Assembly: GCA_017473435.1 (NCBI GenBank)
Contig: JAFULG010000001.1
Span: 1 to 59,163, forward strand
From: Clostridia bacterium
GTDB taxonomy: Bacteria; Bacillota; Clostridia; Oscillospirales; Acutalibacteraceae
Length of the DNA: 59,163 nucleotides
Direction of reading: 5' to 3'
Numbering within the stretch: the first letter of the stretch is position 1; each line of letters begins with the position of its first letter. The translations under genes were made by a program, and so were the position numbers. Positions 1 to 59,163 of the stretch are shown piece after piece. The notes beneath the pieces are model-generated. The model made no database searches, was not told the origin of the DNA, and saw only the letters and a program-made list of their open reading frames with translations.

Positions 1-588
1 ACCCTTGTTGATTTCTTCAACTCTTGTCTTGAGATGCTCTGTCTCGGGAGCGATGTACTTACCGACAAGTCTTCTTGCAAGAAGGCCAACCATGGGATGT
101 GAGATTTCGGCAGGACATCTTACGCTGCAGCAACCACAAGCCACGCAGTCGAAGGATTCCTCTGCACACTTTTCAAGCTCGCCTCTCTGTGCGTATGCAA
201 TGTACTGCATAACGTTGAGATCCTGAGTACAAGCCTTTGTACAAGCGTTACAGCCGATACAGGAGTAGATTTCGGGATAAAGCTCCATCATAATCTGCTG
301 ATTGGGCTTAATCTCATTAATGTCATAGGTTCTCTTATCTGTGGGGAAGAAGGGAATTGATGCAACATACATTCCATCCTCAACCTGCTTCTGACAAGCA
401 AGGCAGGTCTTGAGAGTATTGTCGCCCTTGATTCTGTAAATTGTTGCACAAGCGCCGCAGAAGCCGTGACGGCAACCGCAACCTCTTGAAAGGGTATAAC
501 CTGCATATTCCATAGCAGTCATAACTGTTAATTCTCCGGGTACTTCGTACTTTTTACCGAAGAAAAATACATTTACCATGTTACTCAT
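1..588 (-). CDS. SdhB/TfrB-like Fe-S protein, partial at window edge
   Basis: The frame is open from an ATG at 588 to the window edge (196 codons, C-terminus missing). A GAAAGGAC ribosome site lies upstream. The N-terminus has a plant-type [2Fe-2S] motif (CRHGFCGAC, then CLAC). Two clusters follow: CIGCNACTKAC and CVACGCCSVRC. This 2Fe-2S plus two-cluster order is that of the iron-sulfur subunit of succinate dehydrogenase/fumarate reductase or of thiol:fumarate reductase. It is last in the visible hdr-flx operon, 33 bases after flxA. I infer that it carries electrons between the Hdr/Flx complex and a flavoprotein that would lie beyond the edge. Family is fairly sure, partner unknown. Confidence 0.8.
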   Translation of the reverse strand, partial: MSNMVNVFFFGKKYEVPGELTVMTAMEYAGYTLSRGCGCRHGFCGACATIYRIKGDNTLKTCLACQKQVEDGMYVASIPFFPTDKRTYDINEIKPNQQIMMELYPEIYSCIGCNACTKACTQDLNVMQYIAYAQRGELEKCAEESFDCVACGCCSVRCPAEISHPMVGLLARRLVGKYIAPETEHLKTRVEEINKG

Positions 589-621
589 GTTTCTGTAAGT
601 CCTTTCTATTATAATATAAGA

Positions 622-1476
622 TTAATATTCGTTGGGAAGCTCGTCAACCTCGTCACAGCGGAAAACAGGGCCGTCCTTGCAAACATACTTTGAACCGATG
701 TTGCATCTGCCGCATTTTCCGATACCGCACTTCATACGAAGCTCGAGAGTTGTGTATGCCTGTGTTTTTGAATAGCCGATCTCTTCAAGAGCGGCAAGAA
801 CGAACTTAATCATAATCGGAGGACCGCAGACAAGAACTGTTTTGTCGGTTGTGAGCTCAAGCTCCTTAAGGTAAGCAGGTACAAAGCCTACGTGACCGTC
901 CCAGCCTTCCTGAGGTCTGTCGATTGTAAGGTGTACGTTTACGTCCTTTGCGTTCATCCATACTTCCTGAATTTCCTTGAGCTGAACAAGGTCATCGGCT
1001 GAACGTGCGCCGTAAAGGATATCTACCTTACCGTAATTATCACGGTTGTCAAGAACATAGTTGATAACACTGCGAAGGGGTGCAAGACCGATACCGCCGG
1101 CAACAAAGAGAAGGTCCTTGCCCTTAAGCTCTGTTTCAACGGGGAAATTATTTCCGTAGGGTCCTCTTACCATAATCTCATCCCCTACCTTGAGGTCGTG
1201 GAGATAATCGGTAAGCACACCGCACTTTTTAATTGAGAATTCCTGATACTCCTTATTTGTGGGTGAGGAAGTGATTGAGAACATAGCCTCACCTACACCG
1301 GGAACACAGAGCATTGCGCACTGACCGGGAAGATGCTCAAAAAGCTTACCGCCCTCGGGTGCATTAACTCTGAAGGTTTTTACGTCGGGAGTTTCCTGAC
1401 GGATATCTGTAACAATACCAACCATAGGCACAAGAGTGTCAAGGTTGTAATTATCGTGGCAATGACATTCACACAT
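622..1476 (-). CDS. flxA: FlxA-like FAD/NAD(P)H-binding oxidoreductase subunit
   Basis: A 284-residue protein of the ferredoxin-NADP+ reductase superfamily, close to anaerobic sulfite reductase subunit B and to FlxA. Visible are a flavin-binding barrel (SITSSPTN), the NAD(P) domain (FVAGGIGLAPLRSVI), VCGPPIM and a C-terminal cysteine cluster (CGIGKCGRCNIG, then C) typical of a [2Fe-2S] site in DHODH-K/AsrB-like proteins. In the Flx-Hdr complex this subunit exchanges electrons with NAD(H). It starts 3 bases after flxB, and the order flxD-C-B-A matches its neighbours. FlxA rather than AsrB is inferred from context: HdrABC is upstream and no siroheme sulfite reductase subunit is present. Confidence 0.85.
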   Translation of the reverse strand: MCECHCHDNYNLDTLVPMVGIVTDIRQETPDVKTFRVNAPEGGKLFEHLPGQCAMLCVPGVGEAMFSITSSPTNKEYQEFSIKKCGVLTDYLHDLKVGDEIMVRGPYGNNFPVETELKGKDLLFVAGGIGLAPLRSVINYVLDNRDNYGKVDILYGARSADDLVQLKEIQEVWMNAKDVNVHLTIDRPQEGWDGHVGFVPAYLKELELTTDKTVLVCGPPIMIKFVLAALEEIGYSKTQAYTTLELRMKCGIGKCGRCNIGSKYVCKDGPVFRCDEVDELPNEY

Positions 1477-1479
1477 TAC

Positions 1480-2511
1480 TTATTTACCCTCCTTCTGAAA
1501 GGCCTTGATAACCTTAACAATGTTTGTTGAAGCAGGACACTTATCTACGCATCTGCCGCAACCTACGCATGAATACATTCCGTCATTGTTTGCGGGGAAG
1601 TATACAAGCTTATGCATAAATCTCTGACGGTAACGCTGAAGCTGACTTGTTCTGTTATTACCGTGAGCCATCATAGTGAAATCGGAATACATGCATGAGT
1701 CCCAGCAACGGTAGCGCTGAACGCCCTTGCCGGTGTTGTAGTCCTTGATGTCATAGCACTGACATGTGGGACAAACGAAGGTGCAGGTTCCGCAAGCAAG
1801 ACAGGGCTTGTAAAGCTCTTCCCATACGGGTGAGTTGAACTTTTCCTCTGTCTTTGTGCCGTCCCAGCCTTCAAGTGAAAGGTTCATATAGGGAAGCTTT
1901 TCTACAACGGTTCTGATTGCATTTTTGATTGCATCAACTGTTGCCTCGTCGCCATCCTTAAGGAAGCTGCTGCACTTTTCTGTAAGAGCCTCACCCTTTT
2001 CAGTGTTAGCCTTCCAGAAATATTCGTTTCCGAAGTTCCAAAGTGTTACGTCACCCTGAGGTTCAGCACAGTCAATGCCGAACACCTTACAGAAGCAGCT
2101 TTCCTCGGGTTCACCGCAAGCCATTGTTACGATTGTACCCTTTTCTCTTCTTGCCTTATAGAAGGTGTCTACTGGCTCTGAAAGGAATACCTTATCAAGC
2201 ACCTCGATACCCTTCATATCACAAGCCTTTACGCCGAAGAGAACAAACTCTTCATTCTGAAGCTCTTCCTGAGAAATTCTATACTTTCCGTCCTCTGTCT
2301 TAACGGTGTAAAGAGTTTCGCTCTGAGGGAAGAAAACTTCCTTTGCTGACTTGACAGTCTTGAGAGTGTCAAGGTCAACATCTGTATTTTCATTATATCT
2401 TACATAGTTTGTCTGACCGCTCACTCTACCGGGAATGTAAAGCGCTTCATTTTCACCGATGAATCTGAGTAATGCGGCAAGATCCTTTTTTGTAATCTTT
2501 TTCATCTGCAT
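1480..2511 (-). CDS. flxB: FlxB-like 4Fe-4S dicluster subunit
   Basis: A 343-residue soluble protein of the AsrA/hydrogenase-beta-like 4Fe-4S family. The C-terminal part holds two ferredoxin motifs, CLACGTCTFVCPTC and CVGCGRCVDKCP. The N-terminal half has the conserved FGVKACDMKGIEVLD segment of this family. Its ATG overlaps the flxC stop in a TAATG; a second ATG two codons later lies at better distance from the AAAGGAG site, so the start may be 2505. It probably relays electrons between FlxA and the Hdr module. Translational coupling to flxC is likely. Confidence 0.8.
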   Translation of the reverse strand: MQMKKITKKDLAALLRFIGENEALYIPGRVSGQTNYVRYNENTDVDLDTLKTVKSAKEVFFPQSETLYTVKTEDGKYRISQEELQNEEFVLFGVKACDMKGIEVLDKVFLSEPVDTFYKARREKGTIVTMACGEPEESCFCKVFGIDCAEPQGDVTLWNFGNEYFWKANTEKGEALTEKCSSFLKDGDEATVDAIKNAIRTVVEKLPYMNLSLEGWDGTKTEEKFNSPVWEELYKPCLACGTCTFVCPTCQCYDIKDYNTGKGVQRYRCWDSCMYSDFTMMAHGNNRTSQLQRYRQRFMHKLVYFPANNDGMYSCVGCGRCVDKCPASTNIVKVIKAFQKEGK

Positions 2512-3476
2512 TATCTCCTTTCGCCGGGCTCGAGGTCATCGAAGGTGAAATCTGTAAGAGGTGTTTCATCTTCTACATTGTTACCTGCCTGATATTCACC
2601 GTAATATTCGTTGATATCCTTGATGAACTTTCTGTTGAAGAGGTGAAGAGGAATACCCTGAGGGCAAACTCTTGAACATTCACCGCAATCTGTACATCTG
2701 CCTGCAACGTGGAATGCGCGGATGATGTGGAACATCTTTTCTTCAAACTCATCAACGTTGGCCTTCTGTGCTGAATCAAACTTTGTTGAATCAAATACGC
2801 ACTTTCTGCATGAGCAGGCAGGACATACGTTTCTGCAGGCGTTACATCTGATACACTTGCTTAATTCATTTTTGAAGAAAGCAAACTTCTGCTCAGGTGT
2901 CATATTCTCAATAGCTTCAACAGCCTCAAATCTTCCTGAATCAAGAGTATCGGCACTTTCAAGCATAAGCTCATCATAAATTCTGTGCTCCTTGCCCTTA
3001 CATACGTGGCATCTCTCAAGCATTGCATCCTTGTAAGCAACTTCCTTTTCACCGTAGATTGTGCCAATCTTAAGTGTTGAGCAGTCGCCGTCAATTTCAG
3101 CACCGCTGATGCTTTCGATACCCTTTACGCCTTCAGCCTTGATTCTTTCGATATCAAGCTTACCCTTACAGCCTACACCGATAATGTATGCCTTTTCACG
3201 GTCAACTCTGTGCTCCTTCATAAGCTGAACAAAGCTGTAGCTGTCGCAGGGCTTAAGAAGTACAAGTGTCTTGCCTTCAAGAGCTGAAGCGGCGATCATA
3301 TACTTACTGAGGTTTGCACCGCAGAAGCCGTCATAAATGAACTCGTCAAGCTCCTCTGCACTCTTGAAGAAAGCAGGCTCGGGATTATAGGGAAGGTCGC
3401 CCTTCTTCCATCCGAGAACGCGGTTTACCGTACCGTCCTGGAGGAGTTCTTTCATTCTGTTAATTAATCCTTGCAT
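2511..3476 (-). CDS. flxC: FlxC-like 4Fe-4S dicluster subunit
   Basis: A 321-residue Fe-S protein with two C-terminal ferredoxin motifs (CIRCNACRNVCPACSC and CTDCGECSRVCPQG), preceded by extra cysteines CHVC and the segment LLKPCDSYSFVQL near residue 75 shared with the FrhB/FlxC-like group. It resembles FlxB in overall plan, so the pair probably arose by duplication. Its start overlaps the flxD stop by 13 bases and its stop overlaps the flxB start. Role inferred: electron transfer inside the Flx module. Confidence 0.78.
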   Translation of the reverse strand: MQGLINRMKELLQDGTVNRVLGWKKGDLPYNPEPAFFKSAEELDEFIYDGFCGANLSKYMIAASALEGKTLVLLKPCDSYSFVQLMKEHRVDREKAYIIGVGCKGKLDIERIKAEGVKGIESISGAEIDGDCSTLKIGTIYGEKEVAYKDAMLERCHVCKGKEHRIYDELMLESADTLDSGRFEAVEAIENMTPEQKFAFFKNELSKCIRCNACRNVCPACSCRKCVFDSTKFDSAQKANVDEFEEKMFHIIRAFHVAGRCTDCGECSRVCPQGIPLHLFNRKFIKDINEYYGEYQAGNNVEDETPLTDFTFDDLEPGERR

Positions 3477-3901
3477 CTAAGATCCCCCAATCTCTTGTTC
3501 GGACCCAGTGTACGAACTGCGTCAACGAATTCGTTCATTGTATTTGAGAACTTAACACCTTCAGCAGCTGAAACCCATTCAACACGGGTTCTGCCTCTTT
3601 CAATGCCCATATAGTCAAGCATTGAGAAGAGAAGTGTCATTCTTCTTCTTGCATAGTAGTTACCTGTACTGTAGTGACAGTCACCGGGATGGCAACCACA
3701 GATGATTACACCGTCTGCGCCCTTTTCAAATGCACGGAGGATAAACATGGGGTTTACTCGGCATGAGCAGGGAACGCGGATGATTTTTACGTCTGCAGGA
3801 TAAGCAAGTCTGCTGCTGCCTGCAAGGTCAGCGCCTGCGTAGCTGCACCAGTTACAGCAAAAGGCTACTATTTTCGGTTTAAATTCTGTATTCATCGACA
3901 T
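3464..3901 (-). CDS. flxD: FlxD/MvhD-like hydrogenase-type iron-sulfur subunit
   Basis: A 145-residue MvhD-family protein. MvhD/FlxD carries a [2Fe-2S] cluster and docks directly on HdrA. The family cysteines are visible in CCNWCSYAGAD, RVPCSCRVNP and GCHPGDCHY. The start at 3901 is chosen for its spacing from the GGAGG site in the hdrA tail; an alternative ATG at 3895 gives an ATGA overlap with the hdrA stop. Either way it is translationally coupled to hdrA. Its place between hdrA and the Flx Fe-S genes is the expected bridge between the Hdr and NADH-oxidising halves of the complex. Confidence 0.88.
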   Translation of the reverse strand: MSMNTEFKPKIVAFCCNWCSYAGADLAGSSRLAYPADVKIIRVPCSCRVNPMFILRAFEKGADGVIICGCHPGDCHYSTGNYYARRRMTLLFSMLDYMGIERGRTRVEWVSAAEGVKFSNTMNEFVDAVRTLGPNKRLGDLRCKD

Positions 3902-5880
3902 ATAGCATCCACCTCCGCAAGAATCTGTCTGTTTGAGAAGCCCTGAAGGTCCATAGTACCTGAAGGACAAGTAACGGTACAAGCACCGCAGCCCTGACAA
4001 AGAGCTGAATTGACAACTGCAACACGGCGGTTTTCTCTTATACCATGGTCATTGATTTCCTTAACCTCGTAGGAAATAGCACCGTAAGGACATACGTTTG
4101 CACAAGAACCGCAACCGTTACACATAAGCTCGTCAGGTTTAGCTGTACAGGGGTTAGTAAGGAGCTTATCCTTTGCAAGCAGACCTACAACCTTAACTGC
4201 GGCAGCACCTGCCTGAGAAACGGTTTCGGGAATATCCTTGGGACCCTGACAGATACCTGAAAGGAACACACCTGCTGTAGGTGATTCAACAGGACGAAGC
4301 TTGGGATGAGCTTCTGTAAGGAAGTTGTTTGTATCAATACTTGCTGTAAGCATTGTAGCAATCTTTCTTACTGAGGGGCTGGGCTCAACTGCTGCTGCAA
4401 GAACAACCATATCTGCGGAAATCTTGAGCTGCTTACCGTCAAGAAGGTCAACACCGTGAACAAGAAGTGAGCCGTCGGGCTGAGGAGCAACCTTACCTAC
4501 CTGACCCTTAACGTAGTTTACACCGTATTCCTCAACAGCTCTTCTGTAGAACTCGTCGAAGTTCTTACCGGGTGTTCTTACGTCGATATAGAAAACAGTG
4601 ACGTTTACATCGGGATATTTATCTCTGATGAGCATTGCGTGCTTTGCTGTGTACATACAGCAGATCTTTGAGCAGTAGGGCTTACCCTTGCTCTCATCGC
4701 AACGTGAGCCTACACACTGAACGAATACAATGTTCTTGGGAGCCTTACCGTCGGAAAGACGCTCAAGGTGACCCTTTGTAGGACCTGCTGCATTCATAAT
4801 TCTTTCAAGCTCAAGAGAAGTGATAACGTCCTTGCTCTGTGAGTAAGCGTACTCTTCAAGATTGTCAAGCTTGATAATTTCAAAGCCTGTTGCAACAACG
4901 ATTGCACCGTACTTACGTGTAACGATTTCATCCTTCTGAGTGTAATCGATAGCACCTGCCTGACAGAATCTTTCGCAAATACCGCATTTGCCTGTCTTAA
5001 GCTTTGTACACTGTGTGGGGTCAATTACGGGAACGTTGGGAATAGCCTGAGCAAAGGGAGTGTAAATAGCAGGACGGTTGTTAAGTCCGCTGTTGAACTC
5101 ACTGAGAGCCTTTTTGCTGGGGCATTTTTCCATACACACGCCGCAGCCTGTGCACTTGTCCATATTTACATATCTTGCTTTCTTTCTGATATCAACCGTG
5201 AAATCACCAACGAAGCCTGAAACCTTTTCAATTTCGCTGTAGGTGTAAAGGTTGATTCTTTCATGAGCAGCTGCATCAACCATCTTAGGTGTGAGGATAC
5301 AGGCTGAACAGTCAAGTGTGGGGAAGGTTTTATCAAGCTGAGCCATCTTACCGCCGATTGAGGGAGTCTTTTCAACGATATCTACCTCGTAGCCTGCATC
5401 TGCGATATCAAGAGCAGTCTGAATACCTGCGATACCGCCGCCGATAACGAGAGCTCTTTTTGTAACTCTGCTTTCACCGGGAAGAAGCGAGGTGTTGAGG
5501 CTTACCTTTGCAATAGCTGCTCTGGCAAGGATAACAGCCTTTTCTGTACCCTCCTCGATGTCCTTGTGAATCCATGAGCACTGCTCACGGAGGTTTGCAA
5601 TTTCAACCATGTAAGGGTTAAGACCTGCCTTTTCGGCACACTTACGGAAGGTTGCTTCATGCATTCTGGGTGAGCAGGAGCAGACAACGATACCCTTAAG
5701 GTTCTTTTCCCTGATTGCAGTTGCAATTCTTTCCTGACCTGCTTCGGAACACATGTACTGATACTCTTCGGCATGAACAACGCCCGGTTCAAGCCTTGCC
5801 ATTTCAACAACCTTCTTAACGTCAACGGTTGCTGCGATGTTACTGCCGCAATGGCAGACAAATACTCCTATACCGTGCAT
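3892..5880 (-). CDS. hdrA: HdrA, flavin-containing heterodisulfide reductase-like subunit
   Basis: A 662-residue HdrA homologue, the electron-bifurcating FAD subunit of heterodisulfide reductase complexes. The N-terminus has a cysteine pair VCHCGSNI, then the FAD Rossmann motif VIGGGIAGIQTALDIAD and the conserved LDCSACILTPKM. Four cysteine groups follow: CTGCGVCMEKCP, CGICERFCQAG, CNGCGSCANVCP and CQGCGACTVTCP. The start is the ATG at 5880, with AGGAGG at good distance. In bacteria lacking methanogenesis such HdrA proteins pair with FlxABCD and pass NADH electrons to ferredoxin and a disulfide-type acceptor. The actual high-potential acceptor here is unknown. Confidence 0.92.
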   Translation of the reverse strand: MHGIGVFVCHCGSNIAATVDVKKVVEMARLEPGVVHAEEYQYMCSEAGQERIATAIREKNLKGIVVCSCSPRMHEATFRKCAEKAGLNPYMVEIANLREQCSWIHKDIEEGTEKAVILARAAIAKVSLNTSLLPGESRVTKRALVIGGGIAGIQTALDIADAGYEVDIVEKTPSIGGKMAQLDKTFPTLDCSACILTPKMVDAAAHERINLYTYSEIEKVSGFVGDFTVDIRKKARYVNMDKCTGCGVCMEKCPSKKALSEFNSGLNNRPAIYTPFAQAIPNVPVIDPTQCTKLKTGKCGICERFCQAGAIDYTQKDEIVTRKYGAIVVATGFEIIKLDNLEEYAYSQSKDVITSLELERIMNAAGPTKGHLERLSDGKAPKNIVFVQCVGSRCDESKGKPYCSKICCMYTAKHAMLIRDKYPDVNVTVFYIDVRTPGKNFDEFYRRAVEEYGVNYVKGQVGKVAPQPDGSLLVHGVDLLDGKQLKISADMVVLAAAVEPSPSVRKIATMLTASIDTNNFLTEAHPKLRPVESPTAGVFLSGICQGPKDIPETVSQAGAAAVKVVGLLAKDKLLTNPCTAKPDELMCNGCGSCANVCPYGAISYEVKEINDHGIRENRRVAVVNSALCQGCGACTVTCPSGTMDLQGFSNRQILAEVDAICR

Positions 5881-5884
5881 AGCT

Positions 5885-6277
5885 TTACCTCCTGAACTTT
5901 CTGAAAGCACTTACAAGAAGCTGCTGAGGAAGATCCTCATCAACAAGTGCGGGGATTTCATCGGGAACGAGATAGCTTCCGCCCTTCTGTCTTACTGCAA
6001 GCTGTCTTGCGGCATCAACAATCTTACCGGGCTTAACATCTCTGGGACAACGCTCAACGCAGGCGAAGCATGAAAGGCAAACCCAGAGTGAGTCGCACTT
6101 TGCAAGAGCTTCTACATCCTCGTTGATAACATAGGATACAAACTGATGGGGCTTGATATCCATTTTTTCGTATGCGGGGCATGAGGCTGAGCACTTGCCG
6201 CACTTCATACATTTGAGAGGGTTGGTACCGCTGATTTCCTGTACCATTTCGGACTGTCTTTTCTTTGAAGCTTCCAC
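5885..6277 (-). CDS. hdrC: HdrC, 4Fe-4S ferredoxin-like subunit
   Basis: A 130-residue protein with two [4Fe-4S] motifs, CMKCGKCSASCP and CLSCFACVERCP, matching HdrC in size and layout. It shuttles electrons from HdrA to HdrB. The start appears to be GTG directly after the hdrB stop (TAAGTG), with an AGGAGG site inside the hdrB tail. It lies between hdrB and hdrA in a tight operon. Confidence 0.9.
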   Translation of the reverse strand: MEASKKRQSEMVQEISGTNPLKCMKCGKCSASCPAYEKMDIKPHQFVSYVINEDVEALAKCDSLWVCLSCFACVERCPRDVKPGKIVDAARQLAVRQKGGSYLVPDEIPALVDEDLPQQLLVSAFRKFRR

Positions 6278-7072
6278 TTATGCGTCAACCTCCTCTTTTA
6301 CGCCGAGAGCCTCGGCAAGAATTTCGGTAAAGTAGATTACGGGAACACCGCCGGCTGTATTCTTTGTAAGGTTATACTGACAAAGAGGACAGGCTGTTAC
6401 AAGCATTTCTGCCTCAAAGCCCTTTGCACTGTCCATTACGGTATTGCACATCTTCTTTGAAAGGTCGTTATCCTTAAGTGAAATGTATCCGCCGCAGCAT
6501 TCGTTACGGTAAGGATAAACCACAGGCTCTGCGCCGAGAGCGCGGATAAAGTCCTCAATGATTGTGGGATTTTCGGGATTGTCGAAAGCGATAATGTCAC
6601 TGGGTCTTAAAAGCAGGCAGCCGTAATAAGCACCGATTTTGCGACCTGTGAGAGGGTTTACTACCTTCTTCTTGATTTCATCAAAGCCGACCTTGTCACG
6701 AAGCACCTCAAGAAAATGAAGAACCTCTGTTTCACCGAGATAAGGTTCATCGAGCTTAAGGTAGTTGTTAGCTCTTGTTCTGATGTCTTCCACGTTTTTC
6801 ATATCATCGTTAACACGCTTGATAACGTGGTGGCAGGCGGAGCAGAGAGTTACAAGCTCCTGTCCCTTTACCTTTGCTTCGTTGAGGGCACGTACCGATG
6901 AAAGCTTTGAGCCGATTTCGTCGCTTGAAAGCGGATAAACACCGCCGCAGCACTGCCAGTCCTCAAGCTCTTCAAGCTCAAAGCCGAGAGCCTTTGCAGA
7001 TGCTCTTGCGTAATCGTCCAGCTTTTTAGCCTTTGTTCTTAAGGTACAACCCGGATAATAACTGTACTTCAT
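6278..7072 (-). CDS. hdrB: HdrB, CCG-domain heterodisulfide reductase-like catalytic subunit
   Basis: A 264-residue HdrB homologue. Two cysteine-rich CCG domains are visible: the first through CCGGVYPL and LCSACH, the second through ECCGGYI and ACPLCQ. In HdrB these bind non-cubane [4Fe-4S] clusters that reduce the CoM-S-S-CoB disulfide; in bacteria the substrate is undefined. It is first in the operon. A strong sigma-A-type promoter with a Spo0A-box sequence lies about 110 bases upstream. Confidence 0.92.
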   Translation of the reverse strand: MKYSYYPGCTLRTKAKKLDDYARASAKALGFELEELEDWQCCGGVYPLSSDEIGSKLSSVRALNEAKVKGQELVTLCSACHHVIKRVNDDMKNVEDIRTRANNYLKLDEPYLGETEVLHFLEVLRDKVGFDEIKKKVVNPLTGRKIGAYYGCLLLRPSDIIAFDNPENPTIIEDFIRALGAEPVVYPYRNECCGGYISLKDNDLSKKMCNTVMDSAKGFEAEMLVTACPLCQYNLTKNTAGGVPVIYFTEILAEALGVKEEVDA

Positions 7073-7178
7073 ACATCTATGATCCTTTCATTTTTATTCG
7101 ACTTTTCTTGGCAAAATCCTCAAAAATTTTTCTCCGTTTTTCTCATTTATCAAGGGTCATAATACGCCAACTTAGTCA

Positions 7179-7185
7179 TTCGACA
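7179..7185 (-). promoter_or_regulatory. Candidate Spo0A box (TGTCGAA) at hdr promoter
   Basis: The minus strand reads TGTCGAA immediately after the -10 hexamer, so it would overlap the transcription start. This is the exact 7-base Spo0A box core. A 7-base match can arise by chance; the position is the supporting evidence. Confidence 0.45.
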
Positions 7186-7186
7186 T

Positions 7187-7215
7187 ATGATAACATTTTT
7201 TTAAGAAAATTACAA
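7187..7215 (-). promoter_or_regulatory. Sigma-A promoter of the hdr-flx operon
   Basis: Minus strand TTGTAA, 17-base spacer, TATCAT, ending about 115 bases before the hdrB start. The 7073-7394 gap otherwise holds this AT-rich leader, the GPH gene terminator and a short AGGGCCA-AGGGCCT repeat at 7306-7319. Confidence 0.65.
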
Positions 7216-7343
7216 TGTTTTACGGGCATTTTTTCGTAATTTTTTTGAATTTTTTATATAAAAAACTCAAAGGGTTATGTGATTTTTGATATATCAGATT
7301 GTGTAAAGGGCCAAGGGCCTAGAAATCCGACAAACATATATCA

Positions 7344-7375
7344 AAACAAAAAAGCAGCCATGGTTACCCATGACT
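7344..7375 (-). terminator. Rho-independent terminator after the hexuronate operon
   Basis: Minus strand: 8-bp stem AGTCATGG/CCATGGCT with a GTAA loop, followed by GCTTTTTTG. It sits 20 bases after the transporter stop and closes the uxaC-to-transporter operon. Confidence 0.75.
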
Positions 7376-7394
7376 ACTTAATAATAAAATCTAA

Positions 7395-8870
7395 TCAGCT
7401 TAAGAGATCACTTGCATACTGTGCTGCCTCTTGCATGGATTTTTGCCTTTCGGCGGAAATGTTTGCCATTTCGTTCTCATCCTTTTTGCTGATGTTGTAA
7501 ATGAACTGCATTGAAAGGAAGGCAATAAGTGAGCCTGCAGCAAGAACGATAAAGTAAAGCTTCATTACATCCTCACCAAAGCTTTCGGGCTGAACAGCGT
7601 TTTCACCTTCAACAAAGCCGATTGCAACAAGACCCCATGAAACAACAGCCTGACCGATACCCTGTGCAAGCTTACGGAAGAAGGAGTAAAGAGCGTAAAG
7701 TGAGCCTTCCTCACTCTTACCTGTCTTGCGGTAGCTGACCTCGATACAGTCTGCAACAATAGCCCATACGGAAATCTGGAACACGGCATTACCGATATTA
7801 AGACCCATAAGGCAGACAATGTAAATCCACATACCTGTTGAATCAGGAGTAATGGGAGCGAAAATTGATACAACACCCGAAATTGCACCAACAAGCATTG
7901 CTACTCCGAGAACACTCTTCTTGCCGAATTTCTTTGTCAGCTTTCCGAGGAAAATCATAACAAAAATCATGGGAGCGTATGAGCCTATCATAGCCATACC
8001 AACCTTGTCGGTATCCTTGAAGTAATACTGGAATACCATATTATTAAGAGCCATTGTTGAGTTGAAAAGTGCAACCGCAGCAACAGACGCGATTGTTGCA
8101 CCGACCATTGCTCTGTTTGTAAAGAAGGACTTAACAGAGGAAAGCATAGCCTTGATACCGGTTGTGTTTTCTGTTGCATCACGCTGCACACGCTCTTTAA
8201 CAAGCACGGTTGTGCCCCAGAGAACTACAAGGGCTACAATAGACATTACAACTGCAACAGGAAGAAGTGTCTCACCCTTGAGCACCTGCTCTTCTATACC
8301 TGTAGTAGGATTTACAACCTTATCGTAAACAATACCGGGAAGGATAATCATAATGATGATTGCAGGAAGAGCCGCACCGATTGAACGGAAGGTTGAAAGT
8401 GATACTCTCTGCTGAGGATCATCGGTGATTACTGAATGAAGTGAGCCGTAAGGAACATTTACCATTGTGTAGGCAATTGACCACATACAGTAGGAAATAA
8501 GACACCATGCATACTTACCTGCATAGGGGAAATCCTTAACGGGAGCAAAGATCATAACATTGAAGATGATAAGTGTTACTGCGCCGAGAAGAATCCAGGG
8601 CATATACTTACTCTTTTTGCCGATTCTCTTTGTGTCAACAAGGTTACCGATAACGATATCGTTAACTGCGTCGAATGCCTTTGAAATAAGGATGATGATT
8701 GCATAGTCATTGGGCGAAAGACCGATATACTGAAGATAGAAAAGCTGCATAAAGGTTGAAACAAGCTGGAATGAAAAGCCGCAGCCCATGTCTCCCATTG
8801 CATAGCCGGCCTTATCCATCCAGCCAAAGGGTCTGACTGCACCCTGAGGTGCCTTGGTTTTTGTGCTCAT
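7395..8870 (-). CDS. GPH-family hexuronide:cation symporter (MFS)
   Basis: A 491-residue, roughly 12-helix membrane protein of the glycoside-pentoside-hexuronide:cation symporter family (MelB/GusB type). The N-terminus GYAMGDMGCGFSFQLVSTFM and the loop ISKAFDAVNDIVIG are characteristic of GPH carriers. The start at 8870 is favoured by AAGGAG eight bases upstream; an in-frame ATG ten codons earlier lacks such a site. It is last in the hexuronate operon, so it most likely imports glucuronate, galacturonate or their glycosides. Exact substrate not determinable. Confidence 0.88.
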   Translation of the reverse strand: MSTKTKAPQGAVRPFGWMDKAGYAMGDMGCGFSFQLVSTFMQLFYLQYIGLSPNDYAIIILISKAFDAVNDIVIGNLVDTKRIGKKSKYMPWILLGAVTLIIFNVMIFAPVKDFPYAGKYAWCLISYCMWSIAYTMVNVPYGSLHSVITDDPQQRVSLSTFRSIGAALPAIIIMIILPGIVYDKVVNPTTGIEEQVLKGETLLPVAVVMSIVALVVLWGTTVLVKERVQRDATENTTGIKAMLSSVKSFFTNRAMVGATIASVAAVALFNSTMALNNMVFQYYFKDTDKVGMAMIGSYAPMIFVMIFLGKLTKKFGKKSVLGVAMLVGAISGVVSIFAPITPDSTGMWIYIVCLMGLNIGNAVFQISVWAIVADCIEVSYRKTGKSEEGSLYALYSFFRKLAQGIGQAVVSWGLVAIGFVEGENAVQPESFGEDVMKLYFIVLAAGSLIAFLSMQFIYNISKKDENEMANISAERQKSMQEAAQYASDLLS

Positions 8871-8940
8871 AGTTTTTTCTCCTTGATTTTTTATTTTCAT
8901 AATCCTGCTCTCTTTACAGAAAACAGGATTATTATTTTAC

Positions 8941-9009
8941 TCATCTGACCTCGCCGGTCAGGCATTACTTTTCTTGAAAGAAAAGCAACCAAAAGAACTT
9001 CATTTTTTA
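8941..9009 (-). repeat. Stop-codon-abutting structured repeat, copy A
   Basis: In the minus direction the element begins with the kdgK stop codon (TAAAAAATGAAGTTCTTTT). It continues with a hairpin CTTTTCTT/AAGAAAAG and a second hairpin CTGACC-GGCGA-GGTCAG. Copies at 44347, 49450 and 59143 share order and orientation but have different paired stem bases. A further hairpin (AATCCTG/CAGGATT, 8899-8934) separates it from the transporter gene. Confidence 0.7.
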
Positions 9010-10032
9010 TCTCTGAACACGGCCTGAACCGTCACCGCCTGCAAGCTTTTCAACCTCGGAAACGCCTACACGGTTGTAGTCGCCTTCAATTGAGTGCTTG
9101 AGTGCGGAAGCCGCAACAGCAAACTCAATGGCATCCTGAGTGCTCTTACCGTTGAGAAGAGCATAGATAAGTCCGCCGCCGAAGCTGTCACCGCCGCCTA
9201 CACGGTCAACGATGTTAAGATGATATTCCTTTGAGAAGCAGTAGTTCTCGCCATCATAGAGCATACCTGCCCAATCGTTTACGGAAGCAGAAATTGATGA
9301 ACGGAGTGTGATTGCAACCTTTTCAAAACCGAAGGTATCCATAAGCTGTTTTGCAACTGACTTATAGCCCTCCTTATCAAGCTTACCGCCGTAAATATCA
9401 GTATTTTCAGCCTCAATGCCGAATACGTCCTTTGCATCCTCTTCGTTGGAAATGCAGACATCAACATATTTGCAAAGCTCAGTCATAGCTTCACGTGCCT
9501 CTGCTCTTGTCCAGAGCTTACCTCTGTAGTTAAGGTCACAGGATATCTTAACGCCCTTTGCCTTTGCCGCCTTACAAGCGTCAAGACAGATTTTTACAAG
9601 GTCACCGCCGATTGCGGGAGTAATACCTGTAAAGTGGAACCAATCTGCACCGTCAAAAATCTTATCCCAGTCAAAATCCTCTCTTTTTGCAAGCTGGATT
9701 GCGGAATAAGCTCTGTCATAGATACAAACTGAGCCACGCTGTGAAGCGCCCTTTTCAAGGTAGTAGATACCTACTCTCTCGCCGCCACGTACGACGTCCT
9801 TTGTGTCAACGCCGAGAGCACGCAGGGAATTGATTGCCGCCTGACCGATTGCGTGTGAAGGAAGCTTTGTCACATAGGAAGCATCCATGCCGTAGTTTGC
9901 AAGGGATACTGCAACATTAGCCTCACCGCCACCAAAGGTAGCCTGCATTCTGTCATTCTGGAAAAATCTGTAATAGCCCTCGGGAGCAAGACGAAGCATA
10001 ATCTCACCGAAGCATACAATTCTTTTGCTCAT
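9007..10032 (-). CDS. kdgK: 2-dehydro-3-deoxygluconokinase (PfkB family)
   Basis: A 341-residue PfkB/ribokinase-family sugar kinase that phosphorylates 2-keto-3-deoxygluconate to KDPG. The N-terminal GEIMLRL and FGGGEANVAVSLANYG motifs and the C-terminal DRVGGGDSFGGG with the catalytic Asp are clear. The start ATG at 10032 follows AAAGAGG with good spacing. It lies directly after eda and before the transporter, as expected for the lower hexuronate pathway. The stop codon is the first triplet of a dispersed structured repeat. Confidence 0.92.
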   Translation of the reverse strand: MSKRIVCFGEIMLRLAPEGYYRFFQNDRMQATFGGGEANVAVSLANYGMDASYVTKLPSHAIGQAAINSLRALGVDTKDVVRGGERVGIYYLEKGASQRGSVCIYDRAYSAIQLAKREDFDWDKIFDGADWFHFTGITPAIGGDLVKICLDACKAAKAKGVKISCDLNYRGKLWTRAEAREAMTELCKYVDVCISNEEDAKDVFGIEAENTDIYGGKLDKEGYKSVAKQLMDTFGFEKVAITLRSSISASVNDWAGMLYDGENYCFSKEYHLNIVDRVGGGDSFGGGLIYALLNGKSTQDAIEFAVAASALKHSIEGDYNRVGVSEVEKLAGGDGSGRVQR

Positions 10033-10071
10033 ATACAAACCTCTTTCTTAGATTAATAATATCATTATTGC

Positions 10072-11019
10072 TTACACTGTCTCTATGCAGATTTCGAAGC
10101 CTGCAACCGTGTCCTTAAGTCCGAAACAGGAAACCTTACCCTTTTTGTCATACCAGACATCGGGATCAATCTCTGCACCCATTCTCTTGAGGTAGCTCAT
10201 TGCTCTGTCACCGTTGAGGGTGGAAATTACTATGCAGCCCTTTGCATCACTATCTTCTTTGCCGAAGCAGAGACCGCCAGCCTGATAGCCGCATTCGGTT
10301 TCAGCAGTATCAAATCCGAAAAGTGATGCCACGAATTTTGCATTCTTTTCAGCGTTTGCACTGTCACCGTAGATGCAGATTTTTTCAAGCTTAAAGCCGA
10401 GCATCGTCTTGATAACTTCCTTACACTTACGTGTAATGTCATCCCACTTGCCTTCATTGATGTCTGCACTTGTTGCAATCCATGTGCCGCCACAGCAAAG
10501 AATGCGGTCAAACGAAAGATAGTCATTGAGATTTTTTGTGTTGACGCCACCTGTAGGCATCCACTTTGCAGCCTGATAAGGACCCGCAAGTGCCTTAAGC
10601 TTATTTACACCGCCGTTAGCTTCCGCAGGGAAAAACTTGATGTTTGTAAGTCCCATACTCATTGCCTGCTCCATTTCACCGGGAGTTGCGGCACCGGGCA
10701 TCATAGGGATACCTGTTGACTTGATGTAAGCGATCATTTCAGGATTGAAACCGGGAGTAACCACAAACTTTGCACCTGCTTTGATGGCTCTGTCGCACTG
10801 CTCCTTTGTAAGGACTGTACCTGCACCTACAAGCACGTCGGGACATTCCTCGCTGATTCTTCTGATAGCTTCCTCAGCAGCAGCAGTTCTGAAGGTGATT
10901 TCAGCCGCGGGAAGTCCGCCGTCACGAAGAGCCTTAGCAAGAGGCACAGCCTTTTCGGCATCATCAATTGCAACAACGGGAATGATGCCTAATTCGTATA
11001 TTTCTTTGAACATATCCAT
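10072..11019 (-). CDS. eda: KDPG/KHG aldolase with C-terminal extension
   Basis: The first ~210 residues are a KDPG aldolase: AEITFRTAA, the GAGTVLT segment, the Schiff-base lysine in NIKFFPAE and MPTGGVN. It cleaves KDPG to pyruvate and glyceraldehyde 3-phosphate. The protein is 315 residues against the usual ~205-215. The extra ~100 residues (from MLGFKLEKICIYGD to the end) contain KFVASLFGFDTAE, which resembles a glyoxalase/VOC-type half-domain, but that is only an impression. GGAGG lies 8 bases before the ATG. Aldolase assignment is secure; the tail function is unknown. Confidence 0.9.
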   Translation of the reverse strand: MDMFKEIYELGIIPVVAIDDAEKAVPLAKALRDGGLPAAEITFRTAAAEEAIRRISEECPDVLVGAGTVLTKEQCDRAIKAGAKFVVTPGFNPEMIAYIKSTGIPMMPGAATPGEMEQAMSMGLTNIKFFPAEANGGVNKLKALAGPYQAAKWMPTGGVNTKNLNDYLSFDRILCCGGTWIATSADINEGKWDDITRKCKEVIKTMLGFKLEKICIYGDSANAEKNAKFVASLFGFDTAETECGYQAGGLCFGKEDSDAKGCIVISTLNGDRAMSYLKRMGAEIDPDVWYDKKGKVSCFGLKDTVAGFEICIETV

Positions 11020-11039
11020 TAAATTTACCTCCGATATAG

Positions 11040-11067
11040 AGGGCCAAGGGCCAAGGGCCGAGGGCCG
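11040..11067. repeat. Heptamer tandem repeat (AGGGCCR)4
   Basis: Four head-to-tail heptamers (AGGGCCA, AGGGCCA, AGGGCCG, AGGGCCG) in the 62-base gap between the SDR gene and eda, just upstream of the eda ribosome site. A two-unit version is at 7306-7319 and one unit (AGGGCCGGG) occurs in the potA leader near 53581-53586. Confidence 0.85.
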
Positions 11068-11081
11068 GGTTTTATTGTAGC

Positions 11082-11933
11082 TTATACACCGCTGTAGGAT
11101 GAGAATCCGCCGTCAACAGGAAGAACCACACCTGTGATAAAGCCTGCGGCGTCGTTATTGATAAGGAAAAGAAGAGCACCGTCAAGCTCCTCTGCCTCAC
11201 CGAAGCGACCCATCGGTGTTGCGGCAAGAATCTTACCTGTTCTGGGTGTGGGTGAACCGTCAGGATTCCACAGAAGTGCTGCATTCTGCTTTGTTGAGAA
11301 GAAGCCGGGAGCGATTGCGTTTACACGGATGCCTTCCTTTGAGAAGTGAACAGCAAGCCACTGTGTGAAGTTTGAAATTGCAGCCTTTGCACCTGAATAT
11401 GCAGGAATCTTTGTAAGAGGTGTAAATGCATTCATTGATGAAATGTTGATGATATTACAACCCTCTCTGCCGAGCATCTGCTTTGCAAATGCCTGAGTGG
11501 GAATAAGTGTACCGAGGAAGTTAAGGTTGAAAACAAAGCCTACTCCGTCAGCGTCAAGATTGAAGAAATTTTTGCAATCCTCGTCAATATCACCTGCAAA
11601 ATAATACTCCTTATCAGTGGTAGCTCTGGGGCTATTGCCGCCTGCACCGTTTATAAGAATATCACATTTGCCGAGCTCCTTTTCTACAGTATCTGCAACC
11701 TCATTGCAGATATCCTTGTCAAGAACGTTACATTTATAAGCCTTAGCAATGCCGCCTTCGGCAACAATTTCATCAGCAAAAGTCTTTGCAGCTTCTTCGT
11801 TAAGGTCAAGGAGTGCTACCTTTGCGCCTGCACGGGCAAGAGTTTTTGCAAAGCCTGAGCAAAGCACACCGCCGGCACCCGTTACAACGGCAACCTTACC
11901 TGTAAGATCTGTTCCGAGTACGTTTTTCTTCAT
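11082..11933 (-). CDS. uxuB: SDR-family D-mannonate oxidoreductase (fructuronate reductase)
   Basis: A 283-residue short-chain dehydrogenase. Visible are the cofactor motif TGAGGVLCSG, the NGAGG segment, catalytic Ser in NISSMNAFTP, the YSGAKAA catalytic Tyr/Lys and the C-terminal LPVDGGFSSYSGV. SDR proteins of this type beside uxuA reduce D-fructuronate to D-mannonate, replacing the unrelated long-chain UxuB of enteric bacteria. AAGGAGG precedes the ATG. It lies between uxuA and eda, exactly where the reaction is needed. Function is inferred largely from context and from similarity to YjmF-type enzymes. Confidence 0.82.
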   Translation of the reverse strand: MKKNVLGTDLTGKVAVVTGAGGVLCSGFAKTLARAGAKVALLDLNEEAAKTFADEIVAEGGIAKAYKCNVLDKDICNEVADTVEKELGKCDILINGAGGNSPRATTDKEYYFAGDIDEDCKNFFNLDADGVGFVFNLNFLGTLIPTQAFAKQMLGREGCNIINISSMNAFTPLTKIPAYSGAKAAISNFTQWLAVHFSKEGIRVNAIAPGFFSTKQNAALLWNPDGSPTPRTGKILAATPMGRFGEAEELDGALLFLINNDAAGFITGVVLPVDGGFSSYSGV

Positions 11934-11945
11934 TTCTGTTCCTCC

Positions 11946-12992
11946 TTATTTATTAGCCTTTTCGCAAGCTTCAAAAAGACCGTTTATATATGTTGCACCA
12001 AGAGCTCTGTCATAAAGACCGTAACCGGGTCTGCCTGTTTCGCCCCAGATCATCCTGCCGTGATCGGGACGCACATAACCGTCAAAGCCTGTTTCAACAA
12101 GAGCCTTTACAACCTCGTACATATCAATGCTTCCGCACTTTGAAAGGTGTCCGCTTTCTTCAAATGAGCCGTCATCCATAATGAGAACGTTACGGATATG
12201 CATAAAAGCAATTCTGTCCATTGCGCTGTATTTTCTGACCATCCTTACAACGTCATTTGTCTTTGCACAGCCGAGAGAACCGGTGCAAAGGCAAAGTGAG
12301 TTGGCGGGACTGTCAACAATTTTAAGGAAACGGTCAAGGTTTTCCTCATTTGTGATGATTCGGGGAAGACCGAAAATGGGATACGGAGGATCGTCGGGAT
12401 GAATAGCCATTCTTACGTCACATTCCTCTGCAACGGGAATAACCTTTTTGAGGAAGTACTCAAGGTTAGCCCAGAGGCCGTCCTCGCCTACCTCGGCATA
12501 CTTTCTGAAAAGTGCCTTGATTTCGTCCTTGGTGTAGCTTGCATCCCAACCGGGAAGGTCGATATCGTCAACGAGAGGATCAAGACCTCTCATCTGATCC
12601 CAATACATTACAAGGCTTGTTGAGCCGTCAGGAGCTTCCTTGTCAAGCTGAGTTCTTGTCCAGTCGAAAACAGGCATAAAATTATAAGTTACACATTTTA
12701 CACCGTACTTTGCACAACGACGGATGTTTTCACAGTAAACCTCGATAAGCTCATCACGGTTTGCATTGCCGAGCTTGATATCCTCAGGAACGGGAATTGA
12801 TTCAACAACATCAAAAACAAGACCGTGCTTTTCACATTCTGCAGTCATTTTCTGAAGACTTTCCTCGGGCCATACCTGACCGGGCTTTACGTCATAAACA
12901 GCAGAAACAATTGAACGCATATTAGGAATCTGACTGATGTTTCTCAGGGTTACGGGATCATCATAGCCGTACCAGCGAAATGACATTTTCAT
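11946..12992 (-). CDS. uxuA: Mannonate dehydratase
   Basis: A 348-residue UxuA homologue converting D-mannonate to 2-keto-3-deoxygluconate, a divalent-metal TIM-barrel enzyme. The N-terminus SFRWYGYDDPVTL, the central MAIHPDDPP and the C-terminal YVRPDHGRMIWGE are hallmarks, with metal-ligand His/Asp residues within them. Its ATG overlaps the uxaC stop by 4 bases (ATGA), so the two are translationally coupled. Confidence 0.95.
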   Translation of the reverse strand: MKMSFRWYGYDDPVTLRNISQIPNMRSIVSAVYDVKPGQVWPEESLQKMTAECEKHGLVFDVVESIPVPEDIKLGNANRDELIEVYCENIRRCAKYGVKCVTYNFMPVFDWTRTQLDKEAPDGSTSLVMYWDQMRGLDPLVDDIDLPGWDASYTKDEIKALFRKYAEVGEDGLWANLEYFLKKVIPVAEECDVRMAIHPDDPPYPIFGLPRIITNEENLDRFLKIVDSPANSLCLCTGSLGCAKTNDVVRMVRKYSAMDRIAFMHIRNVLIMDDGSFEESGHLSKCGSIDMYEVVKALVETGFDGYVRPDHGRMIWGETGRPGYGLYDRALGATYINGLFEACEKANK

Positions 12993-14401
12993 ATTAAATC
13001 CTCCAGATTAAAAAATCTTTTTGCATTGTTAAAGGAGATGCCCTCCACAATTTCCTTAAGCGCTTTTTCGTCATAAGGATACTCTCCGTCCTCAACCCAG
13101 GCACCGATAAGGTTACAGAGTATGCGGCGGAAGTATTCGTGTCTTGTGTAGCTTAAAAAGCTTCTCGAGTCAGTGAGCATACCTACAAAGTTACTGAGAA
13201 GGCTTAACGAGGCAAGGCTTCTGAGCTGCTCCTCCATACCGAGCTTTGTATCATTGAACCACCACGCAGAGCCGTGCTGAAGAGTACCGGGATAGCCCTT
13301 CTGCTGAAAAGCACCGAGCATAGTATCAATAGCACTGTTATCCTTACTGTCAAGGCTGTAAAGTATTGTTCTCGGAAGTGCATCTGTGCTGTACATTGCA
13401 TCAAGAAGCTTTGCAAGGTCAGCCGTGCTGTCGTGAGGTCCGATAACATCAAATCCGGTATCGGGACCGAGCTTTTCAAACATCACACTGTTTGGGTTAC
13501 GCAGACAGTTATAATGAAGCTGCATCACCCAGCCCATTTCCTTATATTTCTCAGCACAGAAAAGGAGAAGCTCTGTACCTACCGCGTCAATCTCCGGCTG
13601 TGTGCACCCTTCACCTCTGAGCGCCTTTTTAAGAGCATTGTCAACAGTATCGGCATCAGCCTTTTTAAAGTAAATATAGTTAAGTCCGTGATCGCTTGCC
13701 TTACATCCGCAATCAGCAAAATACTTAAGTCTGTTTTCAAGTGCGGCTTTGAGGCTTTCTATGCTGTCAATCTTAACACCTGAGGCTTCTTCAAGCTGTG
13801 CAATGTAGTCCCTGTAAGAAGGGTTATTTAACTGAAAAGCCTTGTCCGGGCGGAAAGATGGAGCAACAATCGCCTTAAGCTTGCCCTCATCACGGATTTT
13901 TTTATGATACTCAAGGGTATCAACAGGGTCATCAGTTGTGCCGATAAAGGCAACTCCGCTTTTTTCAATGATACCTCTTACACCCATATCGGGCTGTGAA
14001 AGCTTACTGAGAGCCAGCTGCCACACCTCTTCGGCGGTATCACCGTTGAGCACACCCTCATAGCCAAAATATTTTTTTAATTCGAGGTGACACCAATGGT
14101 ACATCGGGTTACCGATAGCCTTGGGAAGCACCTCGGCAAATTTCTGAAACTTTTCCCTCTTGTCAGCATCACCGGTGATATAGTATTCGTCCACACCGTT
14201 TGAGCGCATAAGTCTCCACTTGTAATGATCACCGCCGAGCCAGACCTCAGTAATATCCGTAAAGTGCTTATCCTCAAAAATTTCCTTAGGACTTACGTGA
14301 CAATGATAGTCGATTATCGGAAGTGAAGCGGCATAATTATGGTAAAGCTTTTTTGCCGTTTCGGTTTTAAGAAGAAAATCCTTTGTCATAAACGCTGTCA
14401 T
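12989..14401 (-). CDS. uxaC: Glucuronate/galacturonate isomerase
   Basis: A 470-residue uronate isomerase that turns D-glucuronate into D-fructuronate (and galacturonate into tagaturonate). The amidohydrolase-like metal motif IIDYHCHVSP is near the N-terminus, followed by WLGGDHYKWR and, near the C-terminus, MLTDSRSFLSYTRHEYFRR. The start at 14401 follows AAAGGAGA; an upstream in-frame extension of 25 codons runs through the promoter side and is unlikely. First gene of the hexuronate operon, divergent from an AraC-type regulator. Confidence 0.95.
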   Translation of the reverse strand: MTAFMTKDFLLKTETAKKLYHNYAASLPIIDYHCHVSPKEIFEDKHFTDITEVWLGGDHYKWRLMRSNGVDEYYITGDADKREKFQKFAEVLPKAIGNPMYHWCHLELKKYFGYEGVLNGDTAEEVWQLALSKLSQPDMGVRGIIEKSGVAFIGTTDDPVDTLEYHKKIRDEGKLKAIVAPSFRPDKAFQLNNPSYRDYIAQLEEASGVKIDSIESLKAALENRLKYFADCGCKASDHGLNYIYFKKADADTVDNALKKALRGEGCTQPEIDAVGTELLLFCAEKYKEMGWVMQLHYNCLRNPNSVMFEKLGPDTGFDVIGPHDSTADLAKLLDAMYSTDALPRTILYSLDSKDNSAIDTMLGAFQQKGYPGTLQHGSAWWFNDTKLGMEEQLRSLASLSLLSNFVGMLTDSRSFLSYTRHEYFRRILCNLIGAWVEDGEYPYDEKALKEIVEGISFNNAKRFFNLEDLI

Positions 14402-14495
14402 TTTCTTATCTTCTCCTTTCAGGATACACATAATATCCCTATTTTCACGGTTTATTTTAACACATTTTTTTAACAATAAAAATAGTTAAAATTGC

Positions 14496-14524
14496 TTGAC
14501 TGATTGTTAATATTGCTGTATGAT
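14496..14524 (+). promoter_or_regulatory. Promoter of the AraC-type regulator
   Basis: TTGACT, 17-base spacer, TATGAT, about 35 bases before the gene. An inverted repeat TTAACAAT (14470-14477) / ATTGTTAA (14503-14510) overlaps the promoter and could be a regulator site for the divergent uxaC operon; I found no equally good uxaC promoter. Confidence 0.7.
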
Positions 14525-14559
14525 ATAAAAAGCTAAAAATAATGTTCACGAGGTAAGCT

Positions 14560-15411
14560 ATGCAGATTTTTGACCCGAGACAAAGCATGTCCAAAAGCGA
14601 CTTTGAAATTTTCCATTACAGAGACGCTAAATTTTCCGGCGTACCCGTTCATCAGCACGATTTTTATGAAATTTATCTCTTCATAAGCGGTAAGGTTGAA
14701 TACAGCGTTGAAGGCAAGATTTTTGAAATGAAAAAAGGCGACCTGCTTTTAATCAGCCCTCTTGAGCTTCACCAGCCGAGAATAAGCGAAAATCAGGAGG
14801 ACTATGAAAGAATCGTTCTGTGGATAAATAAGGATTTTCTCTTTTCTCTTTCAAGCAATGACTCAAGCTTAAGCCGTTGCTTTGACAGTACTAATCCCCA
14901 CCACTCAAATCTTTTAAGGCTTTCCTTCGCGTCTCAGGAGCTTTTGAAATCTCTGCTTACAGAGCTCATAAAGGAACAGAGCGCTGACAGCTATGCAAAC
15001 GACCTTGCATGCAAAGCGATACTTCTTCGTATACTTGTTGAGCTTAACCGTCTTTCCTTAAGCTACGGAGAAAGGCACGATAAGGAAAACTCCTTCTCTC
15101 CTCTTATTCTGTCCGTTCTTGATTATATAAATCACCACTATTGCGAAAAGCTTTCTCTTTCATCAATAGCCGATGATTTTTTTGTCAGCAAGTATTATCT
15201 TTCCCACGCATTTAACAGCGTTGTAGGAACAAGTGTTCACAGATATATCACCCTTAAGCGGCTGATTCACGCAAAGCAGATGCTTTCAAGCGGAATAAAG
15301 CCGACCACGGTAGCTTCAAACTGCGGCTTCGGAGATTATGCAGGCTTTTACCGTGCCTTTACGGGTGAATACGGAATAACACCGGCCGAATACAGTAAAA
15401 GCAAATCCTGA
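14560..15411 (+). CDS. AraC-family regulator of hexuronate genes
   Basis: A 283-residue regulator. The N-terminal ~100 residues are cupin-like (PVHQHDFYEIYLFISGKVEY and EMKKGDLLLISPLELHQP), a sugar-sensing module. The C-terminal ~100 residues hold two helix-turn-helix units of the AraC/XylS class (LSLSSIADDFFVSKYYLSHAF; GFGDYAGFYRAFTGEYGITPAEY). It is transcribed divergently from uxaC with a 158-base shared region, so control of the uxa/uxu operon, probably by a uronate, is the natural inference. Confidence 0.9.
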   Translation: MQIFDPRQSMSKSDFEIFHYRDAKFSGVPVHQHDFYEIYLFISGKVEYSVEGKIFEMKKGDLLLISPLELHQPRISENQEDYERIVLWINKDFLFSLSSNDSSLSRCFDSTNPHHSNLLRLSFASQELLKSLLTELIKEQSADSYANDLACKAILLRILVELNRLSLSYGERHDKENSFSPLILSVLDYINHHYCEKLSLSSIADDFFVSKYYLSHAFNSVVGTSVHRYITLKRLIHAKQMLSSGIKPTTVASNCGFGDYAGFYRAFTGEYGITPAEYSKSKS

Positions 15412-15465
15412 TCTCTTCCCGTTCAGGTAACATATTATAATAATAAAAATTTAAAGGTAGATAAA

Positions 15466-16761
15466 ATGAAAGTTAAATTTTATACATTAGGTTGTAAAGT
15501 CAATCAATACGAAAGCCAGGCAATAGGTGAAAAGCTTCAGAAACACGGTTTTGAGATAACGAGCGACAAAAACGCAGATGTTTTTGTTGTAAACTCCTGC
15601 ACCGTAACCGCCTCAGCTGACCAGAAAACCCGTCAGGCAGTACGCCGTTTTAAAAGAAACAACCCCGATTCTATAGTTATTCTCACCGGATGTATGCCTC
15701 AGGCTTATCCCGAAAAATCGAAGGAGCTTATTGAGGCTGATATAGTCCTCGGCAATAAAAACAACTCTCTTCTGCCCGAGCTGCTTTTACAGTACAAGGC
15801 AGAGGGCAAAAGAATTTTCAACGTGTGCGAGCATCAGAAGGGAGACCCCTTCAGCGGTGACACAATCAGCGGCTTTGAGGAAAGAACAAGAGCCTACCTG
15901 AAAATCCAGGACGGCTGTAACCGCTTCTGCTCCTATTGTGTTATCCCCTATTCAAGAGGCAGGGTACGTTCAAAGCCCCTTGATGAACTGAAGCGTGAGG
16001 TGGAAATTCTCGCAGAAAGAGGCTACAACGAGGTTGTACTCGTAGGCATCAACCTTTCCTCCTACGGTCAGGACACGGGACGAAGCTTTCCCGAGGCAGT
16101 AAAAGTCGTAAATGATGTCAACGGCATTGAGCGTGTGCGTCTCGGCTCCCTTGAGCCCGACCATCTTACCGATGAGGTTATAGAAAAGCTCAGCGAATGT
16201 GAAAAGCTCTGCCCTCAGTTTCACCTTTCTCTTCAGAGCGGATGTGACAAAACCCTAAAATCAATGAACCGTCACTATACCGCTGACGAATTCAGAAAAA
16301 TAGCAGTAAAGCTTCGTAAAACCTTTGCCGACTGCACCCTCACAACAGATCTTATGGTAGGCTTTGCAGGCGAAACAGAAGAAGACTTCAAAGAAAGTCT
16401 TGACTTTGTAAAGGAAATCGCCTTTGAAAAGGTACATGTTTTCCCCTACTCGGTAAGAAAGGGTACAAGAGCAGAAAAGCTTCCCGGTCACCTTGAGCAA
16501 AGAGTCAAGGATGAACGCTGCAAAATAATGATTGAGGAAACGGATAAAATACGCCGTGAGTTTTTCCTTAAGCAAATCGGCAGAAAATTCACCGTTATTG
16601 CCGAGACCCGTGATAAAAACGGACTTTACAACGGCTACACCGCAAATTATATCCCCGTTAAATTCAAGTGCGATAAAGACATTGACAGTAAAACCGTAAA
16701 TATAAAAATCACCGCCATCGGTGACGGTGATTACTGTAACGGTGAGATTATTTCAGAATAA
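15466..16761 (+). CDS. mtaB: tRNA ct6A/t6A37 methylthiotransferase
   Basis: A 431-residue radical-SAM methylthiotransferase. The N-terminal MTTase domain has LGCKVNQYES, VNSCTVT and LTGCMPQ, the three cysteines of the auxiliary cluster. The SAM-cluster motif CNRFCSYC is near residue 150 and a TRAM domain closes the C-terminus. The MtaB group (LGCKVNQYE signature) makes ms2t6A37 from t6A37 in ANN-decoding tRNAs; the MiaB and RimO groups differ. Its last 14 bases overlap convergent tmcAL, so there is no terminator between them. Confidence 0.92.
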   Translation: MKVKFYTLGCKVNQYESQAIGEKLQKHGFEITSDKNADVFVVNSCTVTASADQKTRQAVRRFKRNNPDSIVILTGCMPQAYPEKSKELIEADIVLGNKNNSLLPELLLQYKAEGKRIFNVCEHQKGDPFSGDTISGFEERTRAYLKIQDGCNRFCSYCVIPYSRGRVRSKPLDELKREVEILAERGYNEVVLVGINLSSYGQDTGRSFPEAVKVVNDVNGIERVRLGSLEPDHLTDEVIEKLSECEKLCPQFHLSLQSGCDKTLKSMNRHYTADEFRKIAVKLRKTFADCTLTTDLMVGFAGETEEDFKESLDFVKEIAFEKVHVFPYSVRKGTRAEKLPGHLEQRVKDERCKIMIEETDKIRREFFLKQIGRKFTVIAETRDKNGLYNGYTANYIPVKFKCDKDIDSKTVNIKITAIGDGDYCNGEIISE

Positions 16762-17932
16762 GCATTGAGCTTTTCTGTTCAAGTCCGCATTCCCTCGGCT
16801 TTTCGGACATAAGTGCAAACTTGTCCGTTGACGAGCATTGAAGCTCATAAACACGCTTTGCTTCGTTATTTAAAATCTGCATTTCACTGTGCTTTGTCAC
16901 AATAGGAATTGCAGATTTTTTCTTTGCCTGTGACAGCAGCGAAAGCCCCCTTTCGCTTACGGCAAGGATTCGAATATAAGGCGGTACACCCGAAGCGATT
17001 TCCTTTTCAATGCCGAGGTAAGCGCAAAGCACCTCACGGCGGATTCTCGAATGGGTGAAGTTTTTACTTTTGGCTTTTTCGTAAAGCTCATCAAGTGAGG
17101 TGGAGCTTCTCACCGCATCATAAATGCGGCCCGCAAGACCCGTTTCATCGCTCACATATTTTTCAAGCTTTTCCCGGGAAAGCTCCCTCAAAGCAGAAAG
17201 CACTCCCCTTTCGTTGTTCATCATAAGGCAAGGAGCATTACCCTTTTCAGATTCAGCCGAAATGAGCTCAGCTGACTTTTCGGGCAAGGCGGAAAGCACA
17301 TCAGCGTTGAATTTGAGCTCCGACCTGATTTTTGAAGCGGATAGAAAGCCGTCCTTTTCCTCGTGGCTGTCGTGATCTGCTCCCTGACGCTTAACGGGAA
17401 AAAAATCTGTATTTTCATATTCCTGTATCTGTCTTATATATTCAACGGCAAGGGTGCTGTTGGGTGAAGCTATAATCTCTGCCGTGTCCTCGCCGTAAAG
17501 CTCGCTCACACCCTTGTGAAGGGCGGAGGGATAGCTTAAGCCCGACTGCATATACTTTTTGGTAAGAGTGATAACAGCCTCATCGTCAACGCTTTTTGCC
17601 GCAAGCAGAAGCTTACCCTTATCGTCGCATTCCGTGCCGAAGGAGAGCATATCAATGCCGAACTCCTTTAAAAGAGCAACGCTTCCCCTCGCAAAATTTT
17701 CCGCTGAGGAAACCGCCCAGGGTACGGGCAGGTCAATCACAACGTCCGCACCGCAGAGCACCGCCGTTTTTGCCCTTGTCCATTTACCGAGAAAGGCACA
17801 TTCACCGCGCTGGACAAAATTTCCGCTCATCACGCAGACTATGGCATCTGCTCCTGCCTGACGAGTTTTTTCAAGCTGATAAAGATGACCCTTGTGAAAA
17901 GGGTTATATTCACAGACAATACCTGCTATCAT
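16748..17932 (-). CDS. tmcAL: tRNA(Met) cytidine acetate ligase (TmcAL)
   Basis: A 394-residue nucleotidyltransferase-fold protein (YlbM family) that acetylates the C34 wobble base of elongator tRNA-Met using acetate and ATP. The N-terminal GIVCEYNPFHKGHLYQLEKT with the HxGH motif, VMSGNFVQRGE and the LPVPWAVSSAENFARG segment are diagnostic. It is convergent with, and overlaps, mtaB, another tRNA modification gene. Confidence 0.92.
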   Translation of the reverse strand: MIAGIVCEYNPFHKGHLYQLEKTRQAGADAIVCVMSGNFVQRGECAFLGKWTRAKTAVLCGADVVIDLPVPWAVSSAENFARGSVALLKEFGIDMLSFGTECDDKGKLLLAAKSVDDEAVITLTKKYMQSGLSYPSALHKGVSELYGEDTAEIIASPNSTLAVEYIRQIQEYENTDFFPVKRQGADHDSHEEKDGFLSASKIRSELKFNADVLSALPEKSAELISAESEKGNAPCLMMNNERGVLSALRELSREKLEKYVSDETGLAGRIYDAVRSSTSLDELYEKAKSKNFTHSRIRREVLCAYLGIEKEIASGVPPYIRILAVSERGLSLLSQAKKKSAIPIVTKHSEMQILNNEAKRVYELQCSSTDKFALMSEKPRECGLEQKSSMLILK

Positions 17933-17967
17933 AGAATGCTCCTTTCTTTAAAACCATATCAACTCTA

Positions 17968-17995
17968 ATTATATTATTTTAACTTTCTTTGTCAA
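17968..17995 (-). promoter_or_regulatory. Promoter of tmcAL
   Basis: Minus strand TTGACA, 16-base spacer, TATAAT. Its -35 is one arm of the palindrome GTCAAGGATTCCTTGAC (17991-18007) shared with the divergent rfbC promoter. Confidence 0.8.
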
Positions 17996-18002
17996 GGATT
18001 CC

Positions 18003-18031
18003 TTGACTATTAAGGGTCTGTAAGATATAAT
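18003..18031 (+). promoter_or_regulatory. Promoter of rfbCD
   Basis: TTGACT, 17-base spacer, TATAAT. Its -35 is the other arm of the 17-bp palindrome, so the two promoters stand back to back. Confidence 0.82.
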
Positions 18032-18059
18032 AAATAAAAAAATCAAGTGAAGTGATATT

Positions 18060-18623
18060 ATGAAAATTATTGATACAAGCCTTCCCGAGGTGAAAATTGT
18101 TGAGCCTCAGGTTTTCGGCGACAACAGAGGCTGGTTTTACGAATCCTACAGCTATGAAAAGCTTAAGGCTCTCGGCATTGACATTAAGTTTGTTCAGGAC
18201 AATCGTTCCTATTCAAAGGAAAAGGGTACCTTAAGGGGCATCCATTTCCAGAAAACGCCCATGGCACAGACGAAGCTTATCACCTGCACAAGAGGTAAAA
18301 TCCTTGACGTTGCCGTTGATTTACGTAAGGGCTCACCCAACTACCTTAAATGGATAAGTGTTGAATTAAGCGAGGATAACAAGCTTATGCTTTTCATCCC
18401 CAAGGGCTTCGGTCACGGCTTTGTTACCCTCACCGAGGATGTTGAGGTGCTTTACAAGGTTGACGAATATTACAGCAAGGATTGCGACAGAAGCATCCGC
18501 TTTGACGATGCGACAATCGGCGTTGAGTGGGGAACCGAAAGCCTCGTGCTTTCACAAAAGGACGAGAACGCTCCCCTGCTTTGTGACAGCGACATTGATT
18601 TTGTTTGGGGTGAAAACTCATGA
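18060..18623 (+). CDS. rfbC: dTDP-4-dehydrorhamnose 3,5-epimerase
   Basis: A 187-residue cupin-fold epimerase of dTDP-L-rhamnose synthesis. Conserved segments are DNRGWFYESY, RGIHFQ (catalytic His), CTRGKILDVAVDLRKGSP and FIPKGFGHGFVTL. The stop overlaps the rfbD start by 4 bases. The earlier steps (rfbA, rfbB) are not in the window. Confidence 0.93.
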   Translation: MKIIDTSLPEVKIVEPQVFGDNRGWFYESYSYEKLKALGIDIKFVQDNRSYSKEKGTLRGIHFQKTPMAQTKLITCTRGKILDVAVDLRKGSPNYLKWISVELSEDNKLMLFIPKGFGHGFVTLTEDVEVLYKVDEYYSKDCDRSIRFDDATIGVEWGTESLVLSQKDENAPLLCDSDIDFVWGENS

Positions 18624-19459
18624 TTATTGTAACCGGTGCAAAGGGTCAGCTTGGCGGTGATGTGTGTGATTTACTCACCGCACAAGGTGTGGAACACCTC
18701 GGCATTGACATTGCCGACCTTGACATTACCGACGAAAAGGCGGTTGAAGCCTTTTTTGACGGCACAAGGGCGGATGCTCTCATCCACTGTGCGGCTTATG
18801 TTGCCGTTGACAAGGCAGAGGATGAAAAAGAGCTCTGCTTTAAGGTTAACGAGGAAGGCACACGCAACTTTGCAAGGGCCTGCAAAAAGCACGGCATAAA
18901 AATGCTTTATGTTTCAACGGACTATGTTTTCTCGGGCGAGGGAAACACACCCTTTGACCCCGAGGATGAAAAAGCCCCCCTTGGTACTTACGGCTTAAGC
19001 AAGCTTAAGGGTGAGGAAGCGGTAAGAGAAAGCCTTGACAATTATTTTATTGTCAGAACCTCGTGGGTATTCGGTGAGAAAAACACCAACTTTATTGCAA
19101 CAATGCTCCGCCTTGCAGAGACGAGAAGCGAATTAAGCGTTGTTTGTGATCAGATAGGCTCTCCTACTTATGCAAAGGACCTTGCGGTTTTGCTTTGCGA
19201 TATGATTAAAACTGACCGCTACGGCACCTACCACGGCACAAACGAGGGCTTCTGCTCATGGCATCAGCTTGCAGAGAAAACCTTTGAGGTTGCGGGTAAG
19301 GATATTAAGGTCAACCCCGTTGCAAGCGAGGAATATCCCACAAGGGCGGTAAGACCGAAAAACTCCCGCCTTTCAAAGGAGTGCCTGACCGCAAACGGCT
19401 TTGACAGGCTCCCCCGCTGGGAGGATGCGGTTGAGAGATATCTCGGGAATATATTATAA
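18620..19459 (+). CDS. rfbD: dTDP-4-dehydrorhamnose reductase
   Basis: A 279-residue extended SDR. TGAKGQLG is the nucleotide-binding loop; VSTDYVFSGEGNTPF and the YGLSKLKGE motif hold the catalytic Tyr/Lys; RTSWVFGE follows. It reduces dTDP-4-keto-L-rhamnose to dTDP-L-rhamnose with NAD(P)H. It is coupled to rfbC and followed by a strong hairpin terminator. Confidence 0.93.
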   Translation: MIIVTGAKGQLGGDVCDLLTAQGVEHLGIDIADLDITDEKAVEAFFDGTRADALIHCAAYVAVDKAEDEKELCFKVNEEGTRNFARACKKHGIKMLYVSTDYVFSGEGNTPFDPEDEKAPLGTYGLSKLKGEEAVRESLDNYFIVRTSWVFGEKNTNFIATMLRLAETRSELSVVCDQIGSPTYAKDLAVLLCDMIKTDRYGTYHGTNEGFCSWHQLAEKTFEVAGKDIKVNPVASEEYPTRAVRPKNSRLSKECLTANGFDRLPRWEDAVERYLGNIL

Positions 19460-19473
19460 AAGGTAAAAAAATA

Positions 19474-19504
19474 GTGGCTATGAAATCATAGCCACATTTT
19501 TTAT
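19474..19504 (+). terminator. Terminator after rfbD (probably bidirectional)
   Basis: Stem GTGGCTATG/CATAGCCAC, loop AAAT, then ATTTTTTATTT; an A-tract on the other side would also serve the convergent gene at 19519. Confidence 0.85.
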
Positions 19505-19518
19505 TTATCGAGAATTGT

Positions 19519-20049
19519 TTACGACATTGCCTTGTTACCAATATCAAACATCAATTTATCATTAATTTTAAGTTGGTAGCTATCATTGAAATCCTTAATA
19601 TAAGCATGATATGTTTTTACTTTTGTATTATCTGAAGGAAACGGTTGCAGTGAATAAAATACTGAACCGCACGAATCCGAAATCTGAGACAAATCTCCAA
19701 CAAAACTATATACTCTGATATAATATTCATCAGTTTTTTTAACATGAAGTATAGCACACGAAAATCCGTCAACAGCATCATGAAAAACAGTATCAGAATC
19801 AAATCCAAAAGACGAAGAATAACCATCATTTTTTTTATAGAAAAAATCTCTTATTGTAACACCGTCTTTCACTCCGAGAGCCATTACAGATTTTTCACCC
19901 TCGACTGCTAAACTAACCTCACATTTGTTGTAAAGCTCAAAGGCATCTTCCAAACTATCAAAATTTCTCGGCACTAAGCCGGCACGAAATACAACTATTG
20001 AACCCAGTAATACTACGGTTAACAACAAATAGACGAATTTATTTTCCAT
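19519..20049 (-). CDS. Uncharacterised membrane-anchored protein
   Basis: A 176-residue protein with one N-terminal membrane segment (FVYLLLTVVLLGSIVVF, about residues 5-21) and no lipobox, followed by a mixed alpha/beta extracytoplasmic domain. The start at 20049 is set by AGGTGG five bases upstream; an upstream extension would run through the promoter. I do not recognise the family. It is transcribed alone from a consensus promoter between two terminators and converges on rfbD. Confidence 0.65.
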   Translation of the reverse strand: MENKFVYLLLTVVLLGSIVVFRAGLVPRNFDSLEDAFELYNKCEVSLAVEGEKSVMALGVKDGVTIRDFFYKKNDGYSSSFGFDSDTVFHDAVDGFSCAILHVKKTDEYYIRVYSFVGDLSQISDSCGSVFYSLQPFPSDNTKVKTYHAYIKDFNDSYQLKINDKLMFDIGNKAMS

Positions 20050-20121
20050 GTAAACCACCTGCGTCGATAAGTATATTGGAACAAATGACGACAGCACCGT
20101 CACCCTTTCTGATACACCTTG

Positions 20122-20150
20122 ATTATATCCTCTGCCTGCACCCGTGTCAA
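20122..20150 (-). promoter_or_regulatory. Consensus promoter of the 19519 gene
   Basis: Minus strand TTGACA, 17 bases, TATAAT: a perfect sigma-A consensus about 70 bases before the start. Confidence 0.8.
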
Positions 20151-20171
20151 GCATATAAATTGCTCATTACG

Positions 20172-20208
20172 CAAAAAATAGTGGCTGCTGAAAAGCAACC
20201 ACTTTTTT
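20172..20208 (-). terminator. Terminator after the ferredoxin gene
   Basis: Hairpin GTGG..GCT/AGC..CCAC with a 2x2 internal mismatch and GAAA loop (plus strand), flanked by A- and T-tracts. It lies just after the ferredoxin stop. Confidence 0.7.
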
Positions 20209-20220
20209 AATTCAAGCTTA

Positions 20221-20391
20221 TTAGCCTTCGCTGATAGCGCTTACGGGACAACCCTCTGCACAAGCGCCGCAATCGAGGCAGCTGTCAGCGTCGATTTCAT
20301 ACTTGCTGTCGCCTTCTACGATAGCGCCAACGGGACAACCGTCTGCACATGCGCCGCAGGAGATGCAATCATCACTAATTACGTATGCCAT
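20221..20391 (-). CDS. 2[4Fe-4S] ferredoxin
   Basis: A 56-residue clostridial-type ferredoxin. The two halves are near-repeats with cysteine motifs CISCGACADGCP and CLDCGACAEGCP. It is the low-potential carrier for pyruvate oxidation, hydrogenases and flavin-based bifurcation, so it may be an acceptor for the Hdr-Flx complex encoded here (inference). GGGGAG precedes the ATG. It has its own promoter and terminator and is monocistronic. Confidence 0.95.
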   Translation of the reverse strand: MAYVISDDCISCGACADGCPVGAIVEGDSKYEIDADSCLDCGACAEGCPVSAISEG

Positions 20392-20425
20392 GCCAGTAAC
20401 TCCCCTTTCTTTATTTTATAGACCC

Positions 20426-20453
20426 ATTTTAACATAAAAAATGAAAATATCAA
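20426..20453 (-). promoter_or_regulatory. Promoter of the ferredoxin gene
   Basis: Minus strand TTGATA, 16 bases, TAAAAT, about 35 bases before the ATG. Confidence 0.65.
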
Positions 20454-20576
20454 TAGGTTTTTGTAAGTTTTTCACTTTTTTATCATTTTTTTATTTCTTG
20501 TTTTCTTTTCGTATATAAATATATGCATTACATAATACCTTGCATTACCTTTATTTTACAAAAGTGGTTAAACAAA

Positions 20577-20605
20577 TTGACTTTAATATTATTTAATGCT
20601 AAAAT
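20577..20605 (+). promoter_or_regulatory. Promoter of the acyltransferase gene
   Basis: TTGACT, 17 bases, TAAAAT, about 40 bases before the ATG at 20645. Confidence 0.65.
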
Positions 20606-20644
20606 AAGTACTTAGTGTTATATTTTTTACAGAAGGTGAAAAGG

Positions 20645-21907
20645 ATGTCAGAATACCGTTGGTTGAAGGTTGACACGGCCTCAATCATGTTCACAAGCTT
20701 AAGCTCAAAAAAATGGGGAAGAACCTTCCGCACTGCCGTAATACTCAAGGACGAGGTAAACCCCGATATACTCAAAAAGGCGGCCGCCGATGTTATGACC
20801 CGTTTTCCGAGTATGCACACAGCGGTAAAAAAAGGCTTTTTCTGGAACTATCTTGAGGGAACAGAGCTTCTGCCCGAAATCCGCGAGGAATTTTCAAGAC
20901 AGCTTCTGCCAATTACAATGCGTAACGACGGCAGACCCGATTTCCGCCTGACCTACTACAAAAACCGCCTTGCAATGGAAAGTGCGCACCACATGGGCGA
21001 CGGTCTCGGAACAAGCAAGTATTTCAACGCTTTGGTTGAAAGATATGTTGAACTGAAAAACAACCCCGATGCACCCTATAACCCCACCCCCATTGACCCC
21101 GAGGAGTTAAGCAATGCCTTTAACGATTACTACGAGCCCGGCGGAAGCACCGATGTTGAAAAGGAGTTCAGGGCGCACCGCATTGAGGGTGAAATTGAAA
21201 AAGGCTTTATACAGTTTATTTTTGCATTGATGGATGTTGACGAGCTTCACAAGGCGGCAAAGGATAAGGGGCTCACTATCACCGAATATCTCGCCTCAGC
21301 ACTTATACTCGGCACTCTGCGACACGCAAACCGTCCCGTAACAGAACCCGTGATTATTGCAATACCCGTTAATCTCCGCCGCTTTTTCCCGACGGAAACG
21401 GTGCGCAACTTTACAATTCAGAGCCGCATTGACTTTTTCCCCGAGGGCAGAACAGACTGGAGCTTTGACGAAATCTGCGAAAAGGTCAAGGGACAGCTTT
21501 CAAAGCGTCTCACCGTTCCGGAGCTGCAGAAAATACTCAACAACTTCGGCTCTCTTGCAAACAACAAGGTAATTCGCTTTGTGCCTAACTTCATCAAGCT
21601 TCCCGTTGTAAAGCTTAAGCAGGCTCAGGGTCACGGCAACAATACGACAATTCTCACAAACACGGGCAAAAATGACCTTTCACCCATACTTGAGGGTGAG
21701 GTGCTCCGTGCTGACGGAATAAACGGCGACACAAGCGGCTACGGACTTATTTCAACTTGTTCTGCTCTCAGCTGCAACGGCGTTTTCAACCTCTGCTTTT
21801 CAATCTGTGCCCACGATACCTCCTGGGCAAGAGAATGCGTGAGAGTAATCACGGAGCAAGGTATAAGAGTAAGAATTGAAAGCACACACGGAAACGGAGA
21901 AGAATAA
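20645..21907 (+). CDS. Condensation-domain-like acyltransferase
   Basis: A 420-residue protein of the chloramphenicol-acetyltransferase-like superfamily, which includes NRPS condensation domains, alcohol acetyltransferases and Pap-type acyltransferases. The active-site motif HHMGDGLG (HHxxxDG) lies near residue 118 and the late conserved stretch is around FTIQSRIDFFP. The ATG at 20645 follows AAGGTG. It is a stand-alone protein with no carrier domain. It is immediately followed by a small zinc-ribbon gene. Acyl donor and acceptor are unknown. Confidence 0.72.
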   Translation: MSEYRWLKVDTASIMFTSLSSKKWGRTFRTAVILKDEVNPDILKKAAADVMTRFPSMHTAVKKGFFWNYLEGTELLPEIREEFSRQLLPITMRNDGRPDFRLTYYKNRLAMESAHHMGDGLGTSKYFNALVERYVELKNNPDAPYNPTPIDPEELSNAFNDYYEPGGSTDVEKEFRAHRIEGEIEKGFIQFIFALMDVDELHKAAKDKGLTITEYLASALILGTLRHANRPVTEPVIIAIPVNLRRFFPTETVRNFTIQSRIDFFPEGRTDWSFDEICEKVKGQLSKRLTVPELQKILNNFGSLANNKVIRFVPNFIKLPVVKLKQAQGHGNNTTILTNTGKNDLSPILEGEVLRADGINGDTSGYGLISTCSALSCNGVFNLCFSICAHDTSWARECVRVITEQGIRVRIESTHGNGEE

Positions 21908-21908
21908 A

Positions 21909-22118
21909 ATGAGATGTTTAAAATGTAACGTTGACCTTGGTGAAACCTATACCAAGTGTCCCCTTTGCGGTGAAAAAGCAACAGACACCGAACCGCTTTT
22001 AAAAGGATTCACCGTTGCCTCCTACCCCAAAAATTCACCGGTCAGCCCCACTGAAAAAGAAAAACAGCCCTCCCGGGGCTTAAGCCGTGAAAAACTGAAG
22101 GCTTATTTCAATTTATAA
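21909..22118 (+). CDS. Small zinc-ribbon protein
   Basis: A 69-residue protein. The N-terminus holds a four-cysteine zinc ribbon (CLKC, then CPLCG, 15 residues apart), like the N-terminal part of DUF6320-type proteins, followed by a basic, proline-rich tail with no membrane segment. The ATG is one base past the acyltransferase stop, so the two are probably co-translated. Larger DUF6320-like proteins carry membrane helices after the ribbon; here only the ribbon is present. Partner role inferred, function unknown. Confidence 0.65.
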   Translation: MRCLKCNVDLGETYTKCPLCGEKATDTEPLLKGFTVASYPKNSPVSPTEKEKQPSRGLSREKLKAYFNL

Positions 22119-22126
22119 ATACAAGT

Positions 22127-22163
22127 GTCCCGAAATTTAATGTTTCGGGACTTTGTTATTTTC
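22127..22163 (+). terminator. Terminator after the zinc-ribbon gene
   Basis: 9-bp stem GTCCCGAAA/TTTCGGGAC with a 7-base loop, then a T-rich stretch. Confidence 0.75.
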
Positions 22164-22191
22164 TTTCACGGGACTTTGTTATTTTCTTTCA
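22146..22191. repeat. 23-bp tandem duplication
   Basis: The sequence CGGGACTTTGTTATTTTC plus TTTCA occurs twice head to tail (22146-22168, 22169-22191). The duplication covers the 3' arm and tail of the terminator just before the holB promoter. Confidence 0.9.
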
Positions 22192-22199
22192 CTTTCCAC

Positions 22200-22228
22200 T
22201 TGTAAAAATTCTTATTATAATGTATAAT
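22200..22228 (+). promoter_or_regulatory. Promoter of holB-ricT
   Basis: TTGTAA, 17 bases, TATAAT. It covers the ATG at 22220, which argues that translation starts later, at GTG 22262. Confidence 0.65.
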
Positions 22229-22261
22229 AATATGGATTATTGCAAGAAAGAAGGAAAAAGT

Positions 22262-23143
22262 GTGTTTGAAGGCATAAATGCAACTACTCAATTTAAAAGC
22301 TCAATCACAACCGCCCTTCGCTCAGGCACTCTTTCCCACGCTCTCATACTTGAGGGTAAATCTTCACATGACCGACTTGATGCCGCATATGAAATTGCCG
22401 CCGCGGTTCTCTGTGAGGACGAAGTTAAGCCTTGCGGTATCTGCTCAAAATGCAAAAAGGTGAAAAACAAAACTCACCCCGATGTGCACATCCTTGAAAA
22501 GGATGAAAAAAGCGGCATAATAAAGGTCGATGCAATAAGAGAGCTTAAAAAGCTTGCTCAGGTTCTGCCCAACGACGGAGAAAAAAGTGTATTTATAATT
22601 GTCGGAGCAGAGCTTATGAACACACAGGCGCAAAACGCCTTACTTAAAATTTTTGAAGAGCCTGCAAGACATCTGCTCTTCATTCTCTGCTGCGGTGCAA
22701 AATCAAGCCTGCTTGATACTATTATATCAAGAGCTACCTCCTACTCTCTCGGAGAAGAGCTTGCCACAGAAGAAGAGGATGAAAAGCTGAAAAAAGCAAA
22801 GGAAACAGCCACCGGGCTTGCACTTTGCTTTGCTTCAGAAAACGAACTCGAGTTTATAAGAAAGTCTGCGGTAATGCGCAACGACAAGGAGCTTTTCCGC
22901 TCGGTTCTTATACAGTTAAGGCTTATTTTCCGTGACTGCATTATTCTCCAGCACGGCGGAAAAGAGCTTATCTCCGACTCCTCGGAGGCGGCAAAAAAAT
23001 TAAGTGTCAAGCTTACTGCAAAAAAATCGTTGGAAATACTGAATATTATCAATGAGCTTTACGAAAACAGCCTGATGAATTCTAACCACAATTTAACCCT
23101 TACCGGTTTTTCCGCAAAGCTTTACAGCATAAAAACGCATTAA
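22262..23143 (+). CDS. holB: DNA polymerase III delta-prime subunit
   Basis: A 293-residue clamp-loader ATPase-fold protein. It has the zinc-binding cysteines CGICSKCK, a degenerate P-loop (LILEGKSSHDR), QNALLKIFEEPA and the SRA segment in TIISRATS that acts as arginine-finger motif in delta-prime. The GTG start at 22262 is chosen because AGAAGG lies seven bases upstream and the earlier ATG sits inside the promoter. The C-terminal domain (~100 residues) is the clamp-loader collar. It is followed by ricT, as in other Firmicutes. Confidence 0.88.
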   Translation: MFEGINATTQFKSSITTALRSGTLSHALILEGKSSHDRLDAAYEIAAAVLCEDEVKPCGICSKCKKVKNKTHPDVHILEKDEKSGIIKVDAIRELKKLAQVLPNDGEKSVFIIVGAELMNTQAQNALLKIFEEPARHLLFILCCGAKSSLLDTIISRATSYSLGEELATEEEDEKLKKAKETATGLALCFASENELEFIRKSAVMRNDKELFRSVLIQLRLIFRDCIILQHGGKELISDSSEAAKKLSVKLTAKKSLEILNIINELYENSLMNSNHNLTLTGFSAKLYSIKTH

Positions 23144-23176
23144 CGCTAAATCGGACCACAAGAAAGGATGATATAA

Positions 23177-24040
23177 ATGGCAGAGGTAATCTCCGTCAGA
23201 TTTAAAGAGGTGGGCAAAAACTACTATTTTGAACCTAAGGGCAAAACATACAATAAAGGTGACAGTGTAATAGTTGAAACTGCAAGAGGACTTGAATACG
23301 GCCGTGTAACCATCCCTAACCGCAGTATCGATGACGAGGAAATCACCTCACCGCTCAAGCCTGTTATAAGACTTGCAAACGAAAAAGACATTGAGATCAT
23401 CACCGAAAACAAAGAAAAGGAAAAAAGCGCTTTTGACATCTGCATTAAAAAAATTGAAGCTCATGGCCTTGATATGAAGCTTGTTGATGTTGAATACACC
23501 TTTGACCGCAACAAAATTCTCTTTTACTTCACCGCTGACGGCAGAGTTGACTTCCGTGAGCTTGTAAAGGATCTCGCCTCTGTTTTCCGCACAAGAATCG
23601 AGCTTCGCCAGATCGGTGTCAGGGATGAAAGCAAAAAGGTAGGCGGTCTGGGCATCTGCGGCAGACCCTTCTGCTGCAACACCTTTCTCGGTGACTTCCA
23701 GCCTGTTTCAATCAAAATGGCAAAGGAACAGAATCTTTCCTTAAGCCCGGTTAAAATCAGCGGTACCTGTGGCAGACTTATGTGCTGTCTCAAGTATGAG
23801 CAAGAGGCTTACGAGCATCTTTTAAGAGTCACTCCCAAGCACGGCGCCATTGTAGAAACCAAGGACGGCAAGGGAACCGTTGTTGACAACAATCTGCTTA
23901 CAGGTATGCTTAAGGTTTCTCTTGACAAAAACCCTGACGGTGCACCTATCCTCATTCACAGAAAAGAGGTAAAAATTATAAAGGACAGCCACATTAAGGT
24001 TGATAAAAAAGAGCTTGAAGCGCTTAAGGGAATTGAATAA
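23177..24040 (+). CDS. ricT: RicT/YaaT, PSP1-domain regulatory iron-sulfur protein
   Basis: A 287-residue PSP1-domain protein. The N-terminal domain has the conserved ETARGLEYGRV segment. The cysteine-rich core GGLGICGRPFCCNTFLG and SGTCGRLMCCLKYE is diagnostic for YaaT/RicT. In Bacillus, RicT with RicA and RicF forms the Y-complex, which influences RNase Y-dependent mRNA maturation and Spo0A phosphorylation. Position after holB is conserved. Given spo0A in the same window, it fits a sporulating organism. Confidence 0.92.
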   Translation: MAEVISVRFKEVGKNYYFEPKGKTYNKGDSVIVETARGLEYGRVTIPNRSIDDEEITSPLKPVIRLANEKDIEIITENKEKEKSAFDICIKKIEAHGLDMKLVDVEYTFDRNKILFYFTADGRVDFRELVKDLASVFRTRIELRQIGVRDESKKVGGLGICGRPFCCNTFLGDFQPVSIKMAKEQNLSLSPVKISGTCGRLMCCLKYEQEAYEHLLRVTPKHGAIVETKDGKGTVVDNNLLTGMLKVSLDKNPDGAPILIHRKEVKIIKDSHIKVDKKELEALKGIE

Positions 24041-24057
24041 CAAACAAACGATAATAA

Positions 24058-24097
24058 AAGGACTGTTGCAATAAAAGCGACAGTCCTTGATTTTTTG
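24058..24097 (+). terminator. Terminator after ricT
   Basis: Stem AAGGACTGT../ACAGTCCTT with a 13-base loop and TGATTTTTTG. Confidence 0.8.
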
Positions 24098-24225
24098 TAA
24101 ATCACCGCAAAATGCAACATCCGACTTGTTTTTGCTTCTAAAAAAAACATTTTTTATGAGTATGTTTGTTTAAAATCATACTCCGAGCTATAAAAGCGAT
24201 ACTGTGTTGTAATAGTTACAAAATG

Positions 24226-24255
24226 TTCACATTTATTACAATCAATTGATATAAT
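24226..24255 (+). promoter_or_regulatory. Promoter of the NRPS-like operon
   Basis: TTCACA, 18 bases, TATAAT, leaving a leader of about 75 bases before the TTG start at 24337. Confidence 0.5.
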
Positions 24256-24336
24256 AAAACGTATAATTTTAATTATGTTTAGCTTACACTCATTACAAAA
24301 GCAGATATTACGCATAAAAAAGGAAGTGCTTTTCAG

Positions 24337-25872
24337 TTGAAAAAACAGATTCGGACAGTCAGACAGTTGGCAGAATATGCCGCTGAAAAATATAAAGACA
24401 AAGATTTTTGCCGTTATATAGTAAACGGTGAAATAGCAAGAAAAAGCTACAGAGAATTTTACGAAGACAGCCTTGCTGTGTGCAGATATATACGTTCAGA
24501 AAACCCCGATCGCATACATATCGGCTTTATCGGCAAAACAAGCTATGAATACATTGCCTGTCTTACCGGTATGATCTTCAGCGGAAATACTGTTGTCCCC
24601 TTTTCTCCCGACATCACCGAAGAAGAAGCAACCGTTCTGTTCGATGATGCGGATATCGGAATGCTTTTCTGCGAGGAAAGCTTTGTTCCTATGGCGGAAA
24701 AAATCAAAGAAGCTTATCCCGGGCTGAAAAAAATCATCTCCCTCGGCGACAGAGACCGCTTTAACGCTATATTCAGAGCCTACAGCTCCGAATCGGAATA
24801 TGCCGCTCTTTCCGATATTGATGAAGATCCCGACAGATGTGCTCTTATTATCTACACTTCCGGCACGACGGGAAAACGCAAGGGTGTTATGCTCTCCAAC
24901 AGCAACCTTGCCGCTAACTCAAGCTATGATGCTTACAATATGGACGATGACGATGTAAGCTTTTCCGTGCTTCCGATGCACCATGTTTTCTGCTACGCCT
25001 GCGACGTTCTCAAGACACTCTACGACGGCGGCTGTCTTTGTCTTAACGGAGCGCTGAATGAGCTATACAAGAATATCCTTATTTTCGAACCGACAATTAT
25101 GCGAATTGTCCCTGCTATGTGTAAGTCCGTTCTTACAAAAATCAAAATCACCGCCCGTAAAAATCCGCAGCTTTCAAAGCGTGAAGCCGCCGAAAAGGTT
25201 GTCGGTAAAAATTTCAGACGTATGATTGCAGGCAGCGCCTTCCTCAGCCAGGCAATAATTGACGAATTTGAACAGTACGGTATAATCGCCCGCCAGGGTT
25301 ACGGTATGAGCGAGTGCAGCCCGAGAATCACCACCTCAGATTTTTCGGACAATAACAAATACTCCAACGGCAGACTCATAGGTGTCGACGAAGTAAGATG
25401 TACCGACGGCGAAATCCAAGTCAGAGGCCCGAGCGTAATGAAGGGATATTATAAGATGCCCGAAGAAACCGCAGAAGCCTTTACCGAAGACGGCTTCCTC
25501 CACACCGGAGACCTCGGATACATAAAAGATGACCACGTTTATCTTATAGGCAGAAGAAAGAACCTTATCATACTCTCCAACGGAGAAAACATTTCACCCG
25601 AGGAAATTGAAAATAAATTTGCCGATTTCGGAGAAGTAAAAGAGGTTATTGTTTTTGCCGAAAACGATAAGCTGATGGCAGAAATATATCCCGATGATCT
25701 TCTTACGGCAACAGCTGATGCTAAGGATATTGAAAGCACACTTTCACTCATTGTTGATAAGGTGAATATGCAACTTCATTCAGACAGAGCTATATATGAT
25801 TTCAGAATCAGAAATCATCCCTTCGAAAGAACTTCAACCGGGAAAATCAAAAGAACAGAATTTTATTTTTGA
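24337..25872 (+). CDS. Stand-alone adenylation enzyme (ANL superfamily)
   Basis: A 511-residue AMP-forming adenylation enzyme. Core motifs are in order: YTSGTTGKRKGVML (P-loop A3), YGMSECSPRI (A5), HTGDLGYIKDD (A7), GRRKNLIILSNGENISP (A8) and TSTGKIKRTEF with the C-terminal catalytic Lys (A10). The start is TTG after AAGGAAGTG. It is followed by a condensation-like gene and a carrier protein, so it most likely activates an amino or fatty acid and loads the carrier at 27332. A CoA-ligase role is the alternative. The substrate cannot be read from the sequence. Confidence 0.88.
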   Translation: MKKQIRTVRQLAEYAAEKYKDKDFCRYIVNGEIARKSYREFYEDSLAVCRYIRSENPDRIHIGFIGKTSYEYIACLTGMIFSGNTVVPFSPDITEEEATVLFDDADIGMLFCEESFVPMAEKIKEAYPGLKKIISLGDRDRFNAIFRAYSSESEYAALSDIDEDPDRCALIIYTSGTTGKRKGVMLSNSNLAANSSYDAYNMDDDDVSFSVLPMHHVFCYACDVLKTLYDGGCLCLNGALNELYKNILIFEPTIMRIVPAMCKSVLTKIKITARKNPQLSKREAAEKVVGKNFRRMIAGSAFLSQAIIDEFEQYGIIARQGYGMSECSPRITTSDFSDNNKYSNGRLIGVDEVRCTDGEIQVRGPSVMKGYYKMPEETAEAFTEDGFLHTGDLGYIKDDHVYLIGRRKNLIILSNGENISPEEIENKFADFGEVKEVIVFAENDKLMAEIYPDDLLTATADAKDIESTLSLIVDKVNMQLHSDRAIYDFRIRNHPFERTSTGKIKRTEFYF

Positions 25873-25883
25873 GGAGGATCAGT

Positions 25884-27428
25884 ATGACCGAATTTAAACT
25901 GAAAGACGGCAAAACAGTTAACGCTTATCCTATCACAAGCTCTCAGCAGATGATGTATCTCATGTCGCTTAAATACGGTTCAGGTTATCCCGTAAATAAT
26001 ATAGGTTGCGGCGTTTACTGGAAAGGCGAAATAAACAAAGGTGAAATGAAGGCTTCAATATACGAAGCTGTCAGACGTTGCGATACCATGAGACTTCGCT
26101 TTGTAATGGGTAAAAAGCTCAAGCTGCATCAGTATGTTACAGAGAAGAGCGAGCTTCTTGTTGATGAGTGGGATTTAAGCGCTTACACCGTTGAAGAGGC
26201 AGAAGAAAAGCTTCTTGCCTTTTCCAGAACCACCATTCCGATGTTCAACTGCGAGGTTCACAAGATTTTTCTTGTAAAATTCAAGGACGGCTATCATGGC
26301 TTGTTTATGAGATTGCATCACCTTGCTATGGACGCTTATTCTCTCAAGATTTTTGTAAATGACATATTTGATATTTACAAACACAGAACTCAGGGCACCC
26401 CCTATCCCAAGCCTATGCGACCCTACATACCCGTGCTTGAAAAAGAGCTTGAATATGAGACCTCCGAACAGCATTCAATCGACAGTCAGTACTGGTATGA
26501 CTCTCTGGCTAAGGCTACAGAACCCATATTTACTGATTTTATGCTCGAAAACAGGCTTAAAATTCAGCAGCAGAAATATCCCGAGCGCCGTTTTGCCGAT
26601 ATTCATTCAGGTCTGCCCGATGCTGATATGGTCAAGTTCCATATGAGCAAGGAAAACAGCGAAAAATTAACAGAGCTTTGCCGTGAAAAGGAAATCTCGA
26701 TATTCTCGGCTATTTCAATGGCTGTTCGAACTGCTCTTTCATGCTTCAATGATAATCAGGAGGATGTATCGTTCAAAATGATCATCAACAGACGCGGCAC
26801 AATAGCCGAAAAGAAATCCGGCGGTCTGCGTATAAACTTCCTTCCTATGCGAAGCATTATCAAGCCTGAAGAAACCTTTCTGGAGGCTGTTAACAAAATT
26901 TCAGAAATACAAAACGAGATGTATTTACACTCGAAGCTGTCTTTTCTTGAAATGCTGAAAGAAAGACACAAGTCAATGGCTAAAGAGGCTAAATTTGACT
27001 CAACCTACGACAGCTTCGGACTGTCATATCAGCCGTTAATGCAAACAACCTGCATTGACGATGAAATGAAAGCATCACTGAAAACCATATGGTACAATAA
27101 CGGAGCTACAATGATTCCGCTTTACGTTACCGTAAGCCACCGAGCTTCTGACAACGGACTTGACTTCACTTGTGAATACCGTAAGGAACAGCAGGCTGAA
27201 TATGATCTTGGCATTCTTTACTCAAAAATTGAAAAGACCCTTGTACTTGCAGCTGAAAACCCCGACATTACTGTTGGTGAAATTTTAAACAAAATAGAAT
27301 TAACTCAGGAAGAAAGGAACGGAAAACCGCAATGCAAACCTTCGAAAGACTTATCGGAATCCTTGAAAACTACGTGGAAGTTGACGAAATCAAGGCTGAA
27401 GACAATTTTAAGCTTGATCTCGGCATGA
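25884..27428 (+). CDS. Stand-alone condensation-domain protein
   Basis: A 514-residue condensation-superfamily protein. The catalytic motif is HHLAMDA (near residue 140), HHxxxD with Ala in place of the usual final Gly. Later parts include a DFT-like strand region. The ATG at 25884 follows GAGGAGG, 15 bases after the adenylation stop. The last 97 bases overlap the carrier gene in another frame, and that tail (rich in Lys, Ser, Thr) looks unlike a folded domain. Expected role: join an acyl or aminoacyl group on the carrier to an acceptor. Product unknown. Confidence 0.82.
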   Translation: MTEFKLKDGKTVNAYPITSSQQMMYLMSLKYGSGYPVNNIGCGVYWKGEINKGEMKASIYEAVRRCDTMRLRFVMGKKLKLHQYVTEKSELLVDEWDLSAYTVEEAEEKLLAFSRTTIPMFNCEVHKIFLVKFKDGYHGLFMRLHHLAMDAYSLKIFVNDIFDIYKHRTQGTPYPKPMRPYIPVLEKELEYETSEQHSIDSQYWYDSLAKATEPIFTDFMLENRLKIQQQKYPERRFADIHSGLPDADMVKFHMSKENSEKLTELCREKEISIFSAISMAVRTALSCFNDNQEDVSFKMIINRRGTIAEKKSGGLRINFLPMRSIIKPEETFLEAVNKISEIQNEMYLHSKLSFLEMLKERHKSMAKEAKFDSTYDSFGLSYQPLMQTTCIDDEMKASLKTIWYNNGATMIPLYVTVSHRASDNGLDFTCEYRKEQQAEYDLGILYSKIEKTLVLAAENPDITVGEILNKIELTQEERNGKPQCKPSKDLSESLKTTWKLTKSRLKTILSLISA

Positions 27429-27565
27429 GCTCCTTTGACACTATGTGTATGGTAGAAGACATTAAGTCCGAATTCGGAATTTCTCTTACCGCAGCGGATT
27501 TTATAAAAAATAAAACCGTTGGCAGAATGGCTGAACACATAGACGCTTTAAACGCAGCAAACTGA
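27332..27565 (+). CDS. Acyl/peptidyl carrier protein
   Basis: A 77-residue phosphopantetheine carrier protein with the attachment motif DLGMSSFD (Ser for the 4'-phosphopantetheine arm) and the usual four-helix plan. The ATG is 97 bases inside the condensation gene, with GAAAGGAA upstream, and a terminator follows. With the two upstream genes it makes a discrete A, C and T protein set. No phosphopantetheinyl transferase, thioesterase or reductase lies next to it. Confidence 0.9.
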   Translation: MQTFERLIGILENYVEVDEIKAEDNFKLDLGMSSFDTMCMVEDIKSEFGISLTAADFIKNKTVGRMAEHIDALNAAN

Positions 27566-27588
27566 TAAAACCCAATTTAACTTCCTAC

Positions 27589-27622
27589 CGGCACCCGTCA
27601 GAAGACAGGTGCCGATTTGTTT
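27589..27622 (+). terminator. Terminator after the carrier protein gene
   Basis: 11-bp stem CGGCACCCGTC/GACAGGTGCCG with one mismatch, AGAA loop, then ATTTGTTT. Confidence 0.75.
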
Positions 27623-27625
27623 ACG

Positions 27626-27682
27626 CAAAAAAAGATTGCAAGCTTATACCTACCCCAAAAAGGCAGTATATATTTGCAATCT
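27626..27682 (-). terminator. Terminator of the ATP synthase operon
   Basis: Minus strand: AGATTGCAA/TTGCAATCT stem with a partly paired interior (TATACTGCC..GGTAGGTATA), then TTTTTTTG. It lies 10 bases after the atpC stop. Confidence 0.65.
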
Positions 27683-27691
27683 GTTTTTATT

Positions 27692-30214
<2,523 letters not shown>

Positions 30215-30216
30215 AA

Positions 30217-32427
30217 TTATGACCTCGTAACAAATTCACCGAGAGCCTCTTTAAGTGAATTTTTAAGTTCTTCATCAAATTTGTTTGCTTGCTTGATTTC
30301 AAGCGCAAGTTCAGCCTTTTCTTCACGGAAATATCTGTAAAGATCCTTTTCAAACCTTTCCATTTCATCGGGAGAAATACCGTCGGCATAGCCCTCACTA
30401 ACAGCAAAGATAAGAATTGTCTGCATATCATCCTCTACGGGAGCATATCTTGGCTGACGGAGCGCCTCAGTAAGAAGCCTGCCCGAAGCAAGAGTTTTCT
30501 TGGTTTCGTCATCAATATCAGAACCGAACTGCATAAACTCAGCAAGCTCTCTGTACTGTGCAAGACGGGTACGAAGAGATGAAGAAACCTTTTTCATTGA
30601 AGGTGACTGTGCCGCACCGCCTACACGGGAAACAGAGAGACCAACGTTAACAGCAGGACGCTGACCTTCATTGAAGAGCTCTGCATCAAGGAAAATCTGA
30701 CCGTCTGTGATAGATATAACGTTAGTGGGTATATAAGCAGAAATGTCCCCTGCAAGAGTTTCAATAATAGGCAGAGCTGTAATCGAGCCTCCGCCAAGCT
30801 CATCGGAAAGATGAGCCGCTCTTTCAAGAAGTCTTGAATGGAGATAGAAGATATCACCCGGATAAGCCTCTCGACCGGAAGGTCTGTGAAGAAGAAGAGA
30901 AAGCTCACGGTAGGCTACGGCATGCTTGGAAAGGTCATCATAAACAATTAAGACATCCTTACCCTTATACATAAAATATTCTGCCATTGCTGAACCTGAG
31001 AAAGGAGCAATATACTGAAGAGCCGCTGAAGAAGAAGCAGGAACAGCTATAATTGTTGTGTATTCCATTGCACCGTTGGCTTCAAGCTTTTCCTTGATTT
31101 CAGCAACAAGAGTATCCTTCTGGCCTATTGCAACGTAAATACAGATTGTATCCTTGCCCTTCTGATTTATTATAGTATCAATAGCGATAGCTGTTTTACC
31201 TGTCTGCCTGTCTCCGATAATAAGCTCACGCTGACCCTTACCGATAGGAACAAGAGCATCAATAGCCTTAATACCTGTGTGAAGCGGTGAATTAACAGGT
31301 GCTCTGTCAAGAATACCGGGAGCCTTAAACTCAACAGGCCGAGTTTCCTTATAAGGAAGATAACCCATAGCGTCTATTGGATTACCCATAGCATCTACTA
31401 CCCTGCCCAGGAGACATTCGCCAACGGGTACAGATGCAATCCTGCCGACTCGTCTGACCTTACTGCCGCTTTCGATATGCTCGTACTCACCGAAGATAAC
31501 ACAGCCGATACGGTTCTGCTGAATATCAAGCACCATACCTCTTTCTCCGCATTCGAACTCAACGACCTCACCGTACATAATATCAGCAAGACCGTCCATC
31601 CAACAGATACCGTCAGAAACGGTCATTACTCTGCCAAGCTGATACTGATGTATGTGTGGCTTGAAGGTTTCAGCCTTTTCAGTAAATTCCTGAATGAGGT
31701 GTCCTACAGTATCGTCGTGAAGAATAGGCTCGCAATTAAGATTCTTACCGAACTGATAAAGCTCTTCGGAAACAGTTCCGTCATATACAGTATCACCTAT
31801 TCTAAGCTTAAGGCCGCCTATAAGTGCAGGATCTTCAAGCACCCACAGGGAGGTTTTTCCTCCTACGGTATCAAGCATTTGTGTCGTAGCTTTGTCCACA
31901 TCATCAACTATATCCTTAGGGAGCGGATAAGCTGAGGTAAGAGTTACGTAAAGTACCTCCTGATGCTTAAGGTAAGCCATATCACCGGGAGTAAGCGAGA
32001 TTCTTTTAAGAATTTCATCAACAACCTGTCTGTCGAGCTCTTTTATTTCATTAAGATATTTCTCGTAAGAAAAGAGGCTTACTACATTCTCCTTCATTAC
32101 GGAAAAAAGCTCCTTACGGGCATCCTGAATCATATTACGGTGAATTTCACTTTTTTCTCTTTCGCCGAAAGCTTCAATGGATGCAATTTTTTCCGTAACA
32201 AGGCTTTGCGCTTTCTCGGCTTCATCACCGCAATCTGCACATATAACCTCTGCAGAAGGATCAACCAAGGTCGGCATATCCATTTTCTCTATTTCTTCCG
32301 CCCTGTCAAGCTCACTGTTTATTCTTTCATATCTGCCGCCAAAAAGTCTTTTTACAGTTTTTCTGCCTACTATAAAAAGAAGAATGAGCAGTATAAGAAA
32401 GTTAATTATTACATATTGTATTTCCAT
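30217..32427 (-). CDS. atpA: Fused ATP synthase b-like stalk, delta C-terminal domain and alpha subunit
   Basis: One uninterrupted 736-codon frame. Residues ~4-20 are a membrane helix (YVIINFLILLILLFIVG), as at the start of b subunits. Residues ~22-140 are helical and charged, stalk-like. Residues ~145-230 match the delta (OSCP) C-terminal domain: LYVTLTSAYPLP, then DPALIGGLKLRIGDTVYDG. From ~240 to 736 runs a complete alpha subunit: LGRVMTVSDGI, Walker A GDRQTGKT at 405-412, the ALQYIAPFSG region and SRVGGAAQSP. The six-helix delta N-terminal domain is not evident. I saw no good internal ribosome site before the alpha part. It starts four bases after atpF and replaces separate atpH and atpA. 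b-delta fusions are known in mycobacteria; linking alpha as well is unusual. Confidence 0.93.
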   Translation of the reverse strand: MEIQYVIINFLILLILLFIVGRKTVKRLFGGRYERINSELDRAEEIEKMDMPTLVDPSAEVICADCGDEAEKAQSLVTEKIASIEAFGEREKSEIHRNMIQDARKELFSVMKENVVSLFSYEKYLNEIKELDRQVVDEILKRISLTPGDMAYLKHQEVLYVTLTSAYPLPKDIVDDVDKATTQMLDTVGGKTSLWVLEDPALIGGLKLRIGDTVYDGTVSEELYQFGKNLNCEPILHDDTVGHLIQEFTEKAETFKPHIHQYQLGRVMTVSDGICWMDGLADIMYGEVVEFECGERGMVLDIQQNRIGCVIFGEYEHIESGSKVRRVGRIASVPVGECLLGRVVDAMGNPIDAMGYLPYKETRPVEFKAPGILDRAPVNSPLHTGIKAIDALVPIGKGQRELIIGDRQTGKTAIAIDTIINQKGKDTICIYVAIGQKDTLVAEIKEKLEANGAMEYTTIIAVPASSSAALQYIAPFSGSAMAEYFMYKGKDVLIVYDDLSKHAVAYRELSLLLHRPSGREAYPGDIFYLHSRLLERAAHLSDELGGGSITALPIIETLAGDISAYIPTNVISITDGQIFLDAELFNEGQRPAVNVGLSVSRVGGAAQSPSMKKVSSSLRTRLAQYRELAEFMQFGSDIDDETKKTLASGRLLTEALRQPRYAPVEDDMQTILIFAVSEGYADGISPDEMERFEKDLYRYFREEKAELALEIKQANKFDEELKNSLKEALGEFVTRS

Positions 32428-32431
32428 AATA

Positions 32432-32857
32432 TCATATCCTGTTAGAGATTATGTTTTTGACAAAGATAGCTGCCGCTGTTTCCATTTTCGGAGCAACGGT
32501 AAAAACTATCTTGTCATACTCACCCGTTATGCCGCTTCTGTATTCTTCAATATCATCAAGACATTTTCTGCGGACGTTTTCAATTTCCTTTTTTCCATGG
32601 GACTGTATCTGCTGTATCTTTGCTTTAGCTTGTGCGGCACTTTCCGCTTCGGCACGAAGCCTTTCTTCAGCGAGACGTCTTTCATTTTCTGCAGTTATGC
32701 CTTCAATATCGCGGAGTTTTTTGTCTGCCGCTTCAATCTTCTCTTTACGGCTGTCGAGCATTTTAAGCACAGGTGTAAAAAGCAGATTTTTAAGTATCAG
32801 CATAAGCAGAAGAAAGCATATTACAGTCCACACTACAACTGATGGCTGTATACTCAT
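32432..32857 (-). CDS. atpF: ATP synthase b subunit
   Basis: A 141-residue peripheral-stalk protein. An N-terminal membrane helix (VVVWTVICFLLLMLILKNLLF, residues ~7-27) precedes one long charged helix (coiled coil). It carries the family FTPVLKMLDSRKEKI segment. Usual bacterial b is ~160-170 residues, so this is short. It could pair with the b-like N-terminus of the neighbouring fusion in a b/b'-type stalk (inference). Confidence 0.9.
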   Translation of the reverse strand: MSIQPSVVVWTVICFLLLMLILKNLLFTPVLKMLDSRKEKIEAADKKLRDIEGITAENERRLAEERLRAEAESAAQAKAKIQQIQSHGKKEIENVRRKCLDDIEEYRSGITGEYDKIVFTVAPKMETAAAIFVKNIISNRI

Positions 32858-32868
32858 GATCTGCTACC

Positions 32869-33099
32869 TCAGATCTTACCGATAAGCATAAATGCAATAA
32901 GAAGGCCGTAAATAGTAAGCGCCTCCATAAGTGCAAGAGAAATAATAAGGGTTGAACGGATATCCTTTGCCGCATCAGGCTGACGGGCAATGCTTTCCAT
33001 TGCGGCTTTAGCTGTCAGGCCCTGACCGATAGCAGGACCGAGAGTGCTGATTGCGATTGCGATTGCTGCTGCGAGAGCGATAATTGCTGAATTTGTCAT
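32869..33099 (-). CDS. atpE: ATP synthase c subunit
   Basis: A 76-residue two-helix proteolipid. Helix 1 ends [17 protein letters not shown], the loop is ARQPDA and helix 2 has the ion-binding Glu in [11 protein letters not shown]. The helix-1 Gln of Na+-type rings is present, but the Ser/Thr pair usually following the Glu in Na+ enzymes (EST) is Ala-Leu, so proton coupling is the better guess. AAGGAG precedes the ATG. Confidence 0.95.
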
Positions 33100-33123
33100 T
33101 TTAATTACTCCTTAAAATTAATT

Positions 33124-33795
33124 TTAATCTTCGGTTACTTCTTCTAAATATATTGATACAAGCATAGTGAAAACCATTGCCTGTAAAGCACAGAACAAAA
33201 CAGAAAGTGCCATCATAACCACAGGTGCCCCTATAGGGAATATGTGGTAAAGCTCCTCGGTAACCATTTCCTCACCGAAAATGTTACCGTAGAGACGTAA
33301 CGCAAGAGATGCCGGCTTAATGAACTCGTCAAGTACAAGAAGCGGAAGCATAAAGAACATCGGCATTACAAAGCGTTTGAAATAATGCTTGACATTATGC
33401 CTGAGTCCTGAAATCTGTAAAAACAGGAAGGTAAGCACACCTAAGCCCGCTGTAACGGAAAGAGATGCCGTGGGGGCTTTGACATAATCCGTAAGTCCCA
33501 CTCCGGGAATCATACCCGAATAGTTTGAGAAAATAATGAAAACAAAAAGCGAAGCAAGGAACGTAAAATATTTTCTTGCTTTCTTTTTACCGAGGATATC
33601 CGTAAAGAAATTATCCAGATATTCAACGCCTGTCTCTACTATATTCTGAAATTTACCCGGACGCTCTTTAAGGTTAAGCTTTACAATAAGTGAAACCAAT
33701 GCAAGCACACCGAGAATTATCCACATTGCAACCACTTCGCCCGTTACGTCCAATATACCGAACAGCTTAATAATTACCTCAGATTTTTCACCCAT
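33124..33795 (-). CDS. atpB: ATP synthase a subunit
   Basis: A 223-residue membrane protein, about five to six helices. The essential Arg lies in FIKPASLALRLYGNIFGEEM, and GMIPGVGLT and VEYLDNFFTDILG are typical. The start at 33795 follows GGGAGG and overlaps the atpI stop by 8 bases, so they are coupled. It forms the ion half-channels against the c ring. Confidence 0.94.
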   Translation of the reverse strand: MGEKSEVIIKLFGILDVTGEVVAMWIILGVLALVSLIVKLNLKERPGKFQNIVETGVEYLDNFFTDILGKKKARKYFTFLASLFVFIIFSNYSGMIPGVGLTDYVKAPTASLSVTAGLGVLTFLFLQISGLRHNVKHYFKRFVMPMFFMLPLLVLDEFIKPASLALRLYGNIFGEEMVTEELYHIFPIGAPVVMMALSVLFCALQAMVFTMLVSIYLEEVTED

Positions 33796-34117
33796 CAGCT
33801 TTACCTCCCTTTTCTTTTCTGTCTTCCGTTGCCTGTTCATTTACTTTAAGCAGTTTTCTTGTAAAATAAAACATCGGCAAGGTCAAGCCTGCAACAGCAC
33901 CCACAAGAAGATATGACGGGTCTGCGAGCTGCGTTTTAACACCTGCAAAATAAGTCAGCGCAAGAAATCCCACCTGCAAGGCTTGTCTTATCACTGTGAT
34001 AAGCGAATATTTTTCGGGAGCTTTTATAAGCACCTTTTCAGATATAAGGTAGTTTATAAAGGCTATAATTAGCCCTGCCGTTAAAGCAATGACAGCACCT
34101 GCAATATTATGGTTCAT
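33788..34117 (-). CDS. atpI: ATP synthase subunit I-like membrane protein
   Basis: A 109-residue protein with about four hydrophobic segments and a basic C-terminus, in the place and size of AtpI (c-ring assembly/Mg2+ factor). Sequence conservation in this family is low, so the call rests mostly on position as first gene of the atp operon, membrane topology and the LTLPMFYFTRKLL end of the last helix. Confidence 0.75.
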   Translation of the reverse strand: MNHNIAGAVIALTAGLIIAFINYLISEKVLIKAPEKYSLITVIRQALQVGFLALTYFAGVKTQLADPSYLLVGAVAGLTLPMFYFTRKLLKVNEQATEDRKEKGGKADG

Positions 34118-34149
34118 TTAATCACCAAATTTCTCTATGTATTATAGTT

Positions 34150-34177
34150 ATTATAGCACTTTGGATTATTTTTGCAA
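34150..34177 (-). promoter_or_regulatory. Promoter of the atp operon
   Basis: Minus strand TTGCAA, 16 bases, TATAAT, about 35 bases before atpI. Confidence 0.65.
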
Positions 34178-34328
34178 TGGCAATATCTACATATTATCAT
34201 TCCCAATTTAAGCGCATTTTTGGTTGATTTTTATCAATATTACCGCTGAGAAGAACTTTAATGCCTCAATCTGACATAAAGTCGCTCTGAGCACATCTCT
34301 CCCCGATAACTCGTATTTTTTCTTTTGT

Positions 34329-34367
34329 AAAAAAGTGCTTTAAAAAACTCTCATTTTTCACAGCACT
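34329..34367 (-). terminator. Terminator of the MFS transporter gene
   Basis: Minus strand AGTGCT..(GAAAAA/TTTTTT)..AGCACT, then TTTTTTAC. Confidence 0.55.
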
Positions 34368-34396
34368 GACGTAAAATATATTTTAATTTAAGCTTG

Positions 34397-35770
34397 TCAA
34401 TCCCACTCGTATCCCGTAACGGCAGAAAGATCCACACCTTTGGTTTCATTGACCTTGCTGACAAGTATGAGTATTGCCGTCAGCAGGAACGGAACTGCAA
34501 CACAAAGATACAGCAGACCGATTGATTCTACAAACAGCATACCAACGGTCATAATTGCAACAGAAAGAACATTACCCACACCTGACATAATACCCATCGT
34601 ACCTACAACGGAAACGCGAAGGTTTGTTGGTGTTGATTCACCGGGAAGCAGGATGAAAAGTATATCAGCAGCAGACCACAGACCACCGATAAAGAAACCG
34701 TAGCTGATACCGACCAAAGCAGGCGGCAGTCCGAAATTAGAACTGCATACAAAGCTTATCAATCCGATAAGAGCAATTGCAGTATGCACAATAACCGAAC
34801 GCTTGCGACCGATAAGGTCTGTTATAAAGCCACTGAGAGCAGTCATAGAAGCATTTATAAGAGGAATAAAAAACATTGCCGTTGTTATCTGAGTGGTAGA
34901 CATTCCTCCGGTTTTCATAATAGACTCGTAATAGTTTGTACCACCCGTAGAAGCAACAAAGATAAATGCACACAGCGCAACAGCCCGCATCTGCTTGTGC
35001 TTGAAAATAAACTTTATTGCATCCTTGACACCGCCTTGCGACTGTTCGGCAGTATCGGAATTTTCAGCCATAACATCCTCTTCCGACTTTTCCATTCGGG
35101 CTATACGGCGTTTAAGATAAGCGGGGGTTTCGGGCATAGCAAACAAAGAAGCAACACCTATTATCATACCGGCAATAGCAGGTATCATAAACACCTGCTG
35201 CCATGCACCGCTATTGTCTTTCATAAACATATCACGCAAAGCAGGAATCGCCATAACGCCGAGAAGTGCAATAGCTTTTGTTATACTGGTAAGCTTAGCT
35301 CTGTGCTTTTCGGGCACAGACTCCATTATATAAAGCACCTGCATATCATTATTCATCAGAAAATTAATGATACCCACACCTACAAGATAAATAACCGGAT
35401 TGGGAGCCAACATACAAACAAGCATTCCTGCGCCCATACCGAAGGTATTAAGAGCCAAAAATAATTTACGTCCGTAACGGTCAGCCAGAGACTTGTAAAA
35501 CGGAGTAATCACCATTATAACATAAAGCGGTGCCGTCATAGCAGAATATGTAGCAAGGCCCGTATTAAAATCCAACCCCTTAGCATTTACATAAAACTGT
35601 GTAATCATATCTGACTGTAATGAATTGCAGATATTTGAAGCTATCTCATCTACGATATACACCATGCACAAAACAGTAAGAAGATACGCCAGATATCCGG
35701 GCAAAGCAGTTTTTTTCAATATCTTCTGAGCTTTAGTAAAATCCCTTTGTTCTTTTTCTGTAAGATTCAT
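34397..35770 (-). CDS. MFS transporter, sugar-porter-like
   Basis: A 457-residue, 12-helix major facilitator. The loop 2-3 motif is KSLADRYGRKLFL (consensus GxxxDRxGRR-like), repeated at helix 8-9 as GFITDLIGRKRSV. PETPAYLKRRIARM after helix 6 resembles the PESPRWL motif of the sugar-porter family. AAGGAGG precedes the ATG. It has its own terminator and no informative neighbours, so the substrate is unknown. Confidence 0.85.
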   Translation of the reverse strand: MNLTEKEQRDFTKAQKILKKTALPGYLAYLLTVLCMVYIVDEIASNICNSLQSDMITQFYVNAKGLDFNTGLATYSAMTAPLYVIMVITPFYKSLADRYGRKLFLALNTFGMGAGMLVCMLAPNPVIYLVGVGIINFLMNNDMQVLYIMESVPEKHRAKLTSITKAIALLGVMAIPALRDMFMKDNSGAWQQVFMIPAIAGMIIGVASLFAMPETPAYLKRRIARMEKSEEDVMAENSDTAEQSQGGVKDAIKFIFKHKQMRAVALCAFIFVASTGGTNYYESIMKTGGMSTTQITTAMFFIPLINASMTALSGFITDLIGRKRSVIVHTAIALIGLISFVCSSNFGLPPALVGISYGFFIGGLWSAADILFILLPGESTPTNLRVSVVGTMGIMSGVGNVLSVAIMTVGMLFVESIGLLYLCVAVPFLLTAILILVSKVNETKGVDLSAVTGYEWD

Positions 35771-35989
35771 AAAGCAAAGCCTCCTTTTTCAACATTCTAC
35801 CACCAAGAAAAGCATTTATAATAGCAAAACAGAAAATAAAGCGTTTTCTGTTTTCAAATAACAGCTTCACAAAGCCCTAAACTCTCAACAGCAAGTAATT
35901 TCATATAAAAAAATCCGATACATTTATAAATTTATAAATCTACGCTGATTTTATATTTACCGTCAATAAGTATACAGTTAGCGTTATGG

Positions 35990-36088
35990 TTAGGGTAGCG
36001 AATATAATCCGAACTTCGTTTTTTCGGGCAACCTTTGAGCAAGTGCAGTTTTAGCTGTATGCGATGCTCCCGTAATTAAAACAATCAT
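35990..36088 (-). pseudogene. Relic of a P-loop kinase-like gene
   Basis: Minus strand reads MIVLITGASHTAKTALAQRL before diverging and reaching a stop after 32 codons. This closely resembles the start of a family of small ATP-binding proteins that begin MIVLITGASHTGKT. The Walker A glycine before Lys is Ala here, no ribosome site is visible, and the rest (~150 residues) is missing. A short open stretch in another frame follows (ending KYKISVDL). The surrounding 35771-36381 has no other gene that I can see. Confidence 0.55.
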
Positions 36089-36381
36089 ACAAATCATTTC
36101 GTCAGATTTTCATTTATATAGGTGATTATAGCACATATATTGTCTTATTACAACTGCAAGCTTAAGTCAGAAAATCAAGGCATAAGCTTTGCATATCATC
36201 CGTTTCACAAAAATTGCATATCAGCAAAACGAAGCTTTGAATATCAACAGATCAACTGAATACTCGCCTGAAGTTGAAATTACACCCCACAGCTTATGCA
36301 ATGTATAAAAAATATCCTCTCTCAAGGTGCCGTTGCTTTTTTTGTGTTTACAGCTCAATTTAGCAACAATAATTATTTTAA

Positions 36382-36548
36382 TGAAAAATATCGCTATGCG
36401 ATATGAAATAATCCTTACGGATTATGAAATTTTCTGCTAATGCAGAAAGTGAAATTAAATTCGCCTATAACATTTGCGAAGCAAATATTTCATAGCGAAG
36501 CTATTTCATATGCATAAGCATATTTCACTCGCCGCAAGGCGAATTTCA
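36382..36548. repeat. Mirrored array of seven small hairpins with TGAAAT/ATTTCA spacers
   Basis: Hairpins, in order: ATATCGC/GCGATAT, TAATCC/GGATTA, TTTCTGC/GCAGAAA, ATTTGC/GCAAAT, ATAGC/GCTAT, ATATGC/GCATAT, TCGCC/GGCGA, each with a 3-4 base loop. TGAAA(T) spacers stand in the left part (382, 404, 425, 450) and exactly ATTTCA in the right part (487, 503, 522, 543). AAATTCGCC (457-465) can also pair with GGCGAATTT (538-546). No coding potential. Confidence 0.9.
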
Positions 36549-36553
36549 TTGAA

Positions 36554-36584
36554 AAAACCTCGTTCAATGAACGAGGTTTTTTTT
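36554..36584. terminator. Bidirectional terminator-like hairpin
   Basis: 12-bp stem AAAACCTCGTTC/GAACGAGGTTTT, AAT loop, eight T after it and A before it. No gene ends here, so it may belong to the repeat structures. Confidence 0.75.
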
Positions 36585-36713
36585 GGCCCGCCCAGAGGGA
36601 TTTTGTCCCGTGCTGCCGCACTATCGCCTCGCTTCGCTCGTTGCCACGTCGGCGGAAATGCTCCCCCGGAGCATTTCCTTCCGCTGTGCTCCCTCCTTGT
36701 TCGAATCCCTCTG
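36577..36713. repeat. tRNA-Arg-derived palindromic segment
   Basis: The first 25 bases repeat directly the 3' end plus tail of the neighbouring tRNA-Arg (TTTTTTTGGCCCGCCC, then AGAGGGATT), 181 bases away. The segment ends with an inverted copy of the T-arm (GTTCGAATCCCTCTG, 699-713), so CAGAGGGATT and AATCCCTCTG bound it. Inside is an 11-bp perfect hairpin GGAAATGCTCC/GGAGCATTTCC (654-678). It is more GC-rich than its surroundings. Confidence 0.8.
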
Positions 36714-36728
36714 TATTACTATCAGAGC

Positions 36729-36756
36729 AAAAAAACAACGGCACACAAGGTGCCGT
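36729..36756 (-). terminator. Terminator of tRNA-Arg
   Basis: Minus strand ACGGCAC/GTGCCGT stem with a 5-base loop, then TTGTTTTTTTG, just after the tRNA CCA end. Confidence 0.8.
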
Positions 36757-36764
36757 CATTTTTT

Positions 36765-36841
36765 TGGCCCGCCCAGAGGGATTCGAACCCCCGTTCTTCA
36801 GAATCGGAATCTGCTGCGTTATCCAGCTGCGCCATGAGCGG
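36765..36841 (-). tRNA. tRNA-Arg (anticodon CCG)
   Basis: 77 bases with encoded CCA. Acceptor stem CCGCTCA/TGGGCGG plus discriminator G, D arm GCGC.., anticodon loop TTCCGAT (CCG), T arm GGGGG-TTCGAAT-CCCTC. The first anticodon-stem pair and pair 13-22 are mismatched, which makes it slightly irregular, but the rest folds fully. It decodes CGG. Confidence 0.9.
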
Positions 36842-36882
36842 TAATATTAAACGGCGGCATAAAAGAGCCACCGCTTTTGAGT

Positions 36883-37176
36883 TTATTCTGCAAGGGCTCT
36901 TTCAAGCCAGATTTTGCCGATGTCCATTGCATTGTAAAGACCCTTCTTCTCGGTCTTCTGTGCAATTCTGTCGTGGGGTCTTACATCGGGGTCGGTGTTT
37001 ATGAGCTGAACTGATACACGGTCTGCAACTGCAAGTCCGTCAACGTCCTTTGTGCTGAGAATCTGAAACATGATCACAAATTTGTCGCTCATATTTCCGT
37101 AGTAAATTGTGTTGCCCTTTCTTACAAGGGGCTTATCCTTATAGGTCAGAAATTCTGCCTTCTTTTTGCCTGCCAT
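36883..37176 (-). CDS. Conserved-looking hypothetical protein
   Basis: A 97-residue soluble, basic protein starting MAGKKKAEFLTYKDKPLVR, with a beta-rich middle (NTIYYGNMSDKFVIMFQIL) and a helical end. No signal peptide, membrane helix or cysteine. GGAGG lies 7 bases before the ATG and the gene is 17 bases after ireB, so the two form an operon. I do not recognise the family; it is not the RuvX or DUF1292 gene that often follows ireB-type genes. A weak hairpin (36850-36877) separates it from the tRNA. Confidence 0.7.
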   Translation of the reverse strand: MAGKKKAEFLTYKDKPLVRKGNTIYYGNMSDKFVIMFQILSTKDVDGLAVADRVSVQLINTDPDVRPHDRIAQKTEKKGLYNAMDIGKIWLERALAE

Positions 37177-37193
37177 GGTTTTACCTCCGAAAG

Positions 37194-37436
37194 TTATTTA
37201 AGGTAGCTTTTTACAAGCTCCTGTAAAAGCTCGTCGCGGTCAATTCTTCTAATAAGACTGCGAGCATTTTTGTGCGTAGTGATATAAGTCGGATCCTCGG
37301 AAAGAATGTAACCGACAATCTGATTTACAGGATTGTAGCCCTTTTCAGTAAGTGCCTCATATACCTGGGAAAGAACCTCCTTCATATCCTCGGGAGTTTC
37401 TGCCTTAAGTCTGAATTGAATTGTCTGGTCGCTCAT
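37194..37436 (-). CDS. ireB: IreB-family (UPF0297/YrzL) regulatory phosphoprotein
   Basis: An 80-residue protein with the highly conserved core [19 protein letters not shown], then [20 protein letters not shown]. In Enterococcus, IreB is a target of the PASTA kinase IreK and tunes cephalosporin tolerance. The ATG at 37436 follows GGAGG; the upstream in-frame extension is inside the leader. No kinase is in the window. Confidence 0.93.
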
Positions 37437-37476
37437 AACGTTTCCTCCGTTCAACTAAAAAAATGGAATATGGTTT

Positions 37477-37505
37477 ATTATATCCTATTTTTAACAATAA
37501 AACAA
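37477..37505 (-). promoter_or_regulatory. Promoter of ireB
   Basis: Minus strand TTGTTT, 17 bases, TATAAT, about 40 bases before the start. Confidence 0.65.
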
Positions 37506-37533
37506 TGGTATTTTAGATTTTTTTATAAAGTTT

Positions 37534-38442
37534 TTATTCACTTTTTATTTTTTTGTTCTTTTCTTTTACCTCTTTTTCTCCGTTTTTCAACGAAAAACCC
37601 ATTGAAAGACTTTGAGTGGGACAGTTTTTTACACAAAGACCGCAACGTATACACTCTGCAGAATCAGGCTCCGAAAGAACGCTGACATTCATTTTACACG
37701 CATTTTCGCACTTTTTGCAGCCAATACACCTCTGCTCATCGTTCCTGATTCGAAGCACGGAAATTCGGTTGAAAAAGGAGTAAATTGCACCCAAGGGACA
37801 GATGTACTTACAGAAGGGTCGGTAGATTATAATTGACAGAATAACCGTTACCGCAAGAATAACGCCTTTATAAGCATACAAAAAGCCTACCGAATCCCTT
37901 ATGCCCTCATTGACCGAAGCAAGAGGTATTCCGCCGAACAGCATTCCCGACGGACAGATATACTTGCAGAAATAGGGTGTACTTATGCCGTAATCATCGA
38001 GGAAGAACATCGGAAGTATTATAACAAACACGAGAAGAATCACATACTTTAAGTAACGCAACAGCTTATCTCCTTTAAATGTGCTGATTTTTTTGAAAAA
38101 AGGTATTTTGTGAAGCAGATCCTGGATAAGACCGAAGGGACACAGCCAGCCGCAGACAAATCTGCCGAAAAGTGCACCTATAAAAATCAGAACGCCCGAA
38201 ACATAAAGCGTTATTTTGTGCTCTGAGCCTATTACAGCCTGTAAAGCTCCCACGGGACAAGCACCGAGAGCGCCCGGACATGAATAACAGTTAAGTCCGG
38301 GAAGACAGAACCTTTTAGATGTGCCCATATATATTTTACCCTGAACAAAGCCCGTCGCAAAGCTGTTTGTCAGCACGGTCCATATAGTCTGTACTAATAT
38401 TCTTACCTTGTCCGTCTTTAAAAATCTTCGTTTCTTATCCAA
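37534..38442 (-). CDS. NapH/CcoG-like membrane 4Fe-4S protein
   Basis: A 302-residue polytopic membrane Fe-S protein. It has CGWLCPFGLIQDLLHKIP, the partner motif CKYICPLGAIYSFFNRIS and two C-terminal ferredoxin motifs (CIGCKKCENACK; CIRCGLCVKNCP). An extra N-terminal cluster (CYSCPGALGACP) and CKYICPSGML are also present. Such proteins move electrons across or along the membrane. The start is TTG at 38442, overlapping the upstream CxxC gene by 8 bases; no better start is near. Redox partner unknown, but the small gene upstream is a regular companion. Confidence 0.85.
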   Translation of the reverse strand: MDKKRRFLKTDKVRILVQTIWTVLTNSFATGFVQGKIYMGTSKRFCLPGLNCYSCPGALGACPVGALQAVIGSEHKITLYVSGVLIFIGALFGRFVCGWLCPFGLIQDLLHKIPFFKKISTFKGDKLLRYLKYVILLVFVIILPMFFLDDYGISTPYFCKYICPSGMLFGGIPLASVNEGIRDSVGFLYAYKGVILAVTVILSIIIYRPFCKYICPLGAIYSFFNRISVLRIRNDEQRCIGCKKCENACKMNVSVLSEPDSAECIRCGLCVKNCPTQSLSMGFSLKNGEKEVKEKNKKIKSE

Positions 38443-38581
38443 TCCCTATACACTCCAGACAAATTCTGATTGCTTTTGAAAATACCGTTTCAACCTCACC
38501 GCGGTAATAACCAAAAAAGGCCATAACAAGCCCGATTAAAGCTGTAACCATACCTGCTTTTTCAGGTATACGTTTTTTCAT
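38435..38581 (-). CDS. Small CxxC-motif membrane protein (CD1871A-like)
   Basis: A 48-residue protein: basic start MKKRIPEKAG, one membrane helix (MVTALIGLVMAFFGYY) and a C-terminal ICLECIGIG. The CLEC motif right at the C-terminus matches the CD1871A-type family that accompanies NapH-like 4Fe-4S proteins. Its last 8 bases overlap the next gene. Probably an assembly or electron-transfer partner; that role is inferred. Confidence 0.85.
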   Translation of the reverse strand: MKKRIPEKAGMVTALIGLVMAFFGYYRGEVETVFSKAIRICLECIGIG

Positions 38582-38621
38582 ATGCTTCACCCCGGAATTT
38601 TAATTTAATTCTGTTTAAGCG

Positions 38622-38650
38622 TTTACTTTTTGATTTATATTTGTTACAAT
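38622..38650 (+). promoter_or_regulatory. Promoter of azlCD
   Basis: TTTACT, 17 bases, TACAAT, about 34 bases before azlC. Confidence 0.55.
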
Positions 38651-38683
38651 GCTGTTTAGTTGTGATAAAAAGGATGTGAAAAA

Positions 38684-39415
38684 ATGAAGCTTAAGGAAAA
38701 AAGCAAAACGCTGAAAAGAGCAGCTTATGTTGCCTTCCCCCACTCTGTTCCCATTCTTGCAGGCTACGGCTTTCTCGGCCTTGCCTACGGTATCCTTATG
38801 AGTGTCAGCGGCTTTTCACCCTTTTTCACCTTTATGATGAGTCTCATTGTTTTCGGAGGCTCAACACAGATTGTTGCCGTTGAGCTTCTTACCGCTGCCT
38901 TTGCTCCCCTGCACTCCTTTATTATTACCTTTGTGCTTTGTGCAAGACATATTTTCTACGGAATTTCAATGCTCGAAAAATATAAAGGCCTCGGCTTAAA
39001 AAAGCTTTATATGATTTACGGAATGGTTGACGAAACCTTTTCCATAAACTATTCGGCTAACCCGCCCGACAATGTTGACCGCGGTTGGTTTATGTTTTTC
39101 ATTACCGCCTTTAATCATATTTATTGGATAATCGGTTCAACCGTCGGAGCACTTTTCGGTACAATGATTAACTTCAACACCGAGGGTATTGATTTTGTTA
39201 TGACAAGTATGTTTACCGTAATTTTCATTGAGCAATGGAGAAAGGATAAATCTCATTTCAGCGCTCTTACCGGACTTGCAGTATGCGGTATTTGTCTTAC
39301 CGTTTTCGGAAAGGATAATTTTATTATTCCCTCCATGGTCGCTATTCTTATCATACTGACAGTTGCCAAGCCTTATCTTGAAAAGAAAATGGAGGTGACC
39401 TATGATGAGCTTTAA
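38684..39415 (+). CDS. azlC: AzlC, branched-chain amino acid exporter large subunit
   Basis: A 243-residue membrane protein with about seven helices. Family features include PILAGYGFLGLAYG, SLIVFGGSTQIVAVELL and CARHIFYGISM. With AzlD it exports branched-chain amino acids and analogues. Coupled to azlD by a 14-base overlap. Confidence 0.92.
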   Translation: MKLKEKSKTLKRAAYVAFPHSVPILAGYGFLGLAYGILMSVSGFSPFFTFMMSLIVFGGSTQIVAVELLTAAFAPLHSFIITFVLCARHIFYGISMLEKYKGLGLKKLYMIYGMVDETFSINYSANPPDNVDRGWFMFFITAFNHIYWIIGSTVGALFGTMINFNTEGIDFVMTSMFTVIFIEQWRKDKSHFSALTGLAVCGICLTVFGKDNFIIPSMVAILIILTVAKPYLEKKMEVTYDEL

Positions 39416-39731
39416 GCATCAGCTGATTACCGTAGCTCTTATTATCCTCGCAACGGCAATTATGCGATTTCTCCCCTTTGTTCTTTTTCCGGATAACAAG
39501 CCTACACCAAGATTTATACATTATCTGGGAGTGGTACTTCCTGCTGCCGTTTTCGGTCTTCTGATGGTTTACGCCTTGAAGGGTGTGAATGTACTTGATG
39601 GAAGCCACGGAATTCCCGAACTCATCGGCATAGCGGTCACTGCAGGTGTGCATCTTTGGAAAAAGCAGATGCTCCTTTCAATTTCCGCCGGAACTATATG
39701 CTATATGCTGCTTGTTCAGTTTGTTTTTTAA
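39402..39731 (+). CDS. azlD: AzlD, branched-chain amino acid exporter small subunit
   Basis: A 109-residue, four-helix membrane protein with the AzlD-type TAIMRFLPFVLFPD and LGVVLPAAVFGLLMVYAL segments. GGAGGTGA precedes the ATG inside the azlC tail. A strong terminator follows. Confidence 0.9.
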   Translation: MMSFKHQLITVALIILATAIMRFLPFVLFPDNKPTPRFIHYLGVVLPAAVFGLLMVYALKGVNVLDGSHGIPELIGIAVTAGVHLWKKQMLLSISAGTICYMLLVQFVF

Positions 39732-39746
39732 ATAATTGTATATTTT

Positions 39747-39776
39747 CACCCCGAAAATGTTTCGGGGTGTTTTTTT
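39747..39776 (+). terminator. Terminator after azlD
   Basis: 10-bp stem CACCCCGAAA/TTTCGGGGTG, ATG loop, seven T. Confidence 0.92.
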
Positions 39777-39804
39777 GTGTGCAAAATAAGAAGAGGTGAT
39801 TATT

Positions 39805-40482
39805 TTGATAAATGTTATGCTTCGCGGACTTATAGTTTACATTACTGTTATTCTGTCCGTAAGGCTTATGGGTAAGCGGCAGATAGGAGAGCTGCAGCCC
39901 TCAGAGCTTGTTACAACCTTTCTTCTGTCAGAGGTGGCGTCTATGCCGCTGCAGAACAAGGATATCTCACTTTTTACCTGCCTTGTTCTTATCTTTATGA
40001 TTGTTTCCCTTGAGGTGATTTTTTCTGTACTTGCCGTGAAATCTGCTCTTTTCAGAAAAATGATGCAAGGCACGGGAGCTCTTGTAATAAAGGACGGTAA
40101 GCTGCTGCAGAAAAAGCTGAGAGAAATCCGCTACAGCATCGACGACCTTATGGAAAGCCTGAGGCTCAAGGATGTTTTCGATATTTCTCAGGTAAAATAC
40201 GCTTATGTTGAAACCAACGGTGCGCTGAGCGTTGAGCTAAAGGATAAATACCGCCCGGTTACTCCTGATGACCTTAAGCTGAATGCCGCCAACAAGCCGC
40301 TGACCTGTCTTGTAATAAGTGACGGCAGTATAATAGAAGAAAACCTTGAGCTTTGCGGTCTTACGCCACAAAAGCTTGAAAATACAGTAAAAAAGCAAGG
40401 CTATGATATAAAGGATATCTTTATCATGACCGCCGACAAAGGCGGCAGAACAAACATTATACCAAAGGAGAAAAAGCAATGA
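39805..40482 (+). CDS. DUF421 (YetF-like) membrane protein
   Basis: A 225-residue protein with three N-terminal membrane helices and a soluble C-terminal domain. GKRQIGELQPSELVTTFLLSE is the DUF421 signature and LREIRYSIDDLMESLR follows. The TTG at 39805 sits 5 bases after AGGTGA; GTG 39796 and ATG 39817 are alternatives. It overlaps the next gene by 4 bases (ATGA). In sporulating Firmicutes such pairs are often membrane proteins of unknown function. Confidence 0.88.
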   Translation: MINVMLRGLIVYITVILSVRLMGKRQIGELQPSELVTTFLLSEVASMPLQNKDISLFTCLVLIFMIVSLEVIFSVLAVKSALFRKMMQGTGALVIKDGKLLQKKLREIRYSIDDLMESLRLKDVFDISQVKYAYVETNGALSVELKDKYRPVTPDDLKLNAANKPLTCLVISDGSIIEENLELCGLTPQKLENTVKKQGYDIKDIFIMTADKGGRTNIIPKEKKQ

Positions 40483-40859
40483 AGCGGTTATTGGTATGCT
40501 CTCTTCTGATAGCTCTTGCGGTTTCAATATGCATTTTCAGCAGCGTTACCGTGGAAAAGCACGCTGAAAGAATGCACGGAGAATTAGAAAAAGCGGGAGC
40601 TCTTATAGTAAACAGCCAAGTCGGTAAAGCGAAAGAAATGCTGAAAGAAACCGAAGAAATATGGAACAAAACAGAAACACTTTTCAGCTTTATAGTCGAT
40701 GCTGATAAAATTGAAGAAATGAACGTAGGTTTTTCAATGATACTTTATCATCTCAACGACGACAACACAGAGCACGCACTTGAAAGGCTGAGAGAATGTG
40801 AGCTTCTGCTTGAGGAAATTGCCGAAAACGAAAAGCTCAACATAAAAAATATTATGTAA
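40479..40859 (+). CDS. DUF4363-like secreted/membrane protein
   Basis: A 126-residue protein: N-terminal membrane helix or signal (LLVCSLLIALAVSICIFSS) and a helical, Glu-rich extracytoplasmic domain. Size, topology and pairing with a DUF421 gene match DUF4363. Its stop codon abuts the stop of the convergent gene with no spacer. Confidence 0.82.
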   Translation: MKRLLVCSLLIALAVSICIFSSVTVEKHAERMHGELEKAGALIVNSQVGKAKEMLKETEEIWNKTETLFSFIVDADKIEEMNVGFSMILYHLNDDNTEHALERLRECELLLEEIAENEKLNIKNIM

Positions 40860-41354
40860 TCAGATATTTATATAATAAATGTCGTTGCCTCTTGATTTGA
40901 TGAATTTTATCAAATCCTCAAACTTAATCCATACAAAGGCTGTATTATCATTAGGATGAAAGCCGATATAGCCATCAACCTTTTTAAGCTCGCTATCGAG
41001 AACAACGTTTACATCAGCATCGTCATCGTTGAGGATACCGAAGGGTGAAACCTCACCGGGATTGAGACCGAGATGCTTCATAAGTCTTTCATCAGAGCCG
41101 AAGGAAAGCCTTGAGCAGCCGAGCTGTGTGCGTATATCCGCCTGGATGTCCGGATGCTTATCCTTAAGCATTGAAACAACATAATGGGTCTTTCCGTTGG
41201 CATTGCGAAGGAAGAGGTTTTTGCAGACCTCACCGTCGGTAAAAATGCCAAGCTTGTCCATATCCTCAATGGTAGTAACTGCTTCGTGGTGGATGACCTT
41301 ATATTCAATTTTCAGCTCGTCAAGAGCCGCGTACACTTTTTCCTGCTGTGTCAT
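40860..41354 (-). CDS. YbaK-type prolyl-tRNA editing protein
   Basis: A 164-residue YbaK/ProX-family deacylase that clears mischarged Ala-tRNA(Pro). Conserved parts are YKVIHHEAVTTIEDM, CKNLFLRNANGKTHYVVSM (the editing lysine in CKNLFL) and LGLNPGEVSPFGI. It most resembles the PrdX/ProXp-ala group. Encoded six bases after the next upstream gene, but functional linkage is not evident. Confidence 0.9.
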   Translation of the reverse strand: MTQQEKVYAALDELKIEYKVIHHEAVTTIEDMDKLGIFTDGEVCKNLFLRNANGKTHYVVSMLKDKHPDIQADIRTQLGCSRLSFGSDERLMKHLGLNPGEVSPFGILNDDDADVNVVLDSELKKVDGYIGFHPNDNTAFVWIKFEDLIKFIKSRGNDIYYINI

Positions 41355-41360
41355 GGTATA

Positions 41361-42530
41361 TCAGTCCTTCTTCATAAAAGTAGATGTGTTTCCGTCCTCT
41401 GTATTAACAAGTGTGAGTACATTGTCACGCACGGAGAAACGATAGGTTGTTTTTATTGTTGCGCCGTAAATTGAATGATTTACGGTTACTTCGTCACCGT
41501 CAACAGTAAAGTTACCGGGCACGGTAGTTTTGATCGGCATATTGAGCACAGGAATAATAAAATCAACGTATTTCACATTTACTGTACCGTCTCGTAAAAA
41601 CTCGTAGCCCATCATATTTGAGCTGTCAGTCCATGTGCCGTAAAGGGACTCAACCGAAGGAGAAATCACCGGATCGCCGGTCTCACCGTATACTCTTGTT
41701 AAAAGGACAGTTGTACCGATTTCATCGGTAAGGGTGAGATTATCGCCGTAAATGCTGAATGTGTAGCTTTTTGTAACGCTTGCATTCTGCTGATAATACT
41801 GAACCACAAGCGAGTCCTCCTGCTGAAGGTAGATACCCTCATTTGTTGTGCAGTTGGTTTTATCGGCATTACACAAAATAGCAGTAAGCTGTCCATTATT
41901 ACCGAAGCTATAAGTTAATGTACCGTCGGAATTAGACCATTTTCCCACAAGAGCAATCGGAGTTGCTGTGGTTGTGGCAGGCGCAGTTGTAGTTGTAGTG
42001 GTAGTCTGTGAATTGCCGTCAACCCTTGTATAGGTTGAGGTTTCAAATTCCTCGATATTATACATTGACAGAGTTTTTCCGTCGATTTTTATGGTATATT
42101 TATTTTCAATGGTTGCGGTATAAATTGAAAATTTAATTGTAAGCTTATCTCCGTCAAGGATATAAACACCGTCAGCCTTTCCGTCAAGGGGAATATTAAA
42201 AGCGGAAAGGTTGACATAGGTCATCTTCACCGAGCCGTCAGAGAAGAATTCATACCCGCTCATTCCTGCGCTGTCCACCCATTTGCCAATAAGCTGACTT
42301 TTAAGGTCATTTACGGGAGAGGTTGTTGAAGTAGCCGTTGTTGACTGCACGGGAGCTGTTGTTGAAGGCACGGCTGTTGTGCTCTGCTGTATGAAAGCAT
42401 CACTGCTGACAGGGATTGTTGTGGCTTCCTCACCGCTTCCACCGGTGAAGCTGACAACACCTACAACGGCAAGGCATACTGCAAGTACACCGCCGACAAT
42501 ACCTATAAGAATTTTATTTGACTGTGACAT
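41361..42530 (-). CDS. Membrane-anchored protein with three related beta-rich domains
   Basis: A 389-residue protein: N-terminal membrane anchor (ILIGIVGGVLAVCLAVVGVV), a Ser/Thr-rich linker, then three lipocalin/DUF5640-like units, each starting with a variant of LIGKWVDSAGMSGYEFFSDG (second: LVGKWSNSDG; third: LYGTWTDSSNMMGYEFLRDG), separated by Thr/Ala linkers. The ATG at 42530 follows AGGAG by 7 bases. The lipoprotein gene just upstream has one unit of the same kind. Surface role inferred, ligand unknown. Confidence 0.78.
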   Translation of the reverse strand: MSQSNKILIGIVGGVLAVCLAVVGVVSFTGGSGEEATTIPVSSDAFIQQSTTAVPSTTAPVQSTTATSTTSPVNDLKSQLIGKWVDSAGMSGYEFFSDGSVKMTYVNLSAFNIPLDGKADGVYILDGDKLTIKFSIYTATIENKYTIKIDGKTLSMYNIEEFETSTYTRVDGNSQTTTTTTTAPATTTATPIALVGKWSNSDGTLTYSFGNNGQLTAILCNADKTNCTTNEGIYLQQEDSLVVQYYQQNASVTKSYTFSIYGDNLTLTDEIGTTVLLTRVYGETGDPVISPSVESLYGTWTDSSNMMGYEFLRDGTVNVKYVDFIIPVLNMPIKTTVPGNFTVDGDEVTVNHSIYGATIKTTYRFSVRDNVLTLVNTEDGNTSTFMKKD

Positions 42531-42553
42531 AAACATTCTCCTGTATAGTTTTA

Positions 42554-42580
42554 ACGGAGCATTCATTAAGAATGCTCCGT
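42554..42580 (-). terminator. Intercistronic hairpin
   Basis: 11-bp perfect stem ACGGAGCATTC/GAATGCTCCGT, ATTAA loop. The T-tract on the minus side is weak (TTAAAAC), so it may attenuate or protect mRNA rather than stop transcription fully. Confidence 0.55.
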
Positions 42581-42599
42581 CACAAATTATTTCATTAAA

Positions 42600-43037
42600 T
42601 TACGCAGCAGTTGAATCTACGGGAGCTGATGAAGGCTCAGCAGGTACATAAGCCATGTAAACTGTCTGAGTACCGTCAGTAATGTCCGTAAGGGTAAGTG
42701 CGCTGTTAGCAACAGTAAACTTATATTCCTTAGTGATGGACTTAGAGTAGATTGTATAGGTAATCTTAACATTATAGCTGTCATCTTCAAGCTTTGTAAT
42801 GCTGTAAGTACCAACTGTATCACCGGTATACTTGATGTTTACAATGGGAACAACAACATCAGCAAAGATAATCTTGCAGGAGCCGTCCTCATAGAATTCA
42901 TATCCTGTTGTTCCGGTTGAATCTCTCCATGCACCGATGATAAGCTTATCGGGTGATTTACCGCCGCAAGCTGTAAATGCTGTGAGAATAACAAGAACGC
43001 TGAGAACTACAACAGCAATTTTCTTGAAATTTTTCAT
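42600..43037 (-). CDS. Single-domain lipoprotein, DUF5640-like
   Basis: A 145-residue lipoprotein: signal peptide with lipobox TAFTAC near residue 24, then one domain starting IIGAWRDSTGTTGYEFYEDG, clearly related to the three units of the neighbouring gene. A promoter TGTACA-17-TATAAT precedes it. The pair probably arose by domain duplication. Confidence 0.8.
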   Translation of the reverse strand: MKNFKKIAVVVLSVLVILTAFTACGGKSPDKLIIGAWRDSTGTTGYEFYEDGSCKIIFADVVVPIVNIKYTGDTVGTYSITKLEDDSYNVKITYTIYSKSITKEYKFTVANSALTLTDITDGTQTVYMAYVPAEPSSAPVDSTAA

Positions 43038-43072
43038 ACCTTTAACTACCTCCTTCTTTCTTTATGTTATTC

Positions 43073-43101
43073 ATTATAGCACGCTTTTTTTCATTTGTAC
43101 A
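43073..43101 (-). promoter_or_regulatory. Promoter of the lipoprotein gene
   Basis: Minus strand TGTACA, 17 bases, TATAAT. Confidence 0.55.
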
Positions 43102-43183
43102 GTAAAATTATAATTTTTCTGTTTTATTTTTTTAAAGACTGTGTTAAAATCATATCAGCTAATAAATCAAATGAGGTTATAAT

Positions 43184-44239
43184 ATGATTGAACGAATTAC
43201 GGAAGTACCCCTCTGGGATTACCTTAAGAAAGTGGAAAAGCCCATAGTGCTTTACGGTATGGGTAACGGTGCCGATATGATTATCGGGGTACTTGAAAAG
43301 CTCGGACTTTATCACAGCGACGTTTTCGCATCAGACGGTTTTGTAAGAGGACACTTTTTTCACGGCAGAAAGGTTCTCACATTTGACGAAATTAAAGCAA
43401 AATACGATGACTTTATAATTCTTATGACATTTGCCGTTCACGACAAAGAAACGCTTCAGAAGGTCAGAATTTTAAGTGAGAACTACGAATTGTACTCCCC
43501 TACCGTGCCAATTGCAGGAAAAGAGCTTTTTACATATGATTTTGTAAAGGAAAACGATGAGCTTTTCGAGCAGGCTTACAATCTTCTTGCCGATGACAAA
43601 TCAAAAGACACCTTTCTCGATGTGCTGAATTTCAAAATCAGCGGAAAGGTAAAATATCTTTTTGACTGCGAATATGAAAAAGAACTGCTCTACAAGGATA
43701 TCATTCATCTCGGCAAAGACGAAACCATAGTTGATCTCGGCGCCTATGACGGTGACACAATAAGAGAGTTTATGACAGCCACCAACGTACAGTACAAAAA
43801 AATAATCGCCTTTGAACCTGACGAAAAGAACTTCCGCAAGCTCACGGCAAAAACCGAGGCTATGGAAAGCATTGAAAGATACAACCTCGGCGCATGGGAT
43901 AAAAAAGAGACCCTTTATTTTCAGAAGAAAAAGGGAAGAAACTCCCACCAGGCTGATGACGGTATTCCCGTAGATTTTGACAGCGTTGACAACATTGTAA
44001 AGGAAAATGTCACCTTCCTGAAAATGGATATTGAAGGTGCAGAGCTTAAGGCTCTTGAGGGAGCAAAGAAAACTATCACAAGAGATAAGCCGAAGCTTTA
44101 CGTCTGTGCTTATCACCGTAACGAGGATATGTTCGCTCTGCCATTAAAAATTAAGGAGCTTTGCCCTGAATATAAGATATATTTCAGGCATCATCCGTAT
44201 GTACCGGCATGGGAATCTAATTTTTATGCTGTACTGTAA
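43184..44239 (+). CDS. FkbM-family SAM methyltransferase
   Basis: A 351-residue protein. The C-terminal half is an FkbM methyltransferase: SAM motif TIVDLGAYDGDTIREF, FEPDEKNFRKL, FLKMDIEGAELKALEGA and LYVCAYHRNED. The N-terminal ~130 residues have a Rossmann-like start (VLYGMGNGADMIIGVLE), a nucleotide-sugar-type domain often found with FkbM. Substrate unknown; no glycan cluster is next to it. Confidence 0.85.
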   Translation: MIERITEVPLWDYLKKVEKPIVLYGMGNGADMIIGVLEKLGLYHSDVFASDGFVRGHFFHGRKVLTFDEIKAKYDDFIILMTFAVHDKETLQKVRILSENYELYSPTVPIAGKELFTYDFVKENDELFEQAYNLLADDKSKDTFLDVLNFKISGKVKYLFDCEYEKELLYKDIIHLGKDETIVDLGAYDGDTIREFMTATNVQYKKIIAFEPDEKNFRKLTAKTEAMESIERYNLGAWDKKETLYFQKKKGRNSHQADDGIPVDFDSVDNIVKENVTFLKMDIEGAELKALEGAKKTITRDKPKLYVCAYHRNEDMFALPLKIKELCPEYKIYFRHHPYVPAWESNFYAVL

Positions 44240-44308
44240 TCTGTCAACCACAGGTTAAAGACACAGGTAGTTAAAAATTCTTTACACTCTGTTTTTTATA
44301 GACAAAAA

Positions 44309-44343
44309 CACCGCTTTGTTTGCCAAAGCGGTGTGATTTTTTT
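44309..44343. terminator. Bidirectional terminator
   Basis: 10-bp stem CACCGCTTTG/CAAAGCGGTG, then TGATTTTTTTG; upstream A-rich side serves the convergent gene. A very similar stem is at 49410-49438, also next to a copy of the structured repeat. Confidence 0.88.
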
Positions 44344-44346
44344 GTT

Positions 44347-44408
44347 TTGCCCTCGGCGGGCAGCCATTCTTTCTTGTAAGAAAGAATCAAAGAACTTTGC
44401 TTGTTTTA
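44347..44408 (-). repeat. Stop-codon-abutting structured repeat, copy B
   Basis: Minus direction: TAAAACAAGCAAAGTTCTTTG, hairpin ATTCTTTCTT/AAGAAAGAAT, hairpin TGCCC-GCCGA-GGGCA. It begins 3 bases after the stop of the 44412 gene. The first 22 bases are identical to copy D at 59143. Confidence 0.85.
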
Positions 44409-44411
44409 CGC

Positions 44412-46178
44412 TTAATAGCCGTAGGAGCTCATATAGCTCTGATACTGAGTGTAAAGATTCTTTGCAGTCTCTTCCATCTTAGCATCAATATCAGCGCTCA
44501 TAGCCTCGTCAAGCTCACTTGCCTTAACGTTTTCGCCTGAAACAAGCTCTTCTGTGAACTCATTGTACTTCTCAGCAGCAAGGTCATTTCTGATTGTGTC
44601 TGACCAGGTTGTTGTTTCGGTCTGAATGAAGTACATAATGTGATAACCGTAGGTTGTTTCAACGATACCTACATCGCCTGCTTTTCTTGTTTCGTCAAGG
44701 GCCCAACCTTCAAACTCAGGAACCATCTTACCAATAGTTACGCCCTCATAGATACCGCCGTCTGCAGCGTTACCGTCTGCTGAGTGGAGCATTGCAAGCT
44801 TTGCAAAAGCGTCCTCTGTCTTGTCACCTTCAAGGTAGCTTGTAAGAACTTCAATAGCCTTATTGTAGCTTTCTGCATCTGTGATGGGATCCTTAACTGC
44901 GTTTACAACAGTTGCCTCGTACTTGCTTGCATCAAATTCCTTAACTTCAACTTCCTTCTTTGCGTCGCCGTCAGTTACAGTTTCATCAGCCTCAGGGAAC
45001 TTAATAAGAATATGTCTTACATCATAGGTCTTTTCGTCTGCAGCCTTATGAAGAGGAGCAACCATATAGTAAACAGTGCTTGTGCTGTCACCAGCTGCAA
45101 CATAGGTTTCGCCTGCCTTTGCAGTCTTCACCCATGAAAGAAGGTCATCGTCCATTGAATAGGTTGAAAGAGCTGCGTCTGCTGAAAGGGTAAGGCTGTC
45201 ATCTGTAAGGAAGTTTGCTGCATTCTCTTCACCTGCAAGCTCTGCATATTCCTTAGCAAGAGTCTTGAAGGATTCTTCATCTGTAATCTTTGAAGCAAAG
45301 GTTTCAGCCTTTGACTTTGCTGCTGCAATTTCTGCATCTGTGGGTGTTGCTCCCTCTTCTGCTGTTTCAACTGAGAAGGTGTAGCTTCTTACTGATACCT
45401 GGCCGTAGGTTTCGATACCCTTGTTAAATGCATCGTCAACTTCCTTTTCGGTGTAAGCGGCTGCAAATTCATCCTGCTTAACCTCCATAACCTTCTGAGC
45501 AAGAGTCTGCTCCTCCATAATCTTACGGAAAAGCTTCTCTGTCATACCCTTACCGTAGGAAAGTCGGAGATATGCGCCTACGGAATACTTTGAACCGTCC
45601 TGATTTACGCAGTTCTCTTCGATTGTTGCGTAAGTTTCGTCAATCTTTGCATAGTCAGCGTCATCAAGCTCAATGCCGTTTTCCTTTGCAAAAGCAACAC
45701 AAGCCTTGACGTACTTCATTGACTCGATAGCCTGATGGCTGAAGTAATCTGCAAAAGTGGGTTCTTCAATGCCTTCAATTTCACCGCTGAACTTCTGCTC
45801 TGCAGGCATCTTAGTATAATCATAGCCTGTATACATTGCGCCCATACCTGAGCCGTAATACATATCATACTGAGCAGAGGTTGAAGCGAACTGCTGAAGG
45901 TTTGAGCTGTAATAATAAGCATATTCATACTTATCAATTTCAGTATCGCCGATAGTCATAATAACCTTGTTTCTTTCGAATACGCCCTTGTTGTTAACAA
46001 TACCGCCTGCGATTGCACCTACGATTGCAACGACAAGAAGAATTGCGATTGTTGAAACAATAGTCTTCTGTGTCTTGTCAGACATATGCTTTTTAGAGTT
46101 TCTCTTTGCTGCCTTTGCGATACGCTGTTTTCTCTCCTCGCGATAAAGCTCTGCAGCGGTTTTTTCCTGTTTTGCCAT
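44412..46178 (-). CDS. Membrane-anchored parvulin-type foldase
   Basis: A 588-residue protein: basic cytoplasmic start, one membrane helix (IVSTIAILLVVAIVGAIAGGI, ~residues 40-60), a long helical SurA/PrsA-like chaperone part and a parvulin (PpiC) domain split by an acidic insertion: DVRHILIKFP, later ADGGIYEGVTIGKMVPEF and VGIVETTYGYHIMYF. It would catalyse peptidyl-prolyl isomerisation of secreted proteins outside the membrane. Larger than PrsA (~290) and non-lipidated. The C-terminal tail is Tyr/Ser-rich. Confidence 0.88.
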   Translation of the reverse strand: MAKQEKTAAELYREERKQRIAKAAKRNSKKHMSDKTQKTIVSTIAILLVVAIVGAIAGGIVNNKGVFERNKVIMTIGDTEIDKYEYAYYYSSNLQQFASTSAQYDMYYGSGMGAMYTGYDYTKMPAEQKFSGEIEGIEEPTFADYFSHQAIESMKYVKACVAFAKENGIELDDADYAKIDETYATIEENCVNQDGSKYSVGAYLRLSYGKGMTEKLFRKIMEEQTLAQKVMEVKQDEFAAAYTEKEVDDAFNKGIETYGQVSVRSYTFSVETAEEGATPTDAEIAAAKSKAETFASKITDEESFKTLAKEYAELAGEENAANFLTDDSLTLSADAALSTYSMDDDLLSWVKTAKAGETYVAAGDSTSTVYYMVAPLHKAADEKTYDVRHILIKFPEADETVTDGDAKKEVEVKEFDASKYEATVVNAVKDPITDAESYNKAIEVLTSYLEGDKTEDAFAKLAMLHSADGNAADGGIYEGVTIGKMVPEFEGWALDETRKAGDVGIVETTYGYHIMYFIQTETTTWSDTIRNDLAAEKYNEFTEELVSGENVKASELDEAMSADIDAKMEETAKNLYTQYQSYMSSYGY

Positions 46179-46256
46179 TTGGAATTCATCCTTTACTTAT
46201 TTTTTTGAAAGATCAAGACAGCTGATTGTCCGCCATCTTAATCTGCGTACCCGAAC

Positions 46257-46285
46257 ATTTTACACTATAATAACAAAAAAAGCAA
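46257..46285 (-). promoter_or_regulatory. Promoter of the foldase gene
   Basis: Minus strand TTGCTT, 17 bases, TAAAAT. The remaining gap 46286-46562 shows two TATAATCCGA copies (46333, 46381) and AT-rich sequence but no gene. Confidence 0.5.
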
Positions 46286-46562
46286 GGGATTTTAACCCAA
46301 AAGAAAATATAAATCATTTTATAGTGATAGGTATAATCCGATAATGTTCAAGGGGTTCATGACCGTAGGGTGACGAGTATAATCCGAACACGCCTTAAAG
46401 CGTGAATTTTCACCAACTCTTCGTTTAAATAGTCGCAGCCCTAAGTTTAAAAATGTTTATCTAAATATAGTTTAACTTTTTTCAAAAAGTAACAAAAAAT
46501 TTTTCCGTTTTCCTCTGTTGTCCTTTTTTCTGTACATTAATACAAGCCCACGCTCCGAAATA

Positions 46563-46591
46563 TTGACAAGCTTAAAAATAGCTCCTAAAAT
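46563..46591 (+). promoter_or_regulatory. Promoter of the SOS-type unit
   Basis: TTGACA, 17 bases, TAAAAT, with the start expected near 46598, inside the LexA-type palindrome. Confidence 0.75.
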
Positions 46592-46598
46592 ATTCATA

Positions 46599-46610
46599 GA
46601 ACAAATGTTC
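46599..46610 (+). promoter_or_regulatory. Candidate LexA (SOS) box
   Basis: GAACAAATGTTC. With flanks (A before, G after) it fits 13 of 14 positions of the Bacillus LexA box CGAACRNRYGTTYG. It overlaps the predicted transcription start of the gene at 46672. Confidence 0.7.
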
Positions 46611-46671
46611 GCCTCGTTAAATCAAAAGTCCACATTCACGTAACATTCAACAAACCCAAGGAGGATAATAA

Positions 46672-47301
46672 ATGAATTCAGATAACAGCTTTACCCTTCA
46701 GGAAAAGAACGATGCGAAAGAATCCTTCGCTCTCTGGCAAACCAAAACAAACGAATCTATCGACCAATACACCTTACGCAAACGCAAAAACGAGCTGTAT
46801 GCCCTTGTAAGAAAAGTAATCAAAAATGAACTTGATCCCCGTCAACAGGAAATCATCAGGCTCCGCTGGTACGAGAACAAAAGCCTTTCCGAGGTTGCCG
46901 GTATTCTGGGCATTGATAAATCCGCTGTTTACCGTGCCGATAAAAAAATCAACGATATTATTTACGATAAGCTGAAATACGCTCTTGAATACCGCTTCGG
47001 CAAGGAATTTTCCGAAACCGCTCCCCTTGTTATAAAGGACAACCTAACTGCCTGCTGTCCTGTAGACGGAAAAAGCATTTCCGAACGTTTACGCTCTCTG
47101 CGTTTAAGGCAGAGCCTGGAAATTGAAGATATTTTTGAAGCAACGGGCATACCTAAAAGCCGGATTAAGCTTATTGAGGTAAGAGGTGAACAAGTTACCG
47201 CCGACGAACTTTCTCGACTTACTAAGCTTCTGTGTACAACAAGTGACTACATCATTTTTGGCACAAGGGATTACGCAAAGGGAAGGAGTGATACCGTATG
47301 A
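46672..47301 (+). CDS. Two-domain DNA-binding regulator (sigma-region-4-like plus XRE-like)
   Basis: A 209-residue protein. Residues ~55-100 resemble sigma factor region 4 (LDPRQQEIIRLRWYENKSLS, then VAGILGIDKSAVYRADKKI). Residues ~135-205 resemble a Cro/C1-type helix-turn-helix (ISERLRSLRLRQSLEIEDIF, then PKSRIKLIE). No catalytic or sigma region 2 is present. AAGGAGG precedes the ATG. A consensus promoter with a LexA-type box drives it, and it is coupled to a small coiled-coil gene. Such proteins often occur in prophage or integrative-element remnants. Confidence 0.72.
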   Translation: MNSDNSFTLQEKNDAKESFALWQTKTNESIDQYTLRKRKNELYALVRKVIKNELDPRQQEIIRLRWYENKSLSEVAGILGIDKSAVYRADKKINDIIYDKLKYALEYRFGKEFSETAPLVIKDNLTACCPVDGKSISERLRSLRLRQSLEIEDIFEATGIPKSRIKLIEVRGEQVTADELSRLTKLLCTTSDYIIFGTRDYAKGRSDTV

Positions 47302-47510
47302 TGAGCATTGAAGAGCTTTACACACAATACGAGCATTCCATTACAAAGCAGAAAAAAGCCATAGAAGAAAACCGCCTTAAGCTTCACGAGGCACACCGCA
47401 AGCACAACCTCGGCGAGGTTGCAAGACTCAATAGACTTTTACATGTGCTTTATGAAGAAAAGCTTGAAATGGAGGGTGCCGCAGTAAGCTTAAGGGAGTA
47501 TATTGCGTGA
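47298..47510 (+). CDS. Small coiled-coil protein
   Basis: A 70-residue, almost entirely helical, charged protein (QKKAIEENRLKLHEAHRKHN) with heptad-like spacing. Its ATG overlaps the stop of the upstream regulator by 4 bases (ATGA). I do not recognise the family. It would be co-expressed with the regulator under the SOS-type promoter. Confidence 0.65.
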   Translation: MMSIEELYTQYEHSITKQKKAIEENRLKLHEAHRKHNLGEVARLNRLLHVLYEEKLEMEGAAVSLREYIA

Positions 47511-47570
47511 GGGATAAATAAACAGTAGTCAGCAGTCAGAAAACGCCTTGCGGCGTTAAAATTAATAACA

Positions 47571-49405
47571 ATCGAGTAGGCGAAATATTAATCGCCCTCT
47601 CACACCACCCTGCGTGCCGTTCGGCACAGGGCGGTTCAACTCAAAATTAAATATGTGCTACCTTTAGGTAATAATCGTAAATACTGACTAAGCCTCGCTT
47701 GGTCAGTATTTCTTTTGAAACTGCTCTTTTAATAACAGACTTTTGTGCTACAAATTGATAGTGGTTTCCCCAATTTGCAACCTTGTGTGCTATCCATTCA
47801 GGTACTCCGAGTTTCAGTAATCCCCATAGTCTTTTCTTAGGCACCTTCCACTGTTTCCAAATTATCACCCTTATCATTGTTCTCAAATGTTCGTCTATGC
47901 TTTTAAGTCTCTGCTTCATTGAGCCTATTTTGAAATAGTTTATCCAACCTCTCGTTACCTCATTTATCTTCTTAATACGATATGTGAGGTCTATACTCCA
48001 ACTTCTTTTGCACAGTTGTTTGAGTTTCCTTTTAAATTTCTCAACAGAGCTTTCGTGCGGTCTTGCTTTCCATTCGGTTTTGTCTTTCCAAAAACCAAAT
48101 CCAAGATATTTGAGCTTGCTCGGTGGGGTTATCTTTGTTTTTGTTGCATTCACCTTTAATCCGAGTTTTCTTTCTATCCATCTTGTTATGGAATACATTA
48201 CCCTTGTTGCCGCTGCTTTGCTTTTCAACACGATTACTACATCATCTGCATATCGTGTAAATCGCTGACCTCGGCTTTCAAGCTCTTTGTCAAGTTCATT
48301 CAGCATTATGTTGCTGAGTAAGGGTGACAAGTTTCCACCTTGGGGTGTGCCTATATCTGTTGCTTCGTATATGCCTTTGTTCATAACTCCCGCTTTAAGA
48401 TACTTTCTGATTAAACTTTCCGTATCTCCGTCGTGTATTACTCTTCCGACATAACTCATCAACTTATCTTGCGGTACATTGTCAAAGAATTTCTCAAGGT
48501 CAATATCAACTATCCACACATATCCGTCATTGAAATATTCAAGCAGTTTTACTATCGCCTGCTCACATCTTCTGTTCGGTCGAAAACCATAGCTGTTTTC
48601 GCTGAACATCGGGTCAAATATAGGTGTTAATACTTGTACTATTGCTTGTTCGATTACTCTGTCTATTACCGTGGGGATACCGAGTTTTCTTACTCCACCG
48701 TTCGGTTTGGGTATTTCTACTCTCAATACGGGTTGCGGTTTGTACTTCCTTTCTCGGATTTGTTCCTTGATACTGTTCCAATTTTCTTTCATATATTCTT
48801 CGAGTTCTTGGGTTGTGACTCCGTCTATCCCACTTGCCCCTTTATTTGAATATACTTTCTTTTGGGCAAGTCTGATATTTTCCTCACTCAGTATCTTTTC
48901 AAGCATTTCTGACATATTCCGTCTCTTCTCCTTTCCGCTTTCAAACAGATTTTTCCTATGTGTTGATGTTTCCTCTCAAATACGCTTCGATTTCACATCT
49001 TGTCAGAATTATTGTTTGAAACATACATTTCAATTTGACGCTTTGAATTGTTCGGTCCTTCCCGATTTCTCGGTACTATGACCTCTGCTGACTTCTCATA
49101 GTTCGTTGTTACTACAGATTTCTCTGTCTATGAGACCTCACGGGATAAACCTGTGCTCTTTCCTCGTCTACCTGCCTGATTTACATATTAAGGTTACGGT
49201 TACCTTTTGGACTTCGTTGCTTGTGGCCAACTTATCCGCTCAATATGCCTTAGTATCAGGTTTCTGTCCGTCAGGCTACGATTTTGCTATTGCTTCTTCT
49301 CTCCCACACCTCACGATGTGAAACTTGCAAGTCGCTTTTGAGTTCGTCGGTAACTACGCCTCGGTGGACTTTCACCACAGAGCATTGATATGCCCGTCAT
49401 ACCAC
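47571..49405 (-). mobile_element. Group IIC intron
   Basis: About 1.83 kb in the minus direction. The proposed 5' end is GTGGTATGACGGGC directly after a terminator hairpin and its T-tract; domain I includes GGTGAAAGTCCACCGAGG. The reverse transcriptase is in domain IV. Domain V lies at about 47603-47637 (GAACCGCCCTGTGCC..GGCACGCAGGGTGG) and domain VI ends CCTACTCGAT, a usual 3' end. The match of domain V to the Oceanobacillus-type IIC sequence and the location behind a terminator fit class IIC. The 5' end is less certain than the 3' end. The long gap 48916-49506 is explained by the intron 5' half, terminator and repeat copy C. Confidence 0.82.
47647..48915 (-). CDS. ltrA: Group II intron reverse transcriptase/maturase
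   Basis: A 422-residue reverse transcriptase. RT motifs: GASGIDGVT, RKLGIPTVIDRVIEQAI, SYGFRPNRRCEQAI, IVDIDLEKFFDNVPQ, GTPQGGNLSPLLSNIML, RYADDVVIV (YADD catalytic Asp pair intact) and LKYLGFGF. A maturase (X) domain follows (RGWINYFKIG). There is no HNH endonuclease domain, as is normal for class C. AAGGAG precedes the ATG. It appears intact and potentially active. Confidence 0.95.
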   Translation of the reverse strand: MSEMLEKILSEENIRLAQKKVYSNKGASGIDGVTTQELEEYMKENWNSIKEQIRERKYKPQPVLRVEIPKPNGGVRKLGIPTVIDRVIEQAIVQVLTPIFDPMFSENSYGFRPNRRCEQAIVKLLEYFNDGYVWIVDIDLEKFFDNVPQDKLMSYVGRVIHDGDTESLIRKYLKAGVMNKGIYEATDIGTPQGGNLSPLLSNIMLNELDKELESRGQRFTRYADDVVIVLKSKAAATRVMYSITRWIERKLGLKVNATKTKITPPSKLKYLGFGFWKDKTEWKARPHESSVEKFKRKLKQLCKRSWSIDLTYRIKKINEVTRGWINYFKIGSMKQRLKSIDEHLRTMIRVIIWKQWKVPKKRLWGLLKLGVPEWIAHKVANWGNHYQFVAQKSVIKRAVSKEILTKRGLVSIYDYYLKVAHI

Positions 49406-49438
49406 AAAAATACCGCCTTGGATTTACCAAAGCGGTAT
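49406..49438 (-). terminator. Terminator of the pot operon, host site of the intron
   Basis: 12-bp stem ATACCGCTTTGG/CCAAGGCGGTAT (minus strand, one G-T type pair), then TTTTT and the intron 5' end. Confidence 0.8.
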
Positions 49439-49449
49439 TTGTTGTTTTT

Positions 49450-49509
49450 CATCACTCGTCGCGGAGTGTTCTTTCTTATAAAAAAGAACCAAAGAGCTTT
49501 TCGTTTTTA
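49450..49509 (-). repeat. Stop-codon-abutting structured repeat, copy C
   Basis: Minus direction: begins with the potD stop (TAAAAACGAAAAGCTCTTTG), hairpin GTTCTTT../AAGAAAGAAC, hairpin CACTC-CGCGAC-GAGTG. Stem bases differ from copies A and B but stay paired. Confidence 0.82.
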
Positions 49510-50721
49510 TGATTCAGGAAATTCGTACCAATACTCCCTGCGCTTTTTTGTTACCGCCTTTTTTACACCAAAGCCTATTGCAATTGCAGCAACAACACCG
49601 AAGCCTACATAAATATGGGTATTATCGGTGCCGTATATTCTGATTTCATTCCATAAATCAGAAAACATCAGCAACGTTTCCTGGGGAAGGTTGTGGAAAT
49701 ATTCCACGTCGGGCATTTCATCCTCTGCAGGATAAAGATACTTATTCTCCTTCATTTCGGCATAATCGGGATGCTCAAGTACACCCGTATTGGGTGTCGC
49801 ATATCCGATGTAAAAGGCGTTACTCATTGCAATTTCCGGATCAAGCAGAAAGTTAATGTACTTAAGTGCAGCATCGTAATTCTGAGCGCACTTCGGAATG
49901 CAGATAGAGTCAACAAAAATATTTACGCCTTCCTTCGGATAAACGAAGTCAAGGTCGGGATTAACCTGCTGCATAAGCACAAAGTCACCGACATAATAAG
50001 GCACCATTGCAGCCTCGCCGCTTTCCATTTTGTTGAAAATCTCATCCATTACATAGCCCTGCAACAGTGGCTTCTGCTCAACAAGGAGCTGTGCAACATC
50101 AGAAAGTTCTTTTTCATCGGTAGAGTTAAGAGAATAACCGAGAATCTTCTGTGCCACAGCAAAGGCATCACGGGGATTATCAATCATAAGGATTTTGCCC
50201 GCATAACGCTCATCCCACAGAGCATTCCAGCTTGTCGGTCTTTCCTCAACCATTTTCGTATTATATATAAGTCCAACCATGCCTACATTGTAGGGCACGG
50301 AGTACTCATTATTGGGATCAAAGTACATATTCTTATATTCTTCGGCAATGTACCTGTAGTTTGGCAGAGCATTCACATCAATCTTTTTAAGCATATTCTC
50401 TGCTATCATCCTTTCAATCATATAATCAGAAGGAATGATAATGTCATAGCTTGCACCGCCGTTTTTGATTTTCGGATACATATCCTCATTGCTTTCGTAG
50501 GTAACGTAATTAACCTTGATACCCGTAACCTTTTCAAACTCACTGTTTACATCAAGCATTCCGTCCTCGTAGGTATCGGATATATATTCACCCCAGTTGA
50601 AAACATTGATAGTAGTACCCTCACTGCCCTTATAAAACTCCTCATTTTCATAAGCAGAGGCACCGAAAGCCGTAAGCATAAGCAAAACAGTCATAACCAT
50701 AAGAAAAAAGAGTTTTTTCAT
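49507..50721 (-). CDS. potD: Polyamine ABC transporter substrate-binding protein, C-terminally anchored
   Basis: A 404-residue PotD-type binding protein for spermidine/putrescine: NVFNWGEYIS near the N-terminus, YDIIIPSDYMIERM, YNVGMVGLIYN and PYYVGDFVLM are typical. The signal peptide (FFLMVMTVLLMLTAFGASA) lacks a lipobox Cys; instead there is a C-terminal membrane helix (HIYVGFGVVAAIAIGFGV) and a basic end KKAVTKKRREYW. That is an unusual anchoring for a Gram-positive PotD. It is last of potABCD, overlapping potC by 4 bases. Confidence 0.92.
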   Translation of the reverse strand: MKKLFFLMVMTVLLMLTAFGASAYENEEFYKGSEGTTINVFNWGEYISDTYEDGMLDVNSEFEKVTGIKVNYVTYESNEDMYPKIKNGGASYDIIIPSDYMIERMIAENMLKKIDVNALPNYRYIAEEYKNMYFDPNNEYSVPYNVGMVGLIYNTKMVEERPTSWNALWDERYAGKILMIDNPRDAFAVAQKILGYSLNSTDEKELSDVAQLLVEQKPLLQGYVMDEIFNKMESGEAAMVPYYVGDFVLMQQVNPDLDFVYPKEGVNIFVDSICIPKCAQNYDAALKYINFLLDPEIAMSNAFYIGYATPNTGVLEHPDYAEMKENKYLYPAEDEMPDVEYFHNLPQETLLMFSDLWNEIRIYGTDNTHIYVGFGVVAAIAIGFGVKKAVTKKRREYWYEFPES

Positions 50722-51560
50722 CCTTGTGCCCCCTTTCCCTTGTTAAGCTTGTTACTCATTTTCTTTTCACCGTAAATCTGTGACACATTAAGAAGCACAA
50801 GCAGAAGAAGGATTGCAACAAAGATTATTGTTGAAAGAGCATACATATCCGGAGTAACTCTTTTCTTTGTCATTGAGAAAATTCTGATAGGCAGAGTTTC
50901 AAAGGAGGGACCCTGTGTGAAATAGCTGATAACAAAGTCATCGAGCGACAGAGTAAAGCTCATCATAAGTCCTGAAAAAATACCCGTTGAAATTGAAGGT
51001 AATACAACCTTGAAAAAGCTCTGCACGGGAGTGCACCCAAGATCCATCGCTGCCTCAGGAAGAAATTTATCAAGCTGACGGAGCTTCGGAAGCACCGAAA
51101 GAATTACATAAGGCAGGTTAAAAGTGATATGGGCAATAAGCATCGTACCAAAGCCCAAGGCATCGTTTTTTCCGATGAGCTTTGAACAGAAAATAAACAG
51201 AAGCATCATTGAGATACCTGTTACAATTTCAGGATTCATCATGGGAATATTTGTAACTCCCATAGTAAGCTTTTTTATATGCTTGTTTTTAAATATGTTT
51301 ATACCTACAGCAGCCGCTGTACCCATAACCGTTGCAACAAAAGAGGATGAAACGGCAAGAATAAGCGTATTACGGAAAGCCTTCATTGTTGCTTCATCGT
51401 TTAAAAGAGCCTCATACCAGCGAAGAGAAAAGCCGGTAAAAACACCTGTACTTGCACTTGAGTTGAAGGAGAAGAAAATCATTACAACAATAGGTGCATA
51501 CAGGAACAGCATCATAAGGGCAACATAGAGCTTTGATGAAAGAGGCATTTTTCTTTTCAT
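50718..51560 (-). CDS. potC: Polyamine ABC transporter permease
   Basis: A 280-residue, six-helix permease with the EAA loop EAAMDLGCTPVQSFFKVVLP and the start YVALMMLFLYAPIVVMIFFS. It forms the channel with PotB and overlaps potB and potD by 4 bases at each end. Confidence 0.93.
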   Translation of the reverse strand: MKRKMPLSSKLYVALMMLFLYAPIVVMIFFSFNSSASTGVFTGFSLRWYEALLNDEATMKAFRNTLILAVSSSFVATVMGTAAAVGINIFKNKHIKKLTMGVTNIPMMNPEIVTGISMMLLFIFCSKLIGKNDALGFGTMLIAHITFNLPYVILSVLPKLRQLDKFLPEAAMDLGCTPVQSFFKVVLPSISTGIFSGLMMSFTLSLDDFVISYFTQGPSFETLPIRIFSMTKKRVTPDMYALSTIIFVAILLLLVLLNVSQIYGEKKMSNKLNKGKGAQG

Positions 51561-52384
51561 ATCAGTACACCTCCGTCATCATCGTCACCGGTGAAGCGGT
51601 TCATAACCATCATACAGATAATGATAAGCACCATCAGTACAAGAGAAAGCGCCGCCCCGAGGTTATAGTTGTTGGCAGACTTGAACTGCATTTCAATGAC
51701 GTCACCGATAAGTGAGAAGGTATTTCCACCGAGCTTCTTTGAAATATAGAATGTAGAAACTGAGGGTACAAAAACCATTGTAAAGCCCGAAGCTATACCG
51801 GGAAGAGTAAGGGGAAGGATAATATCCTTAAAGGTGACAATCTTATTTGCACCAAGATCCCCTGCCGCCTCAATCAGGTTCATATCCATCTTTGACATTA
51901 TTGAATAAAGGGGCAGAATCATATAGGGTATGTAGTTGTAAACCATACCCAGAACAACGGCCCCCTGCGTATTTATCATATGAAGATTAGGCAGATTAAA
52001 ATAAGTAAGAACAGAATTGATAATACCTGTATCCTGCATAAGAATCATCATTGAGTAGGTTCTTATAAGAAGGTTCATCCACATAGGAAGCATTACAAGA
52101 ATCATCATCGTACGCTGAACGTTTGCCGTTGTCCTTGCCATTATATAAGCAAGAGGATAAGCAATAACAAGGCTTATAACCGTTGCGATAAAGCCGAGCC
52201 ATATTGAGTTAAGCATAACGTCCTTATACTTACCGATATCCGAAATGTACTGAAGGGTAAAACTACCGTCAGCGTCGGTTACCGAATAAATGAGCACGAA
52301 TATAAGGGGAACTATAATGAAAATTGCCGCCCACACAAGATAAGGCGCCGCTGTGAGCTTTTTCATAAGGGAGCTTTTCTTCAT
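51557..52384 (-). CDS. potB: Polyamine ABC transporter permease
   Basis: A 275-residue permease with the EAA loop EAAGDLGANKIVTFKDIILP and typical membrane segments (YLVWAAIFIIVPLIFVLIYS). Three bases separate it from potA; it overlaps potC by 4 bases (ATGA). Confidence 0.93.
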   Translation of the reverse strand: MKKSSLMKKLTAAPYLVWAAIFIIVPLIFVLIYSVTDADGSFTLQYISDIGKYKDVMLNSIWLGFIATVISLVIAYPLAYIMARTTANVQRTMMILVMLPMWMNLLIRTYSMMILMQDTGIINSVLTYFNLPNLHMINTQGAVVLGMVYNYIPYMILPLYSIMSKMDMNLIEAAGDLGANKIVTFKDIILPLTLPGIASGFTMVFVPSVSTFYISKKLGGNTFSLIGDVIEMQFKSANNYNLGAALSLVLMVLIIICMMVMNRFTGDDDDGGVLI

Positions 52385-52387
52385 TTA

Positions 52388-53509
52388 TCACTCCTCCTCT
52401 TCGGTAACGTCGGAAAGATGCTCAATTTCATCACTGAAGGAGCTGTAGTCGCCGAACATACCGGAATACTCACTCTTTTTCATAACGTGGATTGCATCAG
52501 GCTCGATTACAATACCGATTTTGGTTCCTACGGGATAGTAATCCGTAGTCTGAATCATCCACTTGAAATTATCAATATCAACAATCATTTCAAAGTGCAC
52601 GCCCTTGAAGGTGTTTGAGGTTATCACACCGCTGATTGTACCTTCGCCGTAAGGTACAACATCAACATCCTCCGGACGGACAACTATATCTACGCTTTCG
52701 TTAACAGCAAAGCCCTTATCAAGGCACTGGAAAACAGCACCGGAAAACTTAGCTTTAAAGTCATCAAGCATAACACCGTCAAGAATGTTACTTTCACCGA
52801 TGAAATCAGCAACGAAAGCATTCTTAGGCTCGTTATAAATATCAATGGGAGAGCCGATCTGCTGAATTTTGCCGTCATTCATAACTACAACGGTGTCGCT
52901 CATGGAAAGAGCCTCCTGCTGATCGTGGGTAACGTAAATAAAAGTAATTCCCATTCTCTTCTGAATGCTTTTAAGCTCAACCTGCATATCCTTACGAAGC
53001 TTAAGGTCCAGAGCACCCAAAGGCTCATCAAGAAGAAGAACTCTGGGCTCAACTGCAAGAGCTCTTGCAATGGCAACACGCTGCTGCTGACCACCTGAAA
53101 GGGAAGCAATATTTCGCTTCTGGAAGCCTCTTAAGTTAACAAGCTCAAGCATTTCCTTTACTTTTTTACTTATATCCTTTTCCTTCATCTTTTTTACACG
53201 AAGGCCGAAGGCAATATTGTCATATACATTAAGGTGAGGAAAAAGAGCGTACCTCTGGAAAATGGTATTGACCTGCCTTTTATGAGGAGGAAGATTATTT
53301 ATATCCTTACCCTCAAAAATAACCTGACCGTTGTCAGCTTCAAGAAAGCCTGCAATAATGCGCAATGTTGTTGTTTTACCGCAGCCTGACGGACCGAGGA
53401 AGGTCATAAACTCCTTATCCTTGATACTCAGGTTGATATTATCGAGAATTACTTCATCATCGTACCTTTTTGAAATGTTCTGCAGCTCAATGATTACACC
53501 GTTTCCCAT
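52388..53509 (-). CDS. potA: Polyamine ABC transporter ATP-binding protein
   Basis: A 373-residue ATPase: Walker [11 protein letters not shown]-loop FQRYALFPH, signature [15 protein letters not shown], Walker [12 protein letters not shown], His-switch VTHDQ, then a TOBE-type regulatory domain. Q-loop Gln is followed by Arg-Tyr instead of the frequent Ser/Asn-Tyr. AAGGGG precedes the ATG; a leader hairpin GCATGAT/ATCATGC (53539-53561 region, just before the ribosome site) may modulate initiation. Confidence 0.95.
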
Positions 53510-53603
53510 ATATAAACCCCTTTCCCTGCATGATTTTTAACCGATCATGCTCGCTCGAATATAGAATCAAAGGAAAACCCGGCCCTTGAAAGCCTTCGTC
53601 CCC

Positions 53604-53618
53604 TTGTACTTTGTACAA
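53604..53618. promoter_or_regulatory. Candidate operator TTGTAC-TTT-GTACAA
   Basis: 15-base inverted repeat located at about the transcription start of the pot operon, directly after the -10. A repressor site is the natural reading; no regulator gene is adjacent. Confidence 0.5.
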
Positions 53619-53621
53619 CAA

Positions 53622-53650
53622 AATATAGAACAATTTTCTGCAAATGTCAA
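53622..53650 (-). promoter_or_regulatory. Promoter of potABCD
   Basis: Minus strand TTGACA, 17 bases, TATATT, about 110 bases before potA. Confidence 0.8.
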
Positions 53651-53772
53651 CAGTTTTTTTGCATTTTTCGTTAAAATTCGCACAAGAAAACGGCAGGTTT
53701 ATCGGAAATCTTTCATTCCCTTTGTTTTCCGCCGTTTTTCTCTGTTATTCTCAAAAAAAGTTTTTTTGTATT

Positions 53773-54105
53773 TTATTTGCACTCAAAAAATCTCTCGGCT
53801 TTTTCCTCAAGATATCTTCTGAGCATATCCAGGCCCTCATCGGTTGCTTCAAAAATATTGATTTCGACCTCATCCTCGTTCTGATTTTCAAAGCAAGACA
53901 TTCCGTAATAAACCGCCGCCTTAACAAATTCTGTATCCTCATCATTCTTTTCAATCCAGATACGGTAGTTAAAAATCGGTTGACCGATAGCACCCCTGAG
54001 CGGATCGGTACCGAGGGAAGCGGTATAAATATTATAGCTGCCGCCTATTCTTGAACCGCCTATAAGCCAGGATAAAAGCGGTACAACAATTTCTCTGTTT
54101 TCCAT
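53773..54105 (-). CDS. Hypothetical protein
   Basis: A 110-residue acidic soluble protein (MENREIVVPLLSWLIGGSRI; later FNYRIWIEKNDEDTEF; C-terminal helix EGLDMLRRYLEEKAERFFE). No signal or membrane segment. I do not recognise the family. AAGAAT is a poor ribosome site, but the frame is intact and codon use resembles neighbours. Confidence 0.6.
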   Translation of the reverse strand: MENREIVVPLLSWLIGGSRIGGSYNIYTASLGTDPLRGAIGQPIFNYRIWIEKNDEDTEFVKAAVYYGMSCFENQNEDEVEINIFEATDEGLDMLRRYLEEKAERFFECK

Positions 54106-54168
54106 TTTATTCTTCCTTTTCTGTTTTATTGTCTGTAATTATAACAAAATACTATGCTTTTGTAAATA

Positions 54169-54729
54169 CTAAAGCGTCATTAAATCGTTGGCAAGCTCTG
54201 CCATAGAACGATTATAGTGTGACCTTACAAAGCTGACCGGCAAAAGAAACAGACACCCGACAAACCAGCCTGCAAACGAAAGTCTTTTTTTAAGCACCGT
54301 CATTTTTTTATCCTTTATAAGCTTATAAGAAAAAGCAAAAAGCTGACGGAAGGAAAAATATTTATCTGAAACAAAAAAGTATCTTGCAAGAAAGAAAAAT
54401 CCGTTGAGCCTTATAAAAAAAATAATTCCGTCAACAAAAAGAACAACAGCCGCCGATAAAAGCACTCTGAAAGCCTCAACAGAAAGACCGAACCTTTCTG
54501 CTGCGAAAGCCGCAAATAAAGAAACCGACAGAAAGGGAGCAAAGCAAACAATAAAAACCGTAAGCTTTCTTAAATAAAGGTTAATGTAAAATCCTACAAG
54601 AGAAAGGGCTTTTTTCGGTCTGAAATAAAAAAATACATCTCTGCCCTTTGAATCGAAACCTTGAGCTCTTCTCAAATAGAAACGGTCGGTACCGCTTCTG
54701 AAAGCACACAGTAAAAACAGAATCAGCAC
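54169..54729 (-). CDS. Hypothetical membrane protein
   Basis: A 186-residue protein with about three to four hydrophobic segments (LTVFIVCFAPFLSVSLFAAF; VLLSAAVVLFVDGIIFFI; FAGWFVGCLFLLPVSFV) and Phe/Tyr/Arg-rich linkers. The GTG at 54729 is chosen since GGGAGAGG lies 5 bases upstream; the earlier ATG (54810) sits in the terminator hairpin of the preceding gene. The family is not recognised. Confidence 0.6.
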   Translation of the reverse strand: MLILFLLCAFRSGTDRFYLRRAQGFDSKGRDVFFYFRPKKALSLVGFYINLYLRKLTVFIVCFAPFLSVSLFAAFAAERFGLSVEAFRVLLSAAVVLFVDGIIFFIRLNGFFFLARYFFVSDKYFSFRQLFAFSYKLIKDKKMTVLKKRLSFAGWFVGCLFLLPVSFVRSHYNRSMAELANDLMTL

Positions 54730-54795
54730 AGCTGCCTCTCCCTTCGGTCTTTTTCTAATGAAGTATTGACTTCGGCGACAGGGATTAAACTTAAC

Positions 54796-54830
54796 ACAAA
54801 CAAAAACCATCCGCCTGAGCAGATGGTTTT
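54796..54830 (-). terminator. Terminator after the 54841 lipoprotein gene
   Basis: Minus strand 10-bp stem AACCATCTGC/GCGGATGGTT, TCAG loop, then TTTGTTTGTG. Confidence 0.85.
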
Positions 54831-54840
54831 AACTGTAATA

Positions 54841-55659
54841 TTACAATGACACCTCAACATCAAAGCTGTAATTGTATCTTGTGCCCGTTGAGTTATTGAG
54901 AACACCTTCCGGAATAGTAAAGGAAACTGTTCCGCCGTAATCAAGAACCTCAAAATCGGTAAGGTCAATATAAATATATTGGAAGCCGTCACCGTTTGTG
55001 CTTGAAGAAATCTGCATAAGAGCAGGCTTTGAAGCCTCAATACCGTCAATATAAATAGGAATCCTCTTGCTGGTTGACTTGATTTTTGAGCCCCAGCCGT
55101 CCGAATCTATGCTTGCACAGATTTTTCCGTCGTTAACATAAGTATCATTGATGATAACATCAACACCTACCGGCTGAGCCTTTGTGGTTGTAGGCTTGGT
55201 AGTAGTTGTTGTTGCAGCCGTAACTCTTGAGGTGTTGGGCCTTGTTGTAGTACTTACCTGCTTCCATGTAGTAGAGGGAGCATTTGAAACATTAGCCGTA
55301 ACCGACGGAGAAAGCATCGCAGAGTTTGTTGTATAGGTAATGTTGTTGTAGTTATTGGTAGTAACCGCCAACGCATTCTTTGTTGTACCTGTAACCGGCG
55401 TCGGTGTAAATCTGGTTGTACTGTACCAGGGTGCTGTTTTACCCTGATTTGTTGTAAGTATATAGGTCGCACCCGTAGCCGAATTTAAAGGGCTTGAAAC
55501 AGATGAAATCTGACCTTCTCCGGTTGTTGATGATGAAGGCATATATGCAGTGTACAAGGGGTCTACGGTTGTTCCGTCGTCCGGCTTATCGTCACTGCAG
55601 GCCGCAAAAAGCACTACTATTGCAGTGAGAACAAGAACAAAAGCAATTATTTTGCGCAA
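54841..55659 (-). CDS. Ser/Thr-rich lipoprotein
   Basis: A 272-residue lipoprotein: signal with lipobox LFAAC near residue 21, a ~145-residue low-complexity Ser/Thr/Asn linker (with TTTTTKPTTTKAQP at its end), and a ~105-residue beta-rich C-terminal domain (VGVDVIINDTYVNDGKICAS). The TTG start follows GGAGG by 8 bases. The Thr-rich linker resembles that of the 41361 gene and suggests a cell-surface, possibly glycosylated spacer. Function unknown. Confidence 0.75.
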   Translation of the reverse strand: MRKIIAFVLVLTAIVVLFAACSDDKPDDGTTVDPLYTAYMPSSSTTGEGQISSVSSPLNSATGATYILTTNQGKTAPWYSTTRFTPTPVTGTTKNALAVTTNNYNNITYTTNSAMLSPSVTANVSNAPSTTWKQVSTTTRPNTSRVTAATTTTTKPTTTKAQPVGVDVIINDTYVNDGKICASIDSDGWGSKIKSTSKRIPIYIDGIEASKPALMQISSSTNGDGFQYIYIDLTDFEVLDYGGTVSFTIPEGVLNNSTGTRYNYSFDVEVSL

Positions 55660-55740
55660 CAGAACCGCCTCCTTTTTAATTATTTTTAAAATACCGAATT
55701 ATTATACAACAGCAAAGCAAACATGTCAAATGATTTTTGC

Positions 55741-56349
55741 TTAATTTACAAATAATTGAAAATTACCTTTTATGTATTCTGCGCTCTCAAGCTTAATCTT
55801 GGTTAAAACTTCGTTTTCATCAATAAAAGCCTGCATTTTTTCAATTTCAGACTCATTATAGGACACGGTTTCATCATCGTTGTCAAACATTTTTCTTATT
55901 TTCTCAATCTTTTCGGCAAACTCCTTCATACCGATAAATTCGAGAGCCTTGGTTATTTCCATACGGAGAATATCCCCGTTTTCACGGAAGAACTCACCGA
56001 TACTGTTATCCTGAACGAAAACATCAAGGATGTAAATATATCGCTTTGCTTCGCTTAAAAGAGCAAACTCCTTTTCCATATCCTCCTGCTTCTGAAGGAA
56101 GAGCTGATATGAAAGCGCTGTGCCTTCAAGAGTTTCGCTGTTGTCGCTTTCAAGAATTGCTTTTTCGGTAAGAGGGACAAACCTTTCCTTAAGTGCAGTA
56201 AGGCGTTTGATTTCCGCCTCCTGATTTTTATAAGAGGTTCTGTATGACTTATAGGATTTACCTGCAAAATAAAAAATAACCGAGGCAATTATGCAAACAA
56301 CCACAAATATAACTGCAAGATACCAATACTGCTTAAACCATTCTGCCAT
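55741..56349 (-). CDS. Membrane-anchored coiled-coil protein
   Basis: A 202-residue protein: N-terminal membrane helix (YLAVIFVVVCIIASVIFYFAG, ~residues 9-29), then a long charged helical region (YKNQEAEIKRLTALKERFVP and ENGDILRMEITKALEFIGMK). Two bases separate it from rsmI, so it shares that transcript. The family is not recognised; topology suggests a scaffold or receptor-like tether. Confidence 0.65.
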   Translation of the reverse strand: MAEWFKQYWYLAVIFVVVCIIASVIFYFAGKSYKSYRTSYKNQEAEIKRLTALKERFVPLTEKAILESDNSETLEGTALSYQLFLQKQEDMEKEFALLSEAKRYIYILDVFVQDNSIGEFFRENGDILRMEITKALEFIGMKEFAEKIEKIRKMFDNDDETVSYNESEIEKMQAFIDENEVLTKIKLESAEYIKGNFQLFVN

Positions 56350-56351
56350 TA

Positions 56352-57176
56352 TTATTCCTCCTGCAATACCTTATAGATATCACCTTTTTTTATTCCTGTT
56401 TCCTTCGCCGCCTGCTTGGCTGCCATGCTTACACTCATACCCTCATTGAGATAGTGCTTTGCAAGGCTTATTGCATCGTCAAGGGTAACCTCATCGTTAG
56501 TCTCCTGCTTACCTTCAATAACAAGAACAAATTCACCGCGGGGACTTTCACTTTCATATTTTGCAATAGCCTCTGAAAGTGTAGTCCTGATTACCTCCTC
56601 ATGGATTTTTGTAATCTCCCTTACAAGAGCAATTCTTCTGTCACCGAGAGTCTTATAAAAATCCTTTAAGGTTGCAAGAAGCTTGTGGGGCGCCTCATAA
56701 AAAACAAGTGTTCGTTTTTCATCCTTTATATCATTAAGATGCTCACGGCGGCTTGCTTTGTTCATACTGAGAAAGCCCTCAAAGGTAAATCTGCTGACAG
56801 GCAGACCCGAAAGTGCTATAGCCGCAACAAAAGCAGACGGACCGGGTACGGCATTAACCGTTACTCCCCTCTCGTGACAAAGGGCTACAAGATCCTCACC
56901 GGGATCAGAAACAGCAGGCATACCGGCATCCGTTACAAGGGCACAGCTTTCGCCACCGAGTATTCTTGAAACTATAAGCTCACCCTTTTCCTTACGGTTG
57001 TGCTCGAAATAACTGATAAGAGGCTTTTTAATTTCAAAGTGATTGAGCAGCTTAAGGCTGACTCTTGTATCCTCAGCGGCAATAAAATCCACCGAAGCGA
57101 GAGTTTCAACCGCTCTTGGCGACATATCTCCGAGGTTACCTATCGGCGTACCTACAACATATAAAATTCCTGCCAT
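56352..57176 (-). CDS. rsmI: 16S rRNA (cytidine-1402 2'-O)-methyltransferase
   Basis: A 274-residue tetrapyrrole-methylase-fold enzyme: YVVGTPIGNLGDMSPRA, AAEDTR, LVTDAGMPAVSDPG and VPGPSAFVAAIALSGLP are diagnostic. It 2'-O-methylates C1402 in the decoding centre of 16S rRNA. It lies after the TrmN6-like gene, as in many Firmicutes. Confidence 0.95.
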   Translation of the reverse strand: MAGILYVVGTPIGNLGDMSPRAVETLASVDFIAAEDTRVSLKLLNHFEIKKPLISYFEHNRKEKGELIVSRILGGESCALVTDAGMPAVSDPGEDLVALCHERGVTVNAVPGPSAFVAAIALSGLPVSRFTFEGFLSMNKASRREHLNDIKDEKRTLVFYEAPHKLLATLKDFYKTLGDRRIALVREITKIHEEVIRTTLSEAIAKYESESPRGEFVLVIEGKQETNDEVTLDDAISLAKHYLNEGMSVSMAAKQAAKETGIKKGDIYKVLQEE

Positions 57177-57280
57177 GATTTATCCTTTCTGTTGCGCAAA
57201 TTACAAATAAACAAAATAACGCAGAAAAAAACATTCTTCATTTTGCTTTACGGATTCTGCTTTCGGCGTAAAATCCGTTG

Positions 57281-58024
57281 TTATTGGTGACCGTCCATAT
57301 AGTCACCGAACATACTCCTGAATTCAGGGGTAGGGTTACCCTTTTCATCCTTCATTATAAGGTTATTCATTACCGTTACACCGCTTTTTCCTCCGCGCTT
57401 TCCCTCCACAAGAACAAGCCAGGGTGCCTTACCCTCTCGTTCTGCAACAAAACGGATTTTTTTACATTCAAGACCGAAGCTGCGAAGAGAAACAATTATA
57501 TCACAAAGTCTTTCAGGACGGTGACACATACAGAATCTGCCACCGTATTTGAGAAGCTGCGACGCCGCTTTTGTTGCATCGTCAACGGTACAGGTTACCT
57601 CGTGGCGTGCTATTCTCTCTGCCTGACTGATGCTTTCTATTCCTGTTCCCACAGGCTTATACGGCGGATTCATCGTAACAAGGTCAAATGTACCGGCAGG
57701 AAGAAAATCCTTTATGCTGCGAAGATCACAGTTATGGGGTTCTATTCTGCCTATAATATTGTTATGCTCAAGGGATTTTTCAAGCTGCGAAATTGCTTTC
57801 GGCTGAATATCTACAGCGTGAATTTCCTTGGTTTCACCCTTGCACCATATGAGAGGAATTATACCGCAGCCGGTGCCCATATCACAGGCAACATCTTTTC
57901 TTCTGATTGATGCGAAGTTTGCAAGTAAAATTGCATCCGTACCGAAGGTATGACTCGGAGATACAACTATTTCCATATTATTACCAAGAGGTTCAATTTT
58001 TTCGTCCGGCATAAGGTTTATCAC
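57281..58024 (-). CDS. tRNA1(Val) A37 N6-methyltransferase-like
   Basis: A 247-residue Rossmann methyltransferase of the TrmN6/YabB class: DMGTGCGIIPLIW (SAM loop) and the NPPY catalytic motif in LVTMNPPYKPVG. The gap of 104 bases to rsmI holds a weak hairpin. In Bacillus-like genomes yabB and rsmI are also neighbours. Substrate is inferred from family. Confidence 0.85.
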   Translation of the reverse strand: MINLMPDEKIEPLGNNMEIVVSPSHTFGTDAILLANFASIRRKDVACDMGTGCGIIPLIWCKGETKEIHAVDIQPKAISQLEKSLEHNNIIGRIEPHNCDLRSIKDFLPAGTFDLVTMNPPYKPVGTGIESISQAERIARHEVTCTVDDATKAASQLLKYGGRFCMCHRPERLCDIIVSLRSFGLECKKIRFVAEREGKAPWLVLVEGKRGGKSGVTVMNNLIMKDEKGNPTPEFRSMFGDYMDGHQ

Positions 58025-58090
58025 GGGTAATCCTCCCTTTGTGTATACATAAAGTTAATATACCATAAATCTTAAAAAAAGTAAAGCAAT

Positions 58091-58139
58091 AAAGAACAAC
58101 AAAAACTGTAGCTTTAAAGAACAACAAAACTGTAGCTTT
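58091..58139. repeat. 24-25 bp tandem duplication upstream of spo0A
   Basis: AAAGAACAACAAAAACTGTA-GCTTT (58091-58115) is followed by the same unit with one A fewer (58116-58139). Confidence 0.9.
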
Positions 58140-58202
58140 TAGTTATGTTCTGTCGGATTTTGTCAGGCATTGCGAGTGAATATATTTCACGTTATGTTAT
58201 TA

Positions 58203-58209
58203 TGTCGAA
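58203..58209 (+). promoter_or_regulatory. Candidate Spo0A box upstream of spo0A
   Basis: TGTCGAA, exact 0A-box core, about 100 bases before the promoter; a degenerate second (TATCGAA) is at 58226-58232. Suggests autoregulation. The rest of the 58025-58377 gap is AT-rich with no gene. Confidence 0.5.
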
Positions 58210-58306
58210 AGAGATAATATTTTGAAGTTTTTTATCGAAATTGTCAACGAACCCTCTAAATATCAAGGTTTTTTTGAAATATTTTTAATTTTCTACACAA
58301 AACTAC

Positions 58307-58335
58307 TTGATTTTTCTCTCGCTTAATGCTATTAT
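58307..58335 (+). promoter_or_regulatory. Promoter of spo0A
   Basis: TTGATT, 17 bases, TATTAT, about 42 bases before the ATG. I did not see a convincing sigma-H site. Confidence 0.6.
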
Positions 58336-58377
58336 TCGTACGTGAAATATTTACACATCGAAAGGAGTAACAATACA

Positions 58378-59145
58378 ATGAACAAGCAAAAAAGAATTAT
58401 CATAACTCAGGACGGAAGTGAATTCACGAGCCACTGCGCCAGCTTTCTTTCTTCAAGTGGATTCAGCGTAAAATGTGTACCCAAGGACGGAAGCGTTGTG
58501 CTTGATGAAATCAAAAAGGAAAACCCCGACGTTGTACTTATGGATGTATTTATGACCCGACTTGATGCTTTAGGTGTCCTTATGAAGCTGAAGGAGCAGA
58601 ATACCGATAAGCGACCTGCCATCGCGCTGATGTCATCGGTAGATAACCCTAATTTTGAGCAGGAGCTTCTCAGTGAGGGCGCTGACTACTACTTCATCAG
58701 ACCCTTTGAGTTTAACGTTCTTGCAAATATGATTAACAAGCTTTGTGCCTGGAACGAAAACAAAAGCGAAAAACCCGTTTCCGGAGGCGAAGATCAGCTT
58801 GAAAAGGTTATTTCATCAATTATGCGACAGATTGGGGTACCTGCACATATAAAGGGTTATGAATACTTAAGACAGGCAATTATACTTACCGTCAAGGAGC
58901 CTGAGCTTATGCACGCTGTTACGAAATCACTCTACCCTACTGTAGCTAAAACCAATTCTACAACCTCGTCAAGGGTTGAGAGAGCTATAAGACATGCCAT
59001 TGAGGTTGCCTGGGACAGAGGAGACGTTGATGTGCTTGCTTCCTATTTCGGATACACCATACAGAATTCAAGAGGAAAGCCGACAAATTCGGAGTTCATT
59101 GCAATGATAAGTGACAAATTGAGGTTAGACCTGAAAGCAGGTTAA
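58378..59145 (+). CDS. spo0A: Spo0A, sporulation response regulator
   Basis: A 255-residue Spo0A. The C-terminal DNA-binding domain is highly conserved: [27 protein letters not shown] and [18 protein letters not shown]. The N-terminal receiver keeps the phosphoacceptor Asp56 (DVVLMDVFM). It has Gln11 where the first acidic-pocket Asp is usual (ITQDG), Arg108 for the invariant Lys (FIRPF) and Ala for Gly in LDALG. AAAGGAG precedes the ATG at 58378. The stop codon is the first triplet of a dispersed repeat. It is the master regulator of sporulation entry. Confidence 0.96.
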
Positions 59146-59163
59146 AACAAGCAAAGTTCTTTG
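59143..59163 (+). repeat. Stop-codon-abutting structured repeat, copy D (cut by window edge)
   Basis: TAAAACAAGCAAAGTTCTTTG begins with the spo0A stop codon and is identical to the start of copy B (44347), in the same orientation relative to its gene. The hairpins would follow past the window edge. Confidence 0.8.

Follow-up and report, generated by a model that had tools for sequence, protein, structure and literature searches.

The window analysed here, a stretch of 59,163 nucleotides from the draft genome of a Clostridia bacterium, carries an F-type ATP synthase operon with the gene order atpI-like, a, c, short b, b-deltaC-alpha, gamma, beta and epsilon (Table 1). Between the genes for the short b and gamma subunits lies a single gene whose product joins a b-type membrane stalk, the C-terminal domain of delta and a complete alpha subunit in one chain. 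The small protein encoded at the atpI position had no family matches above cut-off in Pfam or NCBIfam, and the start of the a subunit is probably the later ATG at MGEKSEV. The separate short b subunit, which an earlier note on this DNA had recognised as atpF, is indeed present; its best NCBIfam model is that of subunit B' (PRK08476; 50.4 bits, under the cut-off of 118), and we refer to it as b'. Judged from its length, the epsilon subunit leaves no room for the C-terminal helices. Adjoining the atp operon, on the forward strand (24337-27565), an AMP-binding enzyme, a condensation-domain protein and a 77-aa carrier protein are encoded side by side, a small non-ribosomal-peptide-like set of separate proteins.

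Table 1. Genes of the atp operon and parts of the fused protein, in window coordinates.
Feature	Position	Strand	Description and evidence
Small membrane protein, atpI position	33788..34117	-	109 aa; position and hydrophobic sequence only
a subunit	33124..33840	-	listed ORF 238 aa; Pfam ATP-synt_A, 151 bits
c subunit	32869..33099	-	76 aa, alanine-rich first helix; Pfam ATP-synt_C
Separate short b-type subunit (b')	32432..32857	-	141 aa; Pfam ATP-synt_B, 31.8 bits
b-deltaC-alpha fusion gene	30217..32427	-	736 aa plus stop; ATG start; 0 internal stops
b-type part, residues 1-145	31993..32427	-	Pfam ATP-synt_B, AlphaFold2 helices, VIA-align
delta/OSCP C-terminal domain, residues 152-230	31738..31974	-	Pfam OSCP; fold match to E. 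coli delta
Linker (to about residue 240), then alpha N-terminal helix (241-254) running into beta barrel, residues 231-262	31642..31737	-	AlphaFold2
Complete F1 alpha, residues 263-736	30220..31641	-	TIGR00962; three Pfam alpha domains
gamma subunit	29390..30214	-	274 aa; Pfam ATP-synt, 166.7 bits
beta subunit	27988..29388	-	466 aa, P-loop GGAGVGKT; TIGR01039, 770 bits
epsilon subunit	27692..27991	-	99 aa, beta-sandwich only; Pfam ATP-synt_DE_N at residues 8-92 only

The Pfam and NCBIfam matches of the fused protein, for which we estimate a mass of about 82 kDa from its 736 residues, bear out the earlier reading of a b-like stalk, a delta C-terminal domain and a whole alpha subunit. ATP-synt_B matches residues 4-85 with 24.4 bits, under the 28-bit cut-off, which both relatives scanned passed (L043 with 30.0 bits, L133 with 28.5 bits). 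AlphaFold2 predicts a helix at residues 2-47, with a membrane portion of about residues 2-21 followed by R22 and K23, and stalk helices at residues 67-142. The predicted b helix is broken at residues 48-66 (window 32230-32286) by a variable, acidic and proline-containing stretch of low AlphaFold2 confidence, whose length differs among the relatives. The OSCP profile (PF00213) matches residues 152-230 with 45.1 bits (cut-off 22.3) through its positions 96-172 of 172 only; positions 1-95 are unmatched in the fused chain, and the six-helix N-terminal domain of delta is thus absent from it, as the earlier note had suspected. The 19-residue delta signature cited there lies at residues 199-217. In the single-chain AlphaFold2 model, the deltaC fold is predicted with a block pLDDT of 83-93 and is joined by a short linker to the alpha helix; it matches E. 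coli delta 104-174 with 1.7 A over 71 residues. For the alpha part, NCBIfam atpA (TIGR00962) spans residues 249-734 with 720.1 bits against a cut-off of 484.45, the three Pfam alpha domains occupy residues 265-328, 385-600 and 607-732, and the Walker A motif GDRQTGKT is intact.

The host genome (2.56 Mb, 91 contigs, 96.9% complete) contains no second OSCP/delta match at E values up to 1, the fused one being the sole match, and a single copy of the a subunit was found. ATP-synt_ab has four matches: the fused alpha and the beta of this operon, plus two frames of 593 and 458 aa on contig C34. The P-loop of the 592-aa protein from C34 reads GPFGSGKT, which we take to be the signature of a V/A-type A subunit. 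Separate atpH and atpA genes of the F type, noted before as missing from the operon, were therefore not found elsewhere in this genome either.

We compared this arrangement with known systems in which delta is fused or lacking. N-ATPases (alternate F1F0) have F-type operons without a separate delta gene, a property shared by the operon in the window. Membership in this family was nevertheless rejected, since all six matching subunits scored under the model cut-offs (bits/cut-off: alpha 598.9/750.5, beta 585.9/752, a 120.4/302.1, c 54.7/130.85, gamma 33.5/282.35, short b 36/224.7). The V/A-ATPase subunit E and FliH of flagellar/type III systems are separate proteins that have no membrane helix and are unfused to an ATPase subunit. 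The mycobacterial b-delta protein also has b and delta in one chain, and it is the top VIA-align match of the b-deltaC part; it contains a complete delta, and alpha is separate. With over 430 residues it is longer, and we rejected this type for the window protein because the latter has no delta N-terminal domain and carries alpha in the same chain. Fusions of delta and b have been described in Mycobacterium and Gordonia (PMC5709465).

The b-deltaC-alpha order is widely conserved. It is common to 34 distinct proteins, the window protein and 33 relatives, no two of which are identical over the 350 residues compared; L118 is truncated where its contig ends. Whole-chain identity to the window protein drops to 52% among the relatives. 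Seven of the 23 congeners possess the full fusion with 79-88% identity, one further congener (G003) has a shorter deltaC-alpha fusion, and the remaining 15 gave weak matches only, of V/A-like size. Nine more full fusions (L036-L044) were found among the best 80 loci of named genomes. When 394 genomes sampled from the order were searched with the first 248 residues of the window protein, 36 matched; in 18 of these (window included; L118 contig-cut) b-deltaC is in frame with alpha, and the other 18 have ordinary delta-sized frames of 178-241 aa. The shorter fusion of G003 (L195 / L017) shares no more than about 50% of its residues with the window protein; a transfer or a replacement could explain this, as could a contig wrongly assigned to the genome, whose contamination is 5%. 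One b-deltaC-alpha operon, L043, comes from a MAG labelled Chloroflexi; since it groups within the Clostridia clade beside L042, mislabelling or transfer would account for it.

We surveyed 26 relative genomes, of which G003 and G026 carry the shorter fusion and the other 24 the triple fusion. In all but three of them, delta matches above cut-off were confined to the C-half inside the fused gene; G114 and G398 have a second, full delta, and G404 has a second locus; weak additional delta matches under cut-off occur in G307 and G015. A second F operon is present in three of the 24 triple-fusion genomes (G114, G398, G404), so that coexistence occurs and is not the rule. The second locus of G404 (L196, G404:C31) encodes a 578-aa deltaC-alpha fusion in addition to the b-deltaC-alpha operon of the same genome (L211, G404:C36). 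In 11 of the 24 genomes, the fused alpha and its beta were the only alpha/beta-type subunits detected; three of these genomes (G082, G112, G042) are 98-99% complete and the others 62-91%. Another 11 contain additional frames of V/A-type size, an assignment made by frame size and low scores, and two have a second normal F operon. Judged from the gene content, the fused enzyme is the sole rotary ATPase in the first 11 genomes, unless a gap hides another, and it should therefore be functional.

In a tree of alpha subunits, 33 b-deltaC-alpha proteins form one clade (99% SH-aLRT) with L045 as sister. The tree comprises 106 of 144 non-identical alphas, made up of 33 of 34 b-deltaC-alpha proteins, all 25 shorter fusions and 48 of 85 normal alphas; the contig-cut L118 and normal rows that were randomly drawn out or had fewer than 430 residues were left out. 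It is a quick tree with SH-aLRT support only, in which L107, L187 and L020 are long-branched. The fused rows fall into the b-deltaC-alpha clade with L045, a group of 10, a group of 13 and L107. Despite this split, an AU test that placed all 58 fused rows together against the 48 normal rows did not reject the grouping (p 0.453), and we do not claim several independent origins of deltaC-alpha.

Fusion of the delta C-domain to alpha extends beyond the triple fusion; at least 20 of 398 genomes of the phylum (window included; one contig-cut) have both in one stop-free frame. The shorter loci (L015, L017, L045, L048, L102, L105 and others) carry deltaC on alpha as the window protein does. They differ from it in having no b part in the chain, and they belong mostly to the two other tree groups. 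Their pre-alpha extension is too short for a delta N-terminal domain, with the exception of L177 (= L153), a 690-aa fusion (4274-6343, genome G808) in which alpha follows an almost entire delta (OSCP profile 26-171). From its sequence, L177 is an apparent intermediate that keeps most of the delta N-terminal domain. On a different contig of G808, a delta and an alpha frame lie next to each other. In L045, a 319-aa b protein (4483-5442) encoded just upstream of deltaC-alpha ends in two repeats that resemble the delta C-domain; they are 32% identical to each other (E 1e-13 in a self-comparison), and copy 1 matches the alpha-linked deltaC of this locus with E 2e-7, a value from a search of few short subjects. 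Profile matches of the repeats are weak, and Pfam OSCP does not match them in the 319-aa protein. The L045 operon thus possibly encodes three delta C-domains, and b-deltaC-deltaC beside deltaC-alpha is a plausible precursor of the triple fusion.

The closest known counterpart of the window protein is an engineered one. Ueno et al. (2025) deleted the delta N-terminal domain in the Bacillus PS3 enzyme and fused the remainder to alpha; in cryo-EM, the resulting deltaDN-alpha FoF1 had as many as three stalks, with three a subunits (PMC12229609). Its H+/ATP ratio was 5.8, compared to 3.0 for the ordinary enzyme, and gels showed 2.2-fold more a and 1.8-fold more b (PMC12229609). The average number of stalks was about two biochemically and 1.26 per molecule by cryo-EM, a difference that the authors blamed on dissociation; the observed stalks always retained an a subunit (PMC12229609). 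According to the same report, all ATP synthases known before 2025 have a single a subunit per complex; it names natural delta-alpha fusions with three examples, and it guesses that nature might use the multi-stalk design (PMC12229609). By their description there, these natural fusions (Acidaminococcus fermentans, UniProt G4Q3K6, A0A1I2C5T3) resemble the window protein in joining the delta C-domain to alpha, and differ from it in that b is not part of their chain (PMC12229609).

The best PDB sequence match to the junction of the window protein is chain 9jc1_I (E 5.8e-13), compared to 3.3e-5 for the ordinary Bacillus PS3 delta. This is the engineered deltaDN-alpha chain, present in three copies in entry 9JC1, and the alignment covers 127 versus 128 residues. 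Both proteins have the delta N-terminal domain removed, deltaC on the N-terminus of alpha and a near-equal junction length, and in both systems epsilon is without C-terminal helices. In its domain make-up, and with no separate delta or F-type alpha found in its host genome, the window protein agrees with the natural deltaDN-alpha type of FoF1 proposed in PMC12229609. The two differ in one respect: b is separate in the engineered enzyme and can fall off, whereas it is covalently held in the b-deltaC-alpha chain, to which the separate b' is added.

By analogy with the engineered enzyme, we consider it probable that the operon encodes a natural three-stalk FoF1 in which each alpha has its own stalk, more than one a subunit is bound and H+/ATP is raised. 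In one chain, alpha would be preceded by a b helix anchored in the membrane and by the C-terminal domain of delta, which binds b. If this chain stays intact in the complex, each F1 would have three stalks, one per alpha, and a b' would probably complete each of them as the presumed partner of the fused b. In ordinary enzymes, the delta N-terminal domain sits on the threefold axis above alpha3beta3 and limits the stalks to one. With this domain gone, the three alphas can be equivalent; with b covalently attached as well, the stalk half cannot dissociate and three stalks would be obligatory. The earlier note had deduced that a strict fusion would give each F1 three stalks and as many delta domains; cryo-EM showed such an arrangement, with up to three stalks, for the engineered deltaDN-alpha enzyme (PMC12229609), and for the window enzyme we infer it. 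The foot of every stalk would keep an a subunit in place at the c-ring, so that as many as three could be bound. More protons would then pass per turn, a lower proton motive force would suffice for ATP synthesis, and in the reverse direction more protons would be pumped per ATP. An Rnf gene was found above cut-off in nine of ten genomes tested, that of the window included; an ion gradient can hence be made, and a high H+/ATP would let even a modest one drive ATP synthesis.

Epsilon measures 81-102 aa in all 21 of the 27 fused operons given in which it was recognised by pattern, and by this measure is too short for the C-terminal helices. The c subunit was recovered by pattern from 23 of 25 fused operons, and in 22 of the 23 the 11 residues before ST are free of glycine, L043 having one; among six unfused c subunits of the same order, four have GAG at that place and two do not. 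An AxAxAxA alanine motif accompanies the large-diameter c13 ring of B. pseudofirmus OF4 (PMC2914638), and by this analogy the alanine-rich c helix points to a wide ring, a hint that we regard as suggestive only. The c subunit of the window contains GPAIGQG, with the glutamine in place, and MEALTIYG, in which alanine follows E. In Na+ c-rings, a serine/threonine stands beside the ion-binding glutamate. We tentatively entertain a stronger form of the three-stalk reading, in which a wide c-ring with the alanine motif is surrounded by three a subunits and three obligatory, covalently tethered stalks, and H+/ATP is near the c number (10 or more). This form may well be too far-reaching; if it holds, no other known ATP synthase would be geared as strongly, and the enzyme would have evolved for life in the gut at very low proton motive force.

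Among the alternatives, the one that fares best accepts three tethered stalks but binds only one a subunit, the extra stalks serving as mechanical braces at an ordinary H+/ATP. V-type enzymes have three stalks and one a subunit, and eight of the ten genomes tested have one a gene as ordinary bacteria do, the other two (G404, G114) having a second F operon. The flexible-looking stretch at residues 48-66 of b could moreover leave stalk feet unattached, and the predicted structure indicates that some stalks might thereby stay unengaged. This is set against the costs that unpartnered b membrane helices would presumably incur, and against the engineered enzyme, in which no stalk was seen without its a subunit (PMC12229609). 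We therefore judge the one-a enzyme rather unlikely, and its chances overlap with those of the preferred reading, because three tethered stalks are common to both.

A less probable alternative would restore an ordinary single-stalk enzyme, in which an F1 contains two free alphas, made through an internal start or cleavage, and a single chain of full length. In its favour, eight of the 34 genes have an in-frame ATG where alpha formerly began (codon 236), and one more has a GTG; the ATG of congeners initially made internal translation a promising candidate. In the window species, however, codon 236 is CTT, and no start codon is present there in 25 of the 34 genes. At least four contiguous Shine-Dalgarno bases precede five of 72 in-frame junction starts (in five of 34 genes), against a background of 117 of 1263 starts across whole genes; of the genes' own starts, some of which were chosen by script, 22 of 34 have them. 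The only junction start of the window gene is an ATG at codon 268, inside the beta barrel and preceded by two Shine-Dalgarno bases. Initiation near codon 240, raised in the earlier note, thus finds no support, as the Shine-Dalgarno matches are no better than background. The junction itself speaks against a cut site: the segment corresponding to residues 232-268 is exactly 37 residues long in 31 of the 34 proteins and 36, 36 and 39 in the others, yet no residue between 217 and 262 is invariant. A constant length combined with free sequence suggests a strut rather than a cut site, and the deltaC-alpha link looks geometrically constrained from this alignment. In addition, without the delta N-terminal domain the two free alphas would miss their usual cap. 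Taken together, we regard the enzyme with free alphas as improbable.

That the fusion is an assembly error, a pseudogene or a silent copy beside a normal set elsewhere is a negligible prospect: a gap is conceivable in a 91-contig draft that is 97% complete, but nothing was found in its favour, the frame has no internal stop, and 33 distinct relatives have it with the parts in identical order. Conservation of alpha is strong, and a search of the whole host genome brought up neither another delta nor another alpha of the F type, hence no normal atpH/atpA set. Comparison with the relatives refutes an artefact as well as the missed stop or frameshift considered before.

Delta-alpha fusions have been known in nature since 2025, and the b-deltaC-alpha chain, as read from the genes, would be the added feature. 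None of the titles and abstracts of open-licence PMC papers listed by our searches concerns a b-delta-alpha fusion; Supplementary Fig. 9 of PMC12229609 may show one. Among the gene orders of a 2017 survey is one from Clostridia with alpha, b, c and a and no delta (PMC5709465); the survey may have met such fusions with the delta part unseen. By analogy with the engineered enzyme, the mode of working appears well supported, and it is from this analogy that the stoichiometry would follow. Because b is fixed in the chain, the number of stalks would be written into the gene, and three alphas must then mean three stalk halves. Gut Clostridia are thus strong natural candidates for a multi-stalk ATP synthase, and their enzyme would be the natural counterpart of the recently engineered one, which was built so that a weaker proton gradient suffices for ATP synthesis.
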